From assembly GCF_039822265.1 (NCBI RefSeq), contig NZ_JBAJEX010000006.1, positions 62,001 to 126,000 of the forward strand: a stretch of 64,000 nucleotides of DNA. The letters run 5' to 3'. The DNA is from Thiobacter sp. AK1. GTDB taxonomy: Bacteria; Pseudomonadota; Gammaproteobacteria; Burkholderiales; Thiobacteraceae. Position numbers and translations under genes: made by a program. A model generated the notes under the pieces. It worked only from the letters and a program-made list of their open reading frames with translations, was not told the origin of the DNA and ran no database searches. This document shows, piece after piece, positions 1 through 64,000 of this stretch; within the stretch, counting starts at the first letter, position 1; each line of letters begins with the position of its first letter.

Positions 1-136
1 TGAGGGCTCCCAGGCCGGGCCCGATTTCCACCAGGGTGTCCTCGGGCCGGGGCGCGATGGCTTCCAGGCAGCGCCGCACGAAGTGGGGATCGTGCAGGAA
101 ATTCTGGCCGAAGCGCTTGCGCGGCGTGTGCTGCAT
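1..136 (-). CDS. rsmA: 16S rRNA (adenine(1518)-N6/adenine(1519)-N6)-dimethyltransferase, N-terminal fragment
   Basis: Partial gene; it starts at the ATG at 136 and runs off the left edge of the window. The visible 45 residues begin [14 protein letters not shown] and include [19 protein letters not shown] is the N-terminal hallmark of KsgA/RsmA and EIGPGLG is its SAM-binding motif I. The enzyme dimethylates two adjacent adenines in helix 45 of 16S rRNA late in 30S assembly. It lies 16 bp downstream of pdxA in the order lptD-surA-pdxA-rsmA, a conserved proteobacterial operon. The identification is firm although only the N-terminus is seen. Confidence 0.95.
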
Positions 137-152
137 GGGGTGGCCCGATCGG

Positions 153-1130
153 CTAGCGCGCATGCAGCGCCATGGCCGCCGCGGTATCGATGGCCACACG
201 CAGGCTGCCGACGTCGATCGCACCCGTGCCGGCGAGGTCGAGGGCGGTGCCGTGGTCCACCGAGGTGCGCACGCAGGGCAGCCCCAGGGTGACATTCACG
301 CCAGCGCCGAAGCTCGCGTATTTGAGCACCGGTAGCCCCTGGTCGTGATACATGGCCAGCACGCAGTCGTGGCTGGCGAGCAAGGGACGACGGAACAGCG
401 TGTCGGCGGGCAACGGCCCGGTGAGGTGCAGCCCTTCGGTGCGCAATGCCTCTAGCACGGGGATGATGACCTCCATCTCCTCGCGGCCGAGATGCCCGGA
501 TTCGCCCGCGTGGGGGTTGAGCCCAGCCACCAGGATGCGGGGCGGGCCGTCGGTGAAGTAACGCTTAAGGTCATGGGCGAGTATGCGCAGGGTGGCGGTG
601 AGGCTGTCGCGCGTGATGAGATCGGGGACTGCGCGCAGCGGATGATGGGTGGTGGCGAGTGCTACGCGCATGCCACCACCGGCGAGCATCATCACCACGT
701 GGGGGGCGCGGCTCTTTTCCTGGAGATACTCGGTGTGGCCCTGGAAGCGGATGCCAGCATCGTTGATCACGCCCTTGTGCACGGGCGCGGTGACCAGGCC
801 GGCGAACTCCCCGGCCAGGCAGCCGGCGAGAGCGCGGTCCATTAGCGCCAACACGTAAGGTGCATTGGCGGCATCGAGCTGGCCCGGCACCACCGGTGCG
901 GCCAAGGGGAGATGCAGCACCGACAGCCGCCCGGGCGCGGTGGCTACCGGTTTACCTGGGACGTAGTCTTCTAGCGCGAGGGGAACGCCCAACTGCTGCG
1001 CCCGCGCCTTAAGCAGGGTTCGATCGCCCAACACCACGATGGGCTGACTTCGGCTCTCTTGCGCCAGTTTGACACACAGGTCCGGACCAATGCCGGCGGG
1101 TTCGCCACTGGTGAGGACGAGGGGGTGCAT
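153..1130 (-). CDS. pdxA: 4-hydroxythreonine-4-phosphate dehydrogenase
   Basis: 325 aa, full length for PdxA. It carries out NAD-dependent oxidation of 4-phosphohydroxy-L-threonine in the DXP-dependent pyridoxal phosphate pathway, in the cytosol. Visible family motifs are the N-terminal [17 protein letters not shown] near residue 132 (substrate-binding His-Thr), and metal-ligand histidine contexts ATTHHPL (about 160), LNPHAGE and [12 protein letters not shown]. It ends with [14 protein letters not shown], typical of the C-terminal nucleotide-binding part. It follows surA with 6 bp between them, so it is very probably cotranscribed with lptD-surA and rsmA. Confidence 0.96.
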
Positions 1131-1136
1131 GAAGCC

Positions 1137-2441
1137 TTACCGCTCTTCCAGCCGATATTCCACGTAGGCCTGGTCGCGCAGCTGGCGCACGAATTCCTGA
1201 TAGGCCTCGTCTGCCTTGCGCTCGCGGATTTGTAGCCGCGCCTGAAGCTTACGCCGCTCGTCGGTGACATCTTGGTGGCGCCGCTCCAGCACCTGGATGA
1301 GATGCCAGCCAAAGGGCGTTTGCACCGGGTCGCTCAGCCCACCCACGGGGAGGGCGTTCATGGCGCGCTCGAATTCCGGCACGGTGTCACCGGGGGATAG
1401 CCAGCCCAGATCGCCTCCCTTGGCGGCGGAAGCATCCTCGGAATTGAGGCGCGCCAGTTCGCCGAAATCGGCGCCGTTCTCGATGCGTTCCTTAAGGGCC
1501 AGCAGCCGCCGCTTGGCATCCGCCTCCGAGGTGAGCTCGTTGACCCGGATCAGGATGTGGCGGGCGTGAGTCTGCTCCACCACCAGCGGCGTGTCTTTGC
1601 CGCGCTTGTCGTTCAATTTGAGTATGTGAAAGCCGGCGGGACTGCGGATGACCTCGCTCACCTCACCCGGCTTCAAGGCATTCAGCACGGGCAGGAACAG
1701 CTCTGGCAGCCGGCTCGCGGGACGCCAGCCCAGGTCGCCGCCATTGAGCGCGTCCGGGGCGTCGGAATAGCTCGCCGCCACTTGGGCGAACGGCGTGCCC
1801 TTGCGGATCTCCGCCAGGGCCTGCTCCGCGCGCGCGCGGCGCGCGTTAATGATCTCGGGACCGGCCTGTTCCGGCACACGAATGAGGATGTGGGCGAGGT
1901 GGTATTCGGTCTCGCCCTTTTGCTGGCCTTGGGGGCTCGCGAAGAACTGTTCCACTTCGGCATCACTCACCGTGACGCGGTTTTCCGCTTCCCGTTCGCG
2001 CAGGCGCGAGAGAATGATCTCGTTGCGGATCTCCTCGCGGAATTTTGCGAAGGGCACTCCATCCTGCTCCACCGCCTGGCGGAATTGGTCGATGCTCATG
2101 TTGTTGGCGGCGGCAATCCGCAGTAGCGCGCGGTCGAGCTGCACGTCATCGACTCGGATGCCGGTCTGGCGCGCAAACTGCAGTTGCACCCGCTCGGTGA
2201 TCATGCGTTCCAGAAGTTGCTTCTCCAGCACTGGCAGCGGGGGGGCCGGCACGTTCTGCGCCTTCATCTGGCGCAGGGCCAAACGCACTCGCTCATTGAG
2301 TTCCTGCTGGGTGATGGCCTCGTTGTTGACCACCGCGACGATGCGGTCCACCGGCTGCACCGGGGCACGGGTCTGGGCGGCGGCCGTGCCGGCCACGAGC
2401 AGGGCGAACAGGAGGAACAGCCGGAAAGTGCGGGCAGGCAT
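1137..2441 (-). CDS. surA: Periplasmic peptidyl-prolyl isomerase / outer-membrane protein chaperone SurA
   Basis: 434 aa with a clear Sec signal peptide (about residues 1-22, FLLFALLVAGTAAAQ), then the SurA N-domain and two parvulin PPIase domains. The PPIase repeats are recognisable at TEYHLAHILIRV (about 174) and VEQTHARHILIRV (about 283), each followed by the GGDLGW motif. SurA escorts unfolded beta-barrel proteins, including LptD, across the periplasm to BamA. It lies 3 bp after lptD, consistent with one operon and with the functional link between the two products. Confidence 0.96.
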   Translation of the reverse strand: MPARTFRLFLLFALLVAGTAAAQTRAPVQPVDRIVAVVNNEAITQQELNERVRLALRQMKAQNVPAPPLPVLEKQLLERMITERVQLQFARQTGIRVDDVQLDRALLRIAAANNMSIDQFRQAVEQDGVPFAKFREEIRNEIILSRLREREAENRVTVSDAEVEQFFASPQGQQKGETEYHLAHILIRVPEQAGPEIINARRARAEQALAEIRKGTPFAQVAASYSDAPDALNGGDLGWRPASRLPELFLPVLNALKPGEVSEVIRSPAGFHILKLNDKRGKDTPLVVEQTHARHILIRVNELTSEADAKRRLLALKERIENGADFGELARLNSEDASAAKGGDLGWLSPGDTVPEFERAMNALPVGGLSDPVQTPFGWHLIQVLERRHQDVTDERRKLQARLQIRERKADEAYQEFVRQLRDQAYVEYRLEER

Positions 2442-2444
2442 GGG

Positions 2445-4922
2445 TCAGTAGTCTTCCAGGTTGTAGGTGCCAAGCTGCGGCTCACTGGGCGTGAAGCCGG
2501 CGATGCTCTGGCGCAGCAGCGACAGGGGGTTGGAGCCCAGGCTGCTGGCACCGGCCAACTCCAACTGCACGAACAAGGCGTTGGTGGTGTGCTGGGTGGC
2601 GGTGGTGAAACGATGGGCCACCAGACGCACCGCCCAGCAGCCTTTGTTGTATTCCACGCCGGCGATGCCTTCCAGCAGACGCCGATCCTGTAGGGAATAG
2701 TTCCAGCGCGCCACGCCGTGCCACTGCGCGGCCAGGGGCCACTGGGCGGAAGCATCCAACTGGCGCAGGTCGTTGCGGTTGAAACGGTAGGTGAAGTTGG
2801 CCACCTGGCCCGGCTGCGGCGCGTAGCGTAGCGCCAGATTGTAGCGCTGGGTGTGCCGCAGATTGGGGTTGTACTCCCAGGCGCTGTCCAGACTCCAGCC
2901 CGGCGCGATGAGCCCACCAAGACTGGCCAGGAAATCCGAGCGCCGGTCCTTGGGAGCGGCGTTGATCAGCGTCACCTGCGGCATGCGGAAGGACAGCCGC
3001 TGGCCCAACATGGCGCGCAACCGCTCTTGCCCGGTGATCGGCTCCAGCCAGCGCGAGGTGAGGGCCACGGTCAGCTGGTTGGCGTCGCTTACCCGATCCT
3101 GGCCGCTGAAGCGGTTTTCGGAAAAGATCTGGGCGAAATTGAAGTCGGCTTCGGCGGAATCGAAGCTCGGTAGCCGGCTTTGATCTTTGTAAGGCACGTA
3201 GAGGTAATACAGCCGCGGCTCCAGGGTCTGGAGCATGTCTTGCCCGAATAAGCCCGCCTGTCGTTCCAACACGAGCCCCGTGTCCAGGCTTAAGATGGGC
3301 AGGGTGCGCGTCGCATCGCTGGCATAGGGCCGGACCGTACCGGTGGCATCGGGGAAGGCAAGGGTGGTTTGATCCAGGCTGTAGCGCGTGTAATGCACCC
3401 CGGCCTTGGGCGTGAAATAGCCCCAGCTTGCGGCAAGGGGTAGGCTTACGCTGGGATAGATCACGAAGCGCCTTCCGCTCACCAGACCGGTGCTACGGAA
3501 ATCCGCGTATTCACCCGTGAAGCGCAGATCGGTACCGAGGAAATCCAGCTTGCTGTAAGCCACGTTCACCTGGGGTTGCCGGTTGTAGGGGGCGATGATG
3601 GGGGCCAACGGATCCTGCAGCACCTGAAAGCGTTGCACCCGCGCAAGCACACTGAGCCCGCCGACACCATAGGTGAGCAGCCCTTCCCGCGGCAGCAAGT
3701 TCTGGGAGGTCTGGGCCACCAGGGTGGAGAGGTCACGGAAATAGTTGTCGTCAGACACCCGCTGCAGGTTGAGCGCACCCGCCAGACCATTGCCGAACTG
3801 TTGCTGGTGCTGGACAGAGAGGCGGCTACGGTTGGTGTCCGTGACCCGGTCGTGGGCGAGATATTCCGCCTGCAGGGTTCCCCCGTAGCCAGGCATGAGG
3901 TAGCGGAACTCGCCGCCGAGCTGCAAGCCACGCTTCTGCATGAAGCGAGGCGTGAGGGTTGCATCGTAATTGGGAGCGATGTTCCAGTAATAGGGCAGGG
4001 TGAGTTCCGCGCCGCTGTTGCCAGTGGTGCCGAAGCTGGGGGCAAGCAGCCCCGACTTGCGCGCGCGGCTCAAGGGGAAGCTGATCCATGGCGTGTAAAG
4101 TAGTGGCACGTCCATGAATTCCACACGCGCGTGGCGTGCCACGCCCTCGTTGGCGCTGCGATCGATGTAGAGCTCACCGGCGCGAATGAACCAATCATCC
4201 TGACCCGGGCCGCAGGTGGTGTAGCTCGCGTCCGTCAGACGCATGCGATCCTCGCCCAGGAACTCGGCTTTAGCCGCTTCGCCCCGCGCGTGTTCCTGGG
4301 CGAGCATGTAGCGGGGCGCCGTCATGTGACCAGTCTGGGTTTCCAGATGGAGGCTGAGCTCGGGGCCTCGCGCCAGCGCGTTGTCGGTTTGCACCCGCAC
4401 GTTGCCCCGCGCCGACACCGTGTCGCTGGGCAGGTCGTAGGTCATGCGATCGGCGTTCACCGTGATGCCCAGCTTGCGCACCTCCACGTCGCCTTCTGCT
4501 TCCACCTCCCGATCTTGATGGCCGCGGATCTCCCTGGCCCGCACGAACACTGGCGTGGGGCCCTCGGCCGGCGGTCGCGCCCGAGGCAGTTCCGGGGTCA
4601 ACGCCAGCGGCAGCGGCTCACTCGGCGGCGCCAAAACGGCACCGCTTTCGCTCGAGGGGGCTGCGGGCACAGGGGTTTGACGGCCGGGGGCTTGGTCTGA
4701 CGGTGTGACGGGTGGGGCAACCGGCGCGCTTGGGCGTGTCGGCGCCGAAACCGGCTCGCCAGGGCGCGGCGCTTGCTGCTCGGCGGACGCTCCGGGCAGC
4801 GCGGGTAGACCGAGTAGGCGTGGATCCACCTTGAGCGGAGGAAGCTCTGTGGCCCCATGGGCCAGGGGTGCCGCCAGACAAAACAAGACACAGACGGCAG
4901 GCCGCGACGGGAGTGGAGGCAT
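2445..4922 (-). CDS. lptD: LPS-assembly protein LptD
   Basis: 825 aa from the ATG at 4922. This start was chosen over a longer in-frame one at 4991 because it places the signal peptide MPPLPSRPAVCVLFCLAAPLAHG at the N-terminus. A proline-rich linker (about residues 40-120) precedes the OstA/LptA-like beta-jellyroll (REIRGHQDREVEAEGDVEV onward) and a large C-terminal LptD barrel (VPLLYTPWISFPL, then about 500 residues of amphipathic strands). Two Cys (in TTCGPGQDD and the C-terminal KGCWAVR) fit the interdomain disulfides that LptD needs. It inserts LPS in the outer leaflet together with LptE. The long proline-rich linker is slightly unusual. Confidence 0.94.
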   Translation of the reverse strand: MPPLPSRPAVCVLFCLAAPLAHGATELPPLKVDPRLLGLPALPGASAEQQAPRPGEPVSAPTRPSAPVAPPVTPSDQAPGRQTPVPAAPSSESGAVLAPPSEPLPLALTPELPRARPPAEGPTPVFVRAREIRGHQDREVEAEGDVEVRKLGITVNADRMTYDLPSDTVSARGNVRVQTDNALARGPELSLHLETQTGHMTAPRYMLAQEHARGEAAKAEFLGEDRMRLTDASYTTCGPGQDDWFIRAGELYIDRSANEGVARHARVEFMDVPLLYTPWISFPLSRARKSGLLAPSFGTTGNSGAELTLPYYWNIAPNYDATLTPRFMQKRGLQLGGEFRYLMPGYGGTLQAEYLAHDRVTDTNRSRLSVQHQQQFGNGLAGALNLQRVSDDNYFRDLSTLVAQTSQNLLPREGLLTYGVGGLSVLARVQRFQVLQDPLAPIIAPYNRQPQVNVAYSKLDFLGTDLRFTGEYADFRSTGLVSGRRFVIYPSVSLPLAASWGYFTPKAGVHYTRYSLDQTTLAFPDATGTVRPYASDATRTLPILSLDTGLVLERQAGLFGQDMLQTLEPRLYYLYVPYKDQSRLPSFDSAEADFNFAQIFSENRFSGQDRVSDANQLTVALTSRWLEPITGQERLRAMLGQRLSFRMPQVTLINAAPKDRRSDFLASLGGLIAPGWSLDSAWEYNPNLRHTQRYNLALRYAPQPGQVANFTYRFNRNDLRQLDASAQWPLAAQWHGVARWNYSLQDRRLLEGIAGVEYNKGCWAVRLVAHRFTTATQHTTNALFVQLELAGASSLGSNPLSLLRQSIAGFTPSEPQLGTYNLEDY

Positions 4923-4979
4923 TATCGGAGGGTGGTCGGAATAAGGTGCTAAAATCGCACAAAAGCTCAGTTTTTTCAA

Positions 4980-5984
4980 TTGGAAACGCAATTGGAACGC
5001 TTGCTCGATCTCGATTGGTGGCTATCCCAGGTGTTCGCCGGGGAACATTTTCTCATCCTGCCCGCCTCCTCGGATGCGAGCTTTCGACGCTATTACCGCA
5101 TCGATCTGGACGGGCAGACCTACATCGTCATGGACGCGCCGCCCCAGCACGAGGAGCTGGGACCGTTCATCCACGTCGCGGCGCTGTTTGCCGAGGCGGG
5201 GGTGAACGTGCCCAAGATCCTCGCCGAGAACCGAGAGCTGGGTTTTTTGCTGCTCACCGATCTGGGTCAGGACACCTACCTGGACCGGCTCGAGGAAGCC
5301 ACGGCCGACGCCCTCTACCGCGACGCCAACGAGGCGCTCATCAAAATCCAGCTCGCCAGCCGCCCCGGGGAACTACCGGACTATGACGAAGCGCTGCTTT
5401 TGCGAGAGATGCGCTTGTTCTCCGAGTGGTACGTCCCCCGCCAACTGGGTGTGACCCTGAGTCCCCAGCAGCAATCCGTCCTGGAGGCGAGCTTCCAGCT
5501 CATCCTGCGGCGGGTGCTGGCCCAGCCGCGGGTGTACGTGCACCGCGACTACCACTCACGTAACCTGATGGTGTGTGACCCCAATCCGGGCATCCTGGAC
5601 TTTCAGGACGCGGTGTACGGGCCCATCACTTACGATTTGGTGTCGCTTTACAAGGATGCTTACATCGCCTGGGACGAGGAACAAATCCTCGACTGGGTGA
5701 TCCGCTACTGGGAACGCGCCCGTCGAGAAGGATTGCCGGTGGCCACCGATTTTGGCGAGTTCTATCGGGATTTCGAATGGATGGGCGTGCAACGCCACCT
5801 CAAGGTGCTGGGCATCTTCGCACGCCTGTGGCATCGGGATGGCAAAGAGGCTTACCTCGAGAGCGTGCCGCTGGTGCTCAACTACTTGCGCCGCACCTGC
5901 GAGCGCTACGGCGAGCTTGGCCCCTTACTCCAGCTGCTGGACGAACTCCACGGCAGCCAGCCTCAGGTCGGCTACACCTTCTGA
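4980..5984 (+). CDS. amgK: N-acetylmuramate/N-acetylglucosamine kinase (anomeric sugar kinase), APH-fold
   Basis: 334 aa aminoglycoside-phosphotransferase-fold kinase. The start appears to be TTG at 4980, in a region divergent from lptD. Motifs are SDASFRRYYRI near the N-terminus (nucleotide loop), VYVHRDYHSRNLMV (catalytic HxDxxxxN, about residue 183) and ILDFQDAVYGPITYDLVSLYKD (metal-binding DFQDA). The next plus-strand gene is murU, and this amgK-murU pairing is the characteristic pair of the Pseudomonas-type peptidoglycan recycling shortcut. In it, AmgK phosphorylates MurNAc or GlcNAc at C1 and MurU makes UDP-MurNAc, bypassing de novo synthesis (a fosfomycin-insensitive route). The function is inferred from family and neighbour. 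Confidence 0.88.
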   Translation: METQLERLLDLDWWLSQVFAGEHFLILPASSDASFRRYYRIDLDGQTYIVMDAPPQHEELGPFIHVAALFAEAGVNVPKILAENRELGFLLLTDLGQDTYLDRLEEATADALYRDANEALIKIQLASRPGELPDYDEALLLREMRLFSEWYVPRQLGVTLSPQQQSVLEASFQLILRRVLAQPRVYVHRDYHSRNLMVCDPNPGILDFQDAVYGPITYDLVSLYKDAYIAWDEEQILDWVIRYWERARREGLPVATDFGEFYRDFEWMGVQRHLKVLGIFARLWHRDGKEAYLESVPLVLNYLRRTCERYGELGPLLQLLDELHGSQPQVGYTF

Positions 5985-6014
5985 CCCTGCAGGCGGCTTG
6001 AGCGTGGCTCTTAG

Positions 6015-6791
<777 letters not shown>

Positions 6792-6870
6792 AGCCGGCGA
6801 CTGTGGCAGAAGGGCAGCGCCAGGCTTGGCGAGGCGCGCGTGTTGGGCATCCCGTTTTCCTGGAGTTTAA

Positions 6871-8175
6871 GTGATGAACCCTTATCGAGATCGTCGCCTG
6901 AAGCTTGCCGCCCAGATGGGGGCGGGCGTGGCCGTCATCCCCACCGCCCCGGAGCGGCTGCGCAATCGCGACACCACCTACCCTTACCGTTTCGACAGCT
7001 ATTTCCACTACCTGACGGGTTTTCCGGAACCGGAAGCGGTGCTGGTGCTGGTGGTCAACGGCGGCGTCAAGAGCATTCTGTTCTGTCGCGACAAGGACGA
7101 GGAACGGGAAATCTGGGACGGCTTTCGTTACGGCCCCGAGGCCGCGCGCGAGGCCTTTGGCATGGACGAAGCCTATTCCATTACCCGGTTGGACGAGATG
7201 ATGCCCAAGCTTCTCGCCGACCAGCCGGATCTATTCTTCGACCTGGGGGCGGATCCCAGTTGGGATACGCGCGTGGTGGGCTGGCTCAATAGCGTGCGGG
7301 CGCAGGCGCGCAACGGCGTCACCGCGCCGGCAGGCATTCGCGATGTGCGCGCGCTGCTGGACGAGATGCGTCTCATCAAGGATGCCTATGAGCTTGCCAT
7401 CATGCGCCGGGCCGCGACTATATCCGGTGCGGCGCATCGGCGTGCCATGCGCGTCACCGCGCCGGGCCGCTACGAGTACGAAATCGAGGCCGAGCTTTTG
7501 CACGAATTTCGGCGCCAGGGTGCGCAGGCCCCTGCCTATATGCCCATCGTGGCGGGCGGCGCCAATGCCTGCGTGCTGCACTACGTGCGCAACGATGCGC
7601 CGCTTCGCGATGGCGATCTGCTGCTCATCGACGCAGGCTGCGAGCTCGATGGCTACGCCTCTGACATCACGCGCACCTTTCCAGTCAATGGCCGATTCAG
7701 CGCCGTGCAGAAGGACTGCTACGAAATCGTGCTCGCGGCGCAGCAGGCGGCGATGGAGCAGGTACGCGTGGGCCGTCACTGGAACGAACCCCACGAGGCG
7801 GCCGTGCGCGTGCTGGTCCAGGGCATGCTCGATCTCGGGCTTGTCACGGGTAGCGTGGAGGGCGTGATCGAGTCTTTAGCGTACAAGCGCTTCTACATGC
7901 ACAAGACGGGCCACTGGCTGGGCCTGGACGTGCACGATGCCGGCGACTACAAGCGCGGTGGCACCTGGCGCCGGCTCGAGCCCGGCATGGTGCTGACGGT
8001 GGAGCCGGGGCTTTACATTCGTCCAGGCGAAGGCGTGCCGCAAGCCTTGTGGAACATCGGCATCCGCATCGAGGACGACGTATGCGTGACGGACGGGGCA
8101 TGCGAAGTCCTCACCGCGGCCACCCCCAAGACCGTGGCCGAGATCGAGGCGTGCATGGCGAGTCGGGAGGCATAA
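6871..8175 (+). CDS. pepP: Xaa-Pro aminopeptidase (aminopeptidase P II)
   Basis: 434 aa, matching PepP of proteobacteria. The N-terminal AMP_N domain (RNRDTTYPYRFDSYFHYLTGFPEPEA) is followed by the pita-bread metallopeptidase domain. The five metal ligands can be seen in LLIDAGCELDGYASDITRTFPV (two Asp), KTGHWLGLDVHDAG (His), VEPGLYI (Glu) and IRIEDDV (Glu). It removes N-terminal residues preceding proline. The start is the ATGATG at 6871, behind GGAG at about 6861. The pepP-ubiH-visC order is conserved in many proteobacteria, and here a gap of about 320 bp separates pepP from ubiH. Confidence 0.95.
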   Translation: MMNPYRDRRLKLAAQMGAGVAVIPTAPERLRNRDTTYPYRFDSYFHYLTGFPEPEAVLVLVVNGGVKSILFCRDKDEEREIWDGFRYGPEAAREAFGMDEAYSITRLDEMMPKLLADQPDLFFDLGADPSWDTRVVGWLNSVRAQARNGVTAPAGIRDVRALLDEMRLIKDAYELAIMRRAATISGAAHRRAMRVTAPGRYEYEIEAELLHEFRRQGAQAPAYMPIVAGGANACVLHYVRNDAPLRDGDLLLIDAGCELDGYASDITRTFPVNGRFSAVQKDCYEIVLAAQQAAMEQVRVGRHWNEPHEAAVRVLVQGMLDLGLVTGSVEGVIESLAYKRFYMHKTGHWLGLDVHDAGDYKRGGTWRRLEPGMVLTVEPGLYIRPGEGVPQALWNIGIRIEDDVCVTDGACEVLTAATPKTVAEIEACMASREA

Positions 8176-8497
8176 AGCTTCGCAGAGACCGCCCAAGGCG
8201 CCTTGTGACAGCGAGGATGCCGGTCCCGTTTGGGCCCAAAGGCCCCCAGGGTGTTCTCAGCCAGGCTTGTGGGCGGCGCTTAGGGTCGGTCATTGCGGCC
8301 AAGCCAAGCGCAGGCTGGCGCTCAGCACGCCGCCTTGGCCAAGGTCAAGTGGTCTGGAATTCCGTTTGCGTGGGAACGAGACAGGAACGGTGCAGCCCGA
8401 ACAGGCGTTTTGGCAGGGGTGGACTTGGGTGTTTGGGGCGTCTGCGTGTACCCTGTGCGCTTCGTGTTGACCAAGCAAGGAACACGGGACATTCATC
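8176..8497. other. Intergenic stretch, no gene seen
   Basis: About 320 bp between pepP and ubiH. It contains GC-rich partial palindromes (for example GGGCCCAAAGGCCCCC near 8232) but no ORF with coding character and no clear promoter or terminator. Confidence 0.5.
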
Positions 8498-9676
8498 GTG
8501 CGACCCGATGGCGACATTTTGATCGTGGGTGGGGGCCCGGTGGGCGCGACGCTGGCGCTGGCGCTCGCCCGTGGCATGGACCCCGCTGCGCCGCTTTCCA
8601 TCACGGTGCTGGAGGCGCGGCGGGATTTGGGCTCGCTGGCGGATGCGCGCACGCTGGCACTCTCCCATGGCAGCCGGCTGATCCTGGAGCAGATCGGCAT
8701 CTGGCCTCGGCTGCCGGATCCCACCCCCATCACCCGCATCCATGTCTCCCAGCGTGCAAGCTTCGGGCGCACCTTGCTCACGGCGCGCGAGGCGGGACTG
8801 CCTGCCCTGGGTTACGTGATCGACTACGCGGCGCTTCTCGCCGCGTTCGATGGGGCGCTGCGGGAAGCGCAGCTTAGCTATCTCACGGGCGCCGAGGTGG
8901 AAAGGGTCGAGCCGCACGCCGTTACGCCACGCGTCGTCTGGCGCGGCGAGGTAGGCGAACGGATGGAAACGGCGCGGCTCATGGTGTTGGCCGATGGTGG
9001 ACGCTTGGTGGGGACCTTGCCTGGGGTGCGCCAGATCCGGCGTGACTACGGCCAGTGGGCGGTGGTGGGGCAGGTGCGTTCGGAGCGTCCCCATGACGGA
9101 CTGGCCTATGAGCGCTTTACCCCCGATGGTCCCGCGGCGCTTCTGCCCTATCGCGACCGCTTTGCCCTGGTGTGGACCGCTTCCCCGGAGACGGCGCAAA
9201 CCATCCTGAGCTGGGACGATCCGACCTTCCTGGCGCGGCTTAACGCCCACTTCGGTGACCGGCAGGGACGTTTCCTCTGGGCCAGTCCGCGCGCGGCTTT
9301 CCCCCTTGGCCTGCGTCGTAGCGAACCGCGCGTGCTTGCGCGCACCGTGCTGGTGGGTAATGCCGCCCAGACCTTGCATCCGGTGGCTGGGCAGGGCTTC
9401 AACCTGGGCTTGCGCGATGCCTTCGAGCTCGCTGGGCGCATCCTCGCCACACCGCGTCCGGCTCTGGGTGGAGATGCCATGCTCAAAGCCTACGCGCGGG
9501 GCCGGCGATTGGACACGGGCGGCGCAATGTTCTTCACGGACTGGCTGGTGCGCGGCTTCTCCAACGATGTGCCGGTGCTGCGCGAGGTGCGTGCCGCCGC
9601 GCTGTCGCTGCTCGACATCGTGCCACCCGCCAAGGACTTCGTGGTGCGGCGCATGATCTTCGGCGCGCGGGGCTAG
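8498..9676 (+). CDS. ubiH: UbiH/UbiF/VisC/COQ6-family FAD-dependent ubiquinone-biosynthesis hydroxylase (UbiH-like)
   Basis: 392 aa from a GTG at 8498. Motifs are the N-terminal Rossmann ILIVGGGPVGATLALAL, the DG-type motif LMVLADGGRL in the middle (about 165) and the GD-type motif VLVGNAAQTLHPVAGQGFNLGLRDA (about 285), which together define flavoprotein aromatic hydroxylases of ubiquinone biosynthesis. UbiH hydroxylates the ring of the polyprenyl-methoxyphenol intermediate. The next gene is a second family member with a single base between stop and start, so the two are translationally linked. Assignment to UbiH is by similarity and gene order; ring position specificity varies in betaproteobacteria. 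Confidence 0.85.
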   Translation: MRPDGDILIVGGGPVGATLALALARGMDPAAPLSITVLEARRDLGSLADARTLALSHGSRLILEQIGIWPRLPDPTPITRIHVSQRASFGRTLLTAREAGLPALGYVIDYAALLAAFDGALREAQLSYLTGAEVERVEPHAVTPRVVWRGEVGERMETARLMVLADGGRLVGTLPGVRQIRRDYGQWAVVGQVRSERPHDGLAYERFTPDGPAALLPYRDRFALVWTASPETAQTILSWDDPTFLARLNAHFGDRQGRFLWASPRAAFPLGLRRSEPRVLARTVLVGNAAQTLHPVAGQGFNLGLRDAFELAGRILATPRPALGGDAMLKAYARGRRLDTGGAMFFTDWLVRGFSNDVPVLREVRAAALSLLDIVPPAKDFVVRRMIFGARG

Positions 9677-9677
9677 T

Positions 9678-10862
9678 ATGGATTCACCTTTCGATGTCGT
9701 TGTGGTGGGCGGGGGGCTCACGGGCGCGAGCTGCGCGCTCGCCCTCGATCGGGCGGGACTTGCCGTGGCCCTGGTGGAAGGGGGGGAACCGGCGCCAACC
9801 AACGGCCGCGTCGATGCCGATTGGGACAGCCGCATCTACGCCATCAGCCCCGGCAGCGCTGCCTTCCTCGCTGAGCTGGGCGTCTGGTCAAGGCTTGCTC
9901 CCACGCGGCTTGCGCCCGTGAGCGCCATGCACATTCGGGGCGACGATGGCATTAGCGAGCTTAGGTTTTCCGCCTACGAGGCCGGCGTGGCCCAACTCGC
10001 GTGGATCGTGGAGAGCGGTCACCTGCAACATGCGCTGTGGGATGCGTTGGCCCAAGGCGGCCGCGTGGCACGTCTGTGCCCGGCGCAGGTGACGGGGCTT
10101 ACGCTCGCGCCAAAGGAAGCACGGCTTTTCCTACAGGACGGGCGCGAACTCAGCGCCCGGCTGGTGGTGGGCGCGGACGGCGCGCGCTCCCGGATACGTG
10201 CCCTGGCGCAACTGCCTTTTCGCGACAAGGACTATCATCAGCTCGGCGTGGTGGCGAATTTTGCCTGCGCGCGCCCCCATGGCGGCATCGCCCGCCAGTG
10301 GTTCCGCGAGGATGGCATCCTGGCCTGGCTACCCTTGCCGGGGAACCGAATCTCCATGGTCTGGTCCACACCCACGCAGCATGGCGAGGCCCTACTTGGC
10401 CTCCCCCCGGACGAACTGGCGGCGCGGGTGGAGCAGGCGGGGGCGGGTGTGCTGGGGCGCCTCGAAGTGATCACGCCGGCCGTGGGCTTCCCTTTGCATC
10501 TCATCCAGGTGGACCGCATCAGCGCATCGCGGGTGACTCTCATCGGCGATGCCGCGCACCAGGTGCATCCCCTCGCCGGGCAGGGCGTAAACCTGGGCTT
10601 CGGCGATGCCCAGTGCCTGGCGCAGGTGCTGGCTTCACACGGCGCGCGCGATTGCGGCGATTTCTTGCTTTTGCGCCGCTACGAGCGGGCGCGCAAAGAG
10701 GACGTGATTGCGATGCAGGCGGTGACAGATGGGCTCAAGGCGCTATTCGGCCATCCCAATCCCCTGCTCGGCGTCCTGCGCAATCTGGGCCTGTCCTTGA
10801 CCGGCCGGCTGGGACCCATCAAGCAGCTTTTGGTGCGGCATGCCCTGGGCGGGGCCGGCTAG
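9678..10862 (+). CDS. UbiH/UbiF/VisC/COQ6-family FAD-dependent hydroxylase, second copy (UbiI/UbiF-like)
   Basis: 394 aa. It has the same architecture as the upstream gene: DVVVVGGGLTGASCALAL (FAD dinucleotide fold), ARLVVGADGARSRIR (DG motif, about 170) and VTLIGDAAHQVHPLAGQGVNLGFGDAQCL (GD motif, about 288). This copy retains the canonical GDAAH and the DSRIYAIS segment seen in VisC/UbiI. It probably performs another ring hydroxylation (C5 or C6) in ubiquinone synthesis. It starts one base after ubiH ends, and dsbC follows after about 50 bp. Which of UbiI, UbiF or UbiM it equals cannot be settled by reading. Confidence 0.85.
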   Translation: MDSPFDVVVVGGGLTGASCALALDRAGLAVALVEGGEPAPTNGRVDADWDSRIYAISPGSAAFLAELGVWSRLAPTRLAPVSAMHIRGDDGISELRFSAYEAGVAQLAWIVESGHLQHALWDALAQGGRVARLCPAQVTGLTLAPKEARLFLQDGRELSARLVVGADGARSRIRALAQLPFRDKDYHQLGVVANFACARPHGGIARQWFREDGILAWLPLPGNRISMVWSTPTQHGEALLGLPPDELAARVEQAGAGVLGRLEVITPAVGFPLHLIQVDRISASRVTLIGDAAHQVHPLAGQGVNLGFGDAQCLAQVLASHGARDCGDFLLLRRYERARKEDVIAMQAVTDGLKALFGHPNPLLGVLRNLGLSLTGRLGPIKQLLVRHALGGAG

Positions 10863-10913
10863 GGGTTCTGGCCAAGCGCTTTTTTCATTCATCCGCCACA
10901 ACGAAAGGTATCC

Positions 10914-11651
10914 ATGATCTCGAGACTTTTTTCCCGTTTGCTCCTCTTGGCGCTCGCCGTCTCCAGCGCGGCCTGCGCCGACGAAAACAGCGTGCGCAAG
11001 GAACTGGCCAGCCGTTTTCCAGACATTGTCGTTTCCAGCGTGAAAAAGGCGCCGGTCAAAGGGCTTTATGAAGTCACCGCGGGTCAGCAAGTGTTCTACG
11101 TGGACGAGAATGTGGATCACGTGATCCTGGGCAACATCATCGATAGCCGCAGCAAGCGCAACCTCACCGCCGAGCGCCGCGACGCCCTGCTGCGCGTGGA
11201 TTTCGCCAGCTTGCCCTTCGATGATGCCATCACCATTGTCAAAGGCACGGGCAGCCGCAAGCTCGCCGTGTTCGAGGATCCCGACTGCCCCTACTGCCGC
11301 CGCTTGGAAGCGGAGCTCGCCAAGATCGATGATGTCACCCTCTACATCTTCCTCTTACCCTTGGACCAGCTGCATCCAGAAGCAGGGCTCAAGGCACGCA
11401 AGGTTTGGTGTGCCCCGGATCGGGCGCAGGCGTGGCTGGCCGTCATGAATCACGGCAAGCTGCCCGACAACAAGGGCGACTGTCCCAACCCGGTGGCGCG
11501 CACCGCGCAGCTTGCCCAGGAGCTCAACATCGAGGGCACGCCCGCGCTCATCTTCGAGAGCGGACGTTTGGTGCCGGGGGCCATCCCGCGGGACAAGATC
11601 GAGGCGCTGCTAAACGAGGGGAAGGCGGCGAAAGGAGGCAGCGGCAAATGA
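10914..11651 (+). CDS. dsbC: Thiol:disulfide interchange protein DsbC
   Basis: 245 aa with an N-terminal signal peptide (LFSRLLLLALAVSSAACA), the DsbC dimerisation domain (SVRKELASRFPDIVVSSVKKAPVKGLYEV) and a thioredoxin-fold domain with the active site C125-P-Y-C128 in FEDPDCPYCRRLEAEL. A cis-Pro is in NIEGTPALIF. A second Cys pair (KVWC...GDC) corresponds to the structural disulfide of DsbC. It isomerises wrong disulfides in the periplasm and is kept reduced by DsbD. It overlaps the next gene by ATGA. Disulfide-rich clients could include the Cys-bearing pilins and MshQ encoded further on (inference). Confidence 0.95.
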   Translation: MISRLFSRLLLLALAVSSAACADENSVRKELASRFPDIVVSSVKKAPVKGLYEVTAGQQVFYVDENVDHVILGNIIDSRSKRNLTAERRDALLRVDFASLPFDDAITIVKGTGSRKLAVFEDPDCPYCRRLEAELAKIDDVTLYIFLLPLDQLHPEAGLKARKVWCAPDRAQAWLAVMNHGKLPDNKGDCPNPVARTAQLAQELNIEGTPALIFESGRLVPGAIPRDKIEALLNEGKAAKGGSGK

Positions 11652-12256
11652 GTCGGGAAATGTGGGACGGGCACTATGCCGAGCCCCATTACATCTTCGG
11701 CACCGAGCCCAATGCCTTTCTCGCTTCCCAGAAGGCATTGCTTAAGCCCGGCCAGCGGGCCCTTGCGGTGGCCGACGGCGAAGGGCGCAATGGCGTGTGG
11801 CTCGCCCAGCAGGGCTTGCAGGTGGTGTCGGTGGACTTTTCCCCAGTCGCGGTAGAAAAGGCCCGTAGCCTCGCTAGAGAGCGTGGCGTGCAGGTGGAAT
11901 TTCACGTGGCCGACGTGCTGGAGTGGGACTGGCCGCGCGAGGCCTTCGACATCGTCGCCGCGATTTTCATCCAGTTCGCGCCCCCGCGGGAGCGGGCCGT
12001 TTTGTTCCAGCGCATCAAGGATGCCCTCAAGGTCGGCGGCCACCTCATCCTCCAGGGCTATACACCCAAGCAACTCACCTACAAGACCGGTGGCCCGTCC
12101 GCGGCCGAAAACATGTACACCGAGGCCCTGCTGCGCGAAGCCTTCGCCGACATGGACATCCTGCATTTGCGGGAACACGAAGACTTCATCGCCGAAGGCA
12201 CCAAGCATTACGGCAGGTCAGCGCTCATCGACATGGTGGCGCGCAGCCGCGGCTGA
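11648..12256 (+). CDS. Class I SAM-dependent methyltransferase
   Basis: 202 aa from the ATG at 11648, which overlaps the dsbC stop (ATGA), so it is probably translationally coupled. The N-terminus MSREMWDGHYAEPHYIFGTEPNAFL is followed by ALAVADGEGRNGVWLAQQG (SAM motif I, GEGRNG) and VVSVDFSPVAVEKA (motif II). Its core is like the TehB/thiopurine S-methyltransferase group. The substrate is unknown. Proteins of this type are frequently next to small thiol or detoxification genes, but nothing here fixes the target. A long in-frame extension upstream lies within dsbC and is rejected. Confidence 0.85.
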   Translation: MSREMWDGHYAEPHYIFGTEPNAFLASQKALLKPGQRALAVADGEGRNGVWLAQQGLQVVSVDFSPVAVEKARSLARERGVQVEFHVADVLEWDWPREAFDIVAAIFIQFAPPRERAVLFQRIKDALKVGGHLILQGYTPKQLTYKTGGPSAAENMYTEALLREAFADMDILHLREHEDFIAEGTKHYGRSALIDMVARSRG

Positions 12257-12305
12257 GGCGGTCCGCCCAGGTGGCAGCAGACCTGTGAGAAGGGCTTGTG
12301 TGGCG

Positions 12306-12385
12306 GCTTGTGGGCGCGGCGTTCGCCGCGATTGCTGGCGCCGCAGTCGTCATTCCCGCCGAGCGAAGCGCGAGCCGGAATCCAG
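12306..12385. repeat. REP-like dyad followed by GTCATTCC...GGAATCCAG palindrome
   Basis: In the gap 12257-12450. A REP-like unit (CTTGTGGGCGCGGCGTTCGCCGCGAT, about 12308-12332) is followed by a GTCATTCCCGCC...AGCCGGAATCCAG unit (about 12348-12385) akin to those massed at 54-60 kb. No gene is seen here. Confidence 0.65.
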
Positions 12386-12450
12386 AATACCGCTGTCGCC
12401 AGCGGCACATCAGCCTGGGTTCCTGCTTGTAGGACTTGCGAACGGAAGCC

Positions 12451-13167
12451 ATGACTCTGGCGAACCCACCTGCGCGGCGAGTGCGTGATCTGCCCTTGGC
12501 TGTGGCGCTCGGGCTGTCTGCCCTGCTCCATGCGGCGCTGCTTCTGGGGGTGCGCGTGGGTCAGGTCGAGCGCCTAGGCGCGGCGACCCAACGGTTGGAA
12601 GTGCATCTGGACCAGGTAAAGCCGCCTTTCAAGCCAGACACCCGCGCCGCACCCGGCATGGATGCGCCCCCGATCCGTGACGCAGGCAGTGAGGCCCAGG
12701 CGGCGCAGCCGTTGGCGTCGCCAGCGGAAGCACCACCCGCCGCTGCGCGTAAAGCGGCGGAAACCAGCGCGTCGCCCGCCGCCGCGGACCAAGACGGCGC
12801 GCTCCCACGTCCTGGCATGCCCGAGGCTGCTGCAGGTCGTAACACGGTTGATTTGCCCCTGCCGCCCGATCCCACCTATTACCCGGCGCGCCAGGTGGAC
12901 GAGCATCCGGTACTTCTCAGCGACACCAGGCCCGTCTATCCTGAGGAAGCTGCCAGCCACAACGTGCGCGGCGAGGTGATCGTGCTCATGTTGCTAAACG
13001 AGCATGGCCGCGCGGACGAGGTGAGCATCGTCGAGGCCCGGCCCCCGGGCCAGGGCTTCGAGGAAGCGGTGATTGCCTGGCTGCGGGATGCCCGCTTCAA
13101 ACCCGCCATGCGCCAGGGCCGAGCGGTGAAGGCGCGGGTGGTGTATCACGTGACTTTCGAGCCCTGA
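12451..13167 (+). CDS. TonB-like energy transducer / TonB C-terminal domain protein
   Basis: 238 aa from the ATG at 12451 (an in-frame TTG at 12436 is possible, but GGAAG sits just before the ATG). There is a single N-terminal membrane helix (LPLAVALGLSALLHAALLLGV, residues 15-35), a long Pro/Ala-rich periplasmic spacer (about 55-140) and a C-terminal TonB fold (TRPVYPEEAASHNVRGEVIVLMLLNEHGRADEV...FKPAMRQGRAVKARVVYHVTF). It would pass proton-motive-force energy from ExbBD to outer-membrane receptors. No exbBD or TonB receptor is nearby, so the partner is unknown. It lies next to the Fur-controlled operon at 14-17 kb but is oppositely oriented. Confidence 0.85.
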   Translation: MTLANPPARRVRDLPLAVALGLSALLHAALLLGVRVGQVERLGAATQRLEVHLDQVKPPFKPDTRAAPGMDAPPIRDAGSEAQAAQPLASPAEAPPAAARKAAETSASPAAADQDGALPRPGMPEAAAGRNTVDLPLPPDPTYYPARQVDEHPVLLSDTRPVYPEEAASHNVRGEVIVLMLLNEHGRADEVSIVEARPPGQGFEEAVIAWLRDARFKPAMRQGRAVKARVVYHVTFEP

Positions 13168-13190
13168 TTCAACCACGAGAGGAGACCGTC

Positions 13191-13757
13191 ATGAGCAGAC
13201 TCAACATCGCCTTTGGCTTTTTCTTCCTTGCCCTATCTGCCGCGCTGGGCCCTTATATGCTGCTCAAGCTGCACCCCACCGCCCAGCAAGCCCAGGAAGG
13301 TCGGGTCGCGACCACCGGCAAACTGGCCGAGGTGGCGGGCGCCAACTATGACGATCCCGAGACGCTTGCCCCCATCACCGCCGATAAGCTGGGGCACCTC
13401 ACCACCGATGCGGTGCTTGCCATCAATCGTGAAATCAACGCGCGTGCGCCCATCGACGCGGTGCGCTCCGGTCCCCATGTGCACGGCAACCTGGAAGCCT
13501 TGCTCAACATCGTGGTGGGTGTCGTGCTGATGTTCGTTTCCTGCAAGCGGGCATGGATGAAGCAGGTGATCGGCTGGCTGTTCATCCTAGGCACGCTGCT
13601 GCATTCCGGCATGCTCTACCTGGTGACGGTGTTCAACCAGGCGTGGGCCGGTCAGATCCTGGGCACCGGCCTTGGGCCGATCATGATCCTGCTGGGGCTT
13701 GTGCTCGCCGGCCTGGCCGTGGCCATCGGCTTCCGTGGCGAAGTCGTGCGGGAGTGA
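13191..13757 (+). CDS. Uncharacterised integral membrane protein, about 4 TM
   Basis: 188 aa behind GAGAGGAG at about 13178. Hydrophobic helices lie at about 5-25, 104-121, 128-150 and 160-182. Between helix 1 and 2 is a hydrophilic segment of about 75 residues (TGKLAEVAGANYDDPETLAPITADKL and on) that is predicted to face the periplasm. I do not recognise the family. It starts 24 bp after the TonB-like gene, so the two may be cotranscribed. No catalytic motif, Cys pair or heme-binding pattern stands out. Confidence 0.7.
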   Translation: MSRLNIAFGFFFLALSAALGPYMLLKLHPTAQQAQEGRVATTGKLAEVAGANYDDPETLAPITADKLGHLTTDAVLAINREINARAPIDAVRSGPHVHGNLEALLNIVVGVVLMFVSCKRAWMKQVIGWLFILGTLLHSGMLYLVTVFNQAWAGQILGTGLGPIMILLGLVLAGLAVAIGFRGEVVRE

Positions 13758-13881
13758 CGCGCCCAAGCCGAAGGCCGCGCAGTGTGTTGCACGCGCATCT
13801 AGCTGCTCGCCTGGCAAGCGCTCGGCGAGCGCTCGGGCCGCGCTCAAGCTTGCCTGCGCCCGCTTGAGCGGTTGCGATGAG

Positions 13882-14385
13882 TCAGGGCGTTTCGGCAGCA
13901 GCACGCGCGGATGCCGGCGGCGCGGCATTTGCCACGCGGGCAGCCGCCCGCGCGCGTCCCCGCTTCACGTGCAGGGTGAGCATAAGGGGGAGAGCCAGGC
14001 CGGCGATCCAGTGTAGAAGCGGTAACCACGCTTCATTCGCTTCGCTGCTGAAGTAATAGAGGGCATAGCCGGTTGCCGCGAGCCAAACAAGCCAAGCCTG
14101 CATCATCAATCCCGTGATGCGGTTGCGCTGCCGCTGCCACGCCCCACGCGCGTGCACCGGTAGCACCGATCCCATGACCACGAGTGTGGCGAAGGCGAAG
14201 CCCCCATGCAGGCGCAGCCACCACTTTTCCAGCGGATGCGGGGTGGGTCCGAACGGGCTCGGGACGGCCAGGAAATGGTGAAACAATAACCATAGCCCAC
14301 CCGATAGCCAGACGCCAAAGAAGACCAGGTTTAGCGCACGGCGGTGATTGCGGGGAAGGCGGATGGGGAGGGGTACGCTAGACAC
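13882..14385 (-). CDS. Small cytochrome b-like membrane protein, last gene of hemP-apbE operon
   Basis: 167 aa starting at GTG 14385, which overlaps the apbE stop codon. A longer in-frame reading to 14679 lies inside apbE and encodes low-complexity nonsense, so it is rejected. Four hydrophobic helices carry His residues in positions typical of b-type heme ligation: LLFHHFLAV, RLHGGFAFATLVV, WLPLLHWIAGL and MLTLHVKRGR. It resembles cytochrome b561/DUF4405-like membrane electron carriers. As the inner-membrane member of an operon with an FMN-binding protein and ApbE, it could hand quinol electrons to the periplasmic flavoprotein (inference). Confidence 0.7.
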   Translation of the reverse strand: MSSVPLPIRLPRNHRRALNLVFFGVWLSGGLWLLFHHFLAVPSPFGPTPHPLEKWWLRLHGGFAFATLVVMGSVLPVHARGAWQRQRNRITGLMMQAWLVWLAATGYALYYFSSEANEAWLPLLHWIAGLALPLMLTLHVKRGRARAAARVANAAPPASARAAAETP

Positions 14386-15271
14386 GGCAGGCCTCTTGAC
14401 AACCGAGTTCGTATAGCTGCCAGGCGCCGCTGTGGTCGTCTCGCTCCAGCAAGAGGGCACGCGCCTCAAAGCGGGGCAACAGCCTGCGCGCGGCCTCGCG
14501 GTCGGCGAGCACGATCTTGGTGAGGGCGTCGGCAGTGATGCAATCGGGTGCCAGCACGGTGACACTGGAACCGGGGGCCAGGGCCTGCCGGCGTAGGGGA
14601 TGGATGTGGGGCGTGACACACCGGCCATGCACGCGTTGCGCGGCGAAATAGCCTGCGGAGGTGGCGGCGGCACCCGCACGCAAGTCCGTCACATGCAGAA
14701 GTCGTGTGGGCGCCGCGGGATGGCGCACGTTCAGCGGCTGCCAATTGGGTCCGAATAGGCGCAGGTCGCCACCGGCATTCACGCGCGCACTACTTACCCC
14801 GTGTTCCCGTAGCACATCCAGCGCCCGGTCCACCGCGAAGCCTTTGGCGATGCCGCCCAGGTCGATGCGCACGCGCCGGGCGAGCCGCACCCGATGTGCC
14901 GAGAGTAATTCCACATGTCGCCAGTCCCCTTGGCCGGAGGCGCGGGGAAAGTCGGCATGCCGCGGCAGATATCCCAGCCGCGCCAAAAGGGGTGCGACCG
15001 TGATGTCGAACAGTCCGCCGCTTTGCGCCGAGAATTCCCGTGCTGCCGCCAGCACCTGCCAGGTCCAGGGGTGGACCGTCACCGGCGCGAGGGCCGCTTC
15101 CCGGTTGATGCGTGAGACATCGGAGTCCGGATCGTGATAGCTCATCAGACGGTGCACCATGGCCACGGCCTCGAAGGCCTGGTTCACCGCCTGCGCGACC
15201 GACTCGCCTGACGCGGCGATGTCCACCAGGGTGCCCAGCCAGGGCTGGGCGCGGCGTATCCCTGCGCTCAT
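14378..15271 (-). CDS. apbE: FAD:protein FMN transferase (ApbE)
   Basis: 297 aa. ApbE-family motifs visible are PWLGTLVDI near the N-terminus, LMSYHDPDSDVSRINREA (about 42-60), SGGLFDITVAPL (about 84), RIDLGGIAKGFAVDRALD (about 135) and GDLRLFG (about 167); ATSAGYF and DALTKIVL are in the C-terminal half. The enzyme covalently attaches FMN to Thr in [DS]-G-[AS]-T sites of exported flavoproteins. The gene directly upstream, which overlaps it by ATGA, encodes a protein with exactly such a site, so the substrate is likely its neighbour. No obvious lipoprotein signal is seen. Confidence 0.92.
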   Translation of the reverse strand: MSAGIRRAQPWLGTLVDIAASGESVAQAVNQAFEAVAMVHRLMSYHDPDSDVSRINREAALAPVTVHPWTWQVLAAAREFSAQSGGLFDITVAPLLARLGYLPRHADFPRASGQGDWRHVELLSAHRVRLARRVRIDLGGIAKGFAVDRALDVLREHGVSSARVNAGGDLRLFGPNWQPLNVRHPAAPTRLLHVTDLRAGAAATSAGYFAAQRVHGRCVTPHIHPLRRQALAPGSSVTVLAPDCITADALTKIVLADREAARRLLPRFEARALLLERDDHSGAWQLYELGCQEACRV

Positions 15272-15804
15272 TTCAACGCCACCTCGTAGGTGGCCAGCAG
15301 ACGCCGCACCCCTTCCGCCATGTGCTTGCAGGACAGGGTGGCGCCGCTGATGTTCTGTATGTCCTTATCCAGTTCCAGCGGCGCCCCGGCACGTTTGCCG
15401 ATGAACTGCGCGCGCCAGGCAGCGTTGCGGACCTGGGCGCCGTGGGTTTCGCGGTAGTCCATGATCTCGATGCCGCGCACAGCGCCCGTGGCATCGAGGG
15501 CGAGGGCATAGGTGATGAACTCGTGCTTGCCATACACCTCGTCCACCAGCAGCCAGCCGGCGAGCTTGCCGCCGGCTTCCGCCCGCCAGGCATGGAGCTC
15601 GGGGCTGCGCACGCGCACCTTGGACGCCTTCTCGATGGCCTCCCGCTGCTCGGCGCTCAGCAGCAGCTTGGCGTCCCGGAAGCCGCTTGCCTCGGGAAAC
15701 AACGCGTGCTGCGCCTGTTCCAGCGTGAGATATTGCACCGCGTGGGCGGGCAGCGCGGCCGCGGCGAGGGCGGGGACGGACAGCCAAAGCAGATCATGAC
15801 GCAT
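15268..15804 (-). CDS. Periplasmic FMN-binding-domain protein (covalent flavin acceptor)
   Basis: 178 aa from the ATG at 15804. A Sec signal peptide (LLWLSVPALAAAALPAHA, about 1-22) is followed by an FMN_bind domain, with a central DEVYGKHEFITYALALDATGAVRGIEIMDYRETHG and the flavinylation motif NISGATLSC, where T156 of SGAT is the expected FMN attachment site. RnfG, NqrC and NosR share this domain. Downstream apbE overlaps it, and a cytochrome b-like protein follows. It is probably a periplasmic one- or two-electron carrier. No Rnf or Nqr genes are near, so a separate electron route is indicated. Confidence 0.87.
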   Translation of the reverse strand: MRHDLLWLSVPALAAAALPAHAVQYLTLEQAQHALFPEASGFRDAKLLLSAEQREAIEKASKVRVRSPELHAWRAEAGGKLAGWLLVDEVYGKHEFITYALALDATGAVRGIEIMDYRETHGAQVRNAAWRAQFIGKRAGAPLELDKDIQNISGATLSCKHMAEGVRRLLATYEVALK

Positions 15805-15812
15805 GGTGAGCC

Positions 15813-16679
15813 TCAGAAGTTGTAACCGAGTTTGAGGCGGATTTCCTGTTTCTCGTGATCCGCCAGATGCAACCCCGTGTGCATGTCCTGCTCGTCGGAG
15901 CCGGCGAGCTGTCGGACGTAGGTGAGCGTTGCCCACCATTGTTTCGCGCCATAGTGCAAGCTGGGCCCAGCGAACATGTCCCAGTGGTCGCGGCCCCAGG
16001 GGCCGCCCGGTGTCTTGCGATATTCCACGTCGGCCCAACCCTCGAAACCCACGAACCAGTTGGGCGCAAAGCGGTAGGACACCCCCGTGCGCAGGCGTGG
16101 CGCGATGGCATTCTCTCGCTCGCCGCCCGCCCGTGCCCGGTTGGTTTCGGCCTCCAGCTCCAGATTGGTGACCCATTGCAACTGGTCATCCAGGAAAGGC
16201 TTCTGGAAGATGAGCTTCCCTTCCAGCTCCCAGGCATCCACCTTCTCTCCGGTGACGGAGTCGATGCTGTCGTAGGTCACCTCGCCGTAAAGGGCGACGC
16301 CCAGCCCGGCCTTGTAGGGCGAGGCGAGCATTTTCTTCACCTCGGCGGAGGCGCCGCTCCAACGCGCCTGTTTCAACTCGCCGTCGATCTGCCCAGGTAC
16401 GGGGTTGCCGCTGTAATCGTGGCGGTAGCCATTGAGATAGACCGAGCCGGACAAAGTGTCGGTGAGGCCGTATTCATATTCGAGGCGCACATACTGGGCC
16501 TCGTAGTGTCCCTGGCGCTTCCCACGGTGGTCGGTGAGCCAGAGGTAGGCCTCGGCCGCACCCTGGGGCAAGGTTTCGGCACCCATGGTGTAGCCGAGCA
16601 GGTTCTCGTCTGCTTGGGCGGGCAGACTCACGGCGGCGGCCAGCAACAGGCCAGTAAGGTGGTGGCGGGTCAGTGACAT
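15813..16679 (-). CDS. Outer-membrane beta-barrel-like protein (DUF6662-like)
   Basis: 288 aa from the ATG at 16679, with AGAAAGGA just upstream; an in-frame extension to 16703 lacks a better site. The signal peptide (LTGLLLAAAVSLPAQA) is followed by a mature part starting DENLLGYTMGAETLPQGAAEAYLWLTD, and then alternating hydrophobic/aromatic strands ending in KLGYNF with the C-terminal Phe typical of outer-membrane barrels. I associate the ENLLGY...GAETLPQG start with the uncharacterised family DUF6662, from memory. As second gene of the hemP operon it is likely iron-regulated. Confidence 0.72.
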   Translation of the reverse strand: MSLTRHHLTGLLLAAAVSLPAQADENLLGYTMGAETLPQGAAEAYLWLTDHRGKRQGHYEAQYVRLEYEYGLTDTLSGSVYLNGYRHDYSGNPVPGQIDGELKQARWSGASAEVKKMLASPYKAGLGVALYGEVTYDSIDSVTGEKVDAWELEGKLIFQKPFLDDQLQWVTNLELEAETNRARAGGERENAIAPRLRTGVSYRFAPNWFVGFEGWADVEYRKTPGGPWGRDHWDMFAGPSLHYGAKQWWATLTYVRQLAGSDEQDMHTGLHLADHEKQEIRLKLGYNF

Positions 16680-16765
16680 GGCAGTTCCTTTCTGAGCAGT
16701 CAAAAAGTCTGGCTGGCTGGCTCAGGCGTCCCACGGACGCCGGAACTGGCTGGCTAAGTCAGTGA

Positions 16766-16945
16766 TTACTTCGTCAAAATCAGCTTGCCGGCGCGGGTGA
16801 TGCGCAGGCGGTATTCCTGGCCCTGATGCAGGATGCGCACCTCGTTTTCCTGGCGGAACAACCGTTCGCTGGGGATGGGACGCTGCCGATCCAGGACCAG
16901 GTAGCGGGAGTCTTTCGGGGCGGCTGTGGGGATTTCGGTCGTCAT
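16766..16945 (-). CDS. hemP: Hemin uptake protein HemP
   Basis: 59 aa, from the ATG at 16945 to a TAA at 16766-16768; too short to be picked up as a long ORF. The C-terminal half reads SERLFRQENEVRILHQGQEY then RLRITRAGKLILTK, the family signature of HemP (E-V-x-I-x-H-x-G-x-x-YRLR-x-T-R-x-GKLILTK). In other proteobacteria HemP is a small iron-induced factor that activates heme-uptake gene expression. Here it heads an operon without heme receptor genes. The Fur box overlapping its promoter starts 15 bp upstream of the start codon. An overlapping 77-aa reading in another frame is rejected. Confidence 0.9.
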   Translation of the reverse strand: MTTEIPTAAPKDSRYLVLDRQRPIPSERLFRQENEVRILHQGQEYRLRITRAGKLILTK

Positions 16946-16959
16946 GGCCTGTCAATGCA

Positions 16960-16978
16960 AATGCGAGTGATTCGCATT
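16960..16978. promoter_or_regulatory. Fur box upstream of hemP
   Basis: AATGCGA-N5-TCGCATT is a perfect 7-bp inverted repeat with a 5-bp centre, the form of Fur operators in many betaproteobacteria. It overlaps the -10 element of the hemP promoter and so should repress under iron sufficiency. Confidence 0.85.
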
Positions 16979-17004
16979 ATGAAAGACGCGCCGCCGGCCG
17001 TCAA
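16976..17004 (-). promoter_or_regulatory. Sigma-70 promoter of the hemP operon
   Basis: Minus strand: -35 TTGACG (17004-16999), 17-bp spacer, -10 CATAAT (16981-16976). The -10 overlaps the Fur box. Confidence 0.75.
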
Positions 17005-17339
17005 GGGGCGCGCTCCTGGGGGCGCTCGAGCCGCGATCTGGCCACCACCATGTCAGCCATCGCGGCTAAAGCCCCTCCCACAAGCCGCTGCCACGATTGC
17101 TCTCACGGGCCGCTGCCAGAAGCGCGCTCAAACCTCTCCCACTGGGTTAACCGAGCCAGGGGCTTATGCCATCGGGCGGTGCGGGCGTGCGGGGCCGGGA
17201 TCAAGGAAGCGGTGGCTGCGCGGGAAGGGGAAGTGGATTTCCCTTTTTGCGGAAGCGACTGGGATGCTCTATCCCCAGAGGGGAATCACCGGTGCGCCGG
17301 CGACGGGCCATGCCAAGGCGGTGGCGTACTCGGGCGATC
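17005..17339. repeat. Intergenic region with REP-like elements
   Basis: About 335 bp between the hemP promoter and trmL. A REP-like unit ATCGCGGCTAAAGCCCCTCC lies at 17059-17078, continuing into CACAAGC and a degenerate mirrored partner further on. The rest shows no convincing ORF. Confidence 0.6.
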
Positions 17340-17807
17340 TCAATCGGCGGCGCCGGCAAACCCGTTCTGGCGCCAGGCCTCATAGACGACGATGGCGGCA
17401 GCGTTGGCGAGGTTGAGACTGCGGGAGTGGGGCAGCATGGGCAGACGCAGGCGCCGCTCAGTTGGAAAACCCAATAGCACGTCCTCCGGTAGGCCGCGGG
17501 TTTCTGGACCCAGGACGAAGACGTCTCCCGGTCGGTAGTCCACCTGGTCGTAGCGCCGTCTGCCGCGGGTGGAAAGGGCAAACAGGCGGCTGCCCGCCAG
17601 CGCTTCCTGGCAGTGGCGCCAGTCCGGGTGCACGAGGAGGCGGGCGAACTCGTGATAATCGAGCCCAGCACGCCGCAGCTGTTTGTCGTCTAGCCGGAAG
17701 CCCAGGGGCTCAACCAGGTGCAAGGTGGTGCCGCTATTGGCGCACAGGCGGATGATATTGCCCGTATTGGGTGGGATCTCCGGCTGGAAGAGGACCAGGT
17801 GAAACAT
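17340..17807 (-). CDS. trmL: tRNA (cytidine(34)-2'-O)-methyltransferase
   Basis: 155 aa from the ATG at 17807, the length of TrmL/YibK. A longer reading to 17882 overlaps the promoter region. SPOUT-fold features are MFHLVLFQPEIPPNTGNIIRLCAN at the start, FVLGPETRGLPEDVL (knot loop, about 97) and the C-terminal RSLNLANAAAIVVYEAWRQ, the SAM-binding trefoil-knot signature. It methylates the wobble base of tRNA-Leu isoacceptors. It is divergent from mshE with a 95-bp gap. Confidence 0.93.
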   Translation of the reverse strand: MFHLVLFQPEIPPNTGNIIRLCANSGTTLHLVEPLGFRLDDKQLRRAGLDYHEFARLLVHPDWRHCQEALAGSRLFALSTRGRRRYDQVDYRPGDVFVLGPETRGLPEDVLLGFPTERRLRLPMLPHSRSLNLANAAAIVVYEAWRQNGFAGAAD

Positions 17808-17835
17808 TGCCTTGCGCCTGCCACTAAAAACAGTT

Positions 17836-17863
17836 AGTGTAGCCGAATCAACGATATGCTCAA
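17836..17863 (-). promoter_or_regulatory. Promoter of trmL
   Basis: Minus strand: -35 TTGAGC (17863-17858), 16-bp spacer, -10 TACACT (17841-17836). It is well placed 29 bp before the trmL start. Confidence 0.6.
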
Positions 17864-17902
17864 TAAATATGAGGTATGACATGAACTGCCGTCGGGGGCG
17901 CC

Positions 17903-19609
17903 GTGGCCAGACCTGAGAAAGTCCGCCTGGGGGAGATCCTGGTCAACCAGAAGCTCATCTCCCAAGAGCAGTTGGCCCTGGCGTTGGAAGAGCAGAAGCG
18001 TACCGGGCGTAAGCTGGGGCGAATTTTCGTCGAGCAAGGCTTCGTCACCGAGGAGCAGATTTCCGAGGCACTCGCCCGTCAGCTCAACATTCCCTACATC
18101 AATCTCAAGTTTTACCAACTGCGGCCCGAGGTGGTGCGGCTGCTGCCGGAGACCCAGGCGCGGCGCTTCCGCGCCATCGTCATGGAAGTGAAGGACAACA
18201 CCGCCCTGGTGGGCATGGCCGATCCCACAGACCTGTTCGCCTATGACGAGATCGCGCGCATCCTCAAGCGGGATCTGAGCCTGGCCGTGGTCAACGAAGG
18301 CCAGCTCATGGAGGCCATCGATCGCCTCTACCGGCGCACCGATGAAATCACCGACTTGGCCCATGAACTGGAGGTGGCGCTGGGTGATACCGCCGTGGAC
18401 TTCGGCCTGTTGGGCGCCACGCCCAGTCTGGAGGACGCGCCCATCGTGCGCCTGCTGCAGACGGTGTTCGAAGACGCCACCCAGGTGCGCGCCTCAGACA
18501 TCCACATCGAGCCCCAGGAGAAGACGCTGCGTATCCGTTTCCGCATCGACGGCGTGTTGCATTTGCAAACCGAGGTGGACCCGAAGATTGCCACCGCGCT
18601 GGCGTTGCGCCTCAAGCTCATGTCGGGTTTGGACATCGCGGAAAAACGGCTGCCCCAGGACGGCCGTTTCCACGTGCGGGTGAAGAACCGCACGGTGGAC
18701 GTGCGTATCTCCACGCTCCCCACCCAGTATGGGGAGTCCGTGGTGATGCGCCTACTCAACCAGGACGAAGGCGCGCCCCCTCTTGAGCAACTGGGCTTTC
18801 CGGCGACGATGCTGGGACGCTTCCGGGAAATCTTCCACCGCGCTCAGGGCATGGTGCTGGTGACGGGTCCCACCGGTTCCGGCAAGACGACCACGCTCTA
18901 TTCGGTGCTCGCCGAACTAAACGCCGTGGAGCGCAAGATCATCACCGTGGAAGACCCGGTGGAGTATCGGCTGCCCGGCATCAACCAGGTGCAGGTCAAC
19001 GAGAAGATCGATCTTACCTTCTCCCGCGTGCTGCGCACCGTCCTGCGCCAGGATCCGGACATCGTGCTGGTGGGCGAGATGCGCGATCAGGAAACGGCGC
19101 AGATGGGCATGCGTGCGGCCATGACCGGGCACATGGTGCTTTCCACCCTGCATACCAATGATGCTGTCTCGACCCCCATCCGCCTGCTGGATATGGGCGT
19201 GCCCCCATACATGGTGGCCATGTCCGTGCACGCCGTGCTTGCCCAGCGGCTGCTGCGGCTGGTGTGCGACAGCTGTATGGCCGCCTACATGCCGCTACCC
19301 CACGAGCTTGCCTGGCTGGAACTGGAGTTGGGCCCCGAGGCGGCGCAGCGACCTTGGGTGCAGGGGCGTGGCTGCAGCCATTGCAACGGCACCGGCTACC
19401 GCGGCCGCGTGGGCGTGTACGAAATGCTGGAAATGACGGCCCCCTTGGTGGAGGCGCTGAACCGTCAGGATACCCAAGCGTTCGTGCGCCTTGCGCGGCA
19501 ACAGCTGGCGGGTCGTACCTTGCGTCGGGCCGCGGTGGATTTGGCTGTCGCGGGCCGCACCAGCGTCGCCGAGGCCATGCGCGTGACCAGCGCGCTCGAA
19601 GACAATTGA
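17903..19609 (+). CDS. mshE: MSHA pilus extension ATPase MshE with c-di-GMP-binding type N-domain
   Basis: 568 aa from the GTG at 17903. The N-terminus has two tandem MshEN motifs (RLGEILVNQKLISQEQLALAL and KLGRIFVEQGFVTEEQISEAL), the c-di-GMP-binding module of this ATPase class. The GspE/PilB core follows: Walker A GPTGSGKTT at 322-330, the Asp box ITVEDPVEY, Walker B DPDIVLVGEMRD and the His box STLHTNDA. A zinc-binding tetracysteine is in CDSC ... CSHCNGTGYRGR. It powers pilus polymerisation from the cytoplasm. It is the first gene of the pilus locus, upstream of mshG. A retraction ATPase of the PilT type is not seen. Confidence 0.92.
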   Translation: MARPEKVRLGEILVNQKLISQEQLALALEEQKRTGRKLGRIFVEQGFVTEEQISEALARQLNIPYINLKFYQLRPEVVRLLPETQARRFRAIVMEVKDNTALVGMADPTDLFAYDEIARILKRDLSLAVVNEGQLMEAIDRLYRRTDEITDLAHELEVALGDTAVDFGLLGATPSLEDAPIVRLLQTVFEDATQVRASDIHIEPQEKTLRIRFRIDGVLHLQTEVDPKIATALALRLKLMSGLDIAEKRLPQDGRFHVRVKNRTVDVRISTLPTQYGESVVMRLLNQDEGAPPLEQLGFPATMLGRFREIFHRAQGMVLVTGPTGSGKTTTLYSVLAELNAVERKIITVEDPVEYRLPGINQVQVNEKIDLTFSRVLRTVLRQDPDIVLVGEMRDQETAQMGMRAAMTGHMVLSTLHTNDAVSTPIRLLDMGVPPYMVAMSVHAVLAQRLLRLVCDSCMAAYMPLPHELAWLELELGPEAAQRPWVQGRGCSHCNGTGYRGRVGVYEMLEMTAPLVEALNRQDTQAFVRLARQQLAGRTLRRAAVDLAVAGRTSVAEAMRVTSALEDN

Positions 19610-19783
19610 GGGGGATAATCGGGCTCGATTGATTTCCCACGGCGCCGGCCTTGCGCCGCCAACGGCGAGACAGCCGTGGGGGGGCACCGGGGTTGTTTGG
19701 GTCCTGGGTCGTCTGCGAGGCCTAGAATAATCCATGGCATGAGCCTCTGGCCCCCAAAGCCCTAGGAAGCGAGCTATGGGACT

Positions 19784-19812
19784 GGGCTGTGGGAGGGCCT
19801 TTAGCCGCAATG
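19784..19812. repeat. REP-like element between mshE and mshG
   Basis: GGGCTGTGGGAGGGCCTTTAGCC and following bases match the REP family of this window. The 234-bp gap (19610-19843) otherwise shows no gene. Confidence 0.65.
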
Positions 19813-19843
19813 ACTGGCGACTGAGACGGAAGACGAACGGTTT

Positions 19844-21076
19844 ATGGCGCTTTTTGCCTACAAAGGTCGAAACCCCCGCGGGGAGCTGGTGGAAGGCACG
19901 CTGGACGCCGCCAGCGCCGCCGCCGTGGCCGACCAACTCATCACCATCAGCGTCACGCCCATCGAGATTCGACCGGCGCCGCCGACCGCGGCGAAGCCCA
20001 GGCCAGAATGGCTCAAGCGGCTTTCGGAACCGCGAATCGGGCCGCTGGATGTGCTGCTGTTTTCCCGCCAGATGCACACCCTGCTCAAAGCGGGGGTGCC
20101 CATCCTGCGCGCGCTCGCGGGGCTTCAGGAATCCACCTCCAACCGCAGCTTCGCCCAGGTGCTGCGTAACTTGCGCCAGAGCTTGGATTCGGGCCGAGAG
20201 CTTTCCGTGGCCATGCGGCGCGAAGGCATCTTCTCGCCGTTTTACGTGGCCATGGTGCGCGTGGGGGAGATGACGGGGCGGCTGGACGAAATCTTCCTGC
20301 GGCTGTTCCACCATCTCGATTTCGAGCGCCGCACGCGGGAGCAGATCAAGGCTGCGCTGCGCTACCCTGCCTTCGTGCTGATCGCTATGGGCCTGGCCAT
20401 CGTCATCATCAATCTGTTGGTCATCCCCGCTTTCGCCAAGGTGTATGCCGGATTTGGCGCTCAACTGCCCTATGTCACGCGGCTTTTGATCGGCTTCTCC
20501 AATTTCATGGTGGCCACCTGGCCGTTGCAGCTTGCGCTATTGCTATTCGCCACCACGGGGGTGCGGCTTTGGATTCAGACGCCGCGGGGCCGCTACCAGT
20601 GGGATCGGATGAAGCTTGGGTTGCCAGTGGTGGGATCCATCGTGCGCAAGGCCACCTTGGCCCGATTTGCCCGCTCCCTTGCACTCGCAGTGAGAAGCGG
20701 CGTACCCATCGTGCAGGGCTTGTCCGTGGTGGCCAAGGTGGTGGACAACGATTACATCGCTGCGCGCATCGAGCAGATGCGCGACGGTGTGGAACGCGGC
20801 GAGACGATTCTGCGCACTGCGGTGGCGAGCGGCGTGTTTACGCCCGTGGTGCTGCAGATGATCGCCGTGGGCGAAGAAACCGGCGCGGTGGACGAGCTCA
20901 TGCAGGAAATCGCCGACATGTACGACCGCGAGGTGGAATACGAAGTGAAAAACCTCTCTGCCCAGATCGAGCCGATCCTGATCGTGGGGATGGGCGTTCT
21001 CGTGCTCATCCTCGCCTTGGGGGTGTTCCTCCCCATCTGGGACCTGGGGCGAGCAGCGCTGGGCAAGTCGATGTGA
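19844..21076 (+). CDS. mshG: MSHA pilus inner-membrane platform protein MshG (GspF/PilC family)
   Basis: 410 aa. It begins MALFAYKGRNPRGELVEGTLDA, the usual start of PilC/GspF proteins, and contains two T2SSF domains (about 70-190 and 275-395) with long hydrophobic helices near 170-195, 220-240 and 375-400. LLFSRQMHTLLKAGVPILRALAGLQ and ARFARSLALAVRSGVPIVQGL are the paired F-domain motifs. It couples the cytoplasmic ATPase MshE to pilin assembly. The msh context assigns it to MSHA rather than type II secretion. Confidence 0.9.
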   Translation: MALFAYKGRNPRGELVEGTLDAASAAAVADQLITISVTPIEIRPAPPTAAKPRPEWLKRLSEPRIGPLDVLLFSRQMHTLLKAGVPILRALAGLQESTSNRSFAQVLRNLRQSLDSGRELSVAMRREGIFSPFYVAMVRVGEMTGRLDEIFLRLFHHLDFERRTREQIKAALRYPAFVLIAMGLAIVIINLLVIPAFAKVYAGFGAQLPYVTRLLIGFSNFMVATWPLQLALLLFATTGVRLWIQTPRGRYQWDRMKLGLPVVGSIVRKATLARFARSLALAVRSGVPIVQGLSVVAKVVDNDYIAARIEQMRDGVERGETILRTAVASGVFTPVVLQMIAVGEETGAVDELMQEIADMYDREVEYEVKNLSAQIEPILIVGMGVLVLILALGVFLPIWDLGRAALGKSM

Positions 21077-21159
21077 CCCCGGCCGCTTGCCGCCAAAGCG
21101 CCTGCCTCAAAACGGCAAGCAACTTGTTCGAACGGCTCGAGCCGGGATTGCCGGGGAAG

Positions 21160-21675
21160 ATGTCAATGACGGGTGGTCGGGGATTTACCCTGCTGGAGCT
21201 GGTAATGGTCGTGTGCATCGTCGCCCTGTTGGGGCTTGCGGCCATCGACCGGCTCCTCTACCTACGGGAGCAGGCAGAAAAGGCGATGGTGGAACAAAAC
21301 CTGCAGATGCTGAAAGCAGCGGTGCGGCTGCAGGTGGCCGGACTTTTTGCCGCCAATCGGACGGCAGAAATTGCCGCTCTAGATGGCGCCAATCCCGCCC
21401 GCTGGCTGGAAGAGCCCCTGCCGGGTTATCGGGGCGAGTTTGAGTCCGAAACGCAGCCCAACTGTCGAGCCTGTTGGTATTTCGACAGGGGGCGGCGGGA
21501 GGTCGTCTATGTCCTGGACCGGGGCGAGCATTTTCAGCCGGACGCCGCGGGCGAGAAGCGCATTCGGGCGCGCGTCGAGGTAGAACGACCTCAAGAAATG
21601 CCAGGCGAAGCCGTAGTAACGTCCGTGCCCTCTGCCCGCCTGAGGGTCGCCCCTTACCGCTGGTTCGGCGGCTGA
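21160..21675 (+). CDS. Type IV prepilin-like protein (MshB-like position)
   Basis: 171 aa from the ATG at 21160. A very short leader, MSMTGGRG, is followed by FTLLELVMVVCIVALLGLAAIDRLLYLREQAEK, the cleavage and N-methylation motif of type IV prepilins with Glu at +5. The C-terminal half contains a Cys pair (NCRACWYFDRG). It sits between mshG and the two major-pilin-like genes, where mshB is found in Vibrio, but its sequence is too divergent to name firmly. It is cleaved by a prepilin peptidase not encoded here. Confidence 0.82.
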   Translation: MSMTGGRGFTLLELVMVVCIVALLGLAAIDRLLYLREQAEKAMVEQNLQMLKAAVRLQVAGLFAANRTAEIAALDGANPARWLEEPLPGYRGEFESETQPNCRACWYFDRGRREVVYVLDRGEHFQPDAAGEKRIRARVEVERPQEMPGEAVVTSVPSARLRVAPYRWFGG

Positions 21676-21778
21676 TCTTCGGCGAGCAGCGGCCCACCCC
21701 AGCGCGCGACCGCGGCTATCGTGGCATCAAATTTGCTTTGAAGCTGTTACGTCAATCACCAACGAAGGAGAACGCATC

Positions 21779-22216
21779 ATGCACAAGGCGCAAACCGGTT
21801 TCACCCTCATCGAATTGGTGGTGGTGATCGTCATTCTGGGGATTTTGGCGGCGACTGCCCTGCCCAAGTTCGTCGACTTTTCGGGCGAAGCCGAGCAGGC
21901 CGCGGTCAAGGGCGTGGCCGGGGCGATCTCTTCGGCTGGCGCCATCAACTACGGCAAGGTCAAGGCGGGCGGCACCGGTGTCAACATCACCGATGGCACT
22001 GATGCTTGCGCGGGTACCGCCAACAGTGTCCTCGCGGGCCAGGGGACCTTGCTCTCCGGCAGTGTCACCCTCGTCACGGCGTCGCCCACGACAACCGACC
22101 AGTACAAAATCGCTGCCGGCACGGACGCGGTCTGTGCCGCCGGTAAAACCATCGACTGCCAGATCACCAGCAAGGGCGGCAAGACCGCAACCGCCTACGT
22201 GCCCTGCACCAACTAA
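21779..22216 (+). CDS. mshA: MSHA major pilin candidate 1 (type IV prepilin)
   Basis: 145 aa behind a good ribosome site (GAAGGAGAA, about 21764-21772). The leader MHKAQTG is followed by FTLIELVVVIVILGILAATA, a class III signal with Glu+5. The mature domain holds four Cys (DACAGT, DAVCAAGKTIDCQ, VPCTN), probably two disulfides, in a small Thr/Ala/Gly-rich globule. The clean RBS, small size and position before a terminator suggest the abundant subunit. The next gene is a paralogue; either could be the main fibre protein. Confidence 0.82.
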   Translation: MHKAQTGFTLIELVVVIVILGILAATALPKFVDFSGEAEQAAVKGVAGAISSAGAINYGKVKAGGTGVNITDGTDACAGTANSVLAGQGTLLSGSVTLVTASPTTTDQYKIAAGTDAVCAAGKTIDCQITSKGGKTATAYVPCTN

Positions 22217-22234
22217 AGCTTGAGGAGGCCCATC

Positions 22235-22741
22235 ATGCGCCCCATGCAGCGCGGTTTCACCCTCATCGAACTCATCGTGGTCATCGCCATCCTGGGCATC
22301 CTGGCCGCCACCGCCCTGCCGCGCTACATCAACGCCCAGCAGCAGGCGCGCGTGGCCAAGGCACAGGGCATCTACGGGGCGATCCGCTCCGCGGCGGCGC
22401 TCGCCCACGCCCAGGCGCTGGTGACCAACACTTCGACCAGCGGGACGGCGACGGTGACCATGGAAGGCCAGGTGATCGACTTGATCAACGGCTATCCCGT
22501 GGCCACGACCGGCGACAACAACCCGATCCCGGCAGCGGGGAACCGCGGCATCCTGGTGGCGGCGCAGTTGGATGATGGGGCGGATCAGCTCACCTATACG
22601 GGTGGCGGTGCGGCAGGGGGCTCCACCCTCAATGTCCAGGTCAATGGCGCCGCCACGCCCGCGAACTGCCGGGTCAGCTACATCTCCCCCAACGTTGCCG
22701 GCGGTTCGCCGACGATCACGGTGGTCACCACCGGCTGCTGA
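22235..22741 (+). CDS. MSHA major pilin candidate 2 (type IV prepilin paralogue)
   Basis: 168 aa from the ATG at 22235, preceded by GAGGAGG (22222-22228). The leader MRPMQRG is followed by FTLIELIVVIAILGILAATALPRYINAQQQARVAKAQGIYGAIRSAAALAHA, the MshA-like N-terminus. The globular part is Gly/Thr/Ala-rich with a terminal Cys pair (ANCRVSY ... TTGC). It is 18 bp after candidate 1, so cotranscribed, and a rho-independent terminator follows. Tandem pilins may allow mixed or alternative fibres. Confidence 0.83.
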   Translation: MRPMQRGFTLIELIVVIAILGILAATALPRYINAQQQARVAKAQGIYGAIRSAAALAHAQALVTNTSTSGTATVTMEGQVIDLINGYPVATTGDNNPIPAAGNRGILVAAQLDDGADQLTYTGGGAAGGSTLNVQVNGAATPANCRVSYISPNVAGGSPTITVVTTGC

Positions 22742-22761
22742 TCGCCTTATCCACGCTGGAG

Positions 22762-22791
22762 CGGGGCGGGCGCAAGCCTCGCCCCGTTTTT
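22762..22791 (+). terminator. Rho-independent terminator after the tandem pilins
   Basis: Stem CGGGGCG (22762-22768) and CGCCCCG (22780-22786), 11-nt loop, then TTTTT. It lies between the pilin pair and mshC and would reduce read-through into minor pilin genes. Confidence 0.75.
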
Positions 22792-22808
22792 GCTCGAGGG
22801 CCCTGGCC

Positions 22809-23234
22809 ATGCGTGGCTTCACCCTGGTGGAACTCGTGGTCGTCATTGTCATCCTCGGCATCCTGGCCGTGGTGGTGGCGCCCCGTTTTTTCGACCGCGC
22901 TACGTTCGATGCCCGCGGCTTTTCCGACGAGCTTGCCCAGACCGTGCGCTTCGCCCAGAAACTGGCCGTGGCCCAGCATGGAACGATTCATGTGCTGACC
23001 GGCGGCGGGCAGGTGCGAGTGTGTTGGGATGTGGCCTGTAGCCAACCCGCGCCCAGCCCCGCGGGCGGGGCGCTCACGCGCGTGATTCCCACCGGCGTGA
23101 GTGTGAGTGGCCCGGCGGCGCTCAGTTTCGATGCCCTTGGACGTCCGTCCAGCGGGGCGAGCTACAACGTGAGCGGCGGGGGCGTCAACCGGACGCTGAC
23201 GGTGGAGGCCGAGACGGGCTATGCGCACTTTTGA
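22809..23234 (+). CDS. mshC: MSHA minor pilin MshC (type IV prepilin)
   Basis: 141 aa from the ATG at 22809, with almost no leader: MRG is followed by FTLVELVVVIVILGILAVVVAPRFFDRATFDARGFSDELAQTVRFAQKLAVAQ, like GspH/FimT-type minor pilins. A Cys pair, RVCWDVACSQ, is present in the mature domain. The position after the pilins and before mshD, O and P matches MshC. It overlaps mshD by 14 bp. Confidence 0.8.
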   Translation: MRGFTLVELVVVIVILGILAVVVAPRFFDRATFDARGFSDELAQTVRFAQKLAVAQHGTIHVLTGGGQVRVCWDVACSQPAPSPAGGALTRVIPTGVSVSGPAALSFDALGRPSSGASYNVSGGGVNRTLTVEAETGYAHF

Positions 23235-23688
23235 ACGGGGACTCTCTTTGGTGGAGCTCATCGTGTTCATGGTCATCGTGGGCGTGGCGGTGGCGGGGGT
23301 GCTTTCGGTGATGAATCTCACCACGGCGAAGAGCGCCGACCCCATGGTGCGCAAGCAGGCCATCGCCATCGCCGAGGGTATGCTGGAGGAAATCCTCCTC
23401 AAGGACTTTTCCAATCCGCCGGGCGGCTTTACCGGTGCAGCCACGCCTGCCAACCGGGCGTTGTTCGACGATGTCTCGGACTACGCTGGCTACACCACGA
23501 CCGGCATCTACGACCTCACCGGCACGCCGATTCCTGCGCTGTCTGGCTATGGCGTCTCGGTCACGGTGGCCAACCAGGCTGTGGGCGGCGTGCCGGCGGC
23601 GGCAGCCAAGCGGGTGACGGTCACGGTTACCGCACCCGGCGGCGAAACCATTACCCTCTCCGGCTTCCGCATGGATACCGGGTCTTGA
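23221..23688 (+). CDS. mshD: MSHA minor pilin MshD (type IV prepilin)
   Basis: 155 aa. Leader MRTFERG, then LSLVELIVFMVIVGVAVAGVLSVMNLTTAKSADPMVRKQAIAIAEGMLEEILLKDF. The Leu at +1 in place of Phe and the SAD-PM...EGMLEEI segment are typical of MshD/PilV-like minor pilins. It starts inside the end of mshC and precedes mshO by 4 bp, so the minor pilins form a tightly coupled set that probably primes assembly. Confidence 0.82.
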   Translation: MRTFERGLSLVELIVFMVIVGVAVAGVLSVMNLTTAKSADPMVRKQAIAIAEGMLEEILLKDFSNPPGGFTGAATPANRALFDDVSDYAGYTTTGIYDLTGTPIPALSGYGVSVTVANQAVGGVPAAAAKRVTVTVTAPGGETITLSGFRMDTGS

Positions 23689-23692
23689 AGCC

Positions 23693-24502
23693 ATGAACCG
23701 CGCGCGCGGCTTTACGCTCATAGAGATGATCGTGGTGATCGTCATCACCGGCATCATTGCCGCCATGGTGGCGGTCTTCCTGCGCAAGCCGGTGGAAGGC
23801 TATTTCGACACGGCGCGCCGGGCGCAACTATCGGACATCGCCGACACCGCCCTGCGCCGCATGGCGCGCGATGTGCGGCTTGCGCTCCCCAACACCCTGC
23901 GCGTGACGGATGGGGACCGCACGGTGGAATTTCTGCTCACCCGCACCGGCGCCCGCTACCGTGCCCAACCGCGAAGCGATGGTACGGGTGACCCACTGGA
24001 CATCAGCACGCTCGACACCGGCTTCGACATCCTCGGCCCGCCGATTACCTTCCAGAATGGAGACCGCATCGCGGTGTACAACCTGGGACCCAACATCCCC
24101 GGCGCAAACGCCTACGTCGGCGACACGTTGAGCGCCTATACCGGCCCGCCGGGCGCGCAAAGTCACGTCAGCATTGCCGCCAAGCAGTTTCCCCTGGCCT
24201 CTCCCGCCAGCCGCTTCCAGGTGGTGGAAGGACCGGTGAGCTACGCCTGTGATCTCACCAGCGGCACGCTTTGGCGCTATTGGGGCTATGCCATCCAGGC
24301 CACACAGCCCAATGCCGCCAGCCTGCCCAGCCTTGCTGGCGTTCAGGCCGCCCGCCTCGCCACTTTGGTGACGGGGTGCAGCTTCCGCTATCTCGAGGGC
24401 GTGACCGAACGCTCCGGCGTGCTGGAACTGTCGCTCACTTTGAGCGATGGCGGGGAAAACGTCACGCTCTATCACACCGTGCACGTGGACAACGAACCAT
24501 GA
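23693..24502 (+). CDS. mshO: MSHA minor pilin/biogenesis protein MshO
   Basis: 269 aa. MNRARG leader, then FTLIEMIVVIVITGIIAAMVAVFLRKPVEGYFDTARRAQLSDIADTALRRMARDVRLALPNTLRV, the recognisable MshO/PilW-type start. The large globular domain includes CDLTSGTLWRYWGYAI and VTGCSFRYLEG, with Cys in both. It overlaps mshP by ATGA. It is larger than the other minor pilins, as usual for MshO. Confidence 0.87.
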   Translation: MNRARGFTLIEMIVVIVITGIIAAMVAVFLRKPVEGYFDTARRAQLSDIADTALRRMARDVRLALPNTLRVTDGDRTVEFLLTRTGARYRAQPRSDGTGDPLDISTLDTGFDILGPPITFQNGDRIAVYNLGPNIPGANAYVGDTLSAYTGPPGAQSHVSIAAKQFPLASPASRFQVVEGPVSYACDLTSGTLWRYWGYAIQATQPNAASLPSLAGVQAARLATLVTGCSFRYLEGVTERSGVLELSLTLSDGGENVTLYHTVHVDNEP

Positions 24503-24933
24503 GACAGCAGGGCTTCTCCACGGTGGCGGCGATTTTTCTGGTGGTGGTGCTCGCCGCCCTGGGCGCTTTCATGGTCAGCTTGTCCACCACCCAGCATGCG
24601 GCGGTGACGCTGGATTTGCAAGGCGTGCGGGCGCTTGCCGCGGCGCGGTCCGGCGTGGAGTGGGCCGCGTATCAGGCTGCAAAGAACACGGCTGGTTACG
24701 GTTGCACGAGTGGCAGTCATACCGACACCCTCAACTTCACCGGCGACCTGGCCGATTTCACGACCACGATCACCTGCACTTCCACCGCCTACGACGAGGC
24801 GGGCAACACGGTGCGGGTGTACGACATTCTGAGCACCGCCACCGCGGGCACGCCGGGCACGCTCTACTTCGTCAAGCGGGAAGTGTCGGCGCAGGTAGCG
24901 GTGTGCACGGCGGCGGGGGGTGGGGCATGTTGA
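24499..24933 (+). CDS. mshP: MSHA biogenesis protein MshP (PilX-like)
   Basis: 144 aa from the ATG at 24499. The N-terminus MRQQGFSTVAAIFLVVVLAALGAFMVSLSTTQHAAVTLDLQGVRALAAARSGVEWAAYQA is the pattern of MshP/PilX proteins, with a membrane helix, no Glu+5 and an AARSGVEWA segment. Cys are in YGCTSG, TITCTST, AVCTA and the terminal GGGAC. It overlaps mshO (ATGA) and mshQ (7 bp). Confidence 0.85.
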   Translation: MRQQGFSTVAAIFLVVVLAALGAFMVSLSTTQHAAVTLDLQGVRALAAARSGVEWAAYQAAKNTAGYGCTSGSHTDTLNFTGDLADFTTTITCTSTAYDEAGNTVRVYDILSTATAGTPGTLYFVKREVSAQVAVCTAAGGGAC

Positions 24934-27797
24934 CCAAGCGGTGGCTAGTGATCGTCGCGTGCGCGTTAACGGCCCTCACGGTGTCGCAGCCAGTGTTTGC
25001 GTGGTGGAACACGGGGTGGGCTTACCGTGTTCCCATCAACGTGCCCGCCGGCGCTTCGGTGAACAGCACCGTGAAAGTGGATGTTGACTTCGCAGCTTTG
25101 CTCACCGCTGTCGGGGCGGTGGGGACGTTCGATCCCGCTTCCTGGCGCGTGGTCCGCGCGGATGACACTACGCTTGCGGCGACGCAGGAATGGACCGATA
25201 TGGTATATGGGGGTGCGTCGGATCCTCCTGGCAACAGCCGGGGCGAGCTGCGTTTCATTCTGCAGGACGCCGGTCCGACGACCTACTATTTGTATTTCGA
25301 TGTTCTTGCGAGCGGGCCCAAACCTGCCAACCCGCAGCCACCTATCAATGGCAATTTCGAAGTGGGCGGAACGGGAACGCAAAGCCCGCCCGGGTGGAGC
25401 GCAACCAAAGCGAACCCTCTCTTTGATGCGCAGGTGCGCCCGCCCGACATAGTGTCCGTCACTACCGATGGAGCCACCGTTGGCAACGGTACGCCCCCCA
25501 AACTCACAGACGGCACGCCCTACACCGGCTTTTACTCCTACCTGCTCGGCGCGCGTACGAACAATGAACCCAATGGCTTTGTGGGTCAGGCCGTTACGCT
25601 GACACGAAGCATCGCTGTGCCGGCCACCAACCCAGGCAACCTGGTGTTTCGCTATCGTGTGGAGGGCTGGGATGCGTCGGACAACGGCGCGAGCGATTTC
25701 GACTACCTGCGCGTTCGCCTGATCGGTTCGACCACCACGACCTTGGTGGGCCCCGGTGCAAACAATTACACCAGCTATCCATTCAGCCCCAACAAGGGAT
25801 TGAACCAGGCGAGCAATGCGCGCTCTGGTTGGGGTCAATACAACGGTTGGGACACCGACACACGAGGGATTCACCACGCCGGTATGACGCTCGCGCGGGG
25901 AAGTGAACCGTGGTTCACCGTCACCGCTCCGCTTGCCGCCTATGCGGGCCAAACCATCACGCTGGAAATCATGGCACGGAGCTATTTTGAGTATCGTTCC
26001 TGGTATCACATCGATGACGTGGAATGGAGTGTCGTCGCCGCCACCCTGGGCACACCCTCTACCAGGGTCGTCACGCCCGGCGGCTTCAACGCCTACGACA
26101 CGACCACGGCGCTAGGCAGCATCACCGGCTTCATCAAGACCAAAATCGCAGGTCAACCCTTCAATCTCGACCTCATCGCGCTGAACGCCACCAAGACGGC
26201 AATCGAAACGGGCTTCGTCGGGGCGGTGAAAGTGGAGCTGCTTAACGCCAGCAACAACAGCGGTGCGCTCGATGCCAACGGCTGCCGCAACACCTGGACG
26301 ACGATCCAGACGCTCAGTCCCAACCCGGTGTTCGCAGCAGCCGACCAGGGCCGCAAGACGGTGAGCTTCCAGGAAAACAATGCCTGGAAAGACGTGCGCG
26401 TGCGCGTGAGTTACCCCGCCACGGGCACGCCCACAGTGGTGGGTTGCTCCACCGACAACTTCGCCATCCGGCCGGCCACACTCGTCTGGTCCGCCACAGA
26501 TAGCGACTGGCAGACGGCAGGCACGACACGCGTCCTGAACAATGGCCTTGCCAACGGCGGCGTGGTGCACAAGGCCGGCCAGCCCTTTACCCTGACGGCC
26601 ACGGCGAAGAACGCGGCGGGCAATGTGACTGCAAACTACGACGGCGCACCCAGCGTGGTGGCGGTGAGCTGCGCGTTGCCCACGGGCTGTAGCGCCGGTA
26701 CCGTGAGTCCAGGCACTTGGACTGCGAGTGGCGGCACGGTGGTTTCCAACACCGCCACCTATTCCGAGGTGGGGGTGATCTCGGCGCAACTTGCGGATGC
26801 GACCTTTGCCGCGGTGGATGCAGCCGACGGTTCCACCGCGGCCGAGCGCACCATTCCCAGCGCGAGCCAAACAGTGGGGCGGTTCGTGCCGGATCATTTC
26901 GAGCTATCAGCCGCCAACGTTCCCGTCTTCAAGACCTTCGGCACCACGGCGTGCTCGCCACGCAGCTTCACATACATCGGCCAACCCTTTGGCTACTCGA
27001 CGGTGCCCGTTGCAACTGTTTATGCGAAAAATGCCGCTGGGCAGACCACGATGAATTACGCCGGCTCGTTGTGGAAACTCACGGCCAGCAGCGTGAGCCA
27101 GACCTACATCTCGATTCCGGCCACGCCCGCGCTCACGACGGTCCTGGGCGCGCCCACCGTGGCCTCCAACAACGATGGCACTGGCACCATCAGTGTGAAT
27201 TCCAGCGACACGCTGGCCTACACGCGGCCGCCGAGCGCGCCTTGGCCTGCGCCCTTCAACGCCAACATCACCCTCAGCGTAAGCGTCCAGGATGCGAGCG
27301 AGAACGGCACGGGGCAGGGCATCATTACCACCACCGCGCCGGCGATCTTCAATGGCGGCGGCAGCGGCATCGCCTTCGATTCTGGCAACGCCTTCCGTTA
27401 TGGCCGCCTGCGCCTTAGCAACGCGCACGGTTCGGAACGGTTGCCGCTTAAGGTGCCGATGAATGCGGAATGGTTCGACGGCACGGTGTTTCGCGCCAAC
27501 ACAGACGACAACTGCTCAAGCTTTACCCCAAGCCAGGTGAGTTTTTCCAACTGGTTGCGCAACCTGAACCCCGGTGAGACAACCGTGACGGCGGTCAATT
27601 TCGCCAACGGACAAGGCAGCATCGATCTTTCCGCGCCGGGCGTTGGCAACAGCGGCGCCGTGACCGTGACCTTGGATGTCCCCACCTGGCTGGAATTTCC
27701 CTGGGCCGGCGCGGGTCCGCTGGACCCTCAGGCGCGCGCCACTTTCGGCATCTATCGCGGCGGTCAAAACATGATTTACTGGCGGGAGCGGTATTGA
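24927..27797 (+). CDS. mshQ: MSHA biogenesis protein MshQ, large exported protein
   Basis: 956 aa from the ATG at 24927, which overlaps the mshP stop. The signal peptide (WLVIVACALTALTVSQPVFA) is followed by a DUF2341-like domain (WWNTGWAYRVPINVPAGASVNSTVKVDVDF to about residue 130), a carbohydrate/adhesin-like beta-rich middle (about 150-380; NGNFEVGGTG, WYHIDDVEW), and the C-terminal MshQ/DUF6701 region (about 430-956). The latter holds Ig-like segments and conserved Cys contexts (DANGCRNTW, VVGCSTDNF, SCALPTGCSAG, DDNCSSF). It probably sits at the pilus tip or surface as an adhesin (family inference). GC and codon use are a little lower in 25.2-26.0 kb than in the neighbouring genes. Confidence 0.85.
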   Translation: MLTKRWLVIVACALTALTVSQPVFAWWNTGWAYRVPINVPAGASVNSTVKVDVDFAALLTAVGAVGTFDPASWRVVRADDTTLAATQEWTDMVYGGASDPPGNSRGELRFILQDAGPTTYYLYFDVLASGPKPANPQPPINGNFEVGGTGTQSPPGWSATKANPLFDAQVRPPDIVSVTTDGATVGNGTPPKLTDGTPYTGFYSYLLGARTNNEPNGFVGQAVTLTRSIAVPATNPGNLVFRYRVEGWDASDNGASDFDYLRVRLIGSTTTTLVGPGANNYTSYPFSPNKGLNQASNARSGWGQYNGWDTDTRGIHHAGMTLARGSEPWFTVTAPLAAYAGQTITLEIMARSYFEYRSWYHIDDVEWSVVAATLGTPSTRVVTPGGFNAYDTTTALGSITGFIKTKIAGQPFNLDLIALNATKTAIETGFVGAVKVELLNASNNSGALDANGCRNTWTTIQTLSPNPVFAAADQGRKTVSFQENNAWKDVRVRVSYPATGTPTVVGCSTDNFAIRPATLVWSATDSDWQTAGTTRVLNNGLANGGVVHKAGQPFTLTATAKNAAGNVTANYDGAPSVVAVSCALPTGCSAGTVSPGTWTASGGTVVSNTATYSEVGVISAQLADATFAAVDAADGSTAAERTIPSASQTVGRFVPDHFELSAANVPVFKTFGTTACSPRSFTYIGQPFGYSTVPVATVYAKNAAGQTTMNYAGSLWKLTASSVSQTYISIPATPALTTVLGAPTVASNNDGTGTISVNSSDTLAYTRPPSAPWPAPFNANITLSVSVQDASENGTGQGIITTTAPAIFNGGGSGIAFDSGNAFRYGRLRLSNAHGSERLPLKVPMNAEWFDGTVFRANTDDNCSSFTPSQVSFSNWLRNLNPGETTVTAVNFANGQGSIDLSAPGVGNSGAVTVTLDVPTWLEFPWAGAGPLDPQARATFGIYRGGQNMIYWRERY

Positions 27798-27944
27798 ACC
27801 CAGATGGGCCATCTGCCCTGGGGGTCGCGCCGGCAATCGCGGTGAGCGCCGCGCCCACCCGCATGCGCACCAATGGCGCGGGGGCAGGATCGACCTTCCC
27901 ATCGCGTGGCCTGGGGAGGCGGGATCCAGGCCGACAAAATCAGT

Positions 27945-27972
27945 TTGACAACAATCACTTATTTCGTTAATT
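27945..27972 (+). promoter_or_regulatory. Candidate promoter for the mshI-mshN half
   Basis: Perfect -35 TTGACA (27945-27950); 16-17 bp on, a weak AT-rich -10 (TTAATT, 27967-27972). It lies in the 203-bp gap after mshQ, 29 bp before the mshI start. Confidence 0.5.
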
Positions 27973-28000
27973 TCGAGTCATTTCAAAGGATCGGGCGGGC

Positions 28001-28939
28001 GTGGCGTTTCCGTGGGGTAAAAAGAACCGGTCAGGCTGGATGACCCTCGCGTTCAGTGGCGACGAGGTGCTGCTCGCCCACTGCGAGCCGCGCAATGGCG
28101 CCAAGCCCTTGGTGACGGTATGTGGCAGCCTGCCTGCGCCACGGGACGACGTGGCCGCGCTGGCGCGCTTGGCGCGGGAGATGCGGCTTGCCGAGTATCG
28201 GGTCAGTGTGTTGCTGGGTCTCGACCAATACCAGATGATGGTCGTCGAAGCCCCTGGCGTGCCGCCGGAGGAGTTGAAGGTTGCGGTGCGCTGGCGGGTG
28301 AAGGACATGCTCGACTATCACATCGACGATGCGACCTTGGACATCCTCACGATTCCGCCAGGGCCGAGCGGCGGAACGCGTGCGCAATCCCTGTACGTGG
28401 TGGCCGCACGCAACGAGGTGATCGCCGGCTACATCACCCGGTGCCAGCAAGCGGGTATCCCCCTGTCGGTGATCGACATCCCGGAGATGGCCAGCCGCAA
28501 CCTCGCCAGTCTCGTCGCGCAACCGGGGCGAGGCGTGGCCATGCTCGCCTTTAGCAACGAGGGCGGGCTTTTCACGGTGAGCCACGAAGGCGAGCTCTAT
28601 CTCGCCCGCCACCTGGAGGTGACGCTTGATGACTTGGCCAACGGCGGCGTGCGCGAGGCCCATTTCGAGCGCATTACCCTGGAGGTGCAACGCTCCCTGG
28701 ATTACGTGGAGCGTCAGTTTGGTTTCGTCGCCGTGGCGCACCTGTGGCTGGCGCCCAATCCTGTCGCGCAGGCCCTGCGTGAGCACCTGGCGGGGAATCT
28801 CTATCTGCCGGTGAGTGTCCTCGATCTTGGCGAGATCCTGGATTTTTCGCGGGTTCCTGAGCTGGCTGGGCTTGAAGCCCAGACGCGGTTCTTTTTGCCC
28901 CTCGGAGGCAGTCTGCGGCATGAGGTCACTGCCTTATGA
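28001..28939 (+). CDS. mshI: MSHA biogenesis protein MshI (PilM-like)
   Basis: 312 aa from the GTG at 28001. It is an actin-like PilM-type protein without the strict ATPase motifs. MshI-type features are GWMTLAFSGDEVLLAHCE, VEAPGVPPEELKVAVRWRVKDMLDYHIDDATLDI and VIDIPEMASRNLASL. A C-terminal TLEVQRSLDYVERQFGF resembles PilM segments that bind the PilN N-terminus. It overlaps the next gene by ATGA. Together they form the cytoplasmic-inner membrane alignment complex of the pilus. Confidence 0.85.
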   Translation: MAFPWGKKNRSGWMTLAFSGDEVLLAHCEPRNGAKPLVTVCGSLPAPRDDVAALARLAREMRLAEYRVSVLLGLDQYQMMVVEAPGVPPEELKVAVRWRVKDMLDYHIDDATLDILTIPPGPSGGTRAQSLYVVAARNEVIAGYITRCQQAGIPLSVIDIPEMASRNLASLVAQPGRGVAMLAFSNEGGLFTVSHEGELYLARHLEVTLDDLANGGVREAHFERITLEVQRSLDYVERQFGFVAVAHLWLAPNPVAQALREHLAGNLYLPVSVLDLGEILDFSRVPELAGLEAQTRFFLPLGGSLRHEVTAL

Positions 28940-29550
28940 GCCAGCAGATCAACCTATTCAACCCCATCTTCCTCAAGCAGAAGAAGCTTTTTTCTGCACG
29001 CACCATGCTACAGGCGCTTGGCGTCATCGCCTTGGGTCTGATGGGGGTCACGACTTTCGCCTTTTGGCAAGTGAATGCGCTTAAGGCGGAGGTGGAGCGC
29101 AGCGAAAAGCGCCTGCAAGCGGAGGAGCTGCGTCTTGCCCAAGCGAAAAAGGCGTTGACGGCGCGTCGATCCAGCGACCAACTTGCGGATGAAATCAAAC
29201 GGCTCGAGGGCGAACTCGAGCGCCGTCAGACGCTGGCGGCCCTGTTGGAAAAGGGTGCCCTTGGGGAGACCGTGGGGTTGGCCAGCTTTCTTCGTGCCAT
29301 GGCCCGCCAGCACCAAGAAGGGCTGTGGCTTACCGCCGTGGAACTGACTGGTCGCGACTTGGCCTTGGTTGGACGTGCCCTGCGCCCGGAGGCGGTGCCG
29401 GACTATCTACGCCGGCTGGGACGGGAAGAGGTGCTGCGCGGACGCGAATTCGCAAGCTTGGTGATCACGCGACCCAAAGGGGACGATCAGACCGATCCTC
29501 CCTACGTAGAGTTTGTGCTGCGCACCACCCCGCCCAAGGAGCAACCATGA
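28936..29550 (+). CDS. PilN-like MSHA biogenesis protein
   Basis: 204 aa beginning MSQQINLFNPIFLKQKKLFSARTM; the INLFNP box is the PilN-type motif that docks on the PilM-like partner. It has one membrane helix (LQALGVIALGLMGVTTFAFWQV, 26-47), a coiled coil (about 48-100, VERSEKRLQAEELRLAQAKKAL) and a small periplasmic ferredoxin-like domain. It overlaps mshI and mshJ by 4 bp each. In Vibrio this role is sometimes listed as MshI2. Confidence 0.85.
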   Translation: MSQQINLFNPIFLKQKKLFSARTMLQALGVIALGLMGVTTFAFWQVNALKAEVERSEKRLQAEELRLAQAKKALTARRSSDQLADEIKRLEGELERRQTLAALLEKGALGETVGLASFLRAMARQHQEGLWLTAVELTGRDLALVGRALRPEAVPDYLRRLGREEVLRGREFASLVITRPKGDDQTDPPYVEFVLRTTPPKEQP

Positions 29551-30215
29551 AACAGAGCTGGGAACGTCTGGCCGAACGGATCGATGGCATGACGCTGCGG
29601 GAGCGTTTGCTCATCTTCCTTGCCGCGGCATTCGCCCTGGTGATGACGGTCACCCAGCTTGTCCTGGATCCCTTGACGGCGCGGCGCAAAGCCCTTCTCG
29701 AAGCTTTGCAAACACATCAAACGCGCTTGGATGCGGCGCGTGTGCAAGCGCAGGCGCTCGCCCAAAGCCTATCGGCCGACCCGGATGCGCCGCTACGCGC
29801 GCGCGTCCAGGCTCTGCGGGCGAACCTGGCGCAGACCGATGACCGCCTGGCTGGCTTGCAGCAAGGGTTGGTGAGCGCCGACCGGATGGCGGACCTGTTG
29901 CGTGAGTTGCTCACGCGTCACCCGGGCGTGCGGCTGGTCGCCTTGAAGAGCCTGCCGGCGCAGGGTGTGGCGGCTGACGGCAAGGTGGTCAGCGGCGCCG
30001 AAGCCAGGCAGCCGGCAATCGTTTATCGCCACGGCATTGAGCTCACGGTGGAAGGGCGCTACGCCGATCTGCTGGCCTACACCGAGGCGATCGAGGCATC
30101 TTCTTGGCGCCTGCTTTGGGGTGGCGCCAAGCTCACCGTTCAGACCTATCCCGTCTCCCGGCTCGTTCTCACCTTGTACACCCTCAGTCCGGAGAAACCA
30201 TGGCTTTCCGTCTGA
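29547..30215 (+). CDS. mshJ: MSHA biogenesis protein MshJ (PilO-like)
   Basis: 222 aa. A short cytoplasmic tail is followed by a helix (LLIFLAAAFALVMTVTQLVL, 20-40), a coiled coil of about 100 residues (ALLEALQTHQTRLDAARVQAQAL, RANLAQTDDRLAGLQQGL) and a C-terminal PilO-like fold (GIELTVEGRYADLLAYTEAIEAS). It lies between the PilN-like gene and mshK, overlapping both, as expected for the alignment subcomplex linking the platform to the secretin. Confidence 0.86.
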   Translation: MKQSWERLAERIDGMTLRERLLIFLAAAFALVMTVTQLVLDPLTARRKALLEALQTHQTRLDAARVQAQALAQSLSADPDAPLRARVQALRANLAQTDDRLAGLQQGLVSADRMADLLRELLTRHPGVRLVALKSLPAQGVAADGKVVSGAEARQPAIVYRHGIELTVEGRYADLLAYTEAIEASSWRLLWGGAKLTVQTYPVSRLVLTLYTLSPEKPWLSV

Positions 30216-30589
30216 TGGTCTGGCTCATGCTCGTGGCTGTGCCCGCCGGCGCTGCGGATCTGCCCGACCCCACGCGCCCGGCACTCGCGCCAGAAGGCGC
30301 GCCAGCAGGCAGCCTGCCCACGGCGTTTAACCCGCGCGTGCAAATGATCCGACTCGCGCCGGGTCGCGCGAGCGCCCTGGTGGACGGTCGGGAGGTCACG
30401 GTGGGCAGCCGCCTAGGCGAGCAGCGGGTGGTGCGCATTACGGAAGGAGAAGTGGTGCTCAAAGGACCCGAGGGTACGGAGGTGCTCAAGTTGTTCGCAG
30501 AGGTGGACAAGCGGCCGGTCGCAGGTAAAGCTGCGCCCGTTGCACGAAAGAAAAGCGATGCTCCGGCATCGAGGAAGGCGCAACCATGA
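30200..30589 (+). CDS. mshK: MSHA biogenesis protein MshK (PilP-like)
   Basis: 129 aa from the ATG at 30200, preceded by CCGGAG. The signal peptide (LMVWLMLVAVPAGAA) is followed by LPDPTRPALAPEG and VQMIRLAPGRASALVDGREVTVGSRLGEQRVVRITEGEVVLKGPEG, the short beta domain of the PilP/MshK/GspC-HR type that contacts the secretin. The tail is basic. It overlaps mshJ by 16 bp and mshL by 4 bp. Confidence 0.85.
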   Translation: MAFRLMVWLMLVAVPAGAADLPDPTRPALAPEGAPAGSLPTAFNPRVQMIRLAPGRASALVDGREVTVGSRLGEQRVVRITEGEVVLKGPEGTEVLKLFAEVDKRPVAGKAAPVARKKSDAPASRKAQP

Positions 30590-32268
30590 AGAAAATCCTC
30601 TACGGCCTGGTTTCCTTGCTCTTGGTCGGCTGTGCCACGCTACCGGAGCGCAAACCCACGACCCTGGAGCAGATCGACGCGGCGCTTGCACAAGGCGCCC
30701 AGTCCGCGGCCAAGCCGGCGACCCCAACCCAGGTGACCGAGGCGCTGATCCCGCCCTTGAAGCTCGAGGTGCCACCGCCTACGAGCGCGGAGCCGCGCTT
30801 CGATCTGGTGGTCAACAATGCCCCGGCCAATCAGGTGTTCATGGGCATCGTGCATGGCACACGCTACAGCATGCTGGTGCATCCTGAGGTGAGCGGCAGC
30901 ATCTCCGTCAATCTCAAGGATGTGACCGTCAAGGAAGCGTTGGACGCCATCCGCGAGCTCTACGGCTATGACTACCGCATCGAGGGAAATCGCATCTTCG
31001 TGCAGCCCCTCACCATGCAAACGCGCGTCTTCCAGGTGAACTATTTGACGGCGACGCGCAAGGGCACTTCCGATCTGCGCGTGGTATCCGGCTCGGTGAG
31101 CGATGCGCCGCGGGGTGCCAGCCCGGGGGTGGTGGGCGCGCCAGTCACCCAACCCGGCGCCACCACGGAAACCATCCAAAGCACGCGTGTGTCCACCCAA
31201 TCCGACACCAACTTCTGGACGGAGCTCACCAGTGCAGTGAGGGCCATCGTAGGTAGCGAAGGCGGCCGCAGCGTGGTGGTGAGCCCTCAGTCGGGCGTGA
31301 TCGTGGTGCGTGCGCTGCCCAACGAGTTGCGCGCGGTGGAGCAGTATTTGCGCGCGACCCAGGGCGCGGTGGACCGCCAGGTGATCCTGGAGGCCAAGAT
31401 CATCGAAGTGAGGCTCAATGACGAATTCCAGTCTGGCATCAACTGGGCGGCCTTCGATAGCCTCGGGCGCCACCGCTTCTCGGTGGGTGCCGACGCGGGC
31501 AATCTGCCGATTCCACCGGGCTCGCCGGTGCCTCCGGCGGGCGTTACTGCGGCGACCCTGGGCAACACGCTGGGCGTCGGCTTGCAAGCGACCGGCCGCA
31601 GCGCCGCCGGACTGTTTGGCATCGCCTTTCAGACCGGCAGCTTTGCCGCCCTCATGCAGTTTTTGCAAACCCAGGGCGCCGTCCACGTGCTCTCCAGTCC
31701 CCGCATCGCCACCCTCAACAACCAAAAGGCCGTGCTCAAGGTGGGCACCGACGACTTTTTCGTCACCAACGTGAGCACCACGATCACCACGGGCACAGCC
31801 GCCTCCACCCCCACAACGCCCAATGTCACCCTGCAGCCCTTCTTCTCCGGCATCGTGCTCGATGTCACGCCCCAGATCGACGACGAGGAAAACATCACGC
31901 TCCACATCCACCCGGCGGTGAGCAAGGTCACCACCAACGAAAAGGAGATCAACCTGGGCACGGCGGGTCAACTCAAGCTTCCGCTCGCTTCCAGCACGGT
32001 GAGCGAGACCGACAGCATCATCCGCACCCGCGATGGCCAGGTGGTGGCCATTGGCGGGTTGATGAAGTCTTCCTCCGAGGACGGACGGGTGCAAGTGCCG
32101 GGGGTGGGCGAGGTGCCCGTGCTGGGGGAATTGTTCAAGAACCGCAACCGCAGGCAAGAGAAGTCGGAGCTGGTAATCCTGCTCAAGGCCACCGTGGTGA
32201 AGGGTGGCGAGAGCTGGGCCGAGGACATCCTCGAGAGCCGGCGCAACATCCAGCGCATGACGCAATGA
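30586..32268 (+). CDS. mshL: MSHA outer-membrane secretin MshL
   Basis: 560 aa lipoprotein. Lipobox LVGC with Cys16. N-terminal secretin/TonB short N-domains (FDLVVNNAPANQVFMGIVHGTRYSMLVHPEVSGSISVNLKDVTVKEALDAIRELYGYDYRIEG) are followed by an N1-like repeat (VVVSPQSGVIVVRALPNELRAVEQYL). The secretin domain runs from about 260 (VILEAKIIEVRL), with VHVLSSPRIATLNNQKAVLKVGTDDFF and the C-terminal VPGVGEVPVLGELFKNRNRRQEKSELVILLKATVV. It forms the gated outer-membrane pore for the pilus. Confidence 0.93.
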   Translation: MKKILYGLVSLLLVGCATLPERKPTTLEQIDAALAQGAQSAAKPATPTQVTEALIPPLKLEVPPPTSAEPRFDLVVNNAPANQVFMGIVHGTRYSMLVHPEVSGSISVNLKDVTVKEALDAIRELYGYDYRIEGNRIFVQPLTMQTRVFQVNYLTATRKGTSDLRVVSGSVSDAPRGASPGVVGAPVTQPGATTETIQSTRVSTQSDTNFWTELTSAVRAIVGSEGGRSVVVSPQSGVIVVRALPNELRAVEQYLRATQGAVDRQVILEAKIIEVRLNDEFQSGINWAAFDSLGRHRFSVGADAGNLPIPPGSPVPPAGVTAATLGNTLGVGLQATGRSAAGLFGIAFQTGSFAALMQFLQTQGAVHVLSSPRIATLNNQKAVLKVGTDDFFVTNVSTTITTGTAASTPTTPNVTLQPFFSGIVLDVTPQIDDEENITLHIHPAVSKVTTNEKEINLGTAGQLKLPLASSTVSETDSIIRTRDGQVVAIGGLMKSSSEDGRVQVPGVGEVPVLGELFKNRNRRQEKSELVILLKATVVKGGESWAEDILESRRNIQRMTQ

Positions 32269-32301
32269 GCCGCCGCGCGCGACCCCTGCCGCGTTCGAGT
32301 C

Positions 32302-33201
32302 ATGTATAAGCACTATTTTGGATTGCGCGAAGCACCCTTCGGCATCACGCCCGATACCGCCTTTTCCTTTGCCTCCCGCAGCTTCCAAGAAGCCCTCAAT
32401 ACCTTGCTGGTGGCGGTGCAAAACGGCGAGGGCTTCATCGCGATCACCGGTGAGGTGGGCACGGGCAAAACCCATTTGTGCCGCAAGTTTCTCGCCAGTC
32501 TCGACTCAGGCTATGTGAGCGCCTATCTGCCCAACCCTTATCTGGAACCGCGCACCCTGTTGTTCGCCCTGGCCGAGGAATTGGGCTTGCCCCTGCCGCA
32601 GCAGGCCGATCAGCATCAGGCCTTGAAGGCCATCACCCGTGCCCTGCTGGATTACGCACGGGGCGGCAAGAAAGTGGTGCTCTGCTTGGACGAGGTGCAG
32701 GCCATGCCCGCAGAATCCCTGGAGGCGCTGCGCCTCCTGTCCAACCTGGAAACGGAGAAACGCAAGCTCATCCAGGTGGTGTTGTTTGGCCAGCCCGAGC
32801 TGGACGAACGTTTGTCCGCGCACCACCTGCGCCAGCTCAAAAGCCGCATTACCTTCGCCTATCGGCTCGCGCCCCTGTCCCGGCAGGAGACCGAATACTA
32901 CGTGGCGCATCGGTTGTCGGTGGCGGGCTATGGCGGCGCGCCCCTGTTCAGCCGACGGGCGCTGGCGCTTTTGCATCGTGCCAGCGGCGGCACGCCGCGC
33001 TTGATCAATGTGCTGGCCCACAAGGCCCTGATGCTGGTATTCGGCGAGGGTCGCAGGCGGGTAGAGGCCCGTCACGTGGTGCTTGCCGCGCGGGATACGC
33101 CAGCGGCGCGGCCCGTGCGCGTTGAGCCCGGATGGCTGTGGTCCGTGGCGGCAGGGCTGGGACTGGGCTTGCTGGCAGGGGCATGGGTGGCACTGCGATG
33201 A
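32302..33201 (+). CDS. mshM: MSHA biogenesis ATPase MshM (ExeA-like)
   Basis: 299 aa. MYKHYFGLREAPFGITPDTAFSFASRSFQEALNTLL is the ExeA/MshM/GspA start. Walker A is GEVGTGKTHLCRKF (about 51-64), Walker B VVLCLDEVQAMPAE and sensor VLFGQPELDERL. There is a C-terminal helix at about 275-295 (WLWSVAAGLGLGLLAGAWV) but no peptidoglycan-binding domain, as usual for MshM. It is thought to help secretin localisation or assembly. The start codon of mshN overlaps its stop. Confidence 0.9.
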   Translation: MYKHYFGLREAPFGITPDTAFSFASRSFQEALNTLLVAVQNGEGFIAITGEVGTGKTHLCRKFLASLDSGYVSAYLPNPYLEPRTLLFALAEELGLPLPQQADQHQALKAITRALLDYARGGKKVVLCLDEVQAMPAESLEALRLLSNLETEKRKLIQVVLFGQPELDERLSAHHLRQLKSRITFAYRLAPLSRQETEYYVAHRLSVAGYGGAPLFSRRALALLHRASGGTPRLINVLAHKALMLVFGEGRRRVEARHVVLAARDTPAARPVRVEPGWLWSVAAGLGLGLLAGAWVALR

Positions 33202-34310
33202 GTGTGATCAACCGCATGCTCCAGGAATTGGATGCGCGCCATGAGCAGACTGGCGCGCTGCCGGGCACGGTGCGCCCAGCGCCACCCCCCGCGCCCAACC
33301 GGTTGCGTTGGTTAGTTGTGACGGGCGTCCTCGTCGTTCTGCTCGCGCTTGGGGGAGGGTTTGCGTGGCGTGAATGGGGTCGCGCCCAACCACCCCGCGC
33401 CGCCGTCGTGCCCGCGCCCGCCGCAGTCGAAAAGCCGTTACCCGCGCCCGCCGCAGTCGAAAAGCCGTTACCCGCGCCTGCCCGGACGGCGTCTGCCGCA
33501 GCCGCAGCGACCCCGTCGCCTGCGCCAGAGGCCAGCCACGCCTTGGCCGAGCAGTCCCTCCCGCGCCAGACCCTCGCCGCGGCCGCCCAAGACCAACCGA
33601 GCGCAGTGGGCAAGCAGGCCACGCCCGCGCTGCGTACACCCTCGCCAACGGGGCTTGCGGCCAGCCCCGCGGCGCCAGCGCAACCACGTGATGCCGGCGT
33701 CGTCAAGCAGATCTCGCCAGCCCAGCGCGCCGATCAGCACTATCGTGAGGCGCTGGCGCAGCTTGCCAGCGGTCGGGGCGAGCAAGCGGAGGCCTTGCTT
33801 AAGGAGGCGCTACGCCTCGATCCGCGTCATCTCGGCGCGCGCCAGGCCCTGCTGGCGCAATGGGTGAACGCAAGGCGCTTGGACGAGGCAGAAGCCTTGC
33901 TCAAGGCGGGGCTTGCCGAACCCACGCTGGCGAAGGGCGAGACCGCCGCGGCCCTGGCCATGGCCCTGGCGCGGCTGCAGCTTGAGCGCGCGGGCGCGTC
34001 CGCCGCGCTTGCCACCCTGGACCGCTATGCGCCCGAAGCGGTCGGCAATGCCCAATATGCCGCTTTTGAGGCCGCACTCCTGCAGCGGCTCGATCGCCAC
34101 GCCGAGGCCATCGCCCGCTTCCAGGCGGCCCTGCAAGGGGACCCTCAGCGGGCGCAGTGGTGGTTGGGGCTAGCCCTCTCCCTGGAAGCCGAAGGTCGCG
34201 CCGAGCAGGCCATCCAGGCGTTCGAGCGCGCCCGCAGCTTGCCAGGCTTGAGCCCGGACTTGCGCGCCTTCGCGGAGCAAAGCCTGGGCCGCTTACGCAG
34301 CCGGCCATGA
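33198..34310 (+). CDS. mshN: MSHA biogenesis protein MshN, TPR protein
   Basis: 370 aa from the ATG at 33198. MSVINRMLQELDARHE is the standard MshN start. A membrane helix (WLVVTGVLVVLLALGGGFAW, 37-56) is followed by a Pro/Ala-rich periplasmic spacer containing a perfect tandem repeat and a C-terminal set of TPR-like helices (about 178-365: RADQHYREALAQLASGRGEQAEALLKEAL, then further units to QAIQFE-like AIQAFERARSL). It is the last gene of the locus. The function in assembly is not well defined for the family. Confidence 0.87.
   Translation: MSVINRMLQELDARHEQTGALPGTVRPAPPPAPNRLRWLVVTGVLVVLLALGGGFAWREWGRAQPPRAAVVPAPAAVEKPLPAPAAVEKPLPAPARTASAAAAATPSPAPEASHALAEQSLPRQTLAAAAQDQPSAVGKQATPALRTPSPTGLAASPAAPAQPRDAGVVKQISPAQRADQHYREALAQLASGRGEQAEALLKEALRLDPRHLGARQALLAQWVNARRLDEAEALLKAGLAEPTLAKGETAAALAMALARLQLERAGASAALATLDRYAPEAVGNAQYAAFEAALLQRLDRHAEAIARFQAALQGDPQRAQWWLGLALSLEAEGRAEQAIQAFERARSLPGLSPDLRAFAEQSLGRLRSRP
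33411..33470 (+). repeat. Two perfect 30-bp tandem repeats in mshN
   Basis: Two identical in-frame 30-bp units (33411-33440 and 33441-33470) encode PAPAAVEKPL twice in the Pro/Ala spacer. Such perfect copies are prone to slippage and would change spacer length by 10 residues without a frameshift. Confidence 0.9.
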
Positions 34311-34374
34311 AGGGTTCTGCGGGCGCCCCATTCAGAGGCCGCCCGATTCCCTGCCCGCGCCAGAGGTTGCCGCT

Positions 34375-34417
34375 AAAAGCGCCTCCCACAGAGCAGCAAG
34401 CGCTTGTGGGAGGCGTT
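34375..34417. repeat. REP-like hairpin after mshN
   Basis: Dyad AAAGCGCCTCCCACA ... TTGTGGGAGGCGTTT, with a stem of about 14 bp, between the convergent mshN and slt genes. It probably also acts as a bidirectional transcription-end structure. Confidence 0.75.
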
Positions 34418-34439
34418 TGCCGGTGTCCTGGATGCCAGC

Positions 34440-36395
34440 CTACGGCTCCTTGGCGAAATCGGCTTCGGTGCGGTCGCCTTTGCCCGGCACGACGCCCAGC
34501 CGCTCACGCAGGGAGGTGAGGCGCTCGCCGAGACGGGCAGCATAATAGGCGGCGTTGGACATGACTTTCTTCACGTAGTCGCGGGTTTCGTTGAAGGGGA
34601 TGGATTCCACGTACACCGCCCCTTCCAGCGGTCGCACCGCTTGCCAGCGTCGCGCGCGGCCGGGACCCGCGTTGTAGGCGGCAGTGGCCAGCACGGGACT
34701 GCCGTCGAGGCGGTCATAGACGTGGCGCAGATAGTAGGTGCCGAGACTGAGATTGGTTTCCAATTCGTTGACCAGGCCAAGGTGGAAGCGGTCGAGGCCC
34801 AAGCGCTTGGCAACCCATTTGGCGGTGGCGGGCATGAGCTGCATGAGCCCCGAGGCGCCGACGGCGGATTTCGCCACCTGCACGAAGCGGCTTTCCTGGC
34901 GGATCAACCCGTAAACCCAGGCGTCGTCCAATCCCAGCTTGCGCGTGTAGCTTTGCATCACGTCCCGGTGGGGCGTGGGGAAACGCAGCTCGAAGTCGTA
35001 AAGCTTCTCGGTGCGCTCGGCGGCGGCGATGGCGCGGTCGATTAGATCGTTGCGGCGGGCGAGTTCGGCGGCGGCGAGCAACTGCCGGTCGTCCATGCCA
35101 CGAATGTTCCATTGCCATTCCCGCGTCCCTTCGCTGCGTAGTCCGGCCCGGTAGAAGGCAAGCGCACGCTCGATGCCAGGGCGCGTGGCGATGGCGCGGA
35201 TTTCCTCTTCGCTGGCCTTGTAGTTGGTAGCAGGCGGAGCCATCACGATTCCTAGCTCTTCCAGCGCAAGCTGGCCGTAGTAGGAATGCTCCCGCGATAG
35301 AGGCACCAGGATTTCATTGGCTGCCACGGGTTTCCCCAGCGCCTTGAGAGCACGCGCCTTCCAATAGCGCCAGCCGGCTTGCCGTGCCTCTTCCGCACTC
35401 ATGGCCTCGATGGCGGTGAGCACGGTTTGCCACTGCCCTGCGCGCAAGGCTGCGCGCACCTCCCAGGCAAGCTGCGCGTCCGTCAGGGGCGATCCCTGCG
35501 CGCGCGCAAACCACGCCAGGCTCGAAGGGTCGTGTCGCCGCGCGCCCTGGGTGGCGATCTGTCCCCAACAATAGGCGCGCTCCTCGGGGGAGAAGCGCTC
35601 TTCCAGCCGCTCCCAGCGCGCGGCACCCTGTTGGGGATCACTGCGCGCGATGCGCTGGACGGCGAACATGACCATTTCCCGCTTTGAACGGTCGGCCAGG
35701 GTGAATCCGCCGCGATCGAGAAAGCGCTGGGGGTTGTCCGCGATCGATTCCAGGGCCTTGAGCCCCGGCTGGTAACGTTCCGGCAGATAGCGCGTGATGT
35801 GGCGCGCCACGCTGACGTTGCCAGCCTCGAGTGCGAGCCGCAAGCGCGCGAACACGTCGTCCACGGTCAGACGAGCTTCCTGCGCCAGACGCTCGAACAG
35901 GGGCTCGCAGCTTGCGGGCAAAGGGGCACCGGTAAACCACAGGCGTTTGGCCTCGTTAAGGGGGCTCAAATCGCCAGGCAGCAGGGCAAGCCGTGCCTGC
36001 AGGGCATAACAGGTGATCGTCCGGTCTTCGGTTACGAGCAGGGGATATTCGGCGGAGAACAGCGCCCAATCCTGACGCGCGCCCAACAACTTGAGCCATT
36101 CGCCACGCAGACGGTCAGCAAGGAAGGAATCCGGATAGGCTGCAAAAAATGCGCGCACGTCACTGGCGGAGGCCTTGTCCAGTTCCAGCGCGAGCTGCCA
36201 ATAACGGGCGAGCGCGGCGAGGGGGTGGCCTTCCAGCCGTTGCGCGGCCTGGGCGAGCCGGGTCGCGTTGCGCGCGGTATAGGCATCGCGCGCGGCGAGG
36301 ATGTCGTCTTCGGGCGCGGCCCGTGCCGCTGGCGGCAGCAGGAGCATGAAAAGCAACGCCAGAACGCAGTGCCTCTTCCGACCTGTACTATGCAT
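34440..36395 (-). CDS. slt: Soluble lytic murein transglycosylase
   Basis: 651 aa from the ATG at 36395, which places the signal peptide (HCVLALLFMLLLPPAARA) at the N-terminus; a longer reading to 36524 lacks one. It has a long alpha-superhelical U-domain (about 25-450) and a C-terminal SLT lysozyme-like domain: VYGLIRQESRF with catalytic E501, GASGLMQLMPATAK and LATAAYNAGPGRARRW. It cleaves peptidoglycan to 1,6-anhydromuropeptides in the periplasm. These products feed cell-wall recycling, the pathway served by amgK-murU at 5-7 kb. It is convergent with mshN. Confidence 0.95.
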   Translation of the reverse strand: MHSTGRKRHCVLALLFMLLLPPAARAAPEDDILAARDAYTARNATRLAQAAQRLEGHPLAALARYWQLALELDKASASDVRAFFAAYPDSFLADRLRGEWLKLLGARQDWALFSAEYPLLVTEDRTITCYALQARLALLPGDLSPLNEAKRLWFTGAPLPASCEPLFERLAQEARLTVDDVFARLRLALEAGNVSVARHITRYLPERYQPGLKALESIADNPQRFLDRGGFTLADRSKREMVMFAVQRIARSDPQQGAARWERLEERFSPEERAYCWGQIATQGARRHDPSSLAWFARAQGSPLTDAQLAWEVRAALRAGQWQTVLTAIEAMSAEEARQAGWRYWKARALKALGKPVAANEILVPLSREHSYYGQLALEELGIVMAPPATNYKASEEEIRAIATRPGIERALAFYRAGLRSEGTREWQWNIRGMDDRQLLAAAELARRNDLIDRAIAAAERTEKLYDFELRFPTPHRDVMQSYTRKLGLDDAWVYGLIRQESRFVQVAKSAVGASGLMQLMPATAKWVAKRLGLDRFHLGLVNELETNLSLGTYYLRHVYDRLDGSPVLATAAYNAGPGRARRWQAVRPLEGAVYVESIPFNETRDYVKKVMSNAAYYAARLGERLTSLRERLGVVPGKGDRTEADFAKEP

Positions 36396-36522
36396 GAACC
36401 ATGCCGCCTTTCGAGTTGCTATAGTGAGAACGCCGTGGCACGTGGAGTCGCGCGTCATGGAGGAAAGACCGGAAAAACCAACGGTCGAAGGCCTGCGACC
36501 GATTGAACGGGGATCATACACC

Positions 36523-37911
36523 ATGCCCTACGTGAGTCTTAACCCCGCGTCCAACCAGGTGCTCGCCAGTTACCCGAGCTGGGATACCCACCGCCTGGCC
36601 GATACCCTCGAGCGTGCCGCGGCGGCGCAGAAGGAATGGGCGCGCCAGAGCTTCGCCGAACGCGCGGCAGTGCTGCGCCAGGCGGCGATCCACCTGCGCC
36701 TGAACCGGGACCGCTATGCCGAGCTCATCACCCGTGAGATGGGAAAGCTCCTGCGTGAAGCACGCGCCGAGGTGGAGAAATGCGCTACCGCCTGCGAGTA
36801 CTATGCCCAGCATGGCGGGCTATTCCTACAGGACGAACCGGTGGAGACGGATGCCGGCAAGAGCTTCGTGGCCTATGCGCCCCTGGGCGTGGTGCTGGCG
36901 GTGATGCCGTGGAATTTTCCCTTCTGGCAGGTATTCCGTGCCGCCGCGCCGGCCCTCATGGCAGGCAATGGCGTGGTGCTCAAGCACGCCTCCAATGTCC
37001 CCCAGTGTGCCCTCGCGCTGCAGGACATCTGGCGTGAAAGCGGCCTGCCCGAGGGCGTGTTCACCACCCTGCTGATCGAAGCAGGCGACGTGGCCGATGC
37101 CATTGCCAGCCACCACGTGCAGGCGGTCACCCTGACTGGGTCGGAGGAGGCGGGGCGGCGCGTTGCGGCGGCCGCCGGTCAGCACCTGAAGAAATGCGTG
37201 TTGGAGTTGGGCGGCTCCGATGCCTTCATCGTGCTCGCCGATGCCGATCTGGACTTCACCGTGGAGCAGGCGGTCGCCTCGCGCTTCCTCAACTGCGGCC
37301 AATCCTGCATCGCCGCCAAGCGTTTCATCCTGGTGCCGGAGATCGCGGAAGAGTTTCTCGCCCGCTTCCAGGCACGGGTGGAGGCGTTGGTGGTGGGCGA
37401 TCCCATGGCAGAAGGGACGCAGATCGGCCCCATGGCCCGCTTGGATTTGCGCGAGACTTTGCATCGCCAGGTCACCGACTCCATCGCCCAGGGTGCTCGC
37501 GCTCGTATCGGCTGTCATCCCCTGGAGCGTGAAGGGGTGTATTACGCGCCTTCCATCCTGGATGAGGTCACGCCCCGCTGCCGTGCCTATCACGAGGAAC
37601 TGTTCGGGCCGGTGGCGATCGTCATTCGCGCGGCAAGCGAGGAGGACGCCATTGGCATCGCCAACGACACGCGCTTTGGTCTGGGCGCTTCCCTCTGGAC
37701 GCGCGATCTCGCCCGTGCCGAGCAACTGGTGCCGCGCCTTGCGGCGGGCTCCGTGTTCATCAACGGCATGGTCAAGTCCGATCCCCGGCTACCCTTTGGC
37801 GGGGTGAAGGCCTCCGGCTTCGGCCGGGAGTTGTCCTACCACGGCATCCGCGAGTTCGTGAATGTGAAGACGGTGTGGGAACGTCCAGTGCGGCGAGCCG
37901 CGCGCGCCTAG
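36523..37911 (+). CDS. NAD(P)-dependent succinate-semialdehyde dehydrogenase-like aldehyde dehydrogenase
   Basis: 462 aa from the ATG at 36523 (an earlier in-frame start 22 codons upstream cannot be excluded). It is an ALDH superfamily enzyme. VLAVMPWNFPFWQVFRAAAPALMAGNGVVLKHASNVPQ is the cofactor-binding region, LELGGSDAFIVL contains the general base E228, CGQSC contains the nucleophile C262, and EELFGPVAIVI is near the C-terminus. The compact size and PWNFPFWQVFR pattern match the GabD-like SSADH group. It overlaps ilvA tail to tail by 4 bp. The physiological aldehyde is not shown by the context. Confidence 0.86.
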   Translation: MPYVSLNPASNQVLASYPSWDTHRLADTLERAAAAQKEWARQSFAERAAVLRQAAIHLRLNRDRYAELITREMGKLLREARAEVEKCATACEYYAQHGGLFLQDEPVETDAGKSFVAYAPLGVVLAVMPWNFPFWQVFRAAAPALMAGNGVVLKHASNVPQCALALQDIWRESGLPEGVFTTLLIEAGDVADAIASHHVQAVTLTGSEEAGRRVAAAAGQHLKKCVLELGGSDAFIVLADADLDFTVEQAVASRFLNCGQSCIAAKRFILVPEIAEEFLARFQARVEALVVGDPMAEGTQIGPMARLDLRETLHRQVTDSIAQGARARIGCHPLEREGVYYAPSILDEVTPRCRAYHEELFGPVAIVIRAASEEDAIGIANDTRFGLGASLWTRDLARAEQLVPRLAAGSVFINGMVKSDPRLPFGGVKASGFGRELSYHGIREFVNVKTVWERPVRRAARA

Positions 37912-39425
37912 CCCAGGAACAAGCGATAGGCGGGGTTGTGTGACTCATCCCAATAGGGATAGCCCAGCCGCGCAAGAAAGTTTTCGAACGCCGTCTGGTC
38001 GGCATCGGGCACCTGGATGCCCACCAGCACCCGCCCGTAATCCGTGCCGTGATTCCGGTAATGAAACAGGCTGATGTTCCAGCCATGGGACATGCTGTCC
38101 AGGAATTTCATCAGCGCGCCGGGTCGCTCCGGAAATTCGAAACGGAACAGGCGCTCGTCTCGGGCCTGGGGTGCGTGCCCGCCCACCAGGTGGCGCACGT
38201 GTAGTTTGGCCATCTCGTTGTCCGTGAGATCGAGCGCCTTGAGTCCGGCCGCCTTGAGCTGGCCGATGATGTCTGCCACCTCGCGCCGGTCTTGCACTTG
38301 GACGCCGACGAACACGTGGGCCTCGTGCGGATCGGCGTAGCGGTAATTGAACTCGGTGATGTTGCGCGGCCCGAGCAGGGCACAGAAGCGCTTGAAGCTG
38401 CCGGGCGTCTCGGGGATGGTGACGGCCAGGATGCCTTCCCGCTGCTCGCCCAATTCCGCCCGCTCCGCCACGTGCCGGAGCCGATCGAAGTTCATGTTGG
38501 CGCCGCTGGCGATGGCGATCAGGGTCTTGTCCTTGAGCCGATGGCGGGCGGCATAGGCCTTGGCGCCGGCGATGGCCAGCGCGCCGGCTGGCTCGAGAAT
38601 GGAACGGGTATCCTCGAACACGTCCTTGATGGCGGCGCAGATGGCGTCCGTGTCGCACAGCACGATTTCGTCCACCAACGCTTGGCACAGGCGGAAGGTC
38701 TCTTCGCCCACTTGCTTCACCGCCACGCCGTCGGCGAACAAGCCTACCTGCGCTAGCTCCACCCGCCGGCCTGCCTTGAGGGAGCGGTACATGGCATCCG
38801 CGTCCACGGGCTCCACGCCGATGATGCGGATCTCCGGGCGTAGGGCCTTGACGTAGGCCGCGACCCCGGCGATCAGGCCACCGCCGCCCACGGGCACGAA
38901 AATCGCGTGGATGGGTTCGGCGTGCTGGCGCAGGATTTCCATGCCGATGGTGCCCTGCCCCGCGATCACGTCCGGATCGTCGTAGGGGTGGACGAAGGTG
39001 AGCCGGTGCTCCTTTTCCAGACGCCGCGCGTGCGCGCTTGCCTCGTCATAAGAGTCGCCGTGCAGCACCACCTTGGCACCGCGGTTCATCACTGCCTGCA
39101 CCTTGATCTGGGGTGTGGTGGCGGGCATGACGATGGTGGCGTGGCAGGCCAGCCGCTGCGCGGCCAGAGCCACGCCCTGCGCGTGGTTGCCGGCCGAGGC
39201 GCAGATCACGCCCCGCTTCAAGGCGCCCGCTGGCAGGTGCGCCATCTTGTTGTAGGCACCCCGCAGCTTGAAGGAGAACACGCTTTGCATGTCCTCGCGC
39301 TTGAGCAGAAGGCGGTTGCCGGTACGGCGCGACAAGCCGGGTGCGAGCTCGAGCGGGCTTTCGATAGCGACGTCATAGACGCGGCTGGTCAGGATTCTGC
39401 GCAGGTAATCAGAAGTCGCGGTCAT
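37908..39425 (-). CDS. ilvA: Biosynthetic threonine ammonia-lyase (threonine dehydratase)
   Basis: 505 aa, full length for the biosynthetic enzyme. The fold type II PLP domain has K53 in SVFSFKLRGAYNK, the phosphate loop VGGGGLIAG and SAGNHAQGVALAA. Two C-terminal ACT-like regulatory domains follow (EQREGILAVTIPETPGSFKRFC and RDERLFRFEFPERPGALMKFLD), which bind isoleucine and valine. It converts threonine to 2-oxobutanoate in isoleucine synthesis. It stands alone, with no other ilv genes nearby. Confidence 0.96.
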   Translation of the reverse strand: MTATSDYLRRILTSRVYDVAIESPLELAPGLSRRTGNRLLLKREDMQSVFSFKLRGAYNKMAHLPAGALKRGVICASAGNHAQGVALAAQRLACHATIVMPATTPQIKVQAVMNRGAKVVLHGDSYDEASAHARRLEKEHRLTFVHPYDDPDVIAGQGTIGMEILRQHAEPIHAIFVPVGGGGLIAGVAAYVKALRPEIRIIGVEPVDADAMYRSLKAGRRVELAQVGLFADGVAVKQVGEETFRLCQALVDEIVLCDTDAICAAIKDVFEDTRSILEPAGALAIAGAKAYAARHRLKDKTLIAIASGANMNFDRLRHVAERAELGEQREGILAVTIPETPGSFKRFCALLGPRNITEFNYRYADPHEAHVFVGVQVQDRREVADIIGQLKAAGLKALDLTDNEMAKLHVRHLVGGHAPQARDERLFRFEFPERPGALMKFLDSMSHGWNISLFHYRNHGTDYGRVLVGIQVPDADQTAFENFLARLGYPYWDESHNPAYRLFLG

Positions 39426-39475
39426 GCAAGGGAAACCGTGTGGAAAACGGCATTTTACTGAGAGTTGGGGAACTA

Positions 39476-39622
39476 TCGAGCGTTACGTAAGTCGTTGACA
39501 GGCTGCGTAAGTCAAACGTCATTCCCGCGCAAGCGGGAATCCAGGGTATGCCTCGCCATGTTCCTGGGTCCCCGCTTGCGCGGGGACGACACAAAGGCGT
39601 CACGCATTGACGTAATCCTCAA
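39476..39622. mobile_element. 147-bp MITE, copy A
   Basis: Ends TCGAGCGTTACGTAAGT and (reverse complement of the right end) TTGAGGATTACGT form imperfect terminal inverted repeats. TA flanks both sides (39474-39475 and 39623-39624). Inside are two palindromes, ATTCCCGCGCAAGCGGGAAT and GTCCCCGCTTGCGCGGGGAC. It is the same length (147 bp) as copies B and C, in the same orientation as B. It has no coding capacity. TA duplication and the end sequence suggest mobilisation by an IS630/Tc1-type transposase. Confidence 0.88.
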
Positions 39623-39654
39623 TAGGTAACAAGTTGTGTCCCAAGCTCGCTGCC

Positions 39655-39709
39655 AAAAACGCCTCCCACAGCCCTGGGGTGGTTTCGTGGGAGCGGCTTT
39701 AGCCGCGCT
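39655..39709. repeat. REP-like pair upstream of rpiA
   Basis: AACGCCTCCCACAG and GTGGGAGCGGCTTTAGCCGCG form a mirrored REP-like pair in the ilvA-rpiA gap (39426-39890). Apart from this, the MITE and the rpiA promoter, nothing else is seen there. Confidence 0.7.
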
Positions 39710-39828
39710 TCAATAGCGCTCAAACCACCGGTCGCAGCAATCACCGTCATTTTCGCGCAAGCGGAAATCCAGCCCCATGTCGCCACAGTCATTGCCGTTT
39801 CCCGGCGTCCGGCTGTCGCGCTCGATAA

Positions 39829-39857
39829 TTGAGAAAATTATGCCCCAGCGCTATGCT
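39829..39857 (+). promoter_or_regulatory. Promoter of rpiA
   Basis: -35 TTGAGA (39829-39834), 17-bp spacer, -10 TATGCT (39852-39857), 34 bp before the start codon. Confidence 0.6.
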
Positions 39858-39890
39858 TGTGCGCTTTACTGGTGATCTGGGAAGCACAGC

Positions 39891-40547
39891 ATGACGCAGG
39901 ACGAACTCAAGCAGGCGGTGGCAAGAGAAGCGGTGAACTTCGTCGAGCCGGGGTTGATTGGCGTGGGCACTGGCTCCACCGCCAACTATTTCATCGATGA
40001 GCTGGCCAAGATCAAGCACAAGATCGACGCCGCGGTGGCGAGCTCCGAGGCCACCGCCCAGCGACTCATGGCGCGCGGTATTCGCGTGATCGACCTCAAC
40101 CAGGCGGGTCAGCTGCCCCTCTACGTGGACGGAGCCGATGAGATCACCGAGCACCTCACCATGATCAAGGGCGGCGGCGGGGCGCTGACGCGGGAAAAGA
40201 TCGTGGCGGCCGCCAGTGACAAGTTCATCTGCATTGCCGATCACACCAAGCTGGTGGACGTGCTAGGCAAGTTTCCTCTGCCCATCGAGGTGATTCCCAT
40301 GGCGCGTAGCTACGTGGCGCGCGAGCTGGTCAAGCTGGGGGGGCAGCCCAAGCTGCGCGAGGGCTTCGTCACCGACAACGGCAATGTGATCCTCGATGTG
40401 CACAACCTCACCATCATGAACCCGGTGGAGCTGGAAAGCACGTTGAACCAGATCGTGGGCGTGGTGACCAATGGTCTGTTCGCGCGGCGGCCCGCGGATC
40501 TGGCGCTGATCGGCACGCCGCAGGGTGTGACTGCCCTCAAGCGCTGA
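39891..40547 (+). CDS. rpiA: Ribose-5-phosphate isomerase A
   Basis: 218 aa, full length. Motifs are [16 protein letters not shown] (about 21-36), [41 protein letters not shown] (catalytic Asp/Lys region, about 80-105) and the C-terminal [21 protein letters not shown]. It interconverts ribose-5-P and ribulose-5-P in the pentose phosphate and, in autotrophs, the Calvin cycle. It is followed by phoU after 60 bp. Confidence 0.97.
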
Positions 40548-40607
40548 GCTTTCGCGAATTTTTCACAATTCCACCGTAGGATGACCTGTTGGTCCGGGAG
40601 ATGAACC

Positions 40608-41309
40608 ATGGCTGAACATACTTCCAAACAATTCGATGCCGAGCTGGAGTCGGTGCGTTCGCGCGTGCTTCAGATGGGCGGCCTGGTGGAGGAACAGATC
40701 ATCCACGCGGTGGACGGGCTGATCAATGGCGATCTGGAGCTGGCTCAGGCGGTGATCCAGAATGATCACCGCGTCAACGCGATGGAAGTCTCGCTGGACG
40801 AGGATGTGAGCCACATCATCGCCCGCCGCCAGCCCACTGCCGGCGATCTGCGCATGCTGATGATGATCATCAAGACCATCACCGATCTGGAGCGCATCGG
40901 CGACGAGGCCGCGAAGATCGCGCGCATGACCAAGCTCGTCTACGAGTCCGACCGCATTGCCCAGCCGCGCTTTTCCCAAATCAAATTCATGAGCGAGTTG
41001 GTGGTGGACATGCTGCGCCGCGCACTGGATGCCTTCGCCCGGCTGGATCCCACCGCCGCCACCCAGATCGCCCGCCAGGACATGCAGGTGGACGAGCAGT
41101 TCCGCAGCGAGCTGCGCCATCTCATCACATACATGATGGAAGACCCGCGCACCATCAGCATGTTCATCGATATCCTGTTCGCGGCCAAGGCCATCGAACG
41201 CATCGGCGATCACGCCAAGAACATGTCGGAATACGTGGTGTACATGGTCAAGGGCAAGGACGTGCGCCACACCAGCGTGGAAGAGATGGAACGCGAGGTG
41301 CTGGAATAA
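40608..41309 (+). CDS. phoU: Phosphate-signalling regulator PhoU
   Basis: 233 aa with two PhoU three-helix repeats: VRSRVLQMGGLVEEQIIHAVDGLINGD ... DLERIGDEAAKIARM and a second copy ending AIERIGDHAKNMSEYVVYMVKGKDVRH. ERIGDEA and ERIGDHA are the metal-binding E(D)xxxD signatures. It damps PhoR-PhoB signalling and Pst uptake. No pst genes are in the window, but ppx follows in the same orientation, so this is a phosphate/polyphosphate pair interrupted by a MITE. Confidence 0.96.
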   Translation: MAEHTSKQFDAELESVRSRVLQMGGLVEEQIIHAVDGLINGDLELAQAVIQNDHRVNAMEVSLDEDVSHIIARRQPTAGDLRMLMMIIKTITDLERIGDEAAKIARMTKLVYESDRIAQPRFSQIKFMSELVVDMLRRALDAFARLDPTAATQIARQDMQVDEQFRSELRHLITYMMEDPRTISMFIDILFAAKAIERIGDHAKNMSEYVVYMVKGKDVRHTSVEEMEREVLE

Positions 41310-41527
41310 TCCTGGATTACCCAGCATTGGATTGGCGGCTCCCCAATGAACCGCATCGCAACGGACATTCACCACCGCTTTTTGGCCGGCCACCCGGGCG
41401 GGCGCGGGGTTGGAGGGCCGTTTGCGGCCCGGCACGGGCTCGAATTCTCCGCCAGGTGTTCGACTTGGCCTGCGAACGTCGCGCGCAAACTGCCTCGATG
41501 ATGGGCGGCGCGCGGGCCTCTGTCCTA
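41310..41527. other. Intergenic stretch before MITE copy B
   Basis: About 220 bp after phoU. GC-rich; no ORF with coding character, terminator or tRNA seen. The MITE follows directly, and the whole phoU-ppx gap is about 400 bp. Confidence 0.5.
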
Positions 41528-41674
41528 TTGGGCTTTACGAAAGTCGTTGCCAGGCTGCGTAAGCAAACTGTCATTTCCGCGAAAGCGGGCATCCAAAGTA
41601 TTCTTGGCCATTGTCCTGGGTCAGCGCTTGCGCGGGGACGACACAAAGGTGTCACCTACTTACGTAGTGCTCAA
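41528..41674. mobile_element. 147-bp MITE, copy B
   Basis: Left end TTGGGCTTTACGAAAGTC; right end reads TTGAGCACTACGTAAG on the opposite strand. TA dinucleotides flank it (41526-41527, 41675-41676). Exactly 147 bp, same orientation as copy A. It carries more changes in the internal palindromes than A (for example TCATTTCCGCGAAAGCGGGC), so it is probably an older insertion. Confidence 0.87.
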
Positions 41675-41710
41675 TAATGCACAATCCGGGCTAACACGGG
41701 TCGCCTTACC

Positions 41711-43195
41711 GTGAGCCAACACACTGTCATCGCTGCCGTCGATCTCGGCTCCAATAGCTTTCGTCTGGAGATCGCGCGTGTCCTCGGTGACCAGATCTAT
41801 CCCCTCGACACGCTGAAGGAAACCGTGCGTCTGGCCGCGGGCCTGCGCGAGGACAAGACCCTGGACGAGGCCGCCCAGGCGCGGGCACTGGCCTGTCTCA
41901 AGCGTTTCAACGAACGCCTGCGTGGGCTTTCACCAGAAGCCGTCCGCGCGGTGGGCACAAACACCTTCCGGGTCGCCAAGAACGCCAAGGCTTTCCTATC
42001 CGCTGCTGAACAAGCCCTGGGTTTCCCCATCGAGGTGGTGGCGGGAAAGGAAGAGGCGCGTCTCATCTATCTCGGGGTTTCCCACAGCTTGCCGCCTTCG
42101 AGTGCTGTGCGGCTGGTGGTGGACATCGGCGGGGGCTCCACCGAGTGCATCATCGGCGAAGGATATGAGCCGAAGCAGATGGAAAGCCTGTACATGGGCT
42201 GCGTGAGCTTCAGTCGTCGCTTTTTTGCCGACGGTCGCTTGAGCAAAGCGGCGATGAAGGCAGCGGAGCTTGCCGCCCGCGCGGAAGTGCAGGCCATTGC
42301 CGCGGATTTCGGCGCCGCTCACTGGCAGCAGGCGGTGGGCTCTTCGGGCACCGTGCGCGCGCTAGCCGACATCTGCCGCGAAAATGGTCTCACCGACGGC
42401 GCCATCACCGCCGAGGCGCTGGATGCCATCCGCGCCATGCTGATCGAGGCGCGTGAGGTGAAAAAGCTCAAGCTACGCGGTCTTTCCGCCGACCGCGTCG
42501 CCGTGATCGCCGGCGGCTTCGCCATCCTTGCGGCGGTGTTCCGCGAGCTGGGCATTGCGCGCATGGAGGCGGCAAGCGGCGCCTTGCGCGAGGGCATTCT
42601 CTACGACATGCTGGGGCGCTTCCATCATCACGACGCTCGCGAGCTCACAGTGGAGGAATTCCTCCGCCGCTATCACGTGGACCGGCACCAGGCGGAGCGC
42701 GTGGCAAGTACAGCCGAACGCCTGCTGGCGGGGGTGGCGGCGTGCTTCCACCTGGAACCCGAGGCGGCCAAATACCTGGAATGGGCGGCGCGCCTACACG
42801 AGATCGGCATTTCCATCGCCCACTCAGGCTATCACCGGCACTCCGCCTATATCCTGGCCAATGCCGACATGCCCGGCTTCTCGCGTAAGGAGCAGGAACG
42901 TCTCGCTTTGCTTGCGCGCGCGCATCGGGGCAGCTTGGCCAAGGTCGCGCCCATGGTGAGCGCGCCCGAGGATTGGCTGTTGATCGGCGTGCTGCGGCTG
43001 GCGGTGCTGTTCAACCGGAGCCGCAGTGACCTGCCGCTACCCGCGTTGGCGCTCGAGTGGCGGGCGCGGGGCTTTCGCCTGCGGGTCGATAGACAGTGGC
43101 TGGCGGACAACCCCTTGACCGAGATGCTGCTGCACAAGGAAGAAGAGGAGTGGCGTAGCGTGGGCGTCCGGCTGGATGTGGCCGGCGCGCGCTGA
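41711..43195 (+). CDS. ppx: Exopolyphosphatase (Ppx/GppA family)
   Basis: 494 aa from the GTG at 41711. The ASKHA nucleotide-binding fold is visible: IAAVDLGSNSFRLEIARV (phosphate 1), RAVGTNTFRVAKN, VVAGKEEARLIYLGV and LVVDIGGGSTECII (phosphate 2). The C-terminal HD-like all-helical domain (about 310-490, YLEWAARLHEIGISIAHSGYHRHSAYI) is that of long Ppx. It hydrolyses polyphosphate chains or pppGpp; the phoU neighbourhood favours polyphosphate. Confidence 0.93.
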   Translation: MSQHTVIAAVDLGSNSFRLEIARVLGDQIYPLDTLKETVRLAAGLREDKTLDEAAQARALACLKRFNERLRGLSPEAVRAVGTNTFRVAKNAKAFLSAAEQALGFPIEVVAGKEEARLIYLGVSHSLPPSSAVRLVVDIGGGSTECIIGEGYEPKQMESLYMGCVSFSRRFFADGRLSKAAMKAAELAARAEVQAIAADFGAAHWQQAVGSSGTVRALADICRENGLTDGAITAEALDAIRAMLIEAREVKKLKLRGLSADRVAVIAGGFAILAAVFRELGIARMEAASGALREGILYDMLGRFHHHDARELTVEEFLRRYHVDRHQAERVASTAERLLAGVAACFHLEPEAAKYLEWAARLHEIGISIAHSGYHRHSAYILANADMPGFSRKEQERLALLARAHRGSLAKVAPMVSAPEDWLLIGVLRLAVLFNRSRSDLPLPALALEWRARGFRLRVDRQWLADNPLTEMLLHKEEEEWRSVGVRLDVAGAR

Positions 43196-43386
43196 AGCCC
43201 AATTTCCCATGCGCCCGAATCGTGGTGGAGGCCCACGGCGGCGTCGCGTACCACCCAGTCGCCTGGCGGGCTGGGGATCTCGAATCCGTAGCCTTTCTCG
43301 CTTGAATAGATCGGACCGCCCCGGTCACCGTGCGGTTTGGGTGGCCGCCTACGTGCAAGTCCCATGCCAGGACCTGTGCGATGGGG

Positions 43387-43459
43387 TGCCGACAGTAGGA
43401 TTCGAACCCACGACCTTCTGATTACAAATCAGCTGCTCTACCAGCTGAGCTATGCCGGC
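43387..43459 (-). tRNA. tRNA-Thr (anticodon UGU)
   Basis: Minus strand, 73 nt without CCA. The acceptor GCCGGCA pairs with TGTCGGC (one G-T pair). The D arm TAGCTCAGCTGGTAGAGCA, the anticodon loop TTTGTAA with TGT for ACA codons, and the T arm GTGGGTTCGAATCCTAC are all present. The 3' end reads A then CCCCA, so CCA is not exactly encoded. Confidence 0.95.
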
Positions 43460-44107
43460 GAAGCGCCCATTATCCCAGATTTTCGCCGGCGCCGGCTCCA
43501 TGCCCGCCCTTGCATCCCCAGGCCCGTCCCAGGCGCTGCAGAGCAAACCTTGATTTTTGGCCCCGTCGGGGCGAAGGTTGTCCGAGCTGCCCCTAAAAAT
43601 CCACAAACCAGACAAGAAAGTCCCGTATCAGAAGCACTTATCTGTGCAATCAAAATTTCTGTATTGCTAAATTAGGGGATTCTTATGTAGAGTCCGCGCC
43701 TTTGCGCATGGGCGGCGCGGCTGCTTGCGTCCCCCGTGGCCATCGCGCCATTGACCCGGGCGCTGTGCCTTTTCAAAAGCCGCTTAGGCCGTGCTGCTTA
43801 AGGTCAGACCTTCCGCTGCATGGGCTATGGTATGGAGGGTTGCGTCGATGCGACGCAGTCCCGCGGGTTTGGGCGAGGTTAGCCTGATCGCGGCGCACGT
43901 TGCGCCCCTGGCGTCCGGGTGCAGATGGCTACGCCATCCGTCATACCGCGCGCCATAGACGCTCCGCAATCCAGGGAGCGGGGGCGTGCAAAATGAAGAA
44001 GGAATGGGGTGGCCAGTCGGCCAGTCTGTGACGCTTAAGGGCAGTACGGGCGAAACGGTGCGCCGCTTTGATGGGCGTCGCGTCTTGCCATCGACGAGGA
44101 CGGATTC
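43460..44107. other. Long leader region upstream of soeA
   Basis: About 650 bp without a supported gene. An AT-rich island at about 43640-43690 stands out from the high-GC surroundings. It holds an AATTT-N10-AAATT dyad (43654-43673) and an imperfect dyad GGATTCTTATGTAGAGTCC (43677-43695). This is the likely promoter/operator area of the soe operon, leaving an untranslated leader of about 400 nt. No riboswitch class is recognised. Confidence 0.4.
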
Positions 44108-46975
44108 ATGAGTGCAGTGATCAAGACCGAAAACCACGAACGGCAACAAGTCAAATACACGACCTGCTACATGTGTGCCTGCCGGTGTGGCATCAAGGTG
44201 ACCCTGGAAGACGGCAAGGTTCGCTTCATCCAGGGCAACCGCAACCATCCCACCAACCAGGGTGTGCTGTGTGCCAAGGGCAACGCCGGGATCATGAAGC
44301 AGTATTCCCCGGCCAAGCTGAAGAAGCCGCTCATGCGCAAGCCCGGCGCGCCCCGCGGCGCGGGCGAGTTCGTGGAGATCGAGTGGGAACAGGCCCTGGA
44401 CCTGCTCACCGATCGGCTCGATCTGATCCGCTCCACCGATCCCTCCAAGCTTGCCTTCTTCACCGGTCGCGACCAGATGCAGGCTCTGACGGGCCTCTGG
44501 GCGCAGCAGTTCGGCACGCCCAACTGGGCGGCTCATGGCGGCTTCTGTTCCGTGAACATGGCGGCGGCGGGCTTGTACACCATCGGTTTTTCTTTCTGGG
44601 AGTTCGGCGCGCCAGACTGGGATTACGCCAAGTACTTCATCCTGTGGGGCGTGGCGGAGGACCATTCCTCCAACCCCATCAAGATCGGGCTGGAGAAACT
44701 CAAACGCCACGGCGGCAAGTTCGTGTCGGTCAACCCGGTGCGCACCGGCTATTCCGCCATCGCCGACGAGTGGGTGCCCATTCGACCCGGCATGGATGGC
44801 TTGCTTGCACTGTCCATCGTGCATGTGTTGCTCTCGCGGGAGCTGTTCGACTGGGAATTCCTGGTGCGCTATACCAACGCGCCGTGGCTCGTGGTGCAAA
44901 CGCCGGGACAGAAAGGGGATGGGTTGTTCCTGCGCGACGAGGCGGGCCATCCCCTGGTGTGGGATCTGGAAAAACAGGCCTTCGTCTCCGCACTGGAGGC
45001 GGACATTGCGCCTGCGCTGTTCGGCGAGTTCGTGGCACCGGATGGTCGGCCGGTGAAGACGGTCATGACGCTGGTGGCCGAACGCTACCTGGACGAGCGC
45101 TATGCGCCGCAGAACGTGGCGCATGAATGCGGCGTGCCTGCGGAGCAAATCGAGCGTCTGGCGCTGGAAATGGCCCATGTCGCTTTCAAGGAGCAGATCG
45201 AGCTTCCCATCCAGTGGACCGACGTCTGGGGCCGCAGCCACGACAAGGTGGTGGGACGACCCGTGGCCATGTATGCCATGCGCGGCATATCCGCGCACTC
45301 CAATGGCTTCCACGCCTGCCGCGCTATCCATCTGATCCAGATCCTGCTGGGCGCGCTCGACGGTCCCGGCAACTTCCGCGCGCGCGCGCCCTATCCCAAG
45401 CCCATTCCGCCGCACCAGCTGCCGGAGAACAACCTGGACATCATCCATGCGCCCAACACGCCCCTGGCGCGGCCGCCCCTGGGCTTCCCCACCCGTCCCG
45501 AGGATCTGGTGATCGACCCGGAAGGCCATCCGGTGCGCATCGACAAGGCCTATTCCTGGGAGTCGCCGCTGGCCTCCCATGGTCTCATGCACATGGTGAT
45601 CACCAACGCCACCAACCACGATCCTTACGCCATCGACACACTGATCCTGTTCATGGCCAACATGGCGTGGAACTCCACCATGAACACCAAGAGCATCCAG
45701 GAGATGCTGGTGCAGGAGGATCCGGAAGAGTACGGACAATACAAGATCCCCTTCCTGGTGGTGGTCGATGCCTTCCACTCTGAGATGGTGAACTTCGCCG
45801 ACCTGGTGCTGCCGGACACCACCTACCTGGAGCGTCACGACTGCATTTCCCTGCTGGACCGTCCCATCTCCGAGCCGGATGCGGCCGCGGATGCCATTCG
45901 TCATCCCGTAGTCACGCCGGACCGGGACGTGCGCCCCTGGCAGGAGGTGCTGGTGGAGCTCGCGTCTCGCCTGAAATTCCCTGCCTTCACCAACAAGGAC
46001 GGCACCCGCAAATTCAAGGACTACAAGGACTTCATCGTCAATTTCGAACGCAGTCCTGGCGTGGGCTTCCTTGCTGGCTGGCGTGGCAAGGACGGTAGCA
46101 AGTCCCTCAAGGGCGAGCCCAATCCCAACCAGTGGGAGAAGTACATCGAGAACCAGTCCTTCTTCGCCCACCATTGGCCCGACAGTCAGAAATACAATCG
46201 CTTCGCCAATAAGGCGTATCTAGAAGTGGCGGCGGAAGCAGGTTTCGTCGGCAAGGTCGAGCCCATCATCATGCAGATCTATTCCGAGCCGCTGCAGAAA
46301 TTCCGGCTTGCCGGTATGGGGCTGTATGACGGTCCGCAACCCACCAATCCGGCCGACCGGGAGCGCCTCACGAAGTATTTCGACCCGCTGCCCCTGTGGT
46401 ATCAGCCCCTGGAACAGCAGCGCGTCAATGCCGAGGAATATCCCTTCTACGCGCTCACTCAGCGCCCCATGTTCATGTATCACTCTTGGGATTCCCAGAA
46501 TGCCTGGCTGCGCCAGATCATGGCTCAGAACTATCTGCACATGAACGCGAAGAAGGCCGCGGAGCTGGGGCTCAAGGACTACGACTGGGTGTGGGTGGAA
46601 TCCCACAATGGCCGCATCCGTTGCCAGATCAAGACCATGGAAGGCTGCGAGGAAAACACAGTCTGGACCTGGAACGCCATTGGCAAGCAGGCCGGTACTT
46701 GGGGTCTTGCGCCCGATGCCTCGGAGGCAAGAAAGGGCTTCCTGCTCAACCACCTGATCTCCGAGCTCCTGCCGGAAAAGCCCGGCGAGCGGCGCATCAC
46801 CAACTCGGATCCCGTGACCGGCCAGGCCGCCTGGTTCGATCTGCGCGTGAAAATCTACAAGGCCGAGCCGGGCGAAGTGGGCAGCCAACCCCAGTTCCCC
46901 GAGGTCAAGCCCTTGCCCTGGGATGACGGCAAGCGTCCAGACGTGCTGCGTTACACGGCGCGCAGCGATTCCTGA
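44108..46975 (+). CDS. soeA: Sulfite dehydrogenase (quinone) SoeA, molybdopterin catalytic subunit
   Basis: 955 aa Mo-bisPGD oxidoreductase of the DMSO-reductase superfamily. The N-terminal [4Fe-4S] site is C20-x2-C23-x3-C27...C55 (TTCYMCACRCG, GVLCAKGNAG). C147 in HGGFCSVNMAA is the likely Mo ligand. There is no Tat signal peptide, so it is cytoplasmic, unlike PsrA/PhsA and matching SoeA. It is followed by a four-cluster ferredoxin subunit and a DmsC-type membrane anchor, giving SoeABC, which oxidises cytoplasmic sulfite to sulfate and reduces quinone. The rhodanese-tusA-dsrE2 neighbours support sulfur oxidation. Polysulfide or formate substrates are the alternatives. Confidence 0.87.
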   Translation: MSAVIKTENHERQQVKYTTCYMCACRCGIKVTLEDGKVRFIQGNRNHPTNQGVLCAKGNAGIMKQYSPAKLKKPLMRKPGAPRGAGEFVEIEWEQALDLLTDRLDLIRSTDPSKLAFFTGRDQMQALTGLWAQQFGTPNWAAHGGFCSVNMAAAGLYTIGFSFWEFGAPDWDYAKYFILWGVAEDHSSNPIKIGLEKLKRHGGKFVSVNPVRTGYSAIADEWVPIRPGMDGLLALSIVHVLLSRELFDWEFLVRYTNAPWLVVQTPGQKGDGLFLRDEAGHPLVWDLEKQAFVSALEADIAPALFGEFVAPDGRPVKTVMTLVAERYLDERYAPQNVAHECGVPAEQIERLALEMAHVAFKEQIELPIQWTDVWGRSHDKVVGRPVAMYAMRGISAHSNGFHACRAIHLIQILLGALDGPGNFRARAPYPKPIPPHQLPENNLDIIHAPNTPLARPPLGFPTRPEDLVIDPEGHPVRIDKAYSWESPLASHGLMHMVITNATNHDPYAIDTLILFMANMAWNSTMNTKSIQEMLVQEDPEEYGQYKIPFLVVVDAFHSEMVNFADLVLPDTTYLERHDCISLLDRPISEPDAAADAIRHPVVTPDRDVRPWQEVLVELASRLKFPAFTNKDGTRKFKDYKDFIVNFERSPGVGFLAGWRGKDGSKSLKGEPNPNQWEKYIENQSFFAHHWPDSQKYNRFANKAYLEVAAEAGFVGKVEPIIMQIYSEPLQKFRLAGMGLYDGPQPTNPADRERLTKYFDPLPLWYQPLEQQRVNAEEYPFYALTQRPMFMYHSWDSQNAWLRQIMAQNYLHMNAKKAAELGLKDYDWVWVESHNGRIRCQIKTMEGCEENTVWTWNAIGKQAGTWGLAPDASEARKGFLLNHLISELLPEKPGERRITNSDPVTGQAAWFDLRVKIYKAEPGEVGSQPQFPEVKPLPWDDGKRPDVLRYTARSDS

Positions 46976-47017
46976 TTGTTGCCCGCCCTCCTTTGGCAAT
47001 GAGCGAGGTTTAAGAAA

Positions 47018-47713
47018 ATGCGACTTGGACTGGTCATCGATCTGGACGTGTGCGTGGGCTGCCATGCCTGCGCCATCGCCTGCAAGCAATGGAACGCCTC
47101 TGGGACGACGGGGCCATTATCGGACTATCAACCCTATGGCGCAGAGCCATCGGGCGTGTGGTTCAACCGCATCCGTCATTTCGAGGTGGGCGAGTATCCC
47201 CACAACAAGACCATCAACTTTCCCATGTCCTGCATGCACTGCGAGGACGCGGCCTGCGTCACGGTGTGTCCCACCGGCGCCTCCTACAAGCGCGCCGAAG
47301 ACGGCATCGTGTTGGTGGACCAGGACAAGTGCATGGGCTGCAACTACTGCTCCTGGGCCTGCCCCTACGGCGCCCGGGAGCTGGACCGCGCATCCGGCAC
47401 CATGAAGAAGTGCACGCTATGCGTGGACCGCATCTACGACGAGACCATTCCCATCGAGGAGCGCCAGCCCGCCTGTGTCCTCACCTGTCCCGCCCATGCG
47501 CGCATGTTTGGCGACTTCGACGATCCGGACTCCGCGGTGTCGCGCGCGGTGCGCGAGCGGGAGGGCTATCAACTCCTGCCAGAGCTGGGCTACAACCCCA
47601 CCAACCACTACCTGCCGCCGCGCAAGGCACCGCCGATTCCCACCGAGAATCTGGGCCAGCCCGGCTTCAAGGAGCGGCTGAAGACGTTCGCCAACAAACT
47701 GGTCAAACGCTAA
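47018..47713 (+). CDS. soeB: Sulfite dehydrogenase SoeB, iron-sulfur subunit
   Basis: 231 aa with four [4Fe-4S] motifs in the order usual for DmsB/SoeB: CVGCHACAIACK (C12, C15, C18, C22), CMHCEDAACVTVCPTGA, CMGCNYCSWACPYGAREL, and CTLCVDRI ... CVLTCPAHARMFGD. It relays electrons from SoeA to the membrane subunit. It starts 42 bp after soeA with AGCGAGG upstream. No signal peptide, so it stays on the cytoplasmic side. Confidence 0.9.
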   Translation: MRLGLVIDLDVCVGCHACAIACKQWNASGTTGPLSDYQPYGAEPSGVWFNRIRHFEVGEYPHNKTINFPMSCMHCEDAACVTVCPTGASYKRAEDGIVLVDQDKCMGCNYCSWACPYGARELDRASGTMKKCTLCVDRIYDETIPIEERQPACVLTCPAHARMFGDFDDPDSAVSRAVREREGYQLLPELGYNPTNHYLPPRKAPPIPTENLGQPGFKERLKTFANKLVKR

Positions 47714-47791
47714 CGCGTCAGGCGCGCCGGGCGAGCCCAAGCCATCGGTTTGCCCATCGCGTCTGATGCCCCACGCCTCACGGAGAGACAC

Positions 47792-48724
47792 ATGCATCCC
47801 GCATTCAGCGTCATTTTTTTCACCGTCGCCTCTGGTGCCGGCTTCGGCCTGTTCGCCCTGTTGTATCTCGCCGACCTGCTCCAACTGGGTGGCGGGCTGT
47901 CGCGCCAACAAGTCTCGGTCGGTGGCGCTATCGCCCTCGTGCTCATCATCGCGGGCCTCCTCTCATCGGTAGGCCACCTGGCCAATCCCAAGAATGCCTG
48001 GCGTGCCTTCAGCCGCTGGCGCACCTCCTGGCTGTCGCGGGAAGGCGTGTTCGCCGTGACCTTCTTCCCCTTCGCCTTCGGTTACGTGGGCCTGTCCTTC
48101 CTCGATCTCGGGCTGGAAGGACTGCTTCTGACCCTGGGCGCGCTCGCCACCCTGCTGGCGTGGGTCACCGTCTTCTCCACCAGCATGATCTATGCGTGCT
48201 TGAAGACCATTCGCCAGTGGAACACGCCCCTGGTGCCCGCCAACTATCTGGCGCTGGGCCATTACACGGGCGCGCTGATTCTCATGCTGATCGCCAATCA
48301 GGGCGAGGTGGACCGCGCGCCCTATTACTTCCTCGTGCTTGCTTTCCTGGTGGCTGCGGCCTTCCTGAAGGGACTCTATTACTTCTGGATCGGCAGCCCC
48401 GTGGCGGCATCCACCATCCACACCGCCACCGGCTTCACCCGCGCCCAGGTCAAGCTGTTCGACGCCGGCCATACCCACGGCACCTTCCTCACCCAGGAAT
48501 TCGGTTTCCAGATCGCGCGGCGCTGGGCGCTGGCACTGCGCATTTTCGTGTTCTTGGCCGGCTTCGTGATCCCGTTTGTCTGGCTGGTGCAAGCCGGGCC
48601 CGAGGTAAGTGGGGGTGCCGTCGTTGCCCTCATCGCCCTGCTGGGCGTGCTGGCCGAGCGTTGGTTGTTCTTTGCCGAGGCGCGCCATGTGGTCAATCTC
48701 TACCATGGCGCGCAGCGTTGCTGA
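47792..48724 (+). CDS. soeC: Sulfite dehydrogenase SoeC, DmsC-family membrane anchor
   Basis: 310 aa from the ATG at 47792, behind CGGAGAG; an earlier in-frame start at 47750 has no such site. Eight hydrophobic helices can be traced, with DmsC-type landmarks GAGFGLFALLYLADLL, SVGHLANPKNAWRAFSRWRTSWLSREG (about 60-86) and VFSTSMIYACLKTIRQWNTP. It anchors SoeAB to the inner membrane and passes electrons to the quinone pool. This is DmsC type rather than NrfD type, as in known SoeC proteins. Confidence 0.88.
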   Translation: MHPAFSVIFFTVASGAGFGLFALLYLADLLQLGGGLSRQQVSVGGAIALVLIIAGLLSSVGHLANPKNAWRAFSRWRTSWLSREGVFAVTFFPFAFGYVGLSFLDLGLEGLLLTLGALATLLAWVTVFSTSMIYACLKTIRQWNTPLVPANYLALGHYTGALILMLIANQGEVDRAPYYFLVLAFLVAAAFLKGLYYFWIGSPVAASTIHTATGFTRAQVKLFDAGHTHGTFLTQEFGFQIARRWALALRIFVFLAGFVIPFVWLVQAGPEVSGGAVVALIALLGVLAERWLFFAEARHVVNLYHGAQRC

Positions 48725-48729
48725 GTGTC

Positions 48730-48757
48730 TTGAAATCCAATGAGATGCCTGTATATT
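48730..48757 (+). promoter_or_regulatory. Promoter of the rhodanese gene
   Basis: -35 TTGAAA (48730-48735), 16-bp spacer, -10 TATATT (48752-48757). The -10 is the left arm of a perfect dyad. Confidence 0.75.
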
Positions 48758-48773
48758 AGCGCAGCCTAATATA
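48752..48773. promoter_or_regulatory. Operator dyad overlapping the rhodanese -10 (ArsR-type candidate)
   Basis: TATATTAG-N6-CTAATATA, a perfect 8-bp inverted repeat. The core reads ATTA-N8-TAAT. It covers the -10 and probable start site, so it should act as a repressor site. The geometry resembles sites of ArsR-family sulfide/persulfide sensors (BigR, YgaV, SqrR). Confidence 0.7.
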
Positions 48774-48789
48774 GCTTCGGAGGTTTTTC

Positions 48790-49119
48790 ATGTTTGGAAT
48801 GCCTAGCATCAAGGAAGTGGACCCGCACACGGTGCAGCGCATGCAGGCAGAAGGCGAGGTGGTCTTGGTGGATGTGCGCACCGAGGCGGAGTTCGCCGCC
48901 GGCGCGATTCCGGGGGCGAAGTTCATGCCCTTGCACCTGCTGCCCTTGGCAGGCGAGCAGTTGCCCAAAGACAAGCCCGTGGTGTTCTACTGCCGCAGTG
49001 GTGCCCGTTCCGCCCAGGCCTGCCTCTTCATGGCCAACAAGGGCTATGACCAGGTGTACAACCTAGCCGGCGGCATCATCAACTGGGCGCGCGCGGGGCT
49101 GGCTTTGGCTGCGGCCTGA
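48790..49119 (+). CDS. Single-domain rhodanese-like sulfurtransferase
   Basis: 109 aa, one rhodanese domain. VVLVDVRTEAEFAAGAIPGAKFMPL leads to the active-site loop FYCRSGARSAQA with C68 as the persulfide-forming residue, then AGGIINWARAGL. It is cytoplasmic (no signal). In sulfur oxidisers such a protein loads sulfane sulfur onto TusA, and here tusA and dsrE2 follow in that order. The RBS is GGAGG at about 48779. Its promoter overlaps a strong dyad. Confidence 0.9.
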   Translation: MFGMPSIKEVDPHTVQRMQAEGEVVLVDVRTEAEFAAGAIPGAKFMPLHLLPLAGEQLPKDKPVVFYCRSGARSAQACLFMANKGYDQVYNLAGGIINWARAGLALAAA

Positions 49120-49211
49120 TGCGTCTTTAGCGGGCCGGCCCGTACCCGTTCCGCCCGCCGCGCATGACCGGGGGCACGCTGCGGGGGCATTGCGTGCATC
49201 CCCTGCGGGAG

Positions 49212-49240
49212 TTGCCAGGCGCGGGCAAGTGGATTATAAA
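49212..49240 (+). promoter_or_regulatory. Promoter of tusA
   Basis: -35 TTGCCA (49212-49217), 17-bp spacer, -10 TATAAA (49235-49240), 62 bp before the tusA start. Confidence 0.75.
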
Positions 49241-49256
49241 TAGCCGTTTCACGCAT

Positions 49257-49272
49257 ATTCGTTGTTGCGAAT
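49257..49272. promoter_or_regulatory. ATTC-N8-GAAT dyad downstream of the tusA promoter
   Basis: ATTCG-N6-CGAAT, which reads as ATTC-N8-GAAT, the consensus form described for SqrR. It lies 16 bp after the -10, inside the initial transcribed region. The spacing equals that of the rhodanese operator core. Confidence 0.65.
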
Positions 49273-49301
49273 TTTTTCATAAACCCTTCTGGAGGCTCAC
49301 C

Positions 49302-49529
49302 ATGAACTTTGACAAAGAACTCGACGCCCGCGGCCTGAACTGCCCGCTGCCCATTCTCCGTACCAAGAAAGCGCTCGCCGAGATGTCCAGCGGTCAGGTG
49401 CTCAAGGTCATCGCCACGGATCCTGGTTCCGTCAAAGACATGCAGGCCTTCGCCAAGCAGACCGGTAATGAGCTGGTGTCCTCCGCCGAATCCGGTGGCG
49501 AATTCGTCTTCTTCATGAAGAAAAAATAA
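49302..49529 (+). CDS. tusA: Sulfur carrier protein TusA
   Basis: 75 aa from the ATG at 49302, behind TCTGGAGG. ELDARGLNCPLPILRTKKALAEM contains the active C14 in the CPxP motif. It ends GGEFVFFMKKK. TusA takes persulfide sulfur from rhodanese and passes it to DsrE-type proteins and, in sulfur oxidisers, to sHdr or Dsr. Its own promoter suggests independent high expression; dsrE2 follows after 86 bp. Confidence 0.93.
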   Translation: MNFDKELDARGLNCPLPILRTKKALAEMSSGQVLKVIATDPGSVKDMQAFAKQTGNELVSSAESGGEFVFFMKKK

Positions 49530-49615
49530 ACCCCGCAATTTTCACACCTGCGCATAAGGATAACGACGGTTGGACAGAAACGGGCGCGACCCAACTTTGA
49601 GAGGAGGCACACACG

Positions 49616-50125
49616 ATGGATGAAAAGAAACTCGCGATCATCGCCACCAAAGGCACGCTCGATTGGGCCTACCCGCCCCTGATCCTCGCGTCCACCGCCG
49701 CGGCGCTGGGCTATCAAGTCCAGGTCTTCTTCACCTTTTATGGTCTGCAGATCCTGCGCAAGGACTTGAGCGGCCTCAAGGTGAGCCCCTTGGGTAATCC
49801 GGGCATGCCCATGAAGATGCCCTTTGGACCAAAGTGGTTCCAGAGCATCAACTGGAACATCCCCAACGCCGTGCAGGCCATCGTGCCTGGTTTCGAATCG
49901 CTGGCCACCGCCCTCATGAAGAAGACCATTGCCAACAACGGCGTGGCGACGATCGAGGAACTGCGCACCTTGTGTAGGGAAGCGGACGTGAAGTTCATCG
50001 CCTGCCAGATGACCGTCGATCTGTTCGGCTTCGAGCACGAGGACTTCATCGACGGATTGGAATATGGCGGTGCCGCCACCTTCTTCGAATTCGCGGGCGA
50101 AAGCGACATTTGCCTCTTCATCTAA
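49616..50125 (+). CDS. dsrE2: DsrE2-family sulfurtransferase
   Basis: 169 aa behind GAGAGGAGG. DsrE/DsrF-like fold: KLAIIATKGTLDWAYPPLILASTAAALGYQVQVFFTFYGLQIL at the N-terminus, and FIACQMTVDLFGF with the conserved C130 (C120 is the second Cys, LRTLCREAD). The mature end is ESDICLFI. No transmembrane helix is evident, so it is a soluble DsrE2B-like member rather than the membrane form. It cooperates with rhodanese and TusA in cytoplasmic sulfur relay. A strong terminator follows, separating it from lbpA. Confidence 0.88.
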   Translation: MDEKKLAIIATKGTLDWAYPPLILASTAAALGYQVQVFFTFYGLQILRKDLSGLKVSPLGNPGMPMKMPFGPKWFQSINWNIPNAVQAIVPGFESLATALMKKTIANNGVATIEELRTLCREADVKFIACQMTVDLFGFEHEDFIDGLEYGGAATFFEFAGESDICLFI

Positions 50126-50143
50126 GCCCCGTTCACGGCAAAG

Positions 50144-50170
50144 AAAGGCGGCCATCGTGCCGCCTTTTTT
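50144..50170 (+). terminator. Rho-independent terminator after dsrE2
   Basis: Stem AAAGGCGGC (50144-50152), loop CATCGT, GCCGCCTTT and a T run to 50170. Confidence 0.9.
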
Positions 50171-50241
50171 GTGCTCCGGCCGTCTGTGCTGACCGTCGTG
50201 AGCCGTGCCTGGATTCCCGGTTTTTTCGGCATACGCTCGGC

Positions 50242-50268
50242 AATCGCGGCTAAAGCCCCGCCCACAGC
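50242..50268. repeat. REP-like element upstream of lbpA
   Basis: AATCGCGGCTAAAGCCCCGC and following CCACAGC, inverted orientation of the window's REP family. It lies in the 255-bp dsrE2-lbpA gap, which also holds a possible -10 TACAAT at 50320-50325 with no good -35. Confidence 0.65.
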
Positions 50269-50380
50269 AGCATCCCCACGCTAAGCAGTGGTATCGAGGG
50301 TGCAGCGCGCGAACTGGGTTACAATTCCGTCACACCCACTTCCCATCAGCAAGCGCGCCGTGGGCGCGTTGCGAGCGACG

Positions 50381-50821
50381 ATGAGCACGGTACGCGGCTG
50401 TCCCTTTCCGGACGATCTCTATTACGACGTGGAATCCAACGTGTGGTGCCGCCGTGAGGCCGATGGCAGCGTGACCGTGGGCATGACCGCCTATGCTACC
50501 GCGCTGGCAGGTCCCATCGTCGCCTTTACACCCAAGGCGGTGGGCCGGCACGTGGAGCAGGAACGCTCGGTGGCGACGGTGGAATCCGGCAAGTGGGTGG
50601 GACCGGTGAAGGCGCCCGTCAGTGGCGAAATCATCGCCGTCAACGAAGCCCTGGACGCCCAACCGGGCCTAGCCAATGAAGATCCCTATGGCACCGGTTG
50701 GATGGTGCGCATGCAACCCTCGGCATGGGAGGAGGAGGTGGGCACCCTCCTCACTGGCGAGGCTGCCCTCAACGCCTTCGAAGTGAAAATGGAGGCGGAG
50801 GGTTTCGCGGGTTGCGCATGA
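50381..50821 (+). CDS. lbpA: GcvH-like lipoate-binding protein LbpA (sHdr type)
   Basis: 146 aa from the ATG at 50381; an in-frame start at 50288 lies before the possible promoter and is rejected. The lipoyl-domain fold is seen as SVTVGMTAYATALAGPIVAFTPKAVGRHVEQERSVATVESGKWVGPVKAPVSGEIIAVNEAL, with K71 in VESGKWVG as the expected lipoylation site. It resembles GcvH, but no glycine-cleavage genes are near; instead a dedicated lipoate assembly set follows. In sHdr systems this protein carries the sulfur intermediate on its dithiolane arm. Assigned to LbpA by context. Confidence 0.85.
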   Translation: MSTVRGCPFPDDLYYDVESNVWCRREADGSVTVGMTAYATALAGPIVAFTPKAVGRHVEQERSVATVESGKWVGPVKAPVSGEIIAVNEALDAQPGLANEDPYGTGWMVRMQPSAWEEEVGTLLTGEAALNAFEVKMEAEGFAGCA

Positions 50822-50849
50822 GCGCCTGGCGCCGTCGCAGCGCTTTGCC

Positions 50850-51929
50850 ATGATTAGCGAGCCGGATCCCAGCTGGGGCATCGAAGCCTTCGATGCCGCG
50901 CCCTTGGACGCCAGGCTCGTCGGCGAATTGCTGGCGCAAGCGACCCCTTCTCCCGTTCGTTTCCACGTCCCGAGCTTCAAGGCCTATCGTTCGAGCGAGA
51001 TCGCATCTTGCGGGATGGGGCGCTGGCCTGCCGTGTCCATCACCGGCCCAGACTGCGCCTTGGCCTGCGATCACTGCAAGGCGAAAATCCTTGCGCCCAT
51101 GATTCCCGCGCCCACGCCCGATGCCCTGTGGCGGGTGGTAAACGAGGAAATTGCCCGCGGCGCCCATGGCATGCTGCTCACCGGCGGCTCGAACCGGCGC
51201 AACGAGGTGGAGTACGACCCCTATCTGCCCGTGCTGCGCCGCATCAAGGACAGCTTCCCCCGGTTTGGAATCGCGCTGCACACGGCGCTCACCGATGAGA
51301 CACGCGCGCGGGCCTTGGCTGAGGCTGGCATCGACGTGGCCATGATGGATGTCATCGGCGCCCAGGACACGCTGACCCAGGTCTATCACCTCAAGCGACC
51401 CGTGGCGGATTTCGAGGCGAGTCTCGCTGCCCTCGTGGCCAGTGGGCTGCGCGTGGTGCCCCACATCGTGCTCGGGCTGCATTATGGCCGCCTGCTGGGA
51501 GAATGGCAGGCGCTCGAGATGGTGGCGCGCCACCGCCCCCACGCCCTGGTGCTGGTGGTGGCCATGCCCTTTTACGCGCCGCCGACGCGGCCCTTCGCCA
51601 CGCCCAATCCGGAAGCCGTGGGCCGCTTCTTTCTCGACGCGCGGCGGGCGCTGCCCGGCCTCCCCATTCTGCTTGGCTGTGCACGGCCACCGGGGCGCGC
51701 GCGGCTAAAAATCGACGCCTACGCGGTGCTGGCCGGGCTTAATGCCGTCGCCCATCCCGCCGAAGGCGTGGTGGAACTCGCGCATCGTCTGGGGCGCGAA
51801 GTTCACGTCATGCCGGGCTGCTGCGCCCTGGCCGGGGAGGTGGCCCTGGGCGCCGAAATCCTGGGCGCGGCTGAGGCGCCGCCGGGCCGCCCGCCTGCTT
51901 TTCCCGTGCCGGTGGTGACCCATGGCTGA
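50850..51929 (+). CDS. Radical SAM protein, LipS1/LipS2-type lipoyl sulfur insertion enzyme (first)
   Basis: 359 aa. The radical SAM cluster motif is C69-x3-C73-x2-C76 (GPDCALACDHCKAKI), with GGSNRRNEVEYDPYLPVLRRIK beyond it. The C-terminal MPGCCALAGEV could ligate an auxiliary cluster. It lies 28 bp after lbpA and overlaps the lipoate ligase gene by 8 bp. Archaeal-type lipoate synthesis and the sHdr system use two radical SAM proteins, LipS1 and LipS2, in place of LipA; this is probably LipS1, but which of the two it is cannot be settled by reading. Confidence 0.8.
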   Translation: MISEPDPSWGIEAFDAAPLDARLVGELLAQATPSPVRFHVPSFKAYRSSEIASCGMGRWPAVSITGPDCALACDHCKAKILAPMIPAPTPDALWRVVNEEIARGAHGMLLTGGSNRRNEVEYDPYLPVLRRIKDSFPRFGIALHTALTDETRARALAEAGIDVAMMDVIGAQDTLTQVYHLKRPVADFEASLAALVASGLRVVPHIVLGLHYGRLLGEWQALEMVARHRPHALVLVVAMPFYAPPTRPFATPNPEAVGRFFLDARRALPGLPILLGCARPPGRARLKIDAYAVLAGLNAVAHPAEGVVELAHRLGREVHVMPGCCALAGEVALGAEILGAAEAPPGRPPAFPVPVVTHG

Positions 51930-52995
51930 GATTTGGCGGCTACTGGATACGGGCTTGCGCGGCGCGGCGGAGAATATCGCCTTCAACCGCGCGCTACTGG
52001 AAGCGCGTGCGGCGGGCGAGGGGCCCAACACCTTGCGTTTCCTGCGTTTTACGCCCAGTGCGCTGGTAGGCTTCCATCAAGACCCCCGCCAGGAGCTGGA
52101 TCTCGATTACTGCCAGCATAACGGCATCGAGGTGCAGCGGCGCATCACCGGCGGAGGCGCCATCTATTTCGATGCCGGGCAATTGGGATGGGAGCTTTAT
52201 TTACATCGCAGCACGCTCGGGGTCGCGCAGCTTGGCCTAATCGCCCAACGCATTTGCGAGGCAGCCGCGCAGGGTATTTCTGCCCTCGGGGTGGACGCCC
52301 GCTTTCGGCCCCGTAACGACATCGAAGTAGGTGGGCGCAAGATCTCGGGCACCGGCGGCGTGTTCGAAGGCGAGGCCCTCATGTATCAGGGCACGCTGCT
52401 CATCGAGTTCGACGTAAGCCGCATGCTGCGCGTGCTGCGCATTCCCGCCGAGAAGCTCGCGGACAAGGCCCTCACCAGCGCCCGCGAGCGTGTGGCCAGC
52501 CTTGCTGAGCTATTGGGTGCTGCGCCTGCCCTGGCCACGGTGCAGACCGCGCTCGCCCAGGCTTTCGGCCAGGCTTTCCAGGTCGGGTTTGCGCCCGCCG
52601 GGCTTAACGAGGCCGAGCAACGGCGGTTCGCCACGGCGCTTGCCGAGGTGCGCGAGCCGGCCTGGGTATTCGGCGAAGGCATGCGCGGCGGCGCGGTGCG
52701 GCTTCAGGCGATGCGCAAATTTCCGGCAGGGTTGGTGCGGGTGGGGATGGCCTACGATGCAGCGCGGGATCGCATCGAGCAAATCCAGTTCACGGGAGAC
52801 TTCTTCGTCCATCCCAGGCGCGCCCTTCTCGACCTGGAAGCGGCGTTGCGGGATGTGCGTGCGTCGCAGTTGGAGGCGGCGGTGCATGCCTTCTTTGCCG
52901 CGCGCGAGGTGGATCTGGCGGGCCTTCGCCCCGCCGACTTCGTCGCGGTGGCGCAGGCCGCGCTCGCCGGCGCGCGGACCAAGGACGCATCATGA
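51922..52995 (+). CDS. Fused lipoate:protein ligase sLpl(AB)
   Basis: 357 aa. The N-terminal LplA catalytic domain contains VQRRITGGGAIYFD (73-84, the RRxxGGG lipoyl-AMP loop) and NDIEVGGRKISGTGG with K140. The C-terminal LplB-like accessory domain (about 250-345, FTGDFFVHPRRALLDLEAALRD) is fused on the same chain. It would transfer octanoate or lipoate to LbpA, as for sLpl(AB) in sHdr operons. It overlaps the genes before (8 bp) and after (4 bp), so it is translationally coupled. Confidence 0.86.
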   Translation: MAEIWRLLDTGLRGAAENIAFNRALLEARAAGEGPNTLRFLRFTPSALVGFHQDPRQELDLDYCQHNGIEVQRRITGGGAIYFDAGQLGWELYLHRSTLGVAQLGLIAQRICEAAAQGISALGVDARFRPRNDIEVGGRKISGTGGVFEGEALMYQGTLLIEFDVSRMLRVLRIPAEKLADKALTSARERVASLAELLGAAPALATVQTALAQAFGQAFQVGFAPAGLNEAEQRRFATALAEVREPAWVFGEGMRGGAVRLQAMRKFPAGLVRVGMAYDAARDRIEQIQFTGDFFVHPRRALLDLEAALRDVRASQLEAAVHAFFAAREVDLAGLRPADFVAVAQAALAGARTKDAS

Positions 52996-54089
52996 ATCCG
53001 GCCGCGGTGGACGTGCTGGTGGTGGGCTGCGGCCCGGCGGGCGCCAGCGCCGCGGCCGCCGCCGCGAGCCGCGGGCTTTCCGTGCTCATCGTGGAACGGC
53101 GCCGGCAGGTGGGCCAGCCCGTCCAGTGCGCGGAGTTCGTGCCCCTGCCGCTCGCCGGCTTGGCCCAGAGCACGCAAGCGGTGCGCCAGCCCATCCGGGG
53201 TATGAACACCTGTCTACCCTCCGGGTCCTGGGTGTATGCAGACCTGCCTGGACTGATGATCGACCGTGCAGTGTTCGATCAGGCCCTGGCGGCGCGGGCC
53301 GTGGCAGCCGGCGCGCAACTTTCCACCGGGACCGTGCTTGCTGCGCTGGATGCCGCAAGCCATGGGGCCATCGTAGAGGACGGTGGCGGCGCACGCACCA
53401 TCGTCTATCGCCTGCTCATCGCCGCGGACGGGCCCCATTCCGCCGTGGCCCGCCTGCTTGGCCTGCCGCCGCTGGCCAGCCTCCTCACCCGGCAATACAC
53501 CGTGCCCCTATCCGCATCTTGGCCGGACACCGATGTCTGGCTGTCGGACGCCTATCCCGGCGGCTATGCCTGGTTGTTTCCGAGGGGGCGAAGGGCGCAT
53601 GTGGGCGTGGGACTAACGGGCTCCGCCCGGCAGATGAAGGGCGTGCTGGATGCGCTGCATGACAGCCTCGTGAAAGCGGGCCGAGTGGCCTCCACCGTGC
53701 TGCGGCGCACCGGCGGCGCCATCCCCGTTGCAGGCTTGCGCCCGCGGCTGGCGGTGGGGCGCGTGCTGTTCGCGGGGGATGCGGCGGGGCTTACCCATCC
53801 GGTGACCGGCGCGGGCATCGCAGCGGCGGTCGCTTCCGGTGAGTATGCGGGCCAGGCCGCCGCAGCTTGGCTCGCTGGGCGTTCCCGCGCGCTGGAGGCG
53901 TACGAAGCGGAGCTACGCGATGTGTTCGGTGCCAGTCTTGCACGCGCCGTGGCACGCCGACAGGCCCTGTGGCAGGCTACCCGGCGCACGGATGCGGAAT
54001 TCCGTCGGGCATGGGCGGCGTTTCCAGAATATTTCCAGGCGCCTTGGGCAAGCCATGCGGCGCCACAGGGCGTGGCTTTTGCGTCGTGA
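52992..54089 (+). CDS. FAD-dependent oxidoreductase, geranylgeranyl-reductase-like (LipT-like)
   Basis: 365 aa. The Rossmann motif DVLVVGCGPAGASAAAAAASRGLSVLIVERR (7-37) is followed by GQPVQCAEFVPLPLAG, LLIAADGPHSAVARLLGL (DG motif, about 140) and VLFAGDAAGLTHPVTGAGIAAAVASGEYAG (GD motif, about 257). This fold is shared by archaeal-type geranylgeranyl reductases. Linked to lipoate ligase and radical SAM genes, it corresponds to LipT, proposed to be a NAD(P)H-flavin reductase serving the lipoate or LbpA system. It overlaps the ligase gene by ATGA. Confidence 0.8.
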   Translation: MNPAAVDVLVVGCGPAGASAAAAAASRGLSVLIVERRRQVGQPVQCAEFVPLPLAGLAQSTQAVRQPIRGMNTCLPSGSWVYADLPGLMIDRAVFDQALAARAVAAGAQLSTGTVLAALDAASHGAIVEDGGGARTIVYRLLIAADGPHSAVARLLGLPPLASLLTRQYTVPLSASWPDTDVWLSDAYPGGYAWLFPRGRRAHVGVGLTGSARQMKGVLDALHDSLVKAGRVASTVLRRTGGAIPVAGLRPRLAVGRVLFAGDAAGLTHPVTGAGIAAAVASGEYAGQAAAAWLAGRSRALEAYEAELRDVFGASLARAVARRQALWQATRRTDAEFRRAWAAFPEYFQAPWASHAAPQGVAFAS

Positions 54090-54094
54090 TCTTA

Positions 54095-54198
54095 TGGAGC
54101 ATTACGGAAGGTAACACCTTTGTGTCGTCCCCGCGAAAGCGCCGACCCAGGAAAAAGGGCCAAGAATACGCTGGATTCCCGCTTGCGCGGGAATGACG
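54095..54198. mobile_element. Truncated MITE copy D
   Basis: Left end TGGAGCATTACGGAAGG next to TA (54093-54094), followed by GTAACACCTTTGTGTCG, CCGCGAAAGCG and the ATTCCCGCTTGCGCGGGAAT palindrome, matching the first ~100 bp of copy C. The right third is missing and replaced by the mosaic repeat block. Confidence 0.75.
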
Positions 54199-54830
54199 GA
54201 GGGGCGGGAATGACGCAAGGGCGGGCATGCCCCCCACCGTCATTCCGGGCGCCGAACGCGACCCGGAATCCAGAAACGGCGGGGGCTAAGGCTCGACCCT
54301 CGATTGTAGAAAGTAAAGGCCTGACCCCAGGACTCCCTTGCGCGGGAATGACGGAGGGGCGGGAATGACGCAAGGGCGGGCATGCCCCCCACCGTCATTC
54401 CGGGCGCCGAAGGCGACCCGGAATCCAGGAAGCGGCGGTGGCTAAGAGTCGACCCTCGATTGTAGAAAGTAAAGGCCTGACCCCAGGGCTCCTGCAGGGC
54501 TCCTGCAGGGCCGGGAATGACGCCTCCACCGTCATTCCGGGCGCCGAAGGCGACCCGGAATCCAGGAAGCGGCGGGGGCCATGGCCGCGTGGATCTGGAT
54601 TCCCGCTTGCGCGGGAATGACGGAGAGGTGTGGGTATGACCAAAGGGGCGGGAATGACGGATGGGCGCGGGCATGCCCCCTCCACCGTCATTCCGGGCGC
54701 CGAAGGCGACCCGGAATCCAGGAAGCGGCGGCTGAGGCTCGACCCTCGATTGTAGAAAGTAAAGGCCTGACCCCAGGGCTCCCGTGACCCCAGGGCTCCC
54801 GCTTGCGCGTGAACGAGGCGGGGGCTTGAC
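54199..54830. repeat. Mosaic block of short palindromic repeats
   Basis: No gene. Three unit types alternate. Unit 1, GTCATTCCGGGCGCCGAAGG plus CGACCCGGAATCCAG, at about 54237, 54392, 54529 and 54684. Unit 2, CGACCCTCGATTGTAGAAAG plus TAAAGGCCTGACCCC, at 54292-54328, 54448-54484 and 54738-54774. Unit 3, ATTCCCGCTTGCGCGGGAAT or remnants, near 54599 and elsewhere. CTGACCCC ends resemble repeats tied to RAYT (REP-associated tyrosine) transposases. Confidence 0.85.
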
Positions 54831-54862
54831 GTGCCGACCTAACGCTGTGATAGGAAAAAGCG

Positions 54863-55957
54863 ATGGAGCAGACCATCCACTTCTATCGTCCCGATCTGCG
54901 GCGCCGCACCCCGGAGATGCGCTCGCCCGAATACGTGCAGATGAGCACTGCTGCGGCCATCACCCTCGGCCTCATGCCAGGCCGCATGTACCGCACCGAC
55001 TGCACCCATTGTCTCAATCTACTGGTGACCTATCCTGAAGGCTGCCGCGCCAACTGCGCCTATTGCGGCCTGGCGCGTCATCGCGAAGAGGCGCGCGATT
55101 ACGCCGACCGCAACTTCATTCGTGTGGACTGGCCCACGTGCCGCTTCGACGAAGTCATCGCGCGCATGCGCTCGGGTGCCGACCGTGGCTGCTTCCAGCG
55201 CATGTGCATCTCCATGATCACCCATCCCGATTCCGATGCCGACACCCGCGTGCTGCTTGCAAAATGGGTGCGGGCGGTGCCGCACGTGCCAGTATCGATT
55301 CTTTCCAACCCCACCACCATGAAGCGCGACGATCTGGTGGAACTGAAGGCCCTCGGCGCGGAGATCTTCACCGTGGCGCTGGACGCGGTCACGCCGGCCA
55401 TTTTCGAGCGCACACGCGGTCGCAGCGTGAACAGCCCCCATCGCTGGGAGAAATACTGGCAGGCCATCCACTGGGCGGCGGAAGTGTTCGGGCCGGAGCG
55501 TTTCGGCGTGCACCTCATCTGCGGCATGGGCGAGACCGAACAGGAAATGCTGACCCTCTGCCAGACCATTCGCGACCTGGGCGGGCACAACCACCTGTTC
55601 GCCTTTTTTCCTGAGCGGGGCGCCCTCATGGAGGATTGGCCCGCGTGCGATCCTGGGCAATGGCGGCGCGTGCAGCTTGGACGCTACCTCATCGACTACG
55701 CCGGCGGGCGCATCGAGCGGATGCGCTTCGACGCCGCGGGCCGCCTCACCGACTTTGGACTGCCGCGGGAAACACTCGAAGCAATCATCGCCAGTGGCAA
55801 GCCCTTCCGTACCTCCGGCTGTCCTGGCCCCGAGGCCGATGTCTCCGCCTGCAACCGACCCTATGGCGACTCCCCCCCGTCTGACATCCGCTCCTATCCC
55901 TTTCCCCTCGAGGCGCAAGACCTGCAACGCGTCCGCCGGCAGCTCGAAGGCAACTGA
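54863..55957 (+). CDS. Radical SAM protein, LipS1/LipS2-type lipoyl sulfur insertion enzyme (second)
   Basis: 364 aa. The cluster motif is C61-x3-C65-x2-C68 (EGCRANCAYCGLARH); the TIM-barrel continues with CISMITHPDSDADTRV, VALDAVTPAIFERTRGR and HLICGMGETEQEML. Further Cys at C47, C50 (RTDCTHCLN) and the C-terminal GCPGPEADVSACNRPYG could hold an auxiliary cluster, as needed for sulfur donation. It is separated from LipT by about 770 bp of repeats but in the same orientation. Probably LipS2, the partner of the radical SAM gene at 50.9 kb. Confidence 0.8.
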   Translation: MEQTIHFYRPDLRRRTPEMRSPEYVQMSTAAAITLGLMPGRMYRTDCTHCLNLLVTYPEGCRANCAYCGLARHREEARDYADRNFIRVDWPTCRFDEVIARMRSGADRGCFQRMCISMITHPDSDADTRVLLAKWVRAVPHVPVSILSNPTTMKRDDLVELKALGAEIFTVALDAVTPAIFERTRGRSVNSPHRWEKYWQAIHWAAEVFGPERFGVHLICGMGETEQEMLTLCQTIRDLGGHNHLFAFFPERGALMEDWPACDPGQWRRVQLGRYLIDYAGGRIERMRFDAAGRLTDFGLPRETLEAIIASGKPFRTSGCPGPEADVSACNRPYGDSPPSDIRSYPFPLEAQDLQRVRRQLEGN

Positions 55958-56057
55958 GCGCAGCTAAACCCTCGCCCAGGCAGGTGGGCATCCAGTCTCG
56001 GGCGACCCAGCTCACCCCGCCATGTCCGCGAAGGCGGGAATCCCGATGGGCGCCCAA

Positions 56058-56134
56058 GATCGCGGCTTAAGCGCCCCCCACAGAAAGGCAAGGGTTTGTG
56101 CAAAGGGCTTGCGGGCGCGCTTTGGCCGCGATCG
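56058..56134. repeat. REP-like pair upstream of sodB
   Basis: GATCGCGGCTTAAGCGCCCC at the left and GGGCGCGCTTTGGCCGCGAT at the right, mirrored, separated by about 40 bp (56058-56134). They lie in the 290-bp gap after the second radical SAM gene. Confidence 0.7.
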
Positions 56135-56178
56135 AGGGGTGACCCAAGGCAGCCCATCCGCGAGCGCATTTGTCAACA

Positions 56179-56207
56179 TTGTCCAACGCGACGGCGCCGC
56201 ATACAAT
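56179..56207 (+). promoter_or_regulatory. Promoter of sodB
   Basis: -35 TTGTCC (56179-56184), 17-bp spacer, -10 TACAAT (56202-56207), 44 bp before the sodB start. Confidence 0.75.
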
Positions 56208-56250
56208 TCCCGCCCCACGCAACCATCAACACAAGCAGGAGAGTCATCCC

Positions 56251-56838
56251 ATGGAACATCAACTGCCGCCGCTGCCCTGGCCCAAGGATGCGCTCGCGCC
56301 CCACATGAGCGCCGAGACGCTGGAGTATCACTACGGCAAGCACCATCAGGCCTATGTCACCAATCTCAACAACCTGATCAAGGGCACGGCGTTCGAGAGC
56401 AAGAGCCTGGAGGACATCATCCGCACGGCGCCGGCGGGAGGCATCTTCAACAATGCCGCCCAGGTGTGGAACCACACCTTCTTTTGGCACAGCATGAAGC
56501 CTAAGGGGGGTGGCATGCCCACGGGTGCGTTGCTTGAGGCCATCAACAAGAAGTGGGGCAGCTTCGAAGCATTCAAGAAGGCCTTCCAGGCCAGCGCCGT
56601 GGGCAATTTTGGCTCCGGCTGGACCTGGCTGGTGAAGAAAGCCGACGGCTCCGTGGACATCGTCAATACCAGCAACGCCGGCACGCCCCTCACCACGAGT
56701 GACAAGCCCCTGCTCACCGTGGACGTGTGGGAGCATGCCTACTACATCGACTACCGCAACCAGCGGCCCAAGTTCGTGGAAACCTTCCTGGAACACCTGG
56801 CCAACTGGTCCTTCGCCGAGACCAACTTCGCGGGCTGA
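56251..56838 (+). CDS. sodB: Superoxide dismutase [Fe]
   Basis: 195 aa from the ATG at 56251, behind CAGGAGAG. The metal ligands are H27 ([12 protein letters not shown]), H75 (VWNHTFFW), D158 and H162 ([12 protein letters not shown]). [13 protein letters not shown] and [12 protein letters not shown] are typical of the iron type. It dismutates superoxide in the cytoplasm. It has its own promoter and a REP hairpin downstream. Confidence 0.96.
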
Positions 56839-56845
56839 GGGGCGG

Positions 56846-56909
56846 GGCTGAAGCCCTCCCACAAGGCCCTTGCACAAACCTTGGGCTTTCTGTGGGAGGG
56901 GTTTTAGCG
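56846..56909. repeat. REP-like hairpin after sodB
   Basis: GGCTGAAGCCCTCCCACAAG and CTGTGGGAGGGGTTTTAGC form a long dyad with a T-rich end. It could terminate sodB transcription. Confidence 0.7.
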
Positions 56910-56994
56910 GCGGACTCGATTGCTTTGCTGGTTCGCCTGTCGCATTTTTGCAACAGTCGAGCCCCCGTCACTGGTCATTCCCTACTAAAATTCT

Positions 56995-57022
56995 TTGCCA
57001 CACTTGCATCGTTGTGTATGAT
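56995..57022 (+). promoter_or_regulatory. Promoter of the OmpP1/FadL-like gene
   Basis: -35 TTGCCA (56995-57000), 16-bp spacer, -10 TATGAT (57017-57022), about 70 bp before the start codon. Confidence 0.7.
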
Positions 57023-57090
57023 CGCCCCAACGACGCAAGGCGTTGTTGCCAAGACCCAATCATCAACAACCGCTCCCAAGGAGGAAAGAA

Positions 57091-58323
57091 ATGAAACTTC
57101 GTGCTCTCGCAGGCGCGCTCATGCTGGCTGGCGTGGTCGCCCCGGCTTTCGCCACCAATGGTTACTTCTCCCACGGCTACGGCATCAAGTCCAAGGGCAT
57201 GGCCGGCGTGGGCTATGCCTATGGCCAGGACGCCCTGGCCGCCGCCACCAACCCCGCCAACATGGTGCTGGTGGGCAGCCGCTGGGACGTGGGTCTGGAT
57301 TACTTCCGCCCGCAGCGGGAAAGCACGTTGGATTCCAGCACTCCATTCCCTGGGACTTACGACGGCAACGACACGGAAAACTTCTTCATCCCCGAGTTTG
57401 GCTACAACCAGATGCTTTCCAACAACATGTCCTTCGGCGTGTCGGTGTATGGCAATGGGGGGATGAATACCGATTATGGGGACTTCAATAGCAGGACCTC
57501 CAATCTCGTGTTTGGGAATGGCAATCTCGGCGTGGACCTGATGCAGCTTTTCATCTCCCCCACCCTGTCCATGAAGGTGAACGAAAACCACGCCGTGGGG
57601 GTGAGCCTCAAGATCGCCTACCAGCGCTTCAAGGCCTATGGGTTGCAGAATTTCGACAACACTACATGGTCGTCTTCCCCGAACAACGTCACCAACAACG
57701 GCTATGACAGCTCCTGGGGCTATGGCATCGGGCTGGGCTGGACGGGGCAGTTGACGCCCACCTTCAGCGTGGGTGTGGCCTACCAGTCCCGCACCTGGAT
57801 GCAGAAGTTCGACAAGTACAAGGGCCTGTTCGCGGAGCAGGGGGATTTCGACATTCCCGAAAACTACGGCATCGGCTTTGCCTGGAAGGCCACCCCCCAG
57901 CTCACCATCGCGGGTGATGTGCAGCAGATCAACTACGGCAGCATCAAGTCCATTGCCAACAAGGGCACTGCGCCCTGGTTGCTTGGCGACAGCAACGGCC
58001 CGGGCTTCGGCTGGGAAGACATCACCGTGTACAAGCTGGGTGTGTCCTATGACCTGAACAAGGCATGGACCCTGCGCGCAGGCTATAGCACCACCGATGC
58101 GCCCTATGCCGGCACGGAGACCTTCTTCAACATCCTGGCGCCGGGCGTGGTCAAGGATCACCTGACCCTGGGCGCCACCTGGCGCATGCCAAGCGGCGGT
58201 GAGCTGTCCTTTGCCTACATGCATGCCTTCAAGAATACGGTCAACGGCACCGGTCCCAACGCTGACATCAACAACACCATGTACGAAGACAGCTTCGGCG
58301 TGGCCTACGGCATGAAGTTCTAA
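57091..58323 (+). CDS. OmpP1/FadL/TodX-family outer-membrane transport protein
   Basis: 410 aa from the ATG at 57091, behind CCAAGGAGG, which puts the signal peptide (LAGALMLAGVVAPAFA) first. The mature N-terminus TNGYFSHGYGIKSKGMAGVGYAYGQDALAAATNPANMVLVG is the N-terminal plug ('hatch') of FadL proteins, including the NPAN motif. Repeated amphipathic strands end in AYGMKF with the C-terminal Phe. It imports hydrophobic compounds by lateral diffusion; the substrate is unknown. The strong RBS and tight terminator suggest high expression. Confidence 0.88.
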   Translation: MKLRALAGALMLAGVVAPAFATNGYFSHGYGIKSKGMAGVGYAYGQDALAAATNPANMVLVGSRWDVGLDYFRPQRESTLDSSTPFPGTYDGNDTENFFIPEFGYNQMLSNNMSFGVSVYGNGGMNTDYGDFNSRTSNLVFGNGNLGVDLMQLFISPTLSMKVNENHAVGVSLKIAYQRFKAYGLQNFDNTTWSSSPNNVTNNGYDSSWGYGIGLGWTGQLTPTFSVGVAYQSRTWMQKFDKYKGLFAEQGDFDIPENYGIGFAWKATPQLTIAGDVQQINYGSIKSIANKGTAPWLLGDSNGPGFGWEDITVYKLGVSYDLNKAWTLRAGYSTTDAPYAGTETFFNILAPGVVKDHLTLGATWRMPSGGELSFAYMHAFKNTVNGTGPNADINNTMYEDSFGVAYGMKF

Positions 58324-58342
58324 GGCCTGGGCCATTGTGGCA

Positions 58343-58380
58343 AAAAGCTGAAAGTTGCGGTTCGACTTTCAGCTTTTTTT
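58343..58380 (+). terminator. Rho-independent terminator after the FadL-like gene
   Basis: Stem AGCTGAAAGT / ACTTTCAGCT (58346-58355 and 58365-58374) flanked by A and T runs, 9-nt loop. Confidence 0.95.
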
Positions 58381-58455
58381 TGGCCCCTGGGGCCCCTGGC
58401 CTCTTGCCCTGTACCTAAAGCCGCCCGCAGGCGGCCCGCAAATAGAGGAGACATC

Positions 58456-59373
58456 ATGAAACGAATGACCCAATGGTTTGCCGCGCTTTGTCTGGCTTTG
58501 ATGGCCAGCGTTGCCTTGGCCGATGACCTGCTCAAACCTTTTGTCCTGGCATCCAAGGGTCCGGGCGATCAGGCGGCCAAGGTGGAAGAAGTGAAGAAGG
58601 CCCTCACCGCCCACGGCTTCCAGGTGGTGGGGGCCTACAGCCCCTACGCCAATACGACCATCATCGCCGTCACCAATGACGAGCTCAAACGCACCGCCGC
58701 CCAGAGCGAGCATGGCGGCTTCGGCGCGGCCATGCGCGTGGCGGTGGTAAAGGTGGGTGACGAGGTGCAGGTGTCCTATACCAATCCGCCCTACTGGGCC
58801 CATGCCTACCGCATGAAGGGCGACCTAAAGAACGTCGCAGCCGCGCTGGAGAAGGCGCTGGGCCGCGTGGAGGAGTTCGGCGCCAAGGGGCTTTCCGCTT
58901 CCAAGCTGCGCAAGTACCACTACATGGTCGGCATGGAGTATTTCGACGAGCCCAGCGTCCTGGCCGAGTACAAGAGCTATGAAGACGGCGTGAGGACGGT
59001 GGAAGCCAACCTCGCCAAGGGCGTGGCCGGGGTGACCAAGGTCTACCGCATCGACATCCCGGGCAAGCAGGAGACGGTGTTCGGTGTGGCCATGAAGGGC
59101 AATACCGAGGCGGACAAGTACATGGATGACAAGTACATCATGAGCGAGATCGACTTCAAGGACGTGAAGTCGGCCGCCCACCTGCCCTACGAGATCCTGG
59201 TGTCCGGCAACAAGGCTTATGCGCTCTACGCCCGCTTCCGTATCGCCATCAGCTTCCCCGACCTGTCCATGATGGGCAAGAACAGCTTCATGAACATCAT
59301 GAAGAGCCCGGAAGCCATCCGCAAGGCGCTCACTCAGGCTGCTGGCGGCACGGTGGAAGAAGTGAAGTTCTGA
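58456..59373 (+). CDS. Unrecognised periplasmic protein
   Basis: 305 aa behind AGAGGAGA. The signal peptide MKRMTQWFAALCLALMASVALA is followed by a soluble protein with no Cys, no clear catalytic motif and many Lys. The first mature domain (about 23-120, VEEVKKALTAHGFQVVGAYSPYANTTIIAVTNDELK) faintly resembles DUF302-type alpha/beta folds. The second (about 150-290) holds FDEPSVLAEYKSYEDGVRTVEANLAKGVAGVTKVYRIDIPGKQETVFGV. It is flanked by strong terminators on both sides, so it is monocistronic. I cannot name the family. Confidence 0.75.
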   Translation: MKRMTQWFAALCLALMASVALADDLLKPFVLASKGPGDQAAKVEEVKKALTAHGFQVVGAYSPYANTTIIAVTNDELKRTAAQSEHGGFGAAMRVAVVKVGDEVQVSYTNPPYWAHAYRMKGDLKNVAAALEKALGRVEEFGAKGLSASKLRKYHYMVGMEYFDEPSVLAEYKSYEDGVRTVEANLAKGVAGVTKVYRIDIPGKQETVFGVAMKGNTEADKYMDDKYIMSEIDFKDVKSAAHLPYEILVSGNKAYALYARFRIAISFPDLSMMGKNSFMNIMKSPEAIRKALTQAAGGTVEEVKF

Positions 59374-59401
59374 GTGACCCCGGCTCCGAGCGGAGGAGAG
59401 A

Positions 59402-59428
59402 CCCGCCGGCGCCAGCCGGCGGGTTTTT
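59402..59428 (+). terminator. Rho-independent terminator after the periplasmic protein
   Basis: Stem CCCGCCGGC / GCCGGCGGG (59402-59410, 59415-59423), 4-nt loop, T run. Confidence 0.93.
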
Positions 59429-59493
59429 CATTTGGGGCCTGCGCTGCGCATCAAGGGTGCGTAAAAGCGCCCCTAACCGCCCCCAACGCCCAC

Positions 59494-60310
59494 AGGGACT
59501 CACCTGGCAGGGCCGCTTGGTCCACCTGCGCCTGGATTTTCCCGCTTGCGCGGGAATGACGGATGGGCGCGGGCATGCCCCTCCACCGTCATTCCGGGCG
59601 CCGAAGGCGACCCGGAATCCAGAAACGGCGGGGGCTTGGTCCACGTGCGCCTGGATTCCCGCTTGCGCGGGAATGACGCCGGGGCGGGAATGACGGATGG
59701 GCGCGGGCATGCCCCCCCCACCGTCATTCCGGGCGCCGAAGGCGACCCGGAATCCAGAAACGGCGGGGGCTTGGTCCACCTGCGCCTGGATTCCCGCCTG
59801 CGCGGGAATGACGATGGGGCGGGAATGACGTAGGGGCAGGAATGACGTCTCCACCGTCATTCCGGGCGCCGAAGGCGACCCGGAATCCAGAAAGGGCGGG
59901 GGCTAAGGCTCGACCCTCGATGGTAGAAAGTAAAGGCCTGACCCCAGGGCTCTCAGGGCTCTCTGGTAGAAAGTAAAGGCCTGACCCCAGGGCTCTCCAG
60001 GGACTCACCTGGCAGGGCCGCTTGGTCCACCTGCGCCTGGATTCCCGCTTGCGCGGGAATGACGCCTCCACCTGGCCCTGGGTTCCCGCCTGCGCGGGAA
60101 TGACGGAGGGGCGCGGGAATGGGCCCCCGTCATTCCGGGCGCCGAAGGCGACCCGGAATCCAGAAACGGCGGTGGCTTGGTCCACCTGCGCCTGGATTCC
60201 CGCCTGCGCGGGAATGACGCCTCCACCTGCGCCTGGATTCCCGCTTGCGCGGGAATGACGATGGGCGAGCCAACCGCCAAGCTTAACGCCCGGCTTGCGC
60301 GGGAATGATG
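59494..60310. repeat. Large mosaic block of palindromic repeats upstream of trpC's end
   Basis: No gene. Unit 1 (GTCATTCCGGGCGCCGAAGG plus CGACCCGGAATCCAG) recurs at about 59588, 59723, 59856 and 60129. Unit 3 (ATTCCCGC-Y-TGCGCGGGAATGACG) appears about 7 times. Unit 4 (GGCTTGGTCCACSTGCGCCTGG and on) recurs near 59516, 59634, 59769, 60022 and 60175. Unit 2 (GTAGAAAGTAAAGGCCTGAC) appears at 59922 and 59965. A segment of about 43 bp beginning AGGGACTCACCTGGCAGGGC is duplicated at 59494 and 59999. Confidence 0.87.
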
Positions 60311-60317
60311 AGGTGTT

Positions 60318-61151
60318 TCACGCGAACAGACGGGCGAGTTCTGCCCCGGGATCGGCGGCGCGCATGAAGGCTTCGCCTACCAGAAAGGCATGGACGCCAT
60401 GCTCCCGCATGAGGCGTACGTGTTCAGGGGCGAGGATGCCCGATTCGGTGATGATGCGCCGTCCCGCGGGAATGTGTGGTAACAGGCTCAGAGTGGTGTC
60501 GAGACTCACGTCAAAGGTGCGGAGGTTGCGGTTGTTGATGCCGATGAGGGGCGTGGTGAGCGCGAGCGCCGCGTCAAGTTCCCTGCTGTCGTGCGTTTCC
60601 ACCAGCACGGCCATGCCCAGTGTGTGAGCGATTGACTCCAGTTCCCGCATGGTGGCCAGGTCGAAGCCTTTGTCGCCAGCGCCGGGCCTGCCCGTCGCAG
60701 CAGTGGCAAAGGCGGCGACGATGAGCAGGATGCAATCCGCGCCCATGGCCCGCGCTTCGTACACCTGGTAGGGATCGATGATGAAGTCCTTGCGCAGCAC
60801 GGGCAGGGAGCAGGCATCGCGCGCCTCGCGCAGATAGTCGGGGCTGCCCTGGAAGAAGGGGCGGTCGGTGAGCACGGACAGACAGGCGGCGCCGCCCCGC
60901 TCGTAGCTTGCGGCAATCTCGGCGGGGCGAAAATCCTCCCGCAACACGCCCTTGCTCGGGCTGGCCTTTTTGATCTCGGCGATCACCGCTGCCTGGCCGG
61001 CGGCGATGCGGCTGGCGATCGCGCCGGTGAAGTCGCGTGGCGGCGGCGCGAACTCCGCCGCGGCGCGCATGGCCTCGAGCGGCTCGCGCTTTTTCGCGGC
61101 GGCGATTTCCTCGCCCTTGGTAGCAAGGATTCTCGCAAGAATATCGGACAT
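60318..61151 (-). CDS. trpC: Indole-3-glycerol phosphate synthase
   Basis: 277 aa, monofunctional TrpC (no TrpF fusion). TIM barrel landmarks: [19 protein letters not shown] (55-73, catalytic Lys and substrate phosphate contacts), [46 protein letters not shown] (about 113-141), [14 protein letters not shown] and [30 protein letters not shown]. It catalyses the ring-closure step of tryptophan synthesis. It lies about 500 bp downstream of trpD in the same orientation, with a MITE in between. Confidence 0.96.
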
Positions 61152-61297
61152 GTTGGCTACCCAGACGAAACCGATGCAAACCCTAACAGAGGGCGCGGAC
61201 CTGGGGAAGGATCGGCATTCCCCATCCCCTTCATTCCCGCCGCTCGGACGCGTTGGCCCGCGAATCGAAACCGAGGCGCCCTTATTCTTCTGAAATA

Positions 61298-61444
61298 TTG
61301 AGCATTACGTAAGTAGGTGACACCTTTGTGTGGTCCCCGCGAAAGCGGGGACCCAGGAACATGGCGAGGACTACCCTGGATTCCCACTTTCGCGGGAATG
61401 ACGTTTGACTTACGCAGCCTGTCAACGACTTACGTACCGCTCAA
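61298..61444. mobile_element. 147-bp MITE, copy C
   Basis: Ends TTGAGCATTACGTAAGT and, on the other strand, TTGAGCGGTACGTAAGT, 15 of 17 matching. TA flanks both sides (61296-61297, 61445-61446). Exactly 147 bp; inverted relative to A and B. The best preserved copy, so likely the youngest. It lies between trpD and trpC. Confidence 0.9.
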
Positions 61445-61507
61445 TAGGGCCGGGGGTGAGGGCACGCACAGGGCGATAATAGCCGGAATCCGGCCCCTGC
61501 CTTCCGG

Positions 61508-61572
61508 TCGCTGCGAAAGCGCCTTCCACACCCAGTCGGCACAAGCCCTGTGGGTTCGGCTATCGCCGCGAT
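61508..61572. repeat. REP-like pair between trpD and trpC
   Basis: TCGCTGCGAAAGCGCCTTCC and following CACA at the left, CTGTGGGTTCGGCTATCGCCGCGAT at the right, mirrored and degenerate. Nothing else is seen in the remaining trpD-trpC gap (61152-61658). Confidence 0.6.
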
Positions 61573-61658
61573 GGCCGGCGTCTGGCTTCGCTCACCGACC
61601 GCAAAAATCACCGTCATGTGCGCGCATGGGGCAAGCCATGCCTCCGTCGGCTCAAGTC

Positions 61659-62693
61659 TCAGTGTGTCTTGGTGGCAAAGCGCTGGGAAAACGCCCGCAG
61701 CGCCGTGAGCTTGGCTTTGGCCGCCCCAGATTCGATGGCTTCGCGGGCGCGTTGGATCCCTTCGCCCAGCGTGCTGGCGCTGCCACCCACATAGATCGCG
61801 GCGCCGGCGTTGAGACAGACGATGTCTTTGGCGGGGCCGTCCACGTTGTCGAACACACTGACGATCATCGTTTTCGCCTCCTCGATGTTGTGGACGGCGA
61901 TTCGTTCCGAGGCGGCGGGATCGAAGCCGAACTGCTGCGGGTTGAGGGTGTATTCGCTCACCCGACCATCTTTCAGCTCGGCCACGTAGGTGTCGGCACC
62001 CAGACTGATTTCGTCCAGCCCGTCTGCCGCATGCACTACCATGACATGGCGGCTGCCCAGCGCCTGTAGCACGCGTGCGAGCGTGCCCACCAGGTCACGC
62101 GCGAACACGCCCATCACCTGGTTCTTGGCGCCGGCGGGATTGGTGAGGGGGCCAAGCAGGTTGAACAAGGTGCGCACGCCCAGCTCGCGGCGCACGGGCG
62201 CGGCATAGCGCATGGCGCTATGGTAGTTGGGGGCGAACATGAAACCCACGCCGATTTCCTGTACGCAGCGTGCCACCTCGTCCGGCGTGAGGTTGACGTT
62301 GACGCCCAATGCTTCCAGCACATCGGCGCTGCCACAGCTGCTGGAGACGGAACGGCCGCCGTGTTTGGCGACCTTCACGCCCGCTGCTGCGGCGACGATG
62401 GCGGCGGCGGTGGAGATGTTGAAGGTATGGGCGCCATCCCCGCCGGTGCCGCAGGTATCCACCAGGTGCTCGTCCCATTGCAAGGGCACAGGTGTGGCCA
62501 GCTTGCGCATCACCTCGGCTGCGGCAGCGAGCTCGGTAACCGTCTCGCCCTTGGCGCGTAGCGCGACGAGAATGCCCGCGATCTGCACCGGCGTGAGCGC
62601 GCCGGTCATGATTTGGTGCATGAGATCGAGCATGTCATCTCGACTCAAGTCGTGCTTATCGATGAGCCGCGTGAGGGCTTGCTGTGGTGTCAT
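61659..62693 (-). CDS. trpD: Anthranilate phosphoribosyltransferase
   Basis: 344 aa, monofunctional. VDTCGTGGDGAHTFNISTAAAIVAAAAGVKVAKHGGRSVSSSCGSADVLEALGVNV (about 78-133) carries the PRPP-binding GTGGD and KHGNRxxSS-type motifs (here KHGGRSVSS). NPAGAKNQVMGVF and VVHAADGLDEISL follow. It adds the phosphoribosyl group to anthranilate. It starts about 194 bp after trpG, a gap containing a REP unit. Confidence 0.96.
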   Translation of the reverse strand: MTPQQALTRLIDKHDLSRDDMLDLMHQIMTGALTPVQIAGILVALRAKGETVTELAAAAEVMRKLATPVPLQWDEHLVDTCGTGGDGAHTFNISTAAAIVAAAAGVKVAKHGGRSVSSSCGSADVLEALGVNVNLTPDEVARCVQEIGVGFMFAPNYHSAMRYAAPVRRELGVRTLFNLLGPLTNPAGAKNQVMGVFARDLVGTLARVLQALGSRHVMVVHAADGLDEISLGADTYVAELKDGRVSEYTLNPQQFGFDPAASERIAVHNIEEAKTMIVSVFDNVDGPAKDIVCLNAGAAIYVGGSASTLGEGIQRAREAIESGAAKAKLTALRAFSQRFATKTH

Positions 62694-62794
62694 TTTGGCC
62701 TCCGGTTCAGCCTCTTCCTTGCCTTTCCCTTGGATTGTCCGTAGATCGAGGGGTGTCTTTTATCGTTTTCGCACAAGCGGAAATGCCGCCAGCA

Positions 62795-62820
62795 GTCGCG
62801 CCTAAAGCCGCTTCCACAGG
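62795..62820. repeat. REP-like element between trpG and trpD
   Basis: GTCGCGCCTAAAGCCGCTTCC then CACAGG, same family. It lies in the 194-bp trpG-trpD gap. Confidence 0.6.
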
Positions 62821-62887
62821 GGCATCCGCCTTTCGGAGGCGCCCTGGCGGCGATTCTCCTCCGTTGAGCGTCGCCGCGAGATGTCCC

Positions 62888-63478
62888 CTATCCACCCGCT
62901 GCCCGCGTGGCGGAGGCGGTCTTCAGAAAATTTGCCAGCATCTCGTGACCATATTCGGTGAGGATGGACTCCGGATGGAACTGCACGCCTTCTACCGGCA
63001 AGCTCTTGTGGCGCACGCCCATGATTTCGTCATCGTCGGTCCAGGCGGTGATTTCCAGACAGTCCGGCAGGGTCTCGCGCTCGATCACCAGCGAATGATA
63101 CCGGGTTGCGGTGAGGGGATTGGGTAGTCCTCGGAACACCCCCACGTCTTTGTGGTGGATGAGGGAGGTTTTGCCGTGCATGAGCTGCTTGGCGTGCACG
63201 ATGCGGCCACCGAAGGCCTGGCCGATGGCCTGATGCCCCAGGCAGACGCCCAGGATCGGCACGCGGCCAGCGAAGGCCTGGATGAGTGGCACGGAAATGC
63301 CCGCCTCGCTGGGCGTGCAGGGGCCGGGCGAGATGACGATGGAATCGGGTGCAAGGGCGGCCACACCCGCCAGATCGATCTCGTCATTGCGGAACACGCG
63401 CACCTCCTGGCCCAGCTCGCCGAAATACTGCACCAGGTTGTAGGTGAAGCTGTCGTAATTGTCGATCATCAGCAGCAT
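62888..63478 (-). CDS. trpG: Anthranilate synthase component II (glutamine amidotransferase)
   Basis: 196 aa class I amidotransferase. [23 protein letters not shown] at the start, [12 protein letters not shown] (oxyanion strand), [14 protein letters not shown] with the catalytic Cys, and [13 protein letters not shown] with the catalytic His-Glu. It supplies ammonia to TrpE for anthranilate synthesis; PabA use for folate is also common for this subunit. It begins 9 bp after trpE ends. Confidence 0.96.
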
Positions 63479-63487
63479 GATGGCACC

Positions 63488-64000
63488 TCATTCCTGCTTG
63501 GCCGCAAGCCCACCCAGCGCCAGCTCCGCGGCGCGTAGCACGGCGCGGGCCTTGTTGCGGGTCTCTTGCCATTCGTTTTCCGGCACGGAATCGGCGACGA
63601 TGCCGGCGCCCGCCTGGACGTAGAGCATGCCATGCTTGACCACCGCGGTGCGAATCGCGATGGCGAGGTCCATGTCGCCATTAAAGCCCAGATAGCCCAC
63701 CGCGCCGGCATAGAGGCCGCGCTTGATGGGCTCGAGCTCGTCGATGATTTCCATGGCACGCACTTTCGGCGCGCCGCTCACGGTGCCGGCCGGAAAGGTG
63801 GCACGCAGCACGTCCATGGCATCGAGGCCGTCCCGGAGCGTTCCTTCCACGTTGGAGACGATGTGCATGACGTGGGAGTAGCGTTCGATCACCATGTTCT
63901 CCGTGACGCGCACGCTGCCGATGCGCGCCACCTTGCCCACGTCGTTGCGCCCCAGGTCCATGAGCATGAGGTGTTCTGCGCGTTCTTTCGGGTCGGCCAG
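63488..64000 (-). CDS. trpE: Anthranilate synthase component I, C-terminal fragment
   Basis: Partial: the reading frame is open to the window edge at 64000 and continues upstream outside. The visible C-terminal part ([114 protein letters not shown]) is diagnostic of the chorismate-binding domain of TrpE. It makes anthranilate with TrpG, which is 9 bp downstream. The usual N-terminal tryptophan-binding motif LLES is outside. Confidence 0.96.

Follow-up and report, generated by a model that had tools for sequence, protein, structure and literature searches.

Clusters of the PepSY-DUF2271-DUF4198-ApbE type combine the flavin transferase ApbE with a flavinylated carrier and a heme-binding membrane protein; they are Fur-regulated and have been assigned to iron reduction and assimilation (PMC3751524, PMC8238504). 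Flavinylation clusters have been linked to iron assimilation (PMC8238504), and in Caulobacter the DUF2271-DUF4198-ApbE genes (CC_3059-3063) are iron-responsive and Fur-regulated (PMC3751524). Caulobacter HiuABC and Pseudomonas FoxB represent Fur-regulated inner-membrane di-heme reductases, for which a release of Fe(II) to FeoAB has been proposed. In these systems the reduction is ascribed to the PepSY membrane protein itself, which is accompanied by a TonB receptor, and the hiuABC operon has neither FMN_bind nor ApbE (PMC12424826). The DUF4405 flavinylation-associated cytochromes and FezC are apbE-linked membrane cytochromes with four conserved His residues; published descriptions give DUF4405 six helices and, in many cases, a flavodoxin-type substrate (PMC11334425). 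An FMN_bind domain with a [ST]GA[ST] motif and a dependence on ApbE are properties of RnfG and NqrC in the Rnf and Nqr complexes, and a four-helix di-heme membrane fold is found in the E. coli superoxide oxidase CybB and in cytochrome b561/HyaC.

The operon described here is on the minus strand at positions 17004-13882, promoter included, of a 64,000-nucleotide stretch of the Thiobacter sp. AK1 genome (the window), and has the gene order hemP-DUF6662-FMN_bind-apbE-cytb. The first cistron, hemP (16766-16945), encodes 59 amino acids and matches PF10636 with an E value of 3e-19. It is followed on the same strand by genes for the DUF6662 outer-membrane protein (15813-16679; PF20367, E 1e-51), a 178 amino acid FMN_bind protein (15268-15804; PF04205, E 1e-9), the ApbE flavin transferase (14378-15271; PF02424, E 2e-47) and, with a GTG start, a predicted four-helix di-heme cytochrome b (13882-14385). 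The original prediction had named hemP, an outer-membrane protein, a periplasmic protein with a flavinylation site and apbE, and these four identities are all backed by Pfam. The gene overlaps it described are present as well: the apbE start and the FMN_bind stop share 4 bp (ATGA), and the cytochrome gene overlaps apbE by 8 bp. A search of positions 13000-18000 with Rfam yielded nothing credible, and therefore no Rfam-modelled Fur-linked sRNA is found beside hemP. The operon probably functions in Fur-repressed reductive iron uptake, with a periplasmic ferric reductase that converts insoluble ferric iron to the ferrous form and in this way feeds FeoB.

At the DNA sequence level, a sigma-70-like promoter, TTGACG-17-CATAAT, is at 16976-17004 on the minus strand (10/12, with 0.5 expected in the scanned region). 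The 19 bp Fur box AATGCGAGTGATTCGCATT, at 16960-16978, overlaps the -10 hexamer. The box can be read as the perfect 7-bp dyad on a good promoter that was noted originally, or as a 9-1-9 arrangement with one mismatch. It is the sole Fur match in the window, where 0.05 matches are expected at three or fewer mismatches, and the only Fur site with fewer than three mismatches across the 2.54-Mb genome; when the strict consensus was scanned against the whole genome, no further good Fur box emerged. Among relatives, a Fur-like site, defined as at least 15 of 19 positions matching a Fur consensus, is found 5′ of hemP in 32 of 34 linked loci, compared with 4.7% of 492 control upstream regions. The position of the box over the promoter and its conservation in relatives predict that the operon is a member of the Fur regulon. 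The DUF6662 loci without hemP have a Fur-like site in 11 of 23 cases, and that about half of them show no obvious box is a point against reductive iron uptake.

The FMN_bind protein has a Sec-type signal peptide and is a predicted periplasmic electron carrier. The SGAT flavinylation site originally placed at T156 was re-found at 15337-15348 (minus strand), and the protein is predicted to carry FMN covalently on Thr156. The [ST]GA[ST] motif is present in 66 of 68 relatives; a hydrophobic N-terminus is found in all 68 and the twin-Arg motif is absent. Together with an adjoining apbE and a transmembrane electron-transfer protein, this exported [ST]GA[ST] protein completes the gene set of an extracytosolic ApbE-flavinylation system. 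The domain, the motif and the dependence on ApbE resemble those of RnfG and NqrC, but the operon contains no Rnf or Nqr subunit, and identity with either complex was rejected on this basis. The genome does have a complete rnfABCDGE cluster, on another contig. Thus the earlier statement that heme receptor, Rnf and Nqr genes are absent holds for the operon neighbourhood but, with respect to Rnf, not for the genome as a whole.

The last gene had been predicted to encode a four-helix, His-rich membrane protein. The AlphaFold2 model shows four helices (pLDDT 93.4), and four histidines are invariant in 63 of 63 sequences. Two of these are near each membrane face, His78/His139 at the cytoplasmic and His60/His125 at the periplasmic side, a pattern consistent with a di-heme transmembrane wire. 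Fold neighbours (VIA-align) are 4D2, superoxide oxidase (Z 10.2), HyaC (Z 10.2) and cytochrome b6, with Z values of about 10.2 in the range where helical bundles may match through common arrangement alone. Foldseek with the cytochrome model found no match under 1e-3, the sequence profile found no solved relative, and the window protein has no significant match in Pfam and NCBIfam. Among the 63 relatives, PF01292 (cytochrome b561) matches 29, at best with 1.4e-8, and PF14358 (DUF4405) matches 23 weakly, at best with E 6e-5, the window protein being matched by neither. The PepSY families PF03929 and PF16357 do not match the window protein and are outside the 25 commonest families among the relatives. 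A PepSY-like (FoxB/HiuB) ferric reductase identity was accordingly set aside, as was the six-helix architecture of DUF4405 in view of the four helices in the model.

The locus therefore differs from the PepSY-DUF2271-DUF4198-ApbE clusters in its carrier, which is FMN_bind and not DUF2271; in its membrane protein, which is four-helix and b561/DUF4405-like with no PepSY domain; and in the addition of hemP and a DUF6662 barrel, as well as in an ApbE without a signal peptide. With DUF4405 and FezC it shares an apbE-linked cytochrome with four conserved His residues, but the helices number four, the carrier is FMN_bind, and there is linkage to Fur and Feo. The predicted membrane fold may resemble that of CybB and cytochrome b561/HyaC, whose genetic partners are different, and the proposed supply of Fe(II) to Feo is like that of HiuABC and FoxB. 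The best reading places the operon with the iron-reduction systems based on flavinylation (Meheust 2021), as a variant in which PepSY or MsrQ is replaced by a b561/DUF4405-like cytochrome; the cluster may stand uncommented in the supplementary tables of PMC8238504.

A search for the same five-gene order in other genomes, proposed as a check, found it in 21 of 80 named relatives, an arrangement far beyond chance. FMN_bind, apbE and cytb occur as a group in 69 of 80 loci, and an outer-membrane barrel (DUF6662 or porin) is beside this module in 67 of 80, although the loci are phylogenetically related and the counts are thus not independent events. In the closest clade, iron genes join the gene run of the module (representatives of the neighbouring genes were assigned by Pfam). 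The feoB-feoA pair is between hemP and DUF6662 in six loci, feoB follows cytb in nine others, and bfd-bfr is between hemP and the module in five; exbB-exbD and a TonB receptor are found downstream or upstream in L078 and L084 of the first group and L093 and L098 of the second. The two linked FeoB types share about 31% identity, which indicates that Feo linkage arose more than once. The proposed iron-starvation route from cytochrome b to covalent FMN for ferric reduction gains support from these feoB/feoA, bfd/bfr and exbB/exbD/TonB-receptor genes, from the Fur-like boxes of relatives and from the four-His di-heme-type fold.

In the mechanism we propose, Fur would leave the promoter at 16960-17004 when iron is low, and hemP, DUF6662, FMN_bind, apbE and cytb would then be co-transcribed. 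The cytochrome would hold two hemes, one on the cytoplasmic side (His78/His139) and one on the periplasmic side (His60/His125), and would send electrons outward across the inner membrane, most likely from quinol, although a cytosolic reductant may be the donor instead. The operon's own ApbE would load FMN onto Thr156 of the FMN_bind protein, which may take these electrons and use them for the periplasmic reduction of ferric iron or a ferric chelate. The resulting ferrous iron could enter via FeoB, which is encoded elsewhere in this genome and within the same gene run in relatives. To our knowledge, Fe(III) reduction ahead of FeoB uptake is an open question in most bacteria, where the reductase is usually unknown. 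The module, which several lineages physically join to feoB, is a compact candidate for this reductase and offers a likely setting for DUF6662 and for the unannotated cytochrome family.

Thiobacter sp. AK1 has one Fur homologue and one clear FeoB, and four TonB-dependent receptors are encoded elsewhere in the genome. Its FeoB gene is unlinked to the operon and has no clear Fur box, which weighs against reductive uptake; a scan of the FeoB and TonB-receptor regions revealed no convincing Fur box. Also against it, no iron gene adjoins the module in many distant relatives (Acidobacteria, Variovorax, Dyella). Alternatively, the electrons may go to a different periplasmic or outer-membrane acceptor (peroxide, an organic compound or some other metal, for example). 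Fur control would in that case reflect iron sparing, with flavin replacing heme or Fe-S carriers when iron is scarce. In eight porin-type loci the module is paired with a MauG/di-heme-peroxidase-like gene, without an iron gene, which makes another acceptor possible there, and an iron-sparing argument has been made for flavinylated systems (PMC8238504). For the operon itself this explanation is unlikely, as feoB, bfd-bfr and exbBD-receptor genes are in the gene run of the closest clade, and a membrane component that is itself predicted to be di-heme would save little iron.

The DUF6662 protein is modelled by AlphaFold2 as a 12-stranded beta-barrel (pLDDT 87.6), with FapF and the COG4313 channel as nearest folds; no paper on DUF6662 was found in the library searched. 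Its probable role is to let small ferric chelates in or to hold the flavoprotein in place at the outer membrane. A possible second flavinylation site, SGAS, in the DUF6662 protein of the window was rejected, as it is present in 0 of 46 relatives. The regular company of a barrel raises the question of whether the barrel joins the flavoprotein and the cytochrome in a trans-envelope conduit, comparable to porin-cytochrome conduits but based on flavin, that acts on extracellular ferric minerals or runs in reverse to oxidise Fe(II). Some hosts of the module are known iron oxidisers, among them Gallionellales and Sideroxydans. Such a conduit is nevertheless quite improbable: an energy pathway that oxidises Fe(II) should not be repressed by iron, the barrel has no conserved flavinylation motif, and with a single FMN on each carrier a long conduit is unlikely.

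Burkholderia HemP is Fur-regulated and a reported transcriptional activator (cited in PMC7377471), and by analogy HemP here may be a Fur-dependent regulatory or expression factor. That hemP, which activates hemin uptake in Burkholderia multivorans (Sato 2017, as cited in PMC7377471), marks a heme-uptake locus in which the flavin chain reduces heme or strips iron from it is highly improbable, since the operon and the recurrent neighbours examined contain no gene for a heme receptor, HmuTUV or heme oxygenase, the Burkholderia hemP is also found 5′ of the non-heme FtrABCD iron-uptake operon (PMC7377471), and the transporter linked in relatives is FeoB.

The operon ApbE keeps the motifs DLGGIAKG.AVD, NAGGD and ADALTK. 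By hydropathy and start-codon analysis, and not by SignalP, it has no signal peptide or lipobox, and the N-terminal hydrophobic segment is missing in 94 of 95 module loci. A signal-less ApbE is thus paired with a presumed substrate that is Sec-exported, an oddity that also counts against reductive uptake as proposed. In the accepted order, ApbE acts in the periplasm on proteins that have already been exported. That the signal peptide is so consistently missing raises the question of where exported proteins are flavinylated. We tentatively suggest, as somewhat less likely than not, that the operon represents a Fur-controlled type of ferric reductase not named before. In it, electrons would pass from a compact four-helix di-heme cytochrome to a periplasmic protein with covalent FMN, in the service of FeoB, and the ApbE, lacking a signal, would flavinylate that protein in the cytosol before Sec export; if true, this would reverse the accepted order. 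A second ApbE, encoded elsewhere in the genome, has a lipobox-type (lipoprotein) N-terminus.

The operon of Thiobacter sp. AK1 (genome of 2.54 Mb) is on the minus strand at 17004-13882. The promoter TTGACG-17-CATAAT (17004-16976) carries a Fur box, AATGCGAGTGATTCGCATT (16960-16978), which overlaps the -10 hexamer. There follow, in order, hemP (16766-16945), DUF6662 (15813-16679), FMN_bind (15268-15804), apbE (14378-15271, with a 4 bp overlap with FMN_bind) and cytb (13882-14385, with a GTG start and an 8 bp overlap with apbE). The first four score well above Pfam cut-offs; for the cytochrome, neither Pfam nor NCBIfam gives a significant match. Its nearest matches in an order-level search belong to the same genus and family; Sulfuriferula, Thiobacillus, Sideroxydans, Gallionellales and Hydrogenophilales are among the named relatives closest to it. 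Two plus-strand genes converge on the operon end: a TonB C-terminal-domain gene (PF03544, 12436-13167) and, 3′ of it, a membrane-protein gene (13191-13757) slightly below the DUF423 cut-off. A TonB-type gene also adjoins the FMN_bind-apbE-cytb module in relatives L078, L081 and L086 (L-numbers denote fetched loci).

Among 80 named loci retrieved via the cytochrome, 69 have it together with FMN_bind and apbE, and 67 have an outer-membrane barrel gene (DUF6662 in 49, a porin in 36, both in 18). hemP is upstream at 25 loci, and the complete five-gene set is found in order at 21. Hosts of these loci are Beta-, Gamma- and Alphaproteobacteria, and Acidobacteria. Three hemP-linked loci (L073, L076, L079) keep the module with a porin 3′ of cytb and no detected DUF6662, as though one barrel could stand in for the other. 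At eight loci (L116, L119, L123, L145, L147-L150) a MauG/di-heme-peroxidase-like gene precedes a porin-type module that has neither DUF6662 nor hemP, which suggests a second function or electron acceptor.

Fur-like sites are found 5′ of hemP in relatives, mostly overlying a TATAAT-like -10 sequence. Sites were scored against three generic Fur-box consensus 19-mers, with a threshold of at least 15 of 19. This match is present at 32 of 34 hemP-linked loci, which are phylogenetically related and slightly inflated in number because a few contigs were fetched twice (e.g. L034/L076, L035/L080, L036/L082, L038/L096, L040/L091), versus 4.7% of 492 control upstream regions. It is also present at 11 of 23 hemP-less loci that start with DUF6662. 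There is one Fur homologue in the genome. By analogy with Burkholderia, hemP probably serves as a regulatory cistron: there HemP is Fur-regulated and a reported activator of hemin uptake, and hemP also precedes the non-heme FtrABCD operon (PMC7377471).

In the closest clade, iron genes extend the same-strand run. Variants have feoB-feoA between hemP and DUF6662, feoB 3′ of cytb (in L099 and L100 the feoB match starts at the cytb end), bfd-bfr 3′ of hemP, or exbB-exbD plus a TonB receptor. The two types of FeoB share ∼31% identity and differ in position; thus the feoB association arose more than once. A same-strand feoB is within 5.5 kb at 16 of 80 loci, far above expectation from one or two feoB per genome, and that of L118, 4.9 kb off with a large gene in between, may be there by chance. 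At L106 and L133 exbB-exbD is followed directly by a cytochrome of this family, with no FMN_bind or apbE nearby; L133 also has tonB and a TonB receptor upstream.

The original prediction, a flavin electron route that iron starvation induces and that leads to ferric iron in the periplasm, stands strengthened. Since Feo genes are linked to the module, the product is likely destined for Feo. Systems of this kind are already known, namely flavinylation clusters that serve iron reduction (PMC8238504), DUF4405 cytochromes (PMC11334425), and PepSY reductases under Fur regulation, proposed feeders of FeoAB (PMC12424826). In the literature searched, cytochrome, carrier, barrel, hemP and Feo were nowhere found together.

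The cytochrome model has four helices (pLDDT 93), and 63 sequences all keep His60, His78, His125 and His139. Loops are R/K-rich at 79-92 and after 139, and neutral or acidic at 39-52 and 112-122. These charges would put both termini in the cytoplasm, and hence the pair His60/His125 close to the periplasmic side and the pair His78/His139 close to the cytoplasmic one. We infer two hemes with bis-His ligation, one at each face of the membrane. Most of the closest structures are four-helix proteins that bind heme (designed 4D2, E. coli superoxide oxidase, HyaC, cytochrome b6, bc1), but these matches are supportive only, as Z scores of 10-12 are open to unrelated helical bundles. Relatives match PF01292 (29 of 63, best 1.4e-8) and PF14358/DUF4405 (23 of 63, best 6e-5), which appears to point the same way. 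The DUF6662 model is a predicted 12-stranded barrel, nearest in fold to the outer-membrane channels FapF and COG4313.

A Sec-type signal is present on FMN_bind in 68 of 68 relatives, a twin-arginine motif in none of them, and the flavinylation motif [ST]GA[ST] in 66. No N-terminal hydrophobic segment is found in the operon ApbE at 94 of 95 loci (L144 is the sole exception); the protein starts a few residues ahead of a conserved RARPLLGT-like motif, and its conserved motifs are intact. The dedicated ApbE is therefore predicted from sequence to be cytosolic, yet the protein presumed to be its substrate is exported by Sec. Klebsiella is known to have cytosolic ApbEs for a soluble fumarate reductase (PMC12052999), and a Salmonella ApbE without its signal did not complement, in a study cited by that paper. 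Flavinylation may occur in the cytosol before export; alternatively, the second, lipoprotein-type ApbE that the same genome encodes may help. The genome also has a second FMN_bind protein, RnfG, as a complete rnfABCDGE cluster is present on another contig (C1; L177, 938-6126), followed by an endonuclease III-like gene. A tandem of two FMN_bind-like genes (183 aa) apparently lies between DUF6662 and apbE at L102 and L103.
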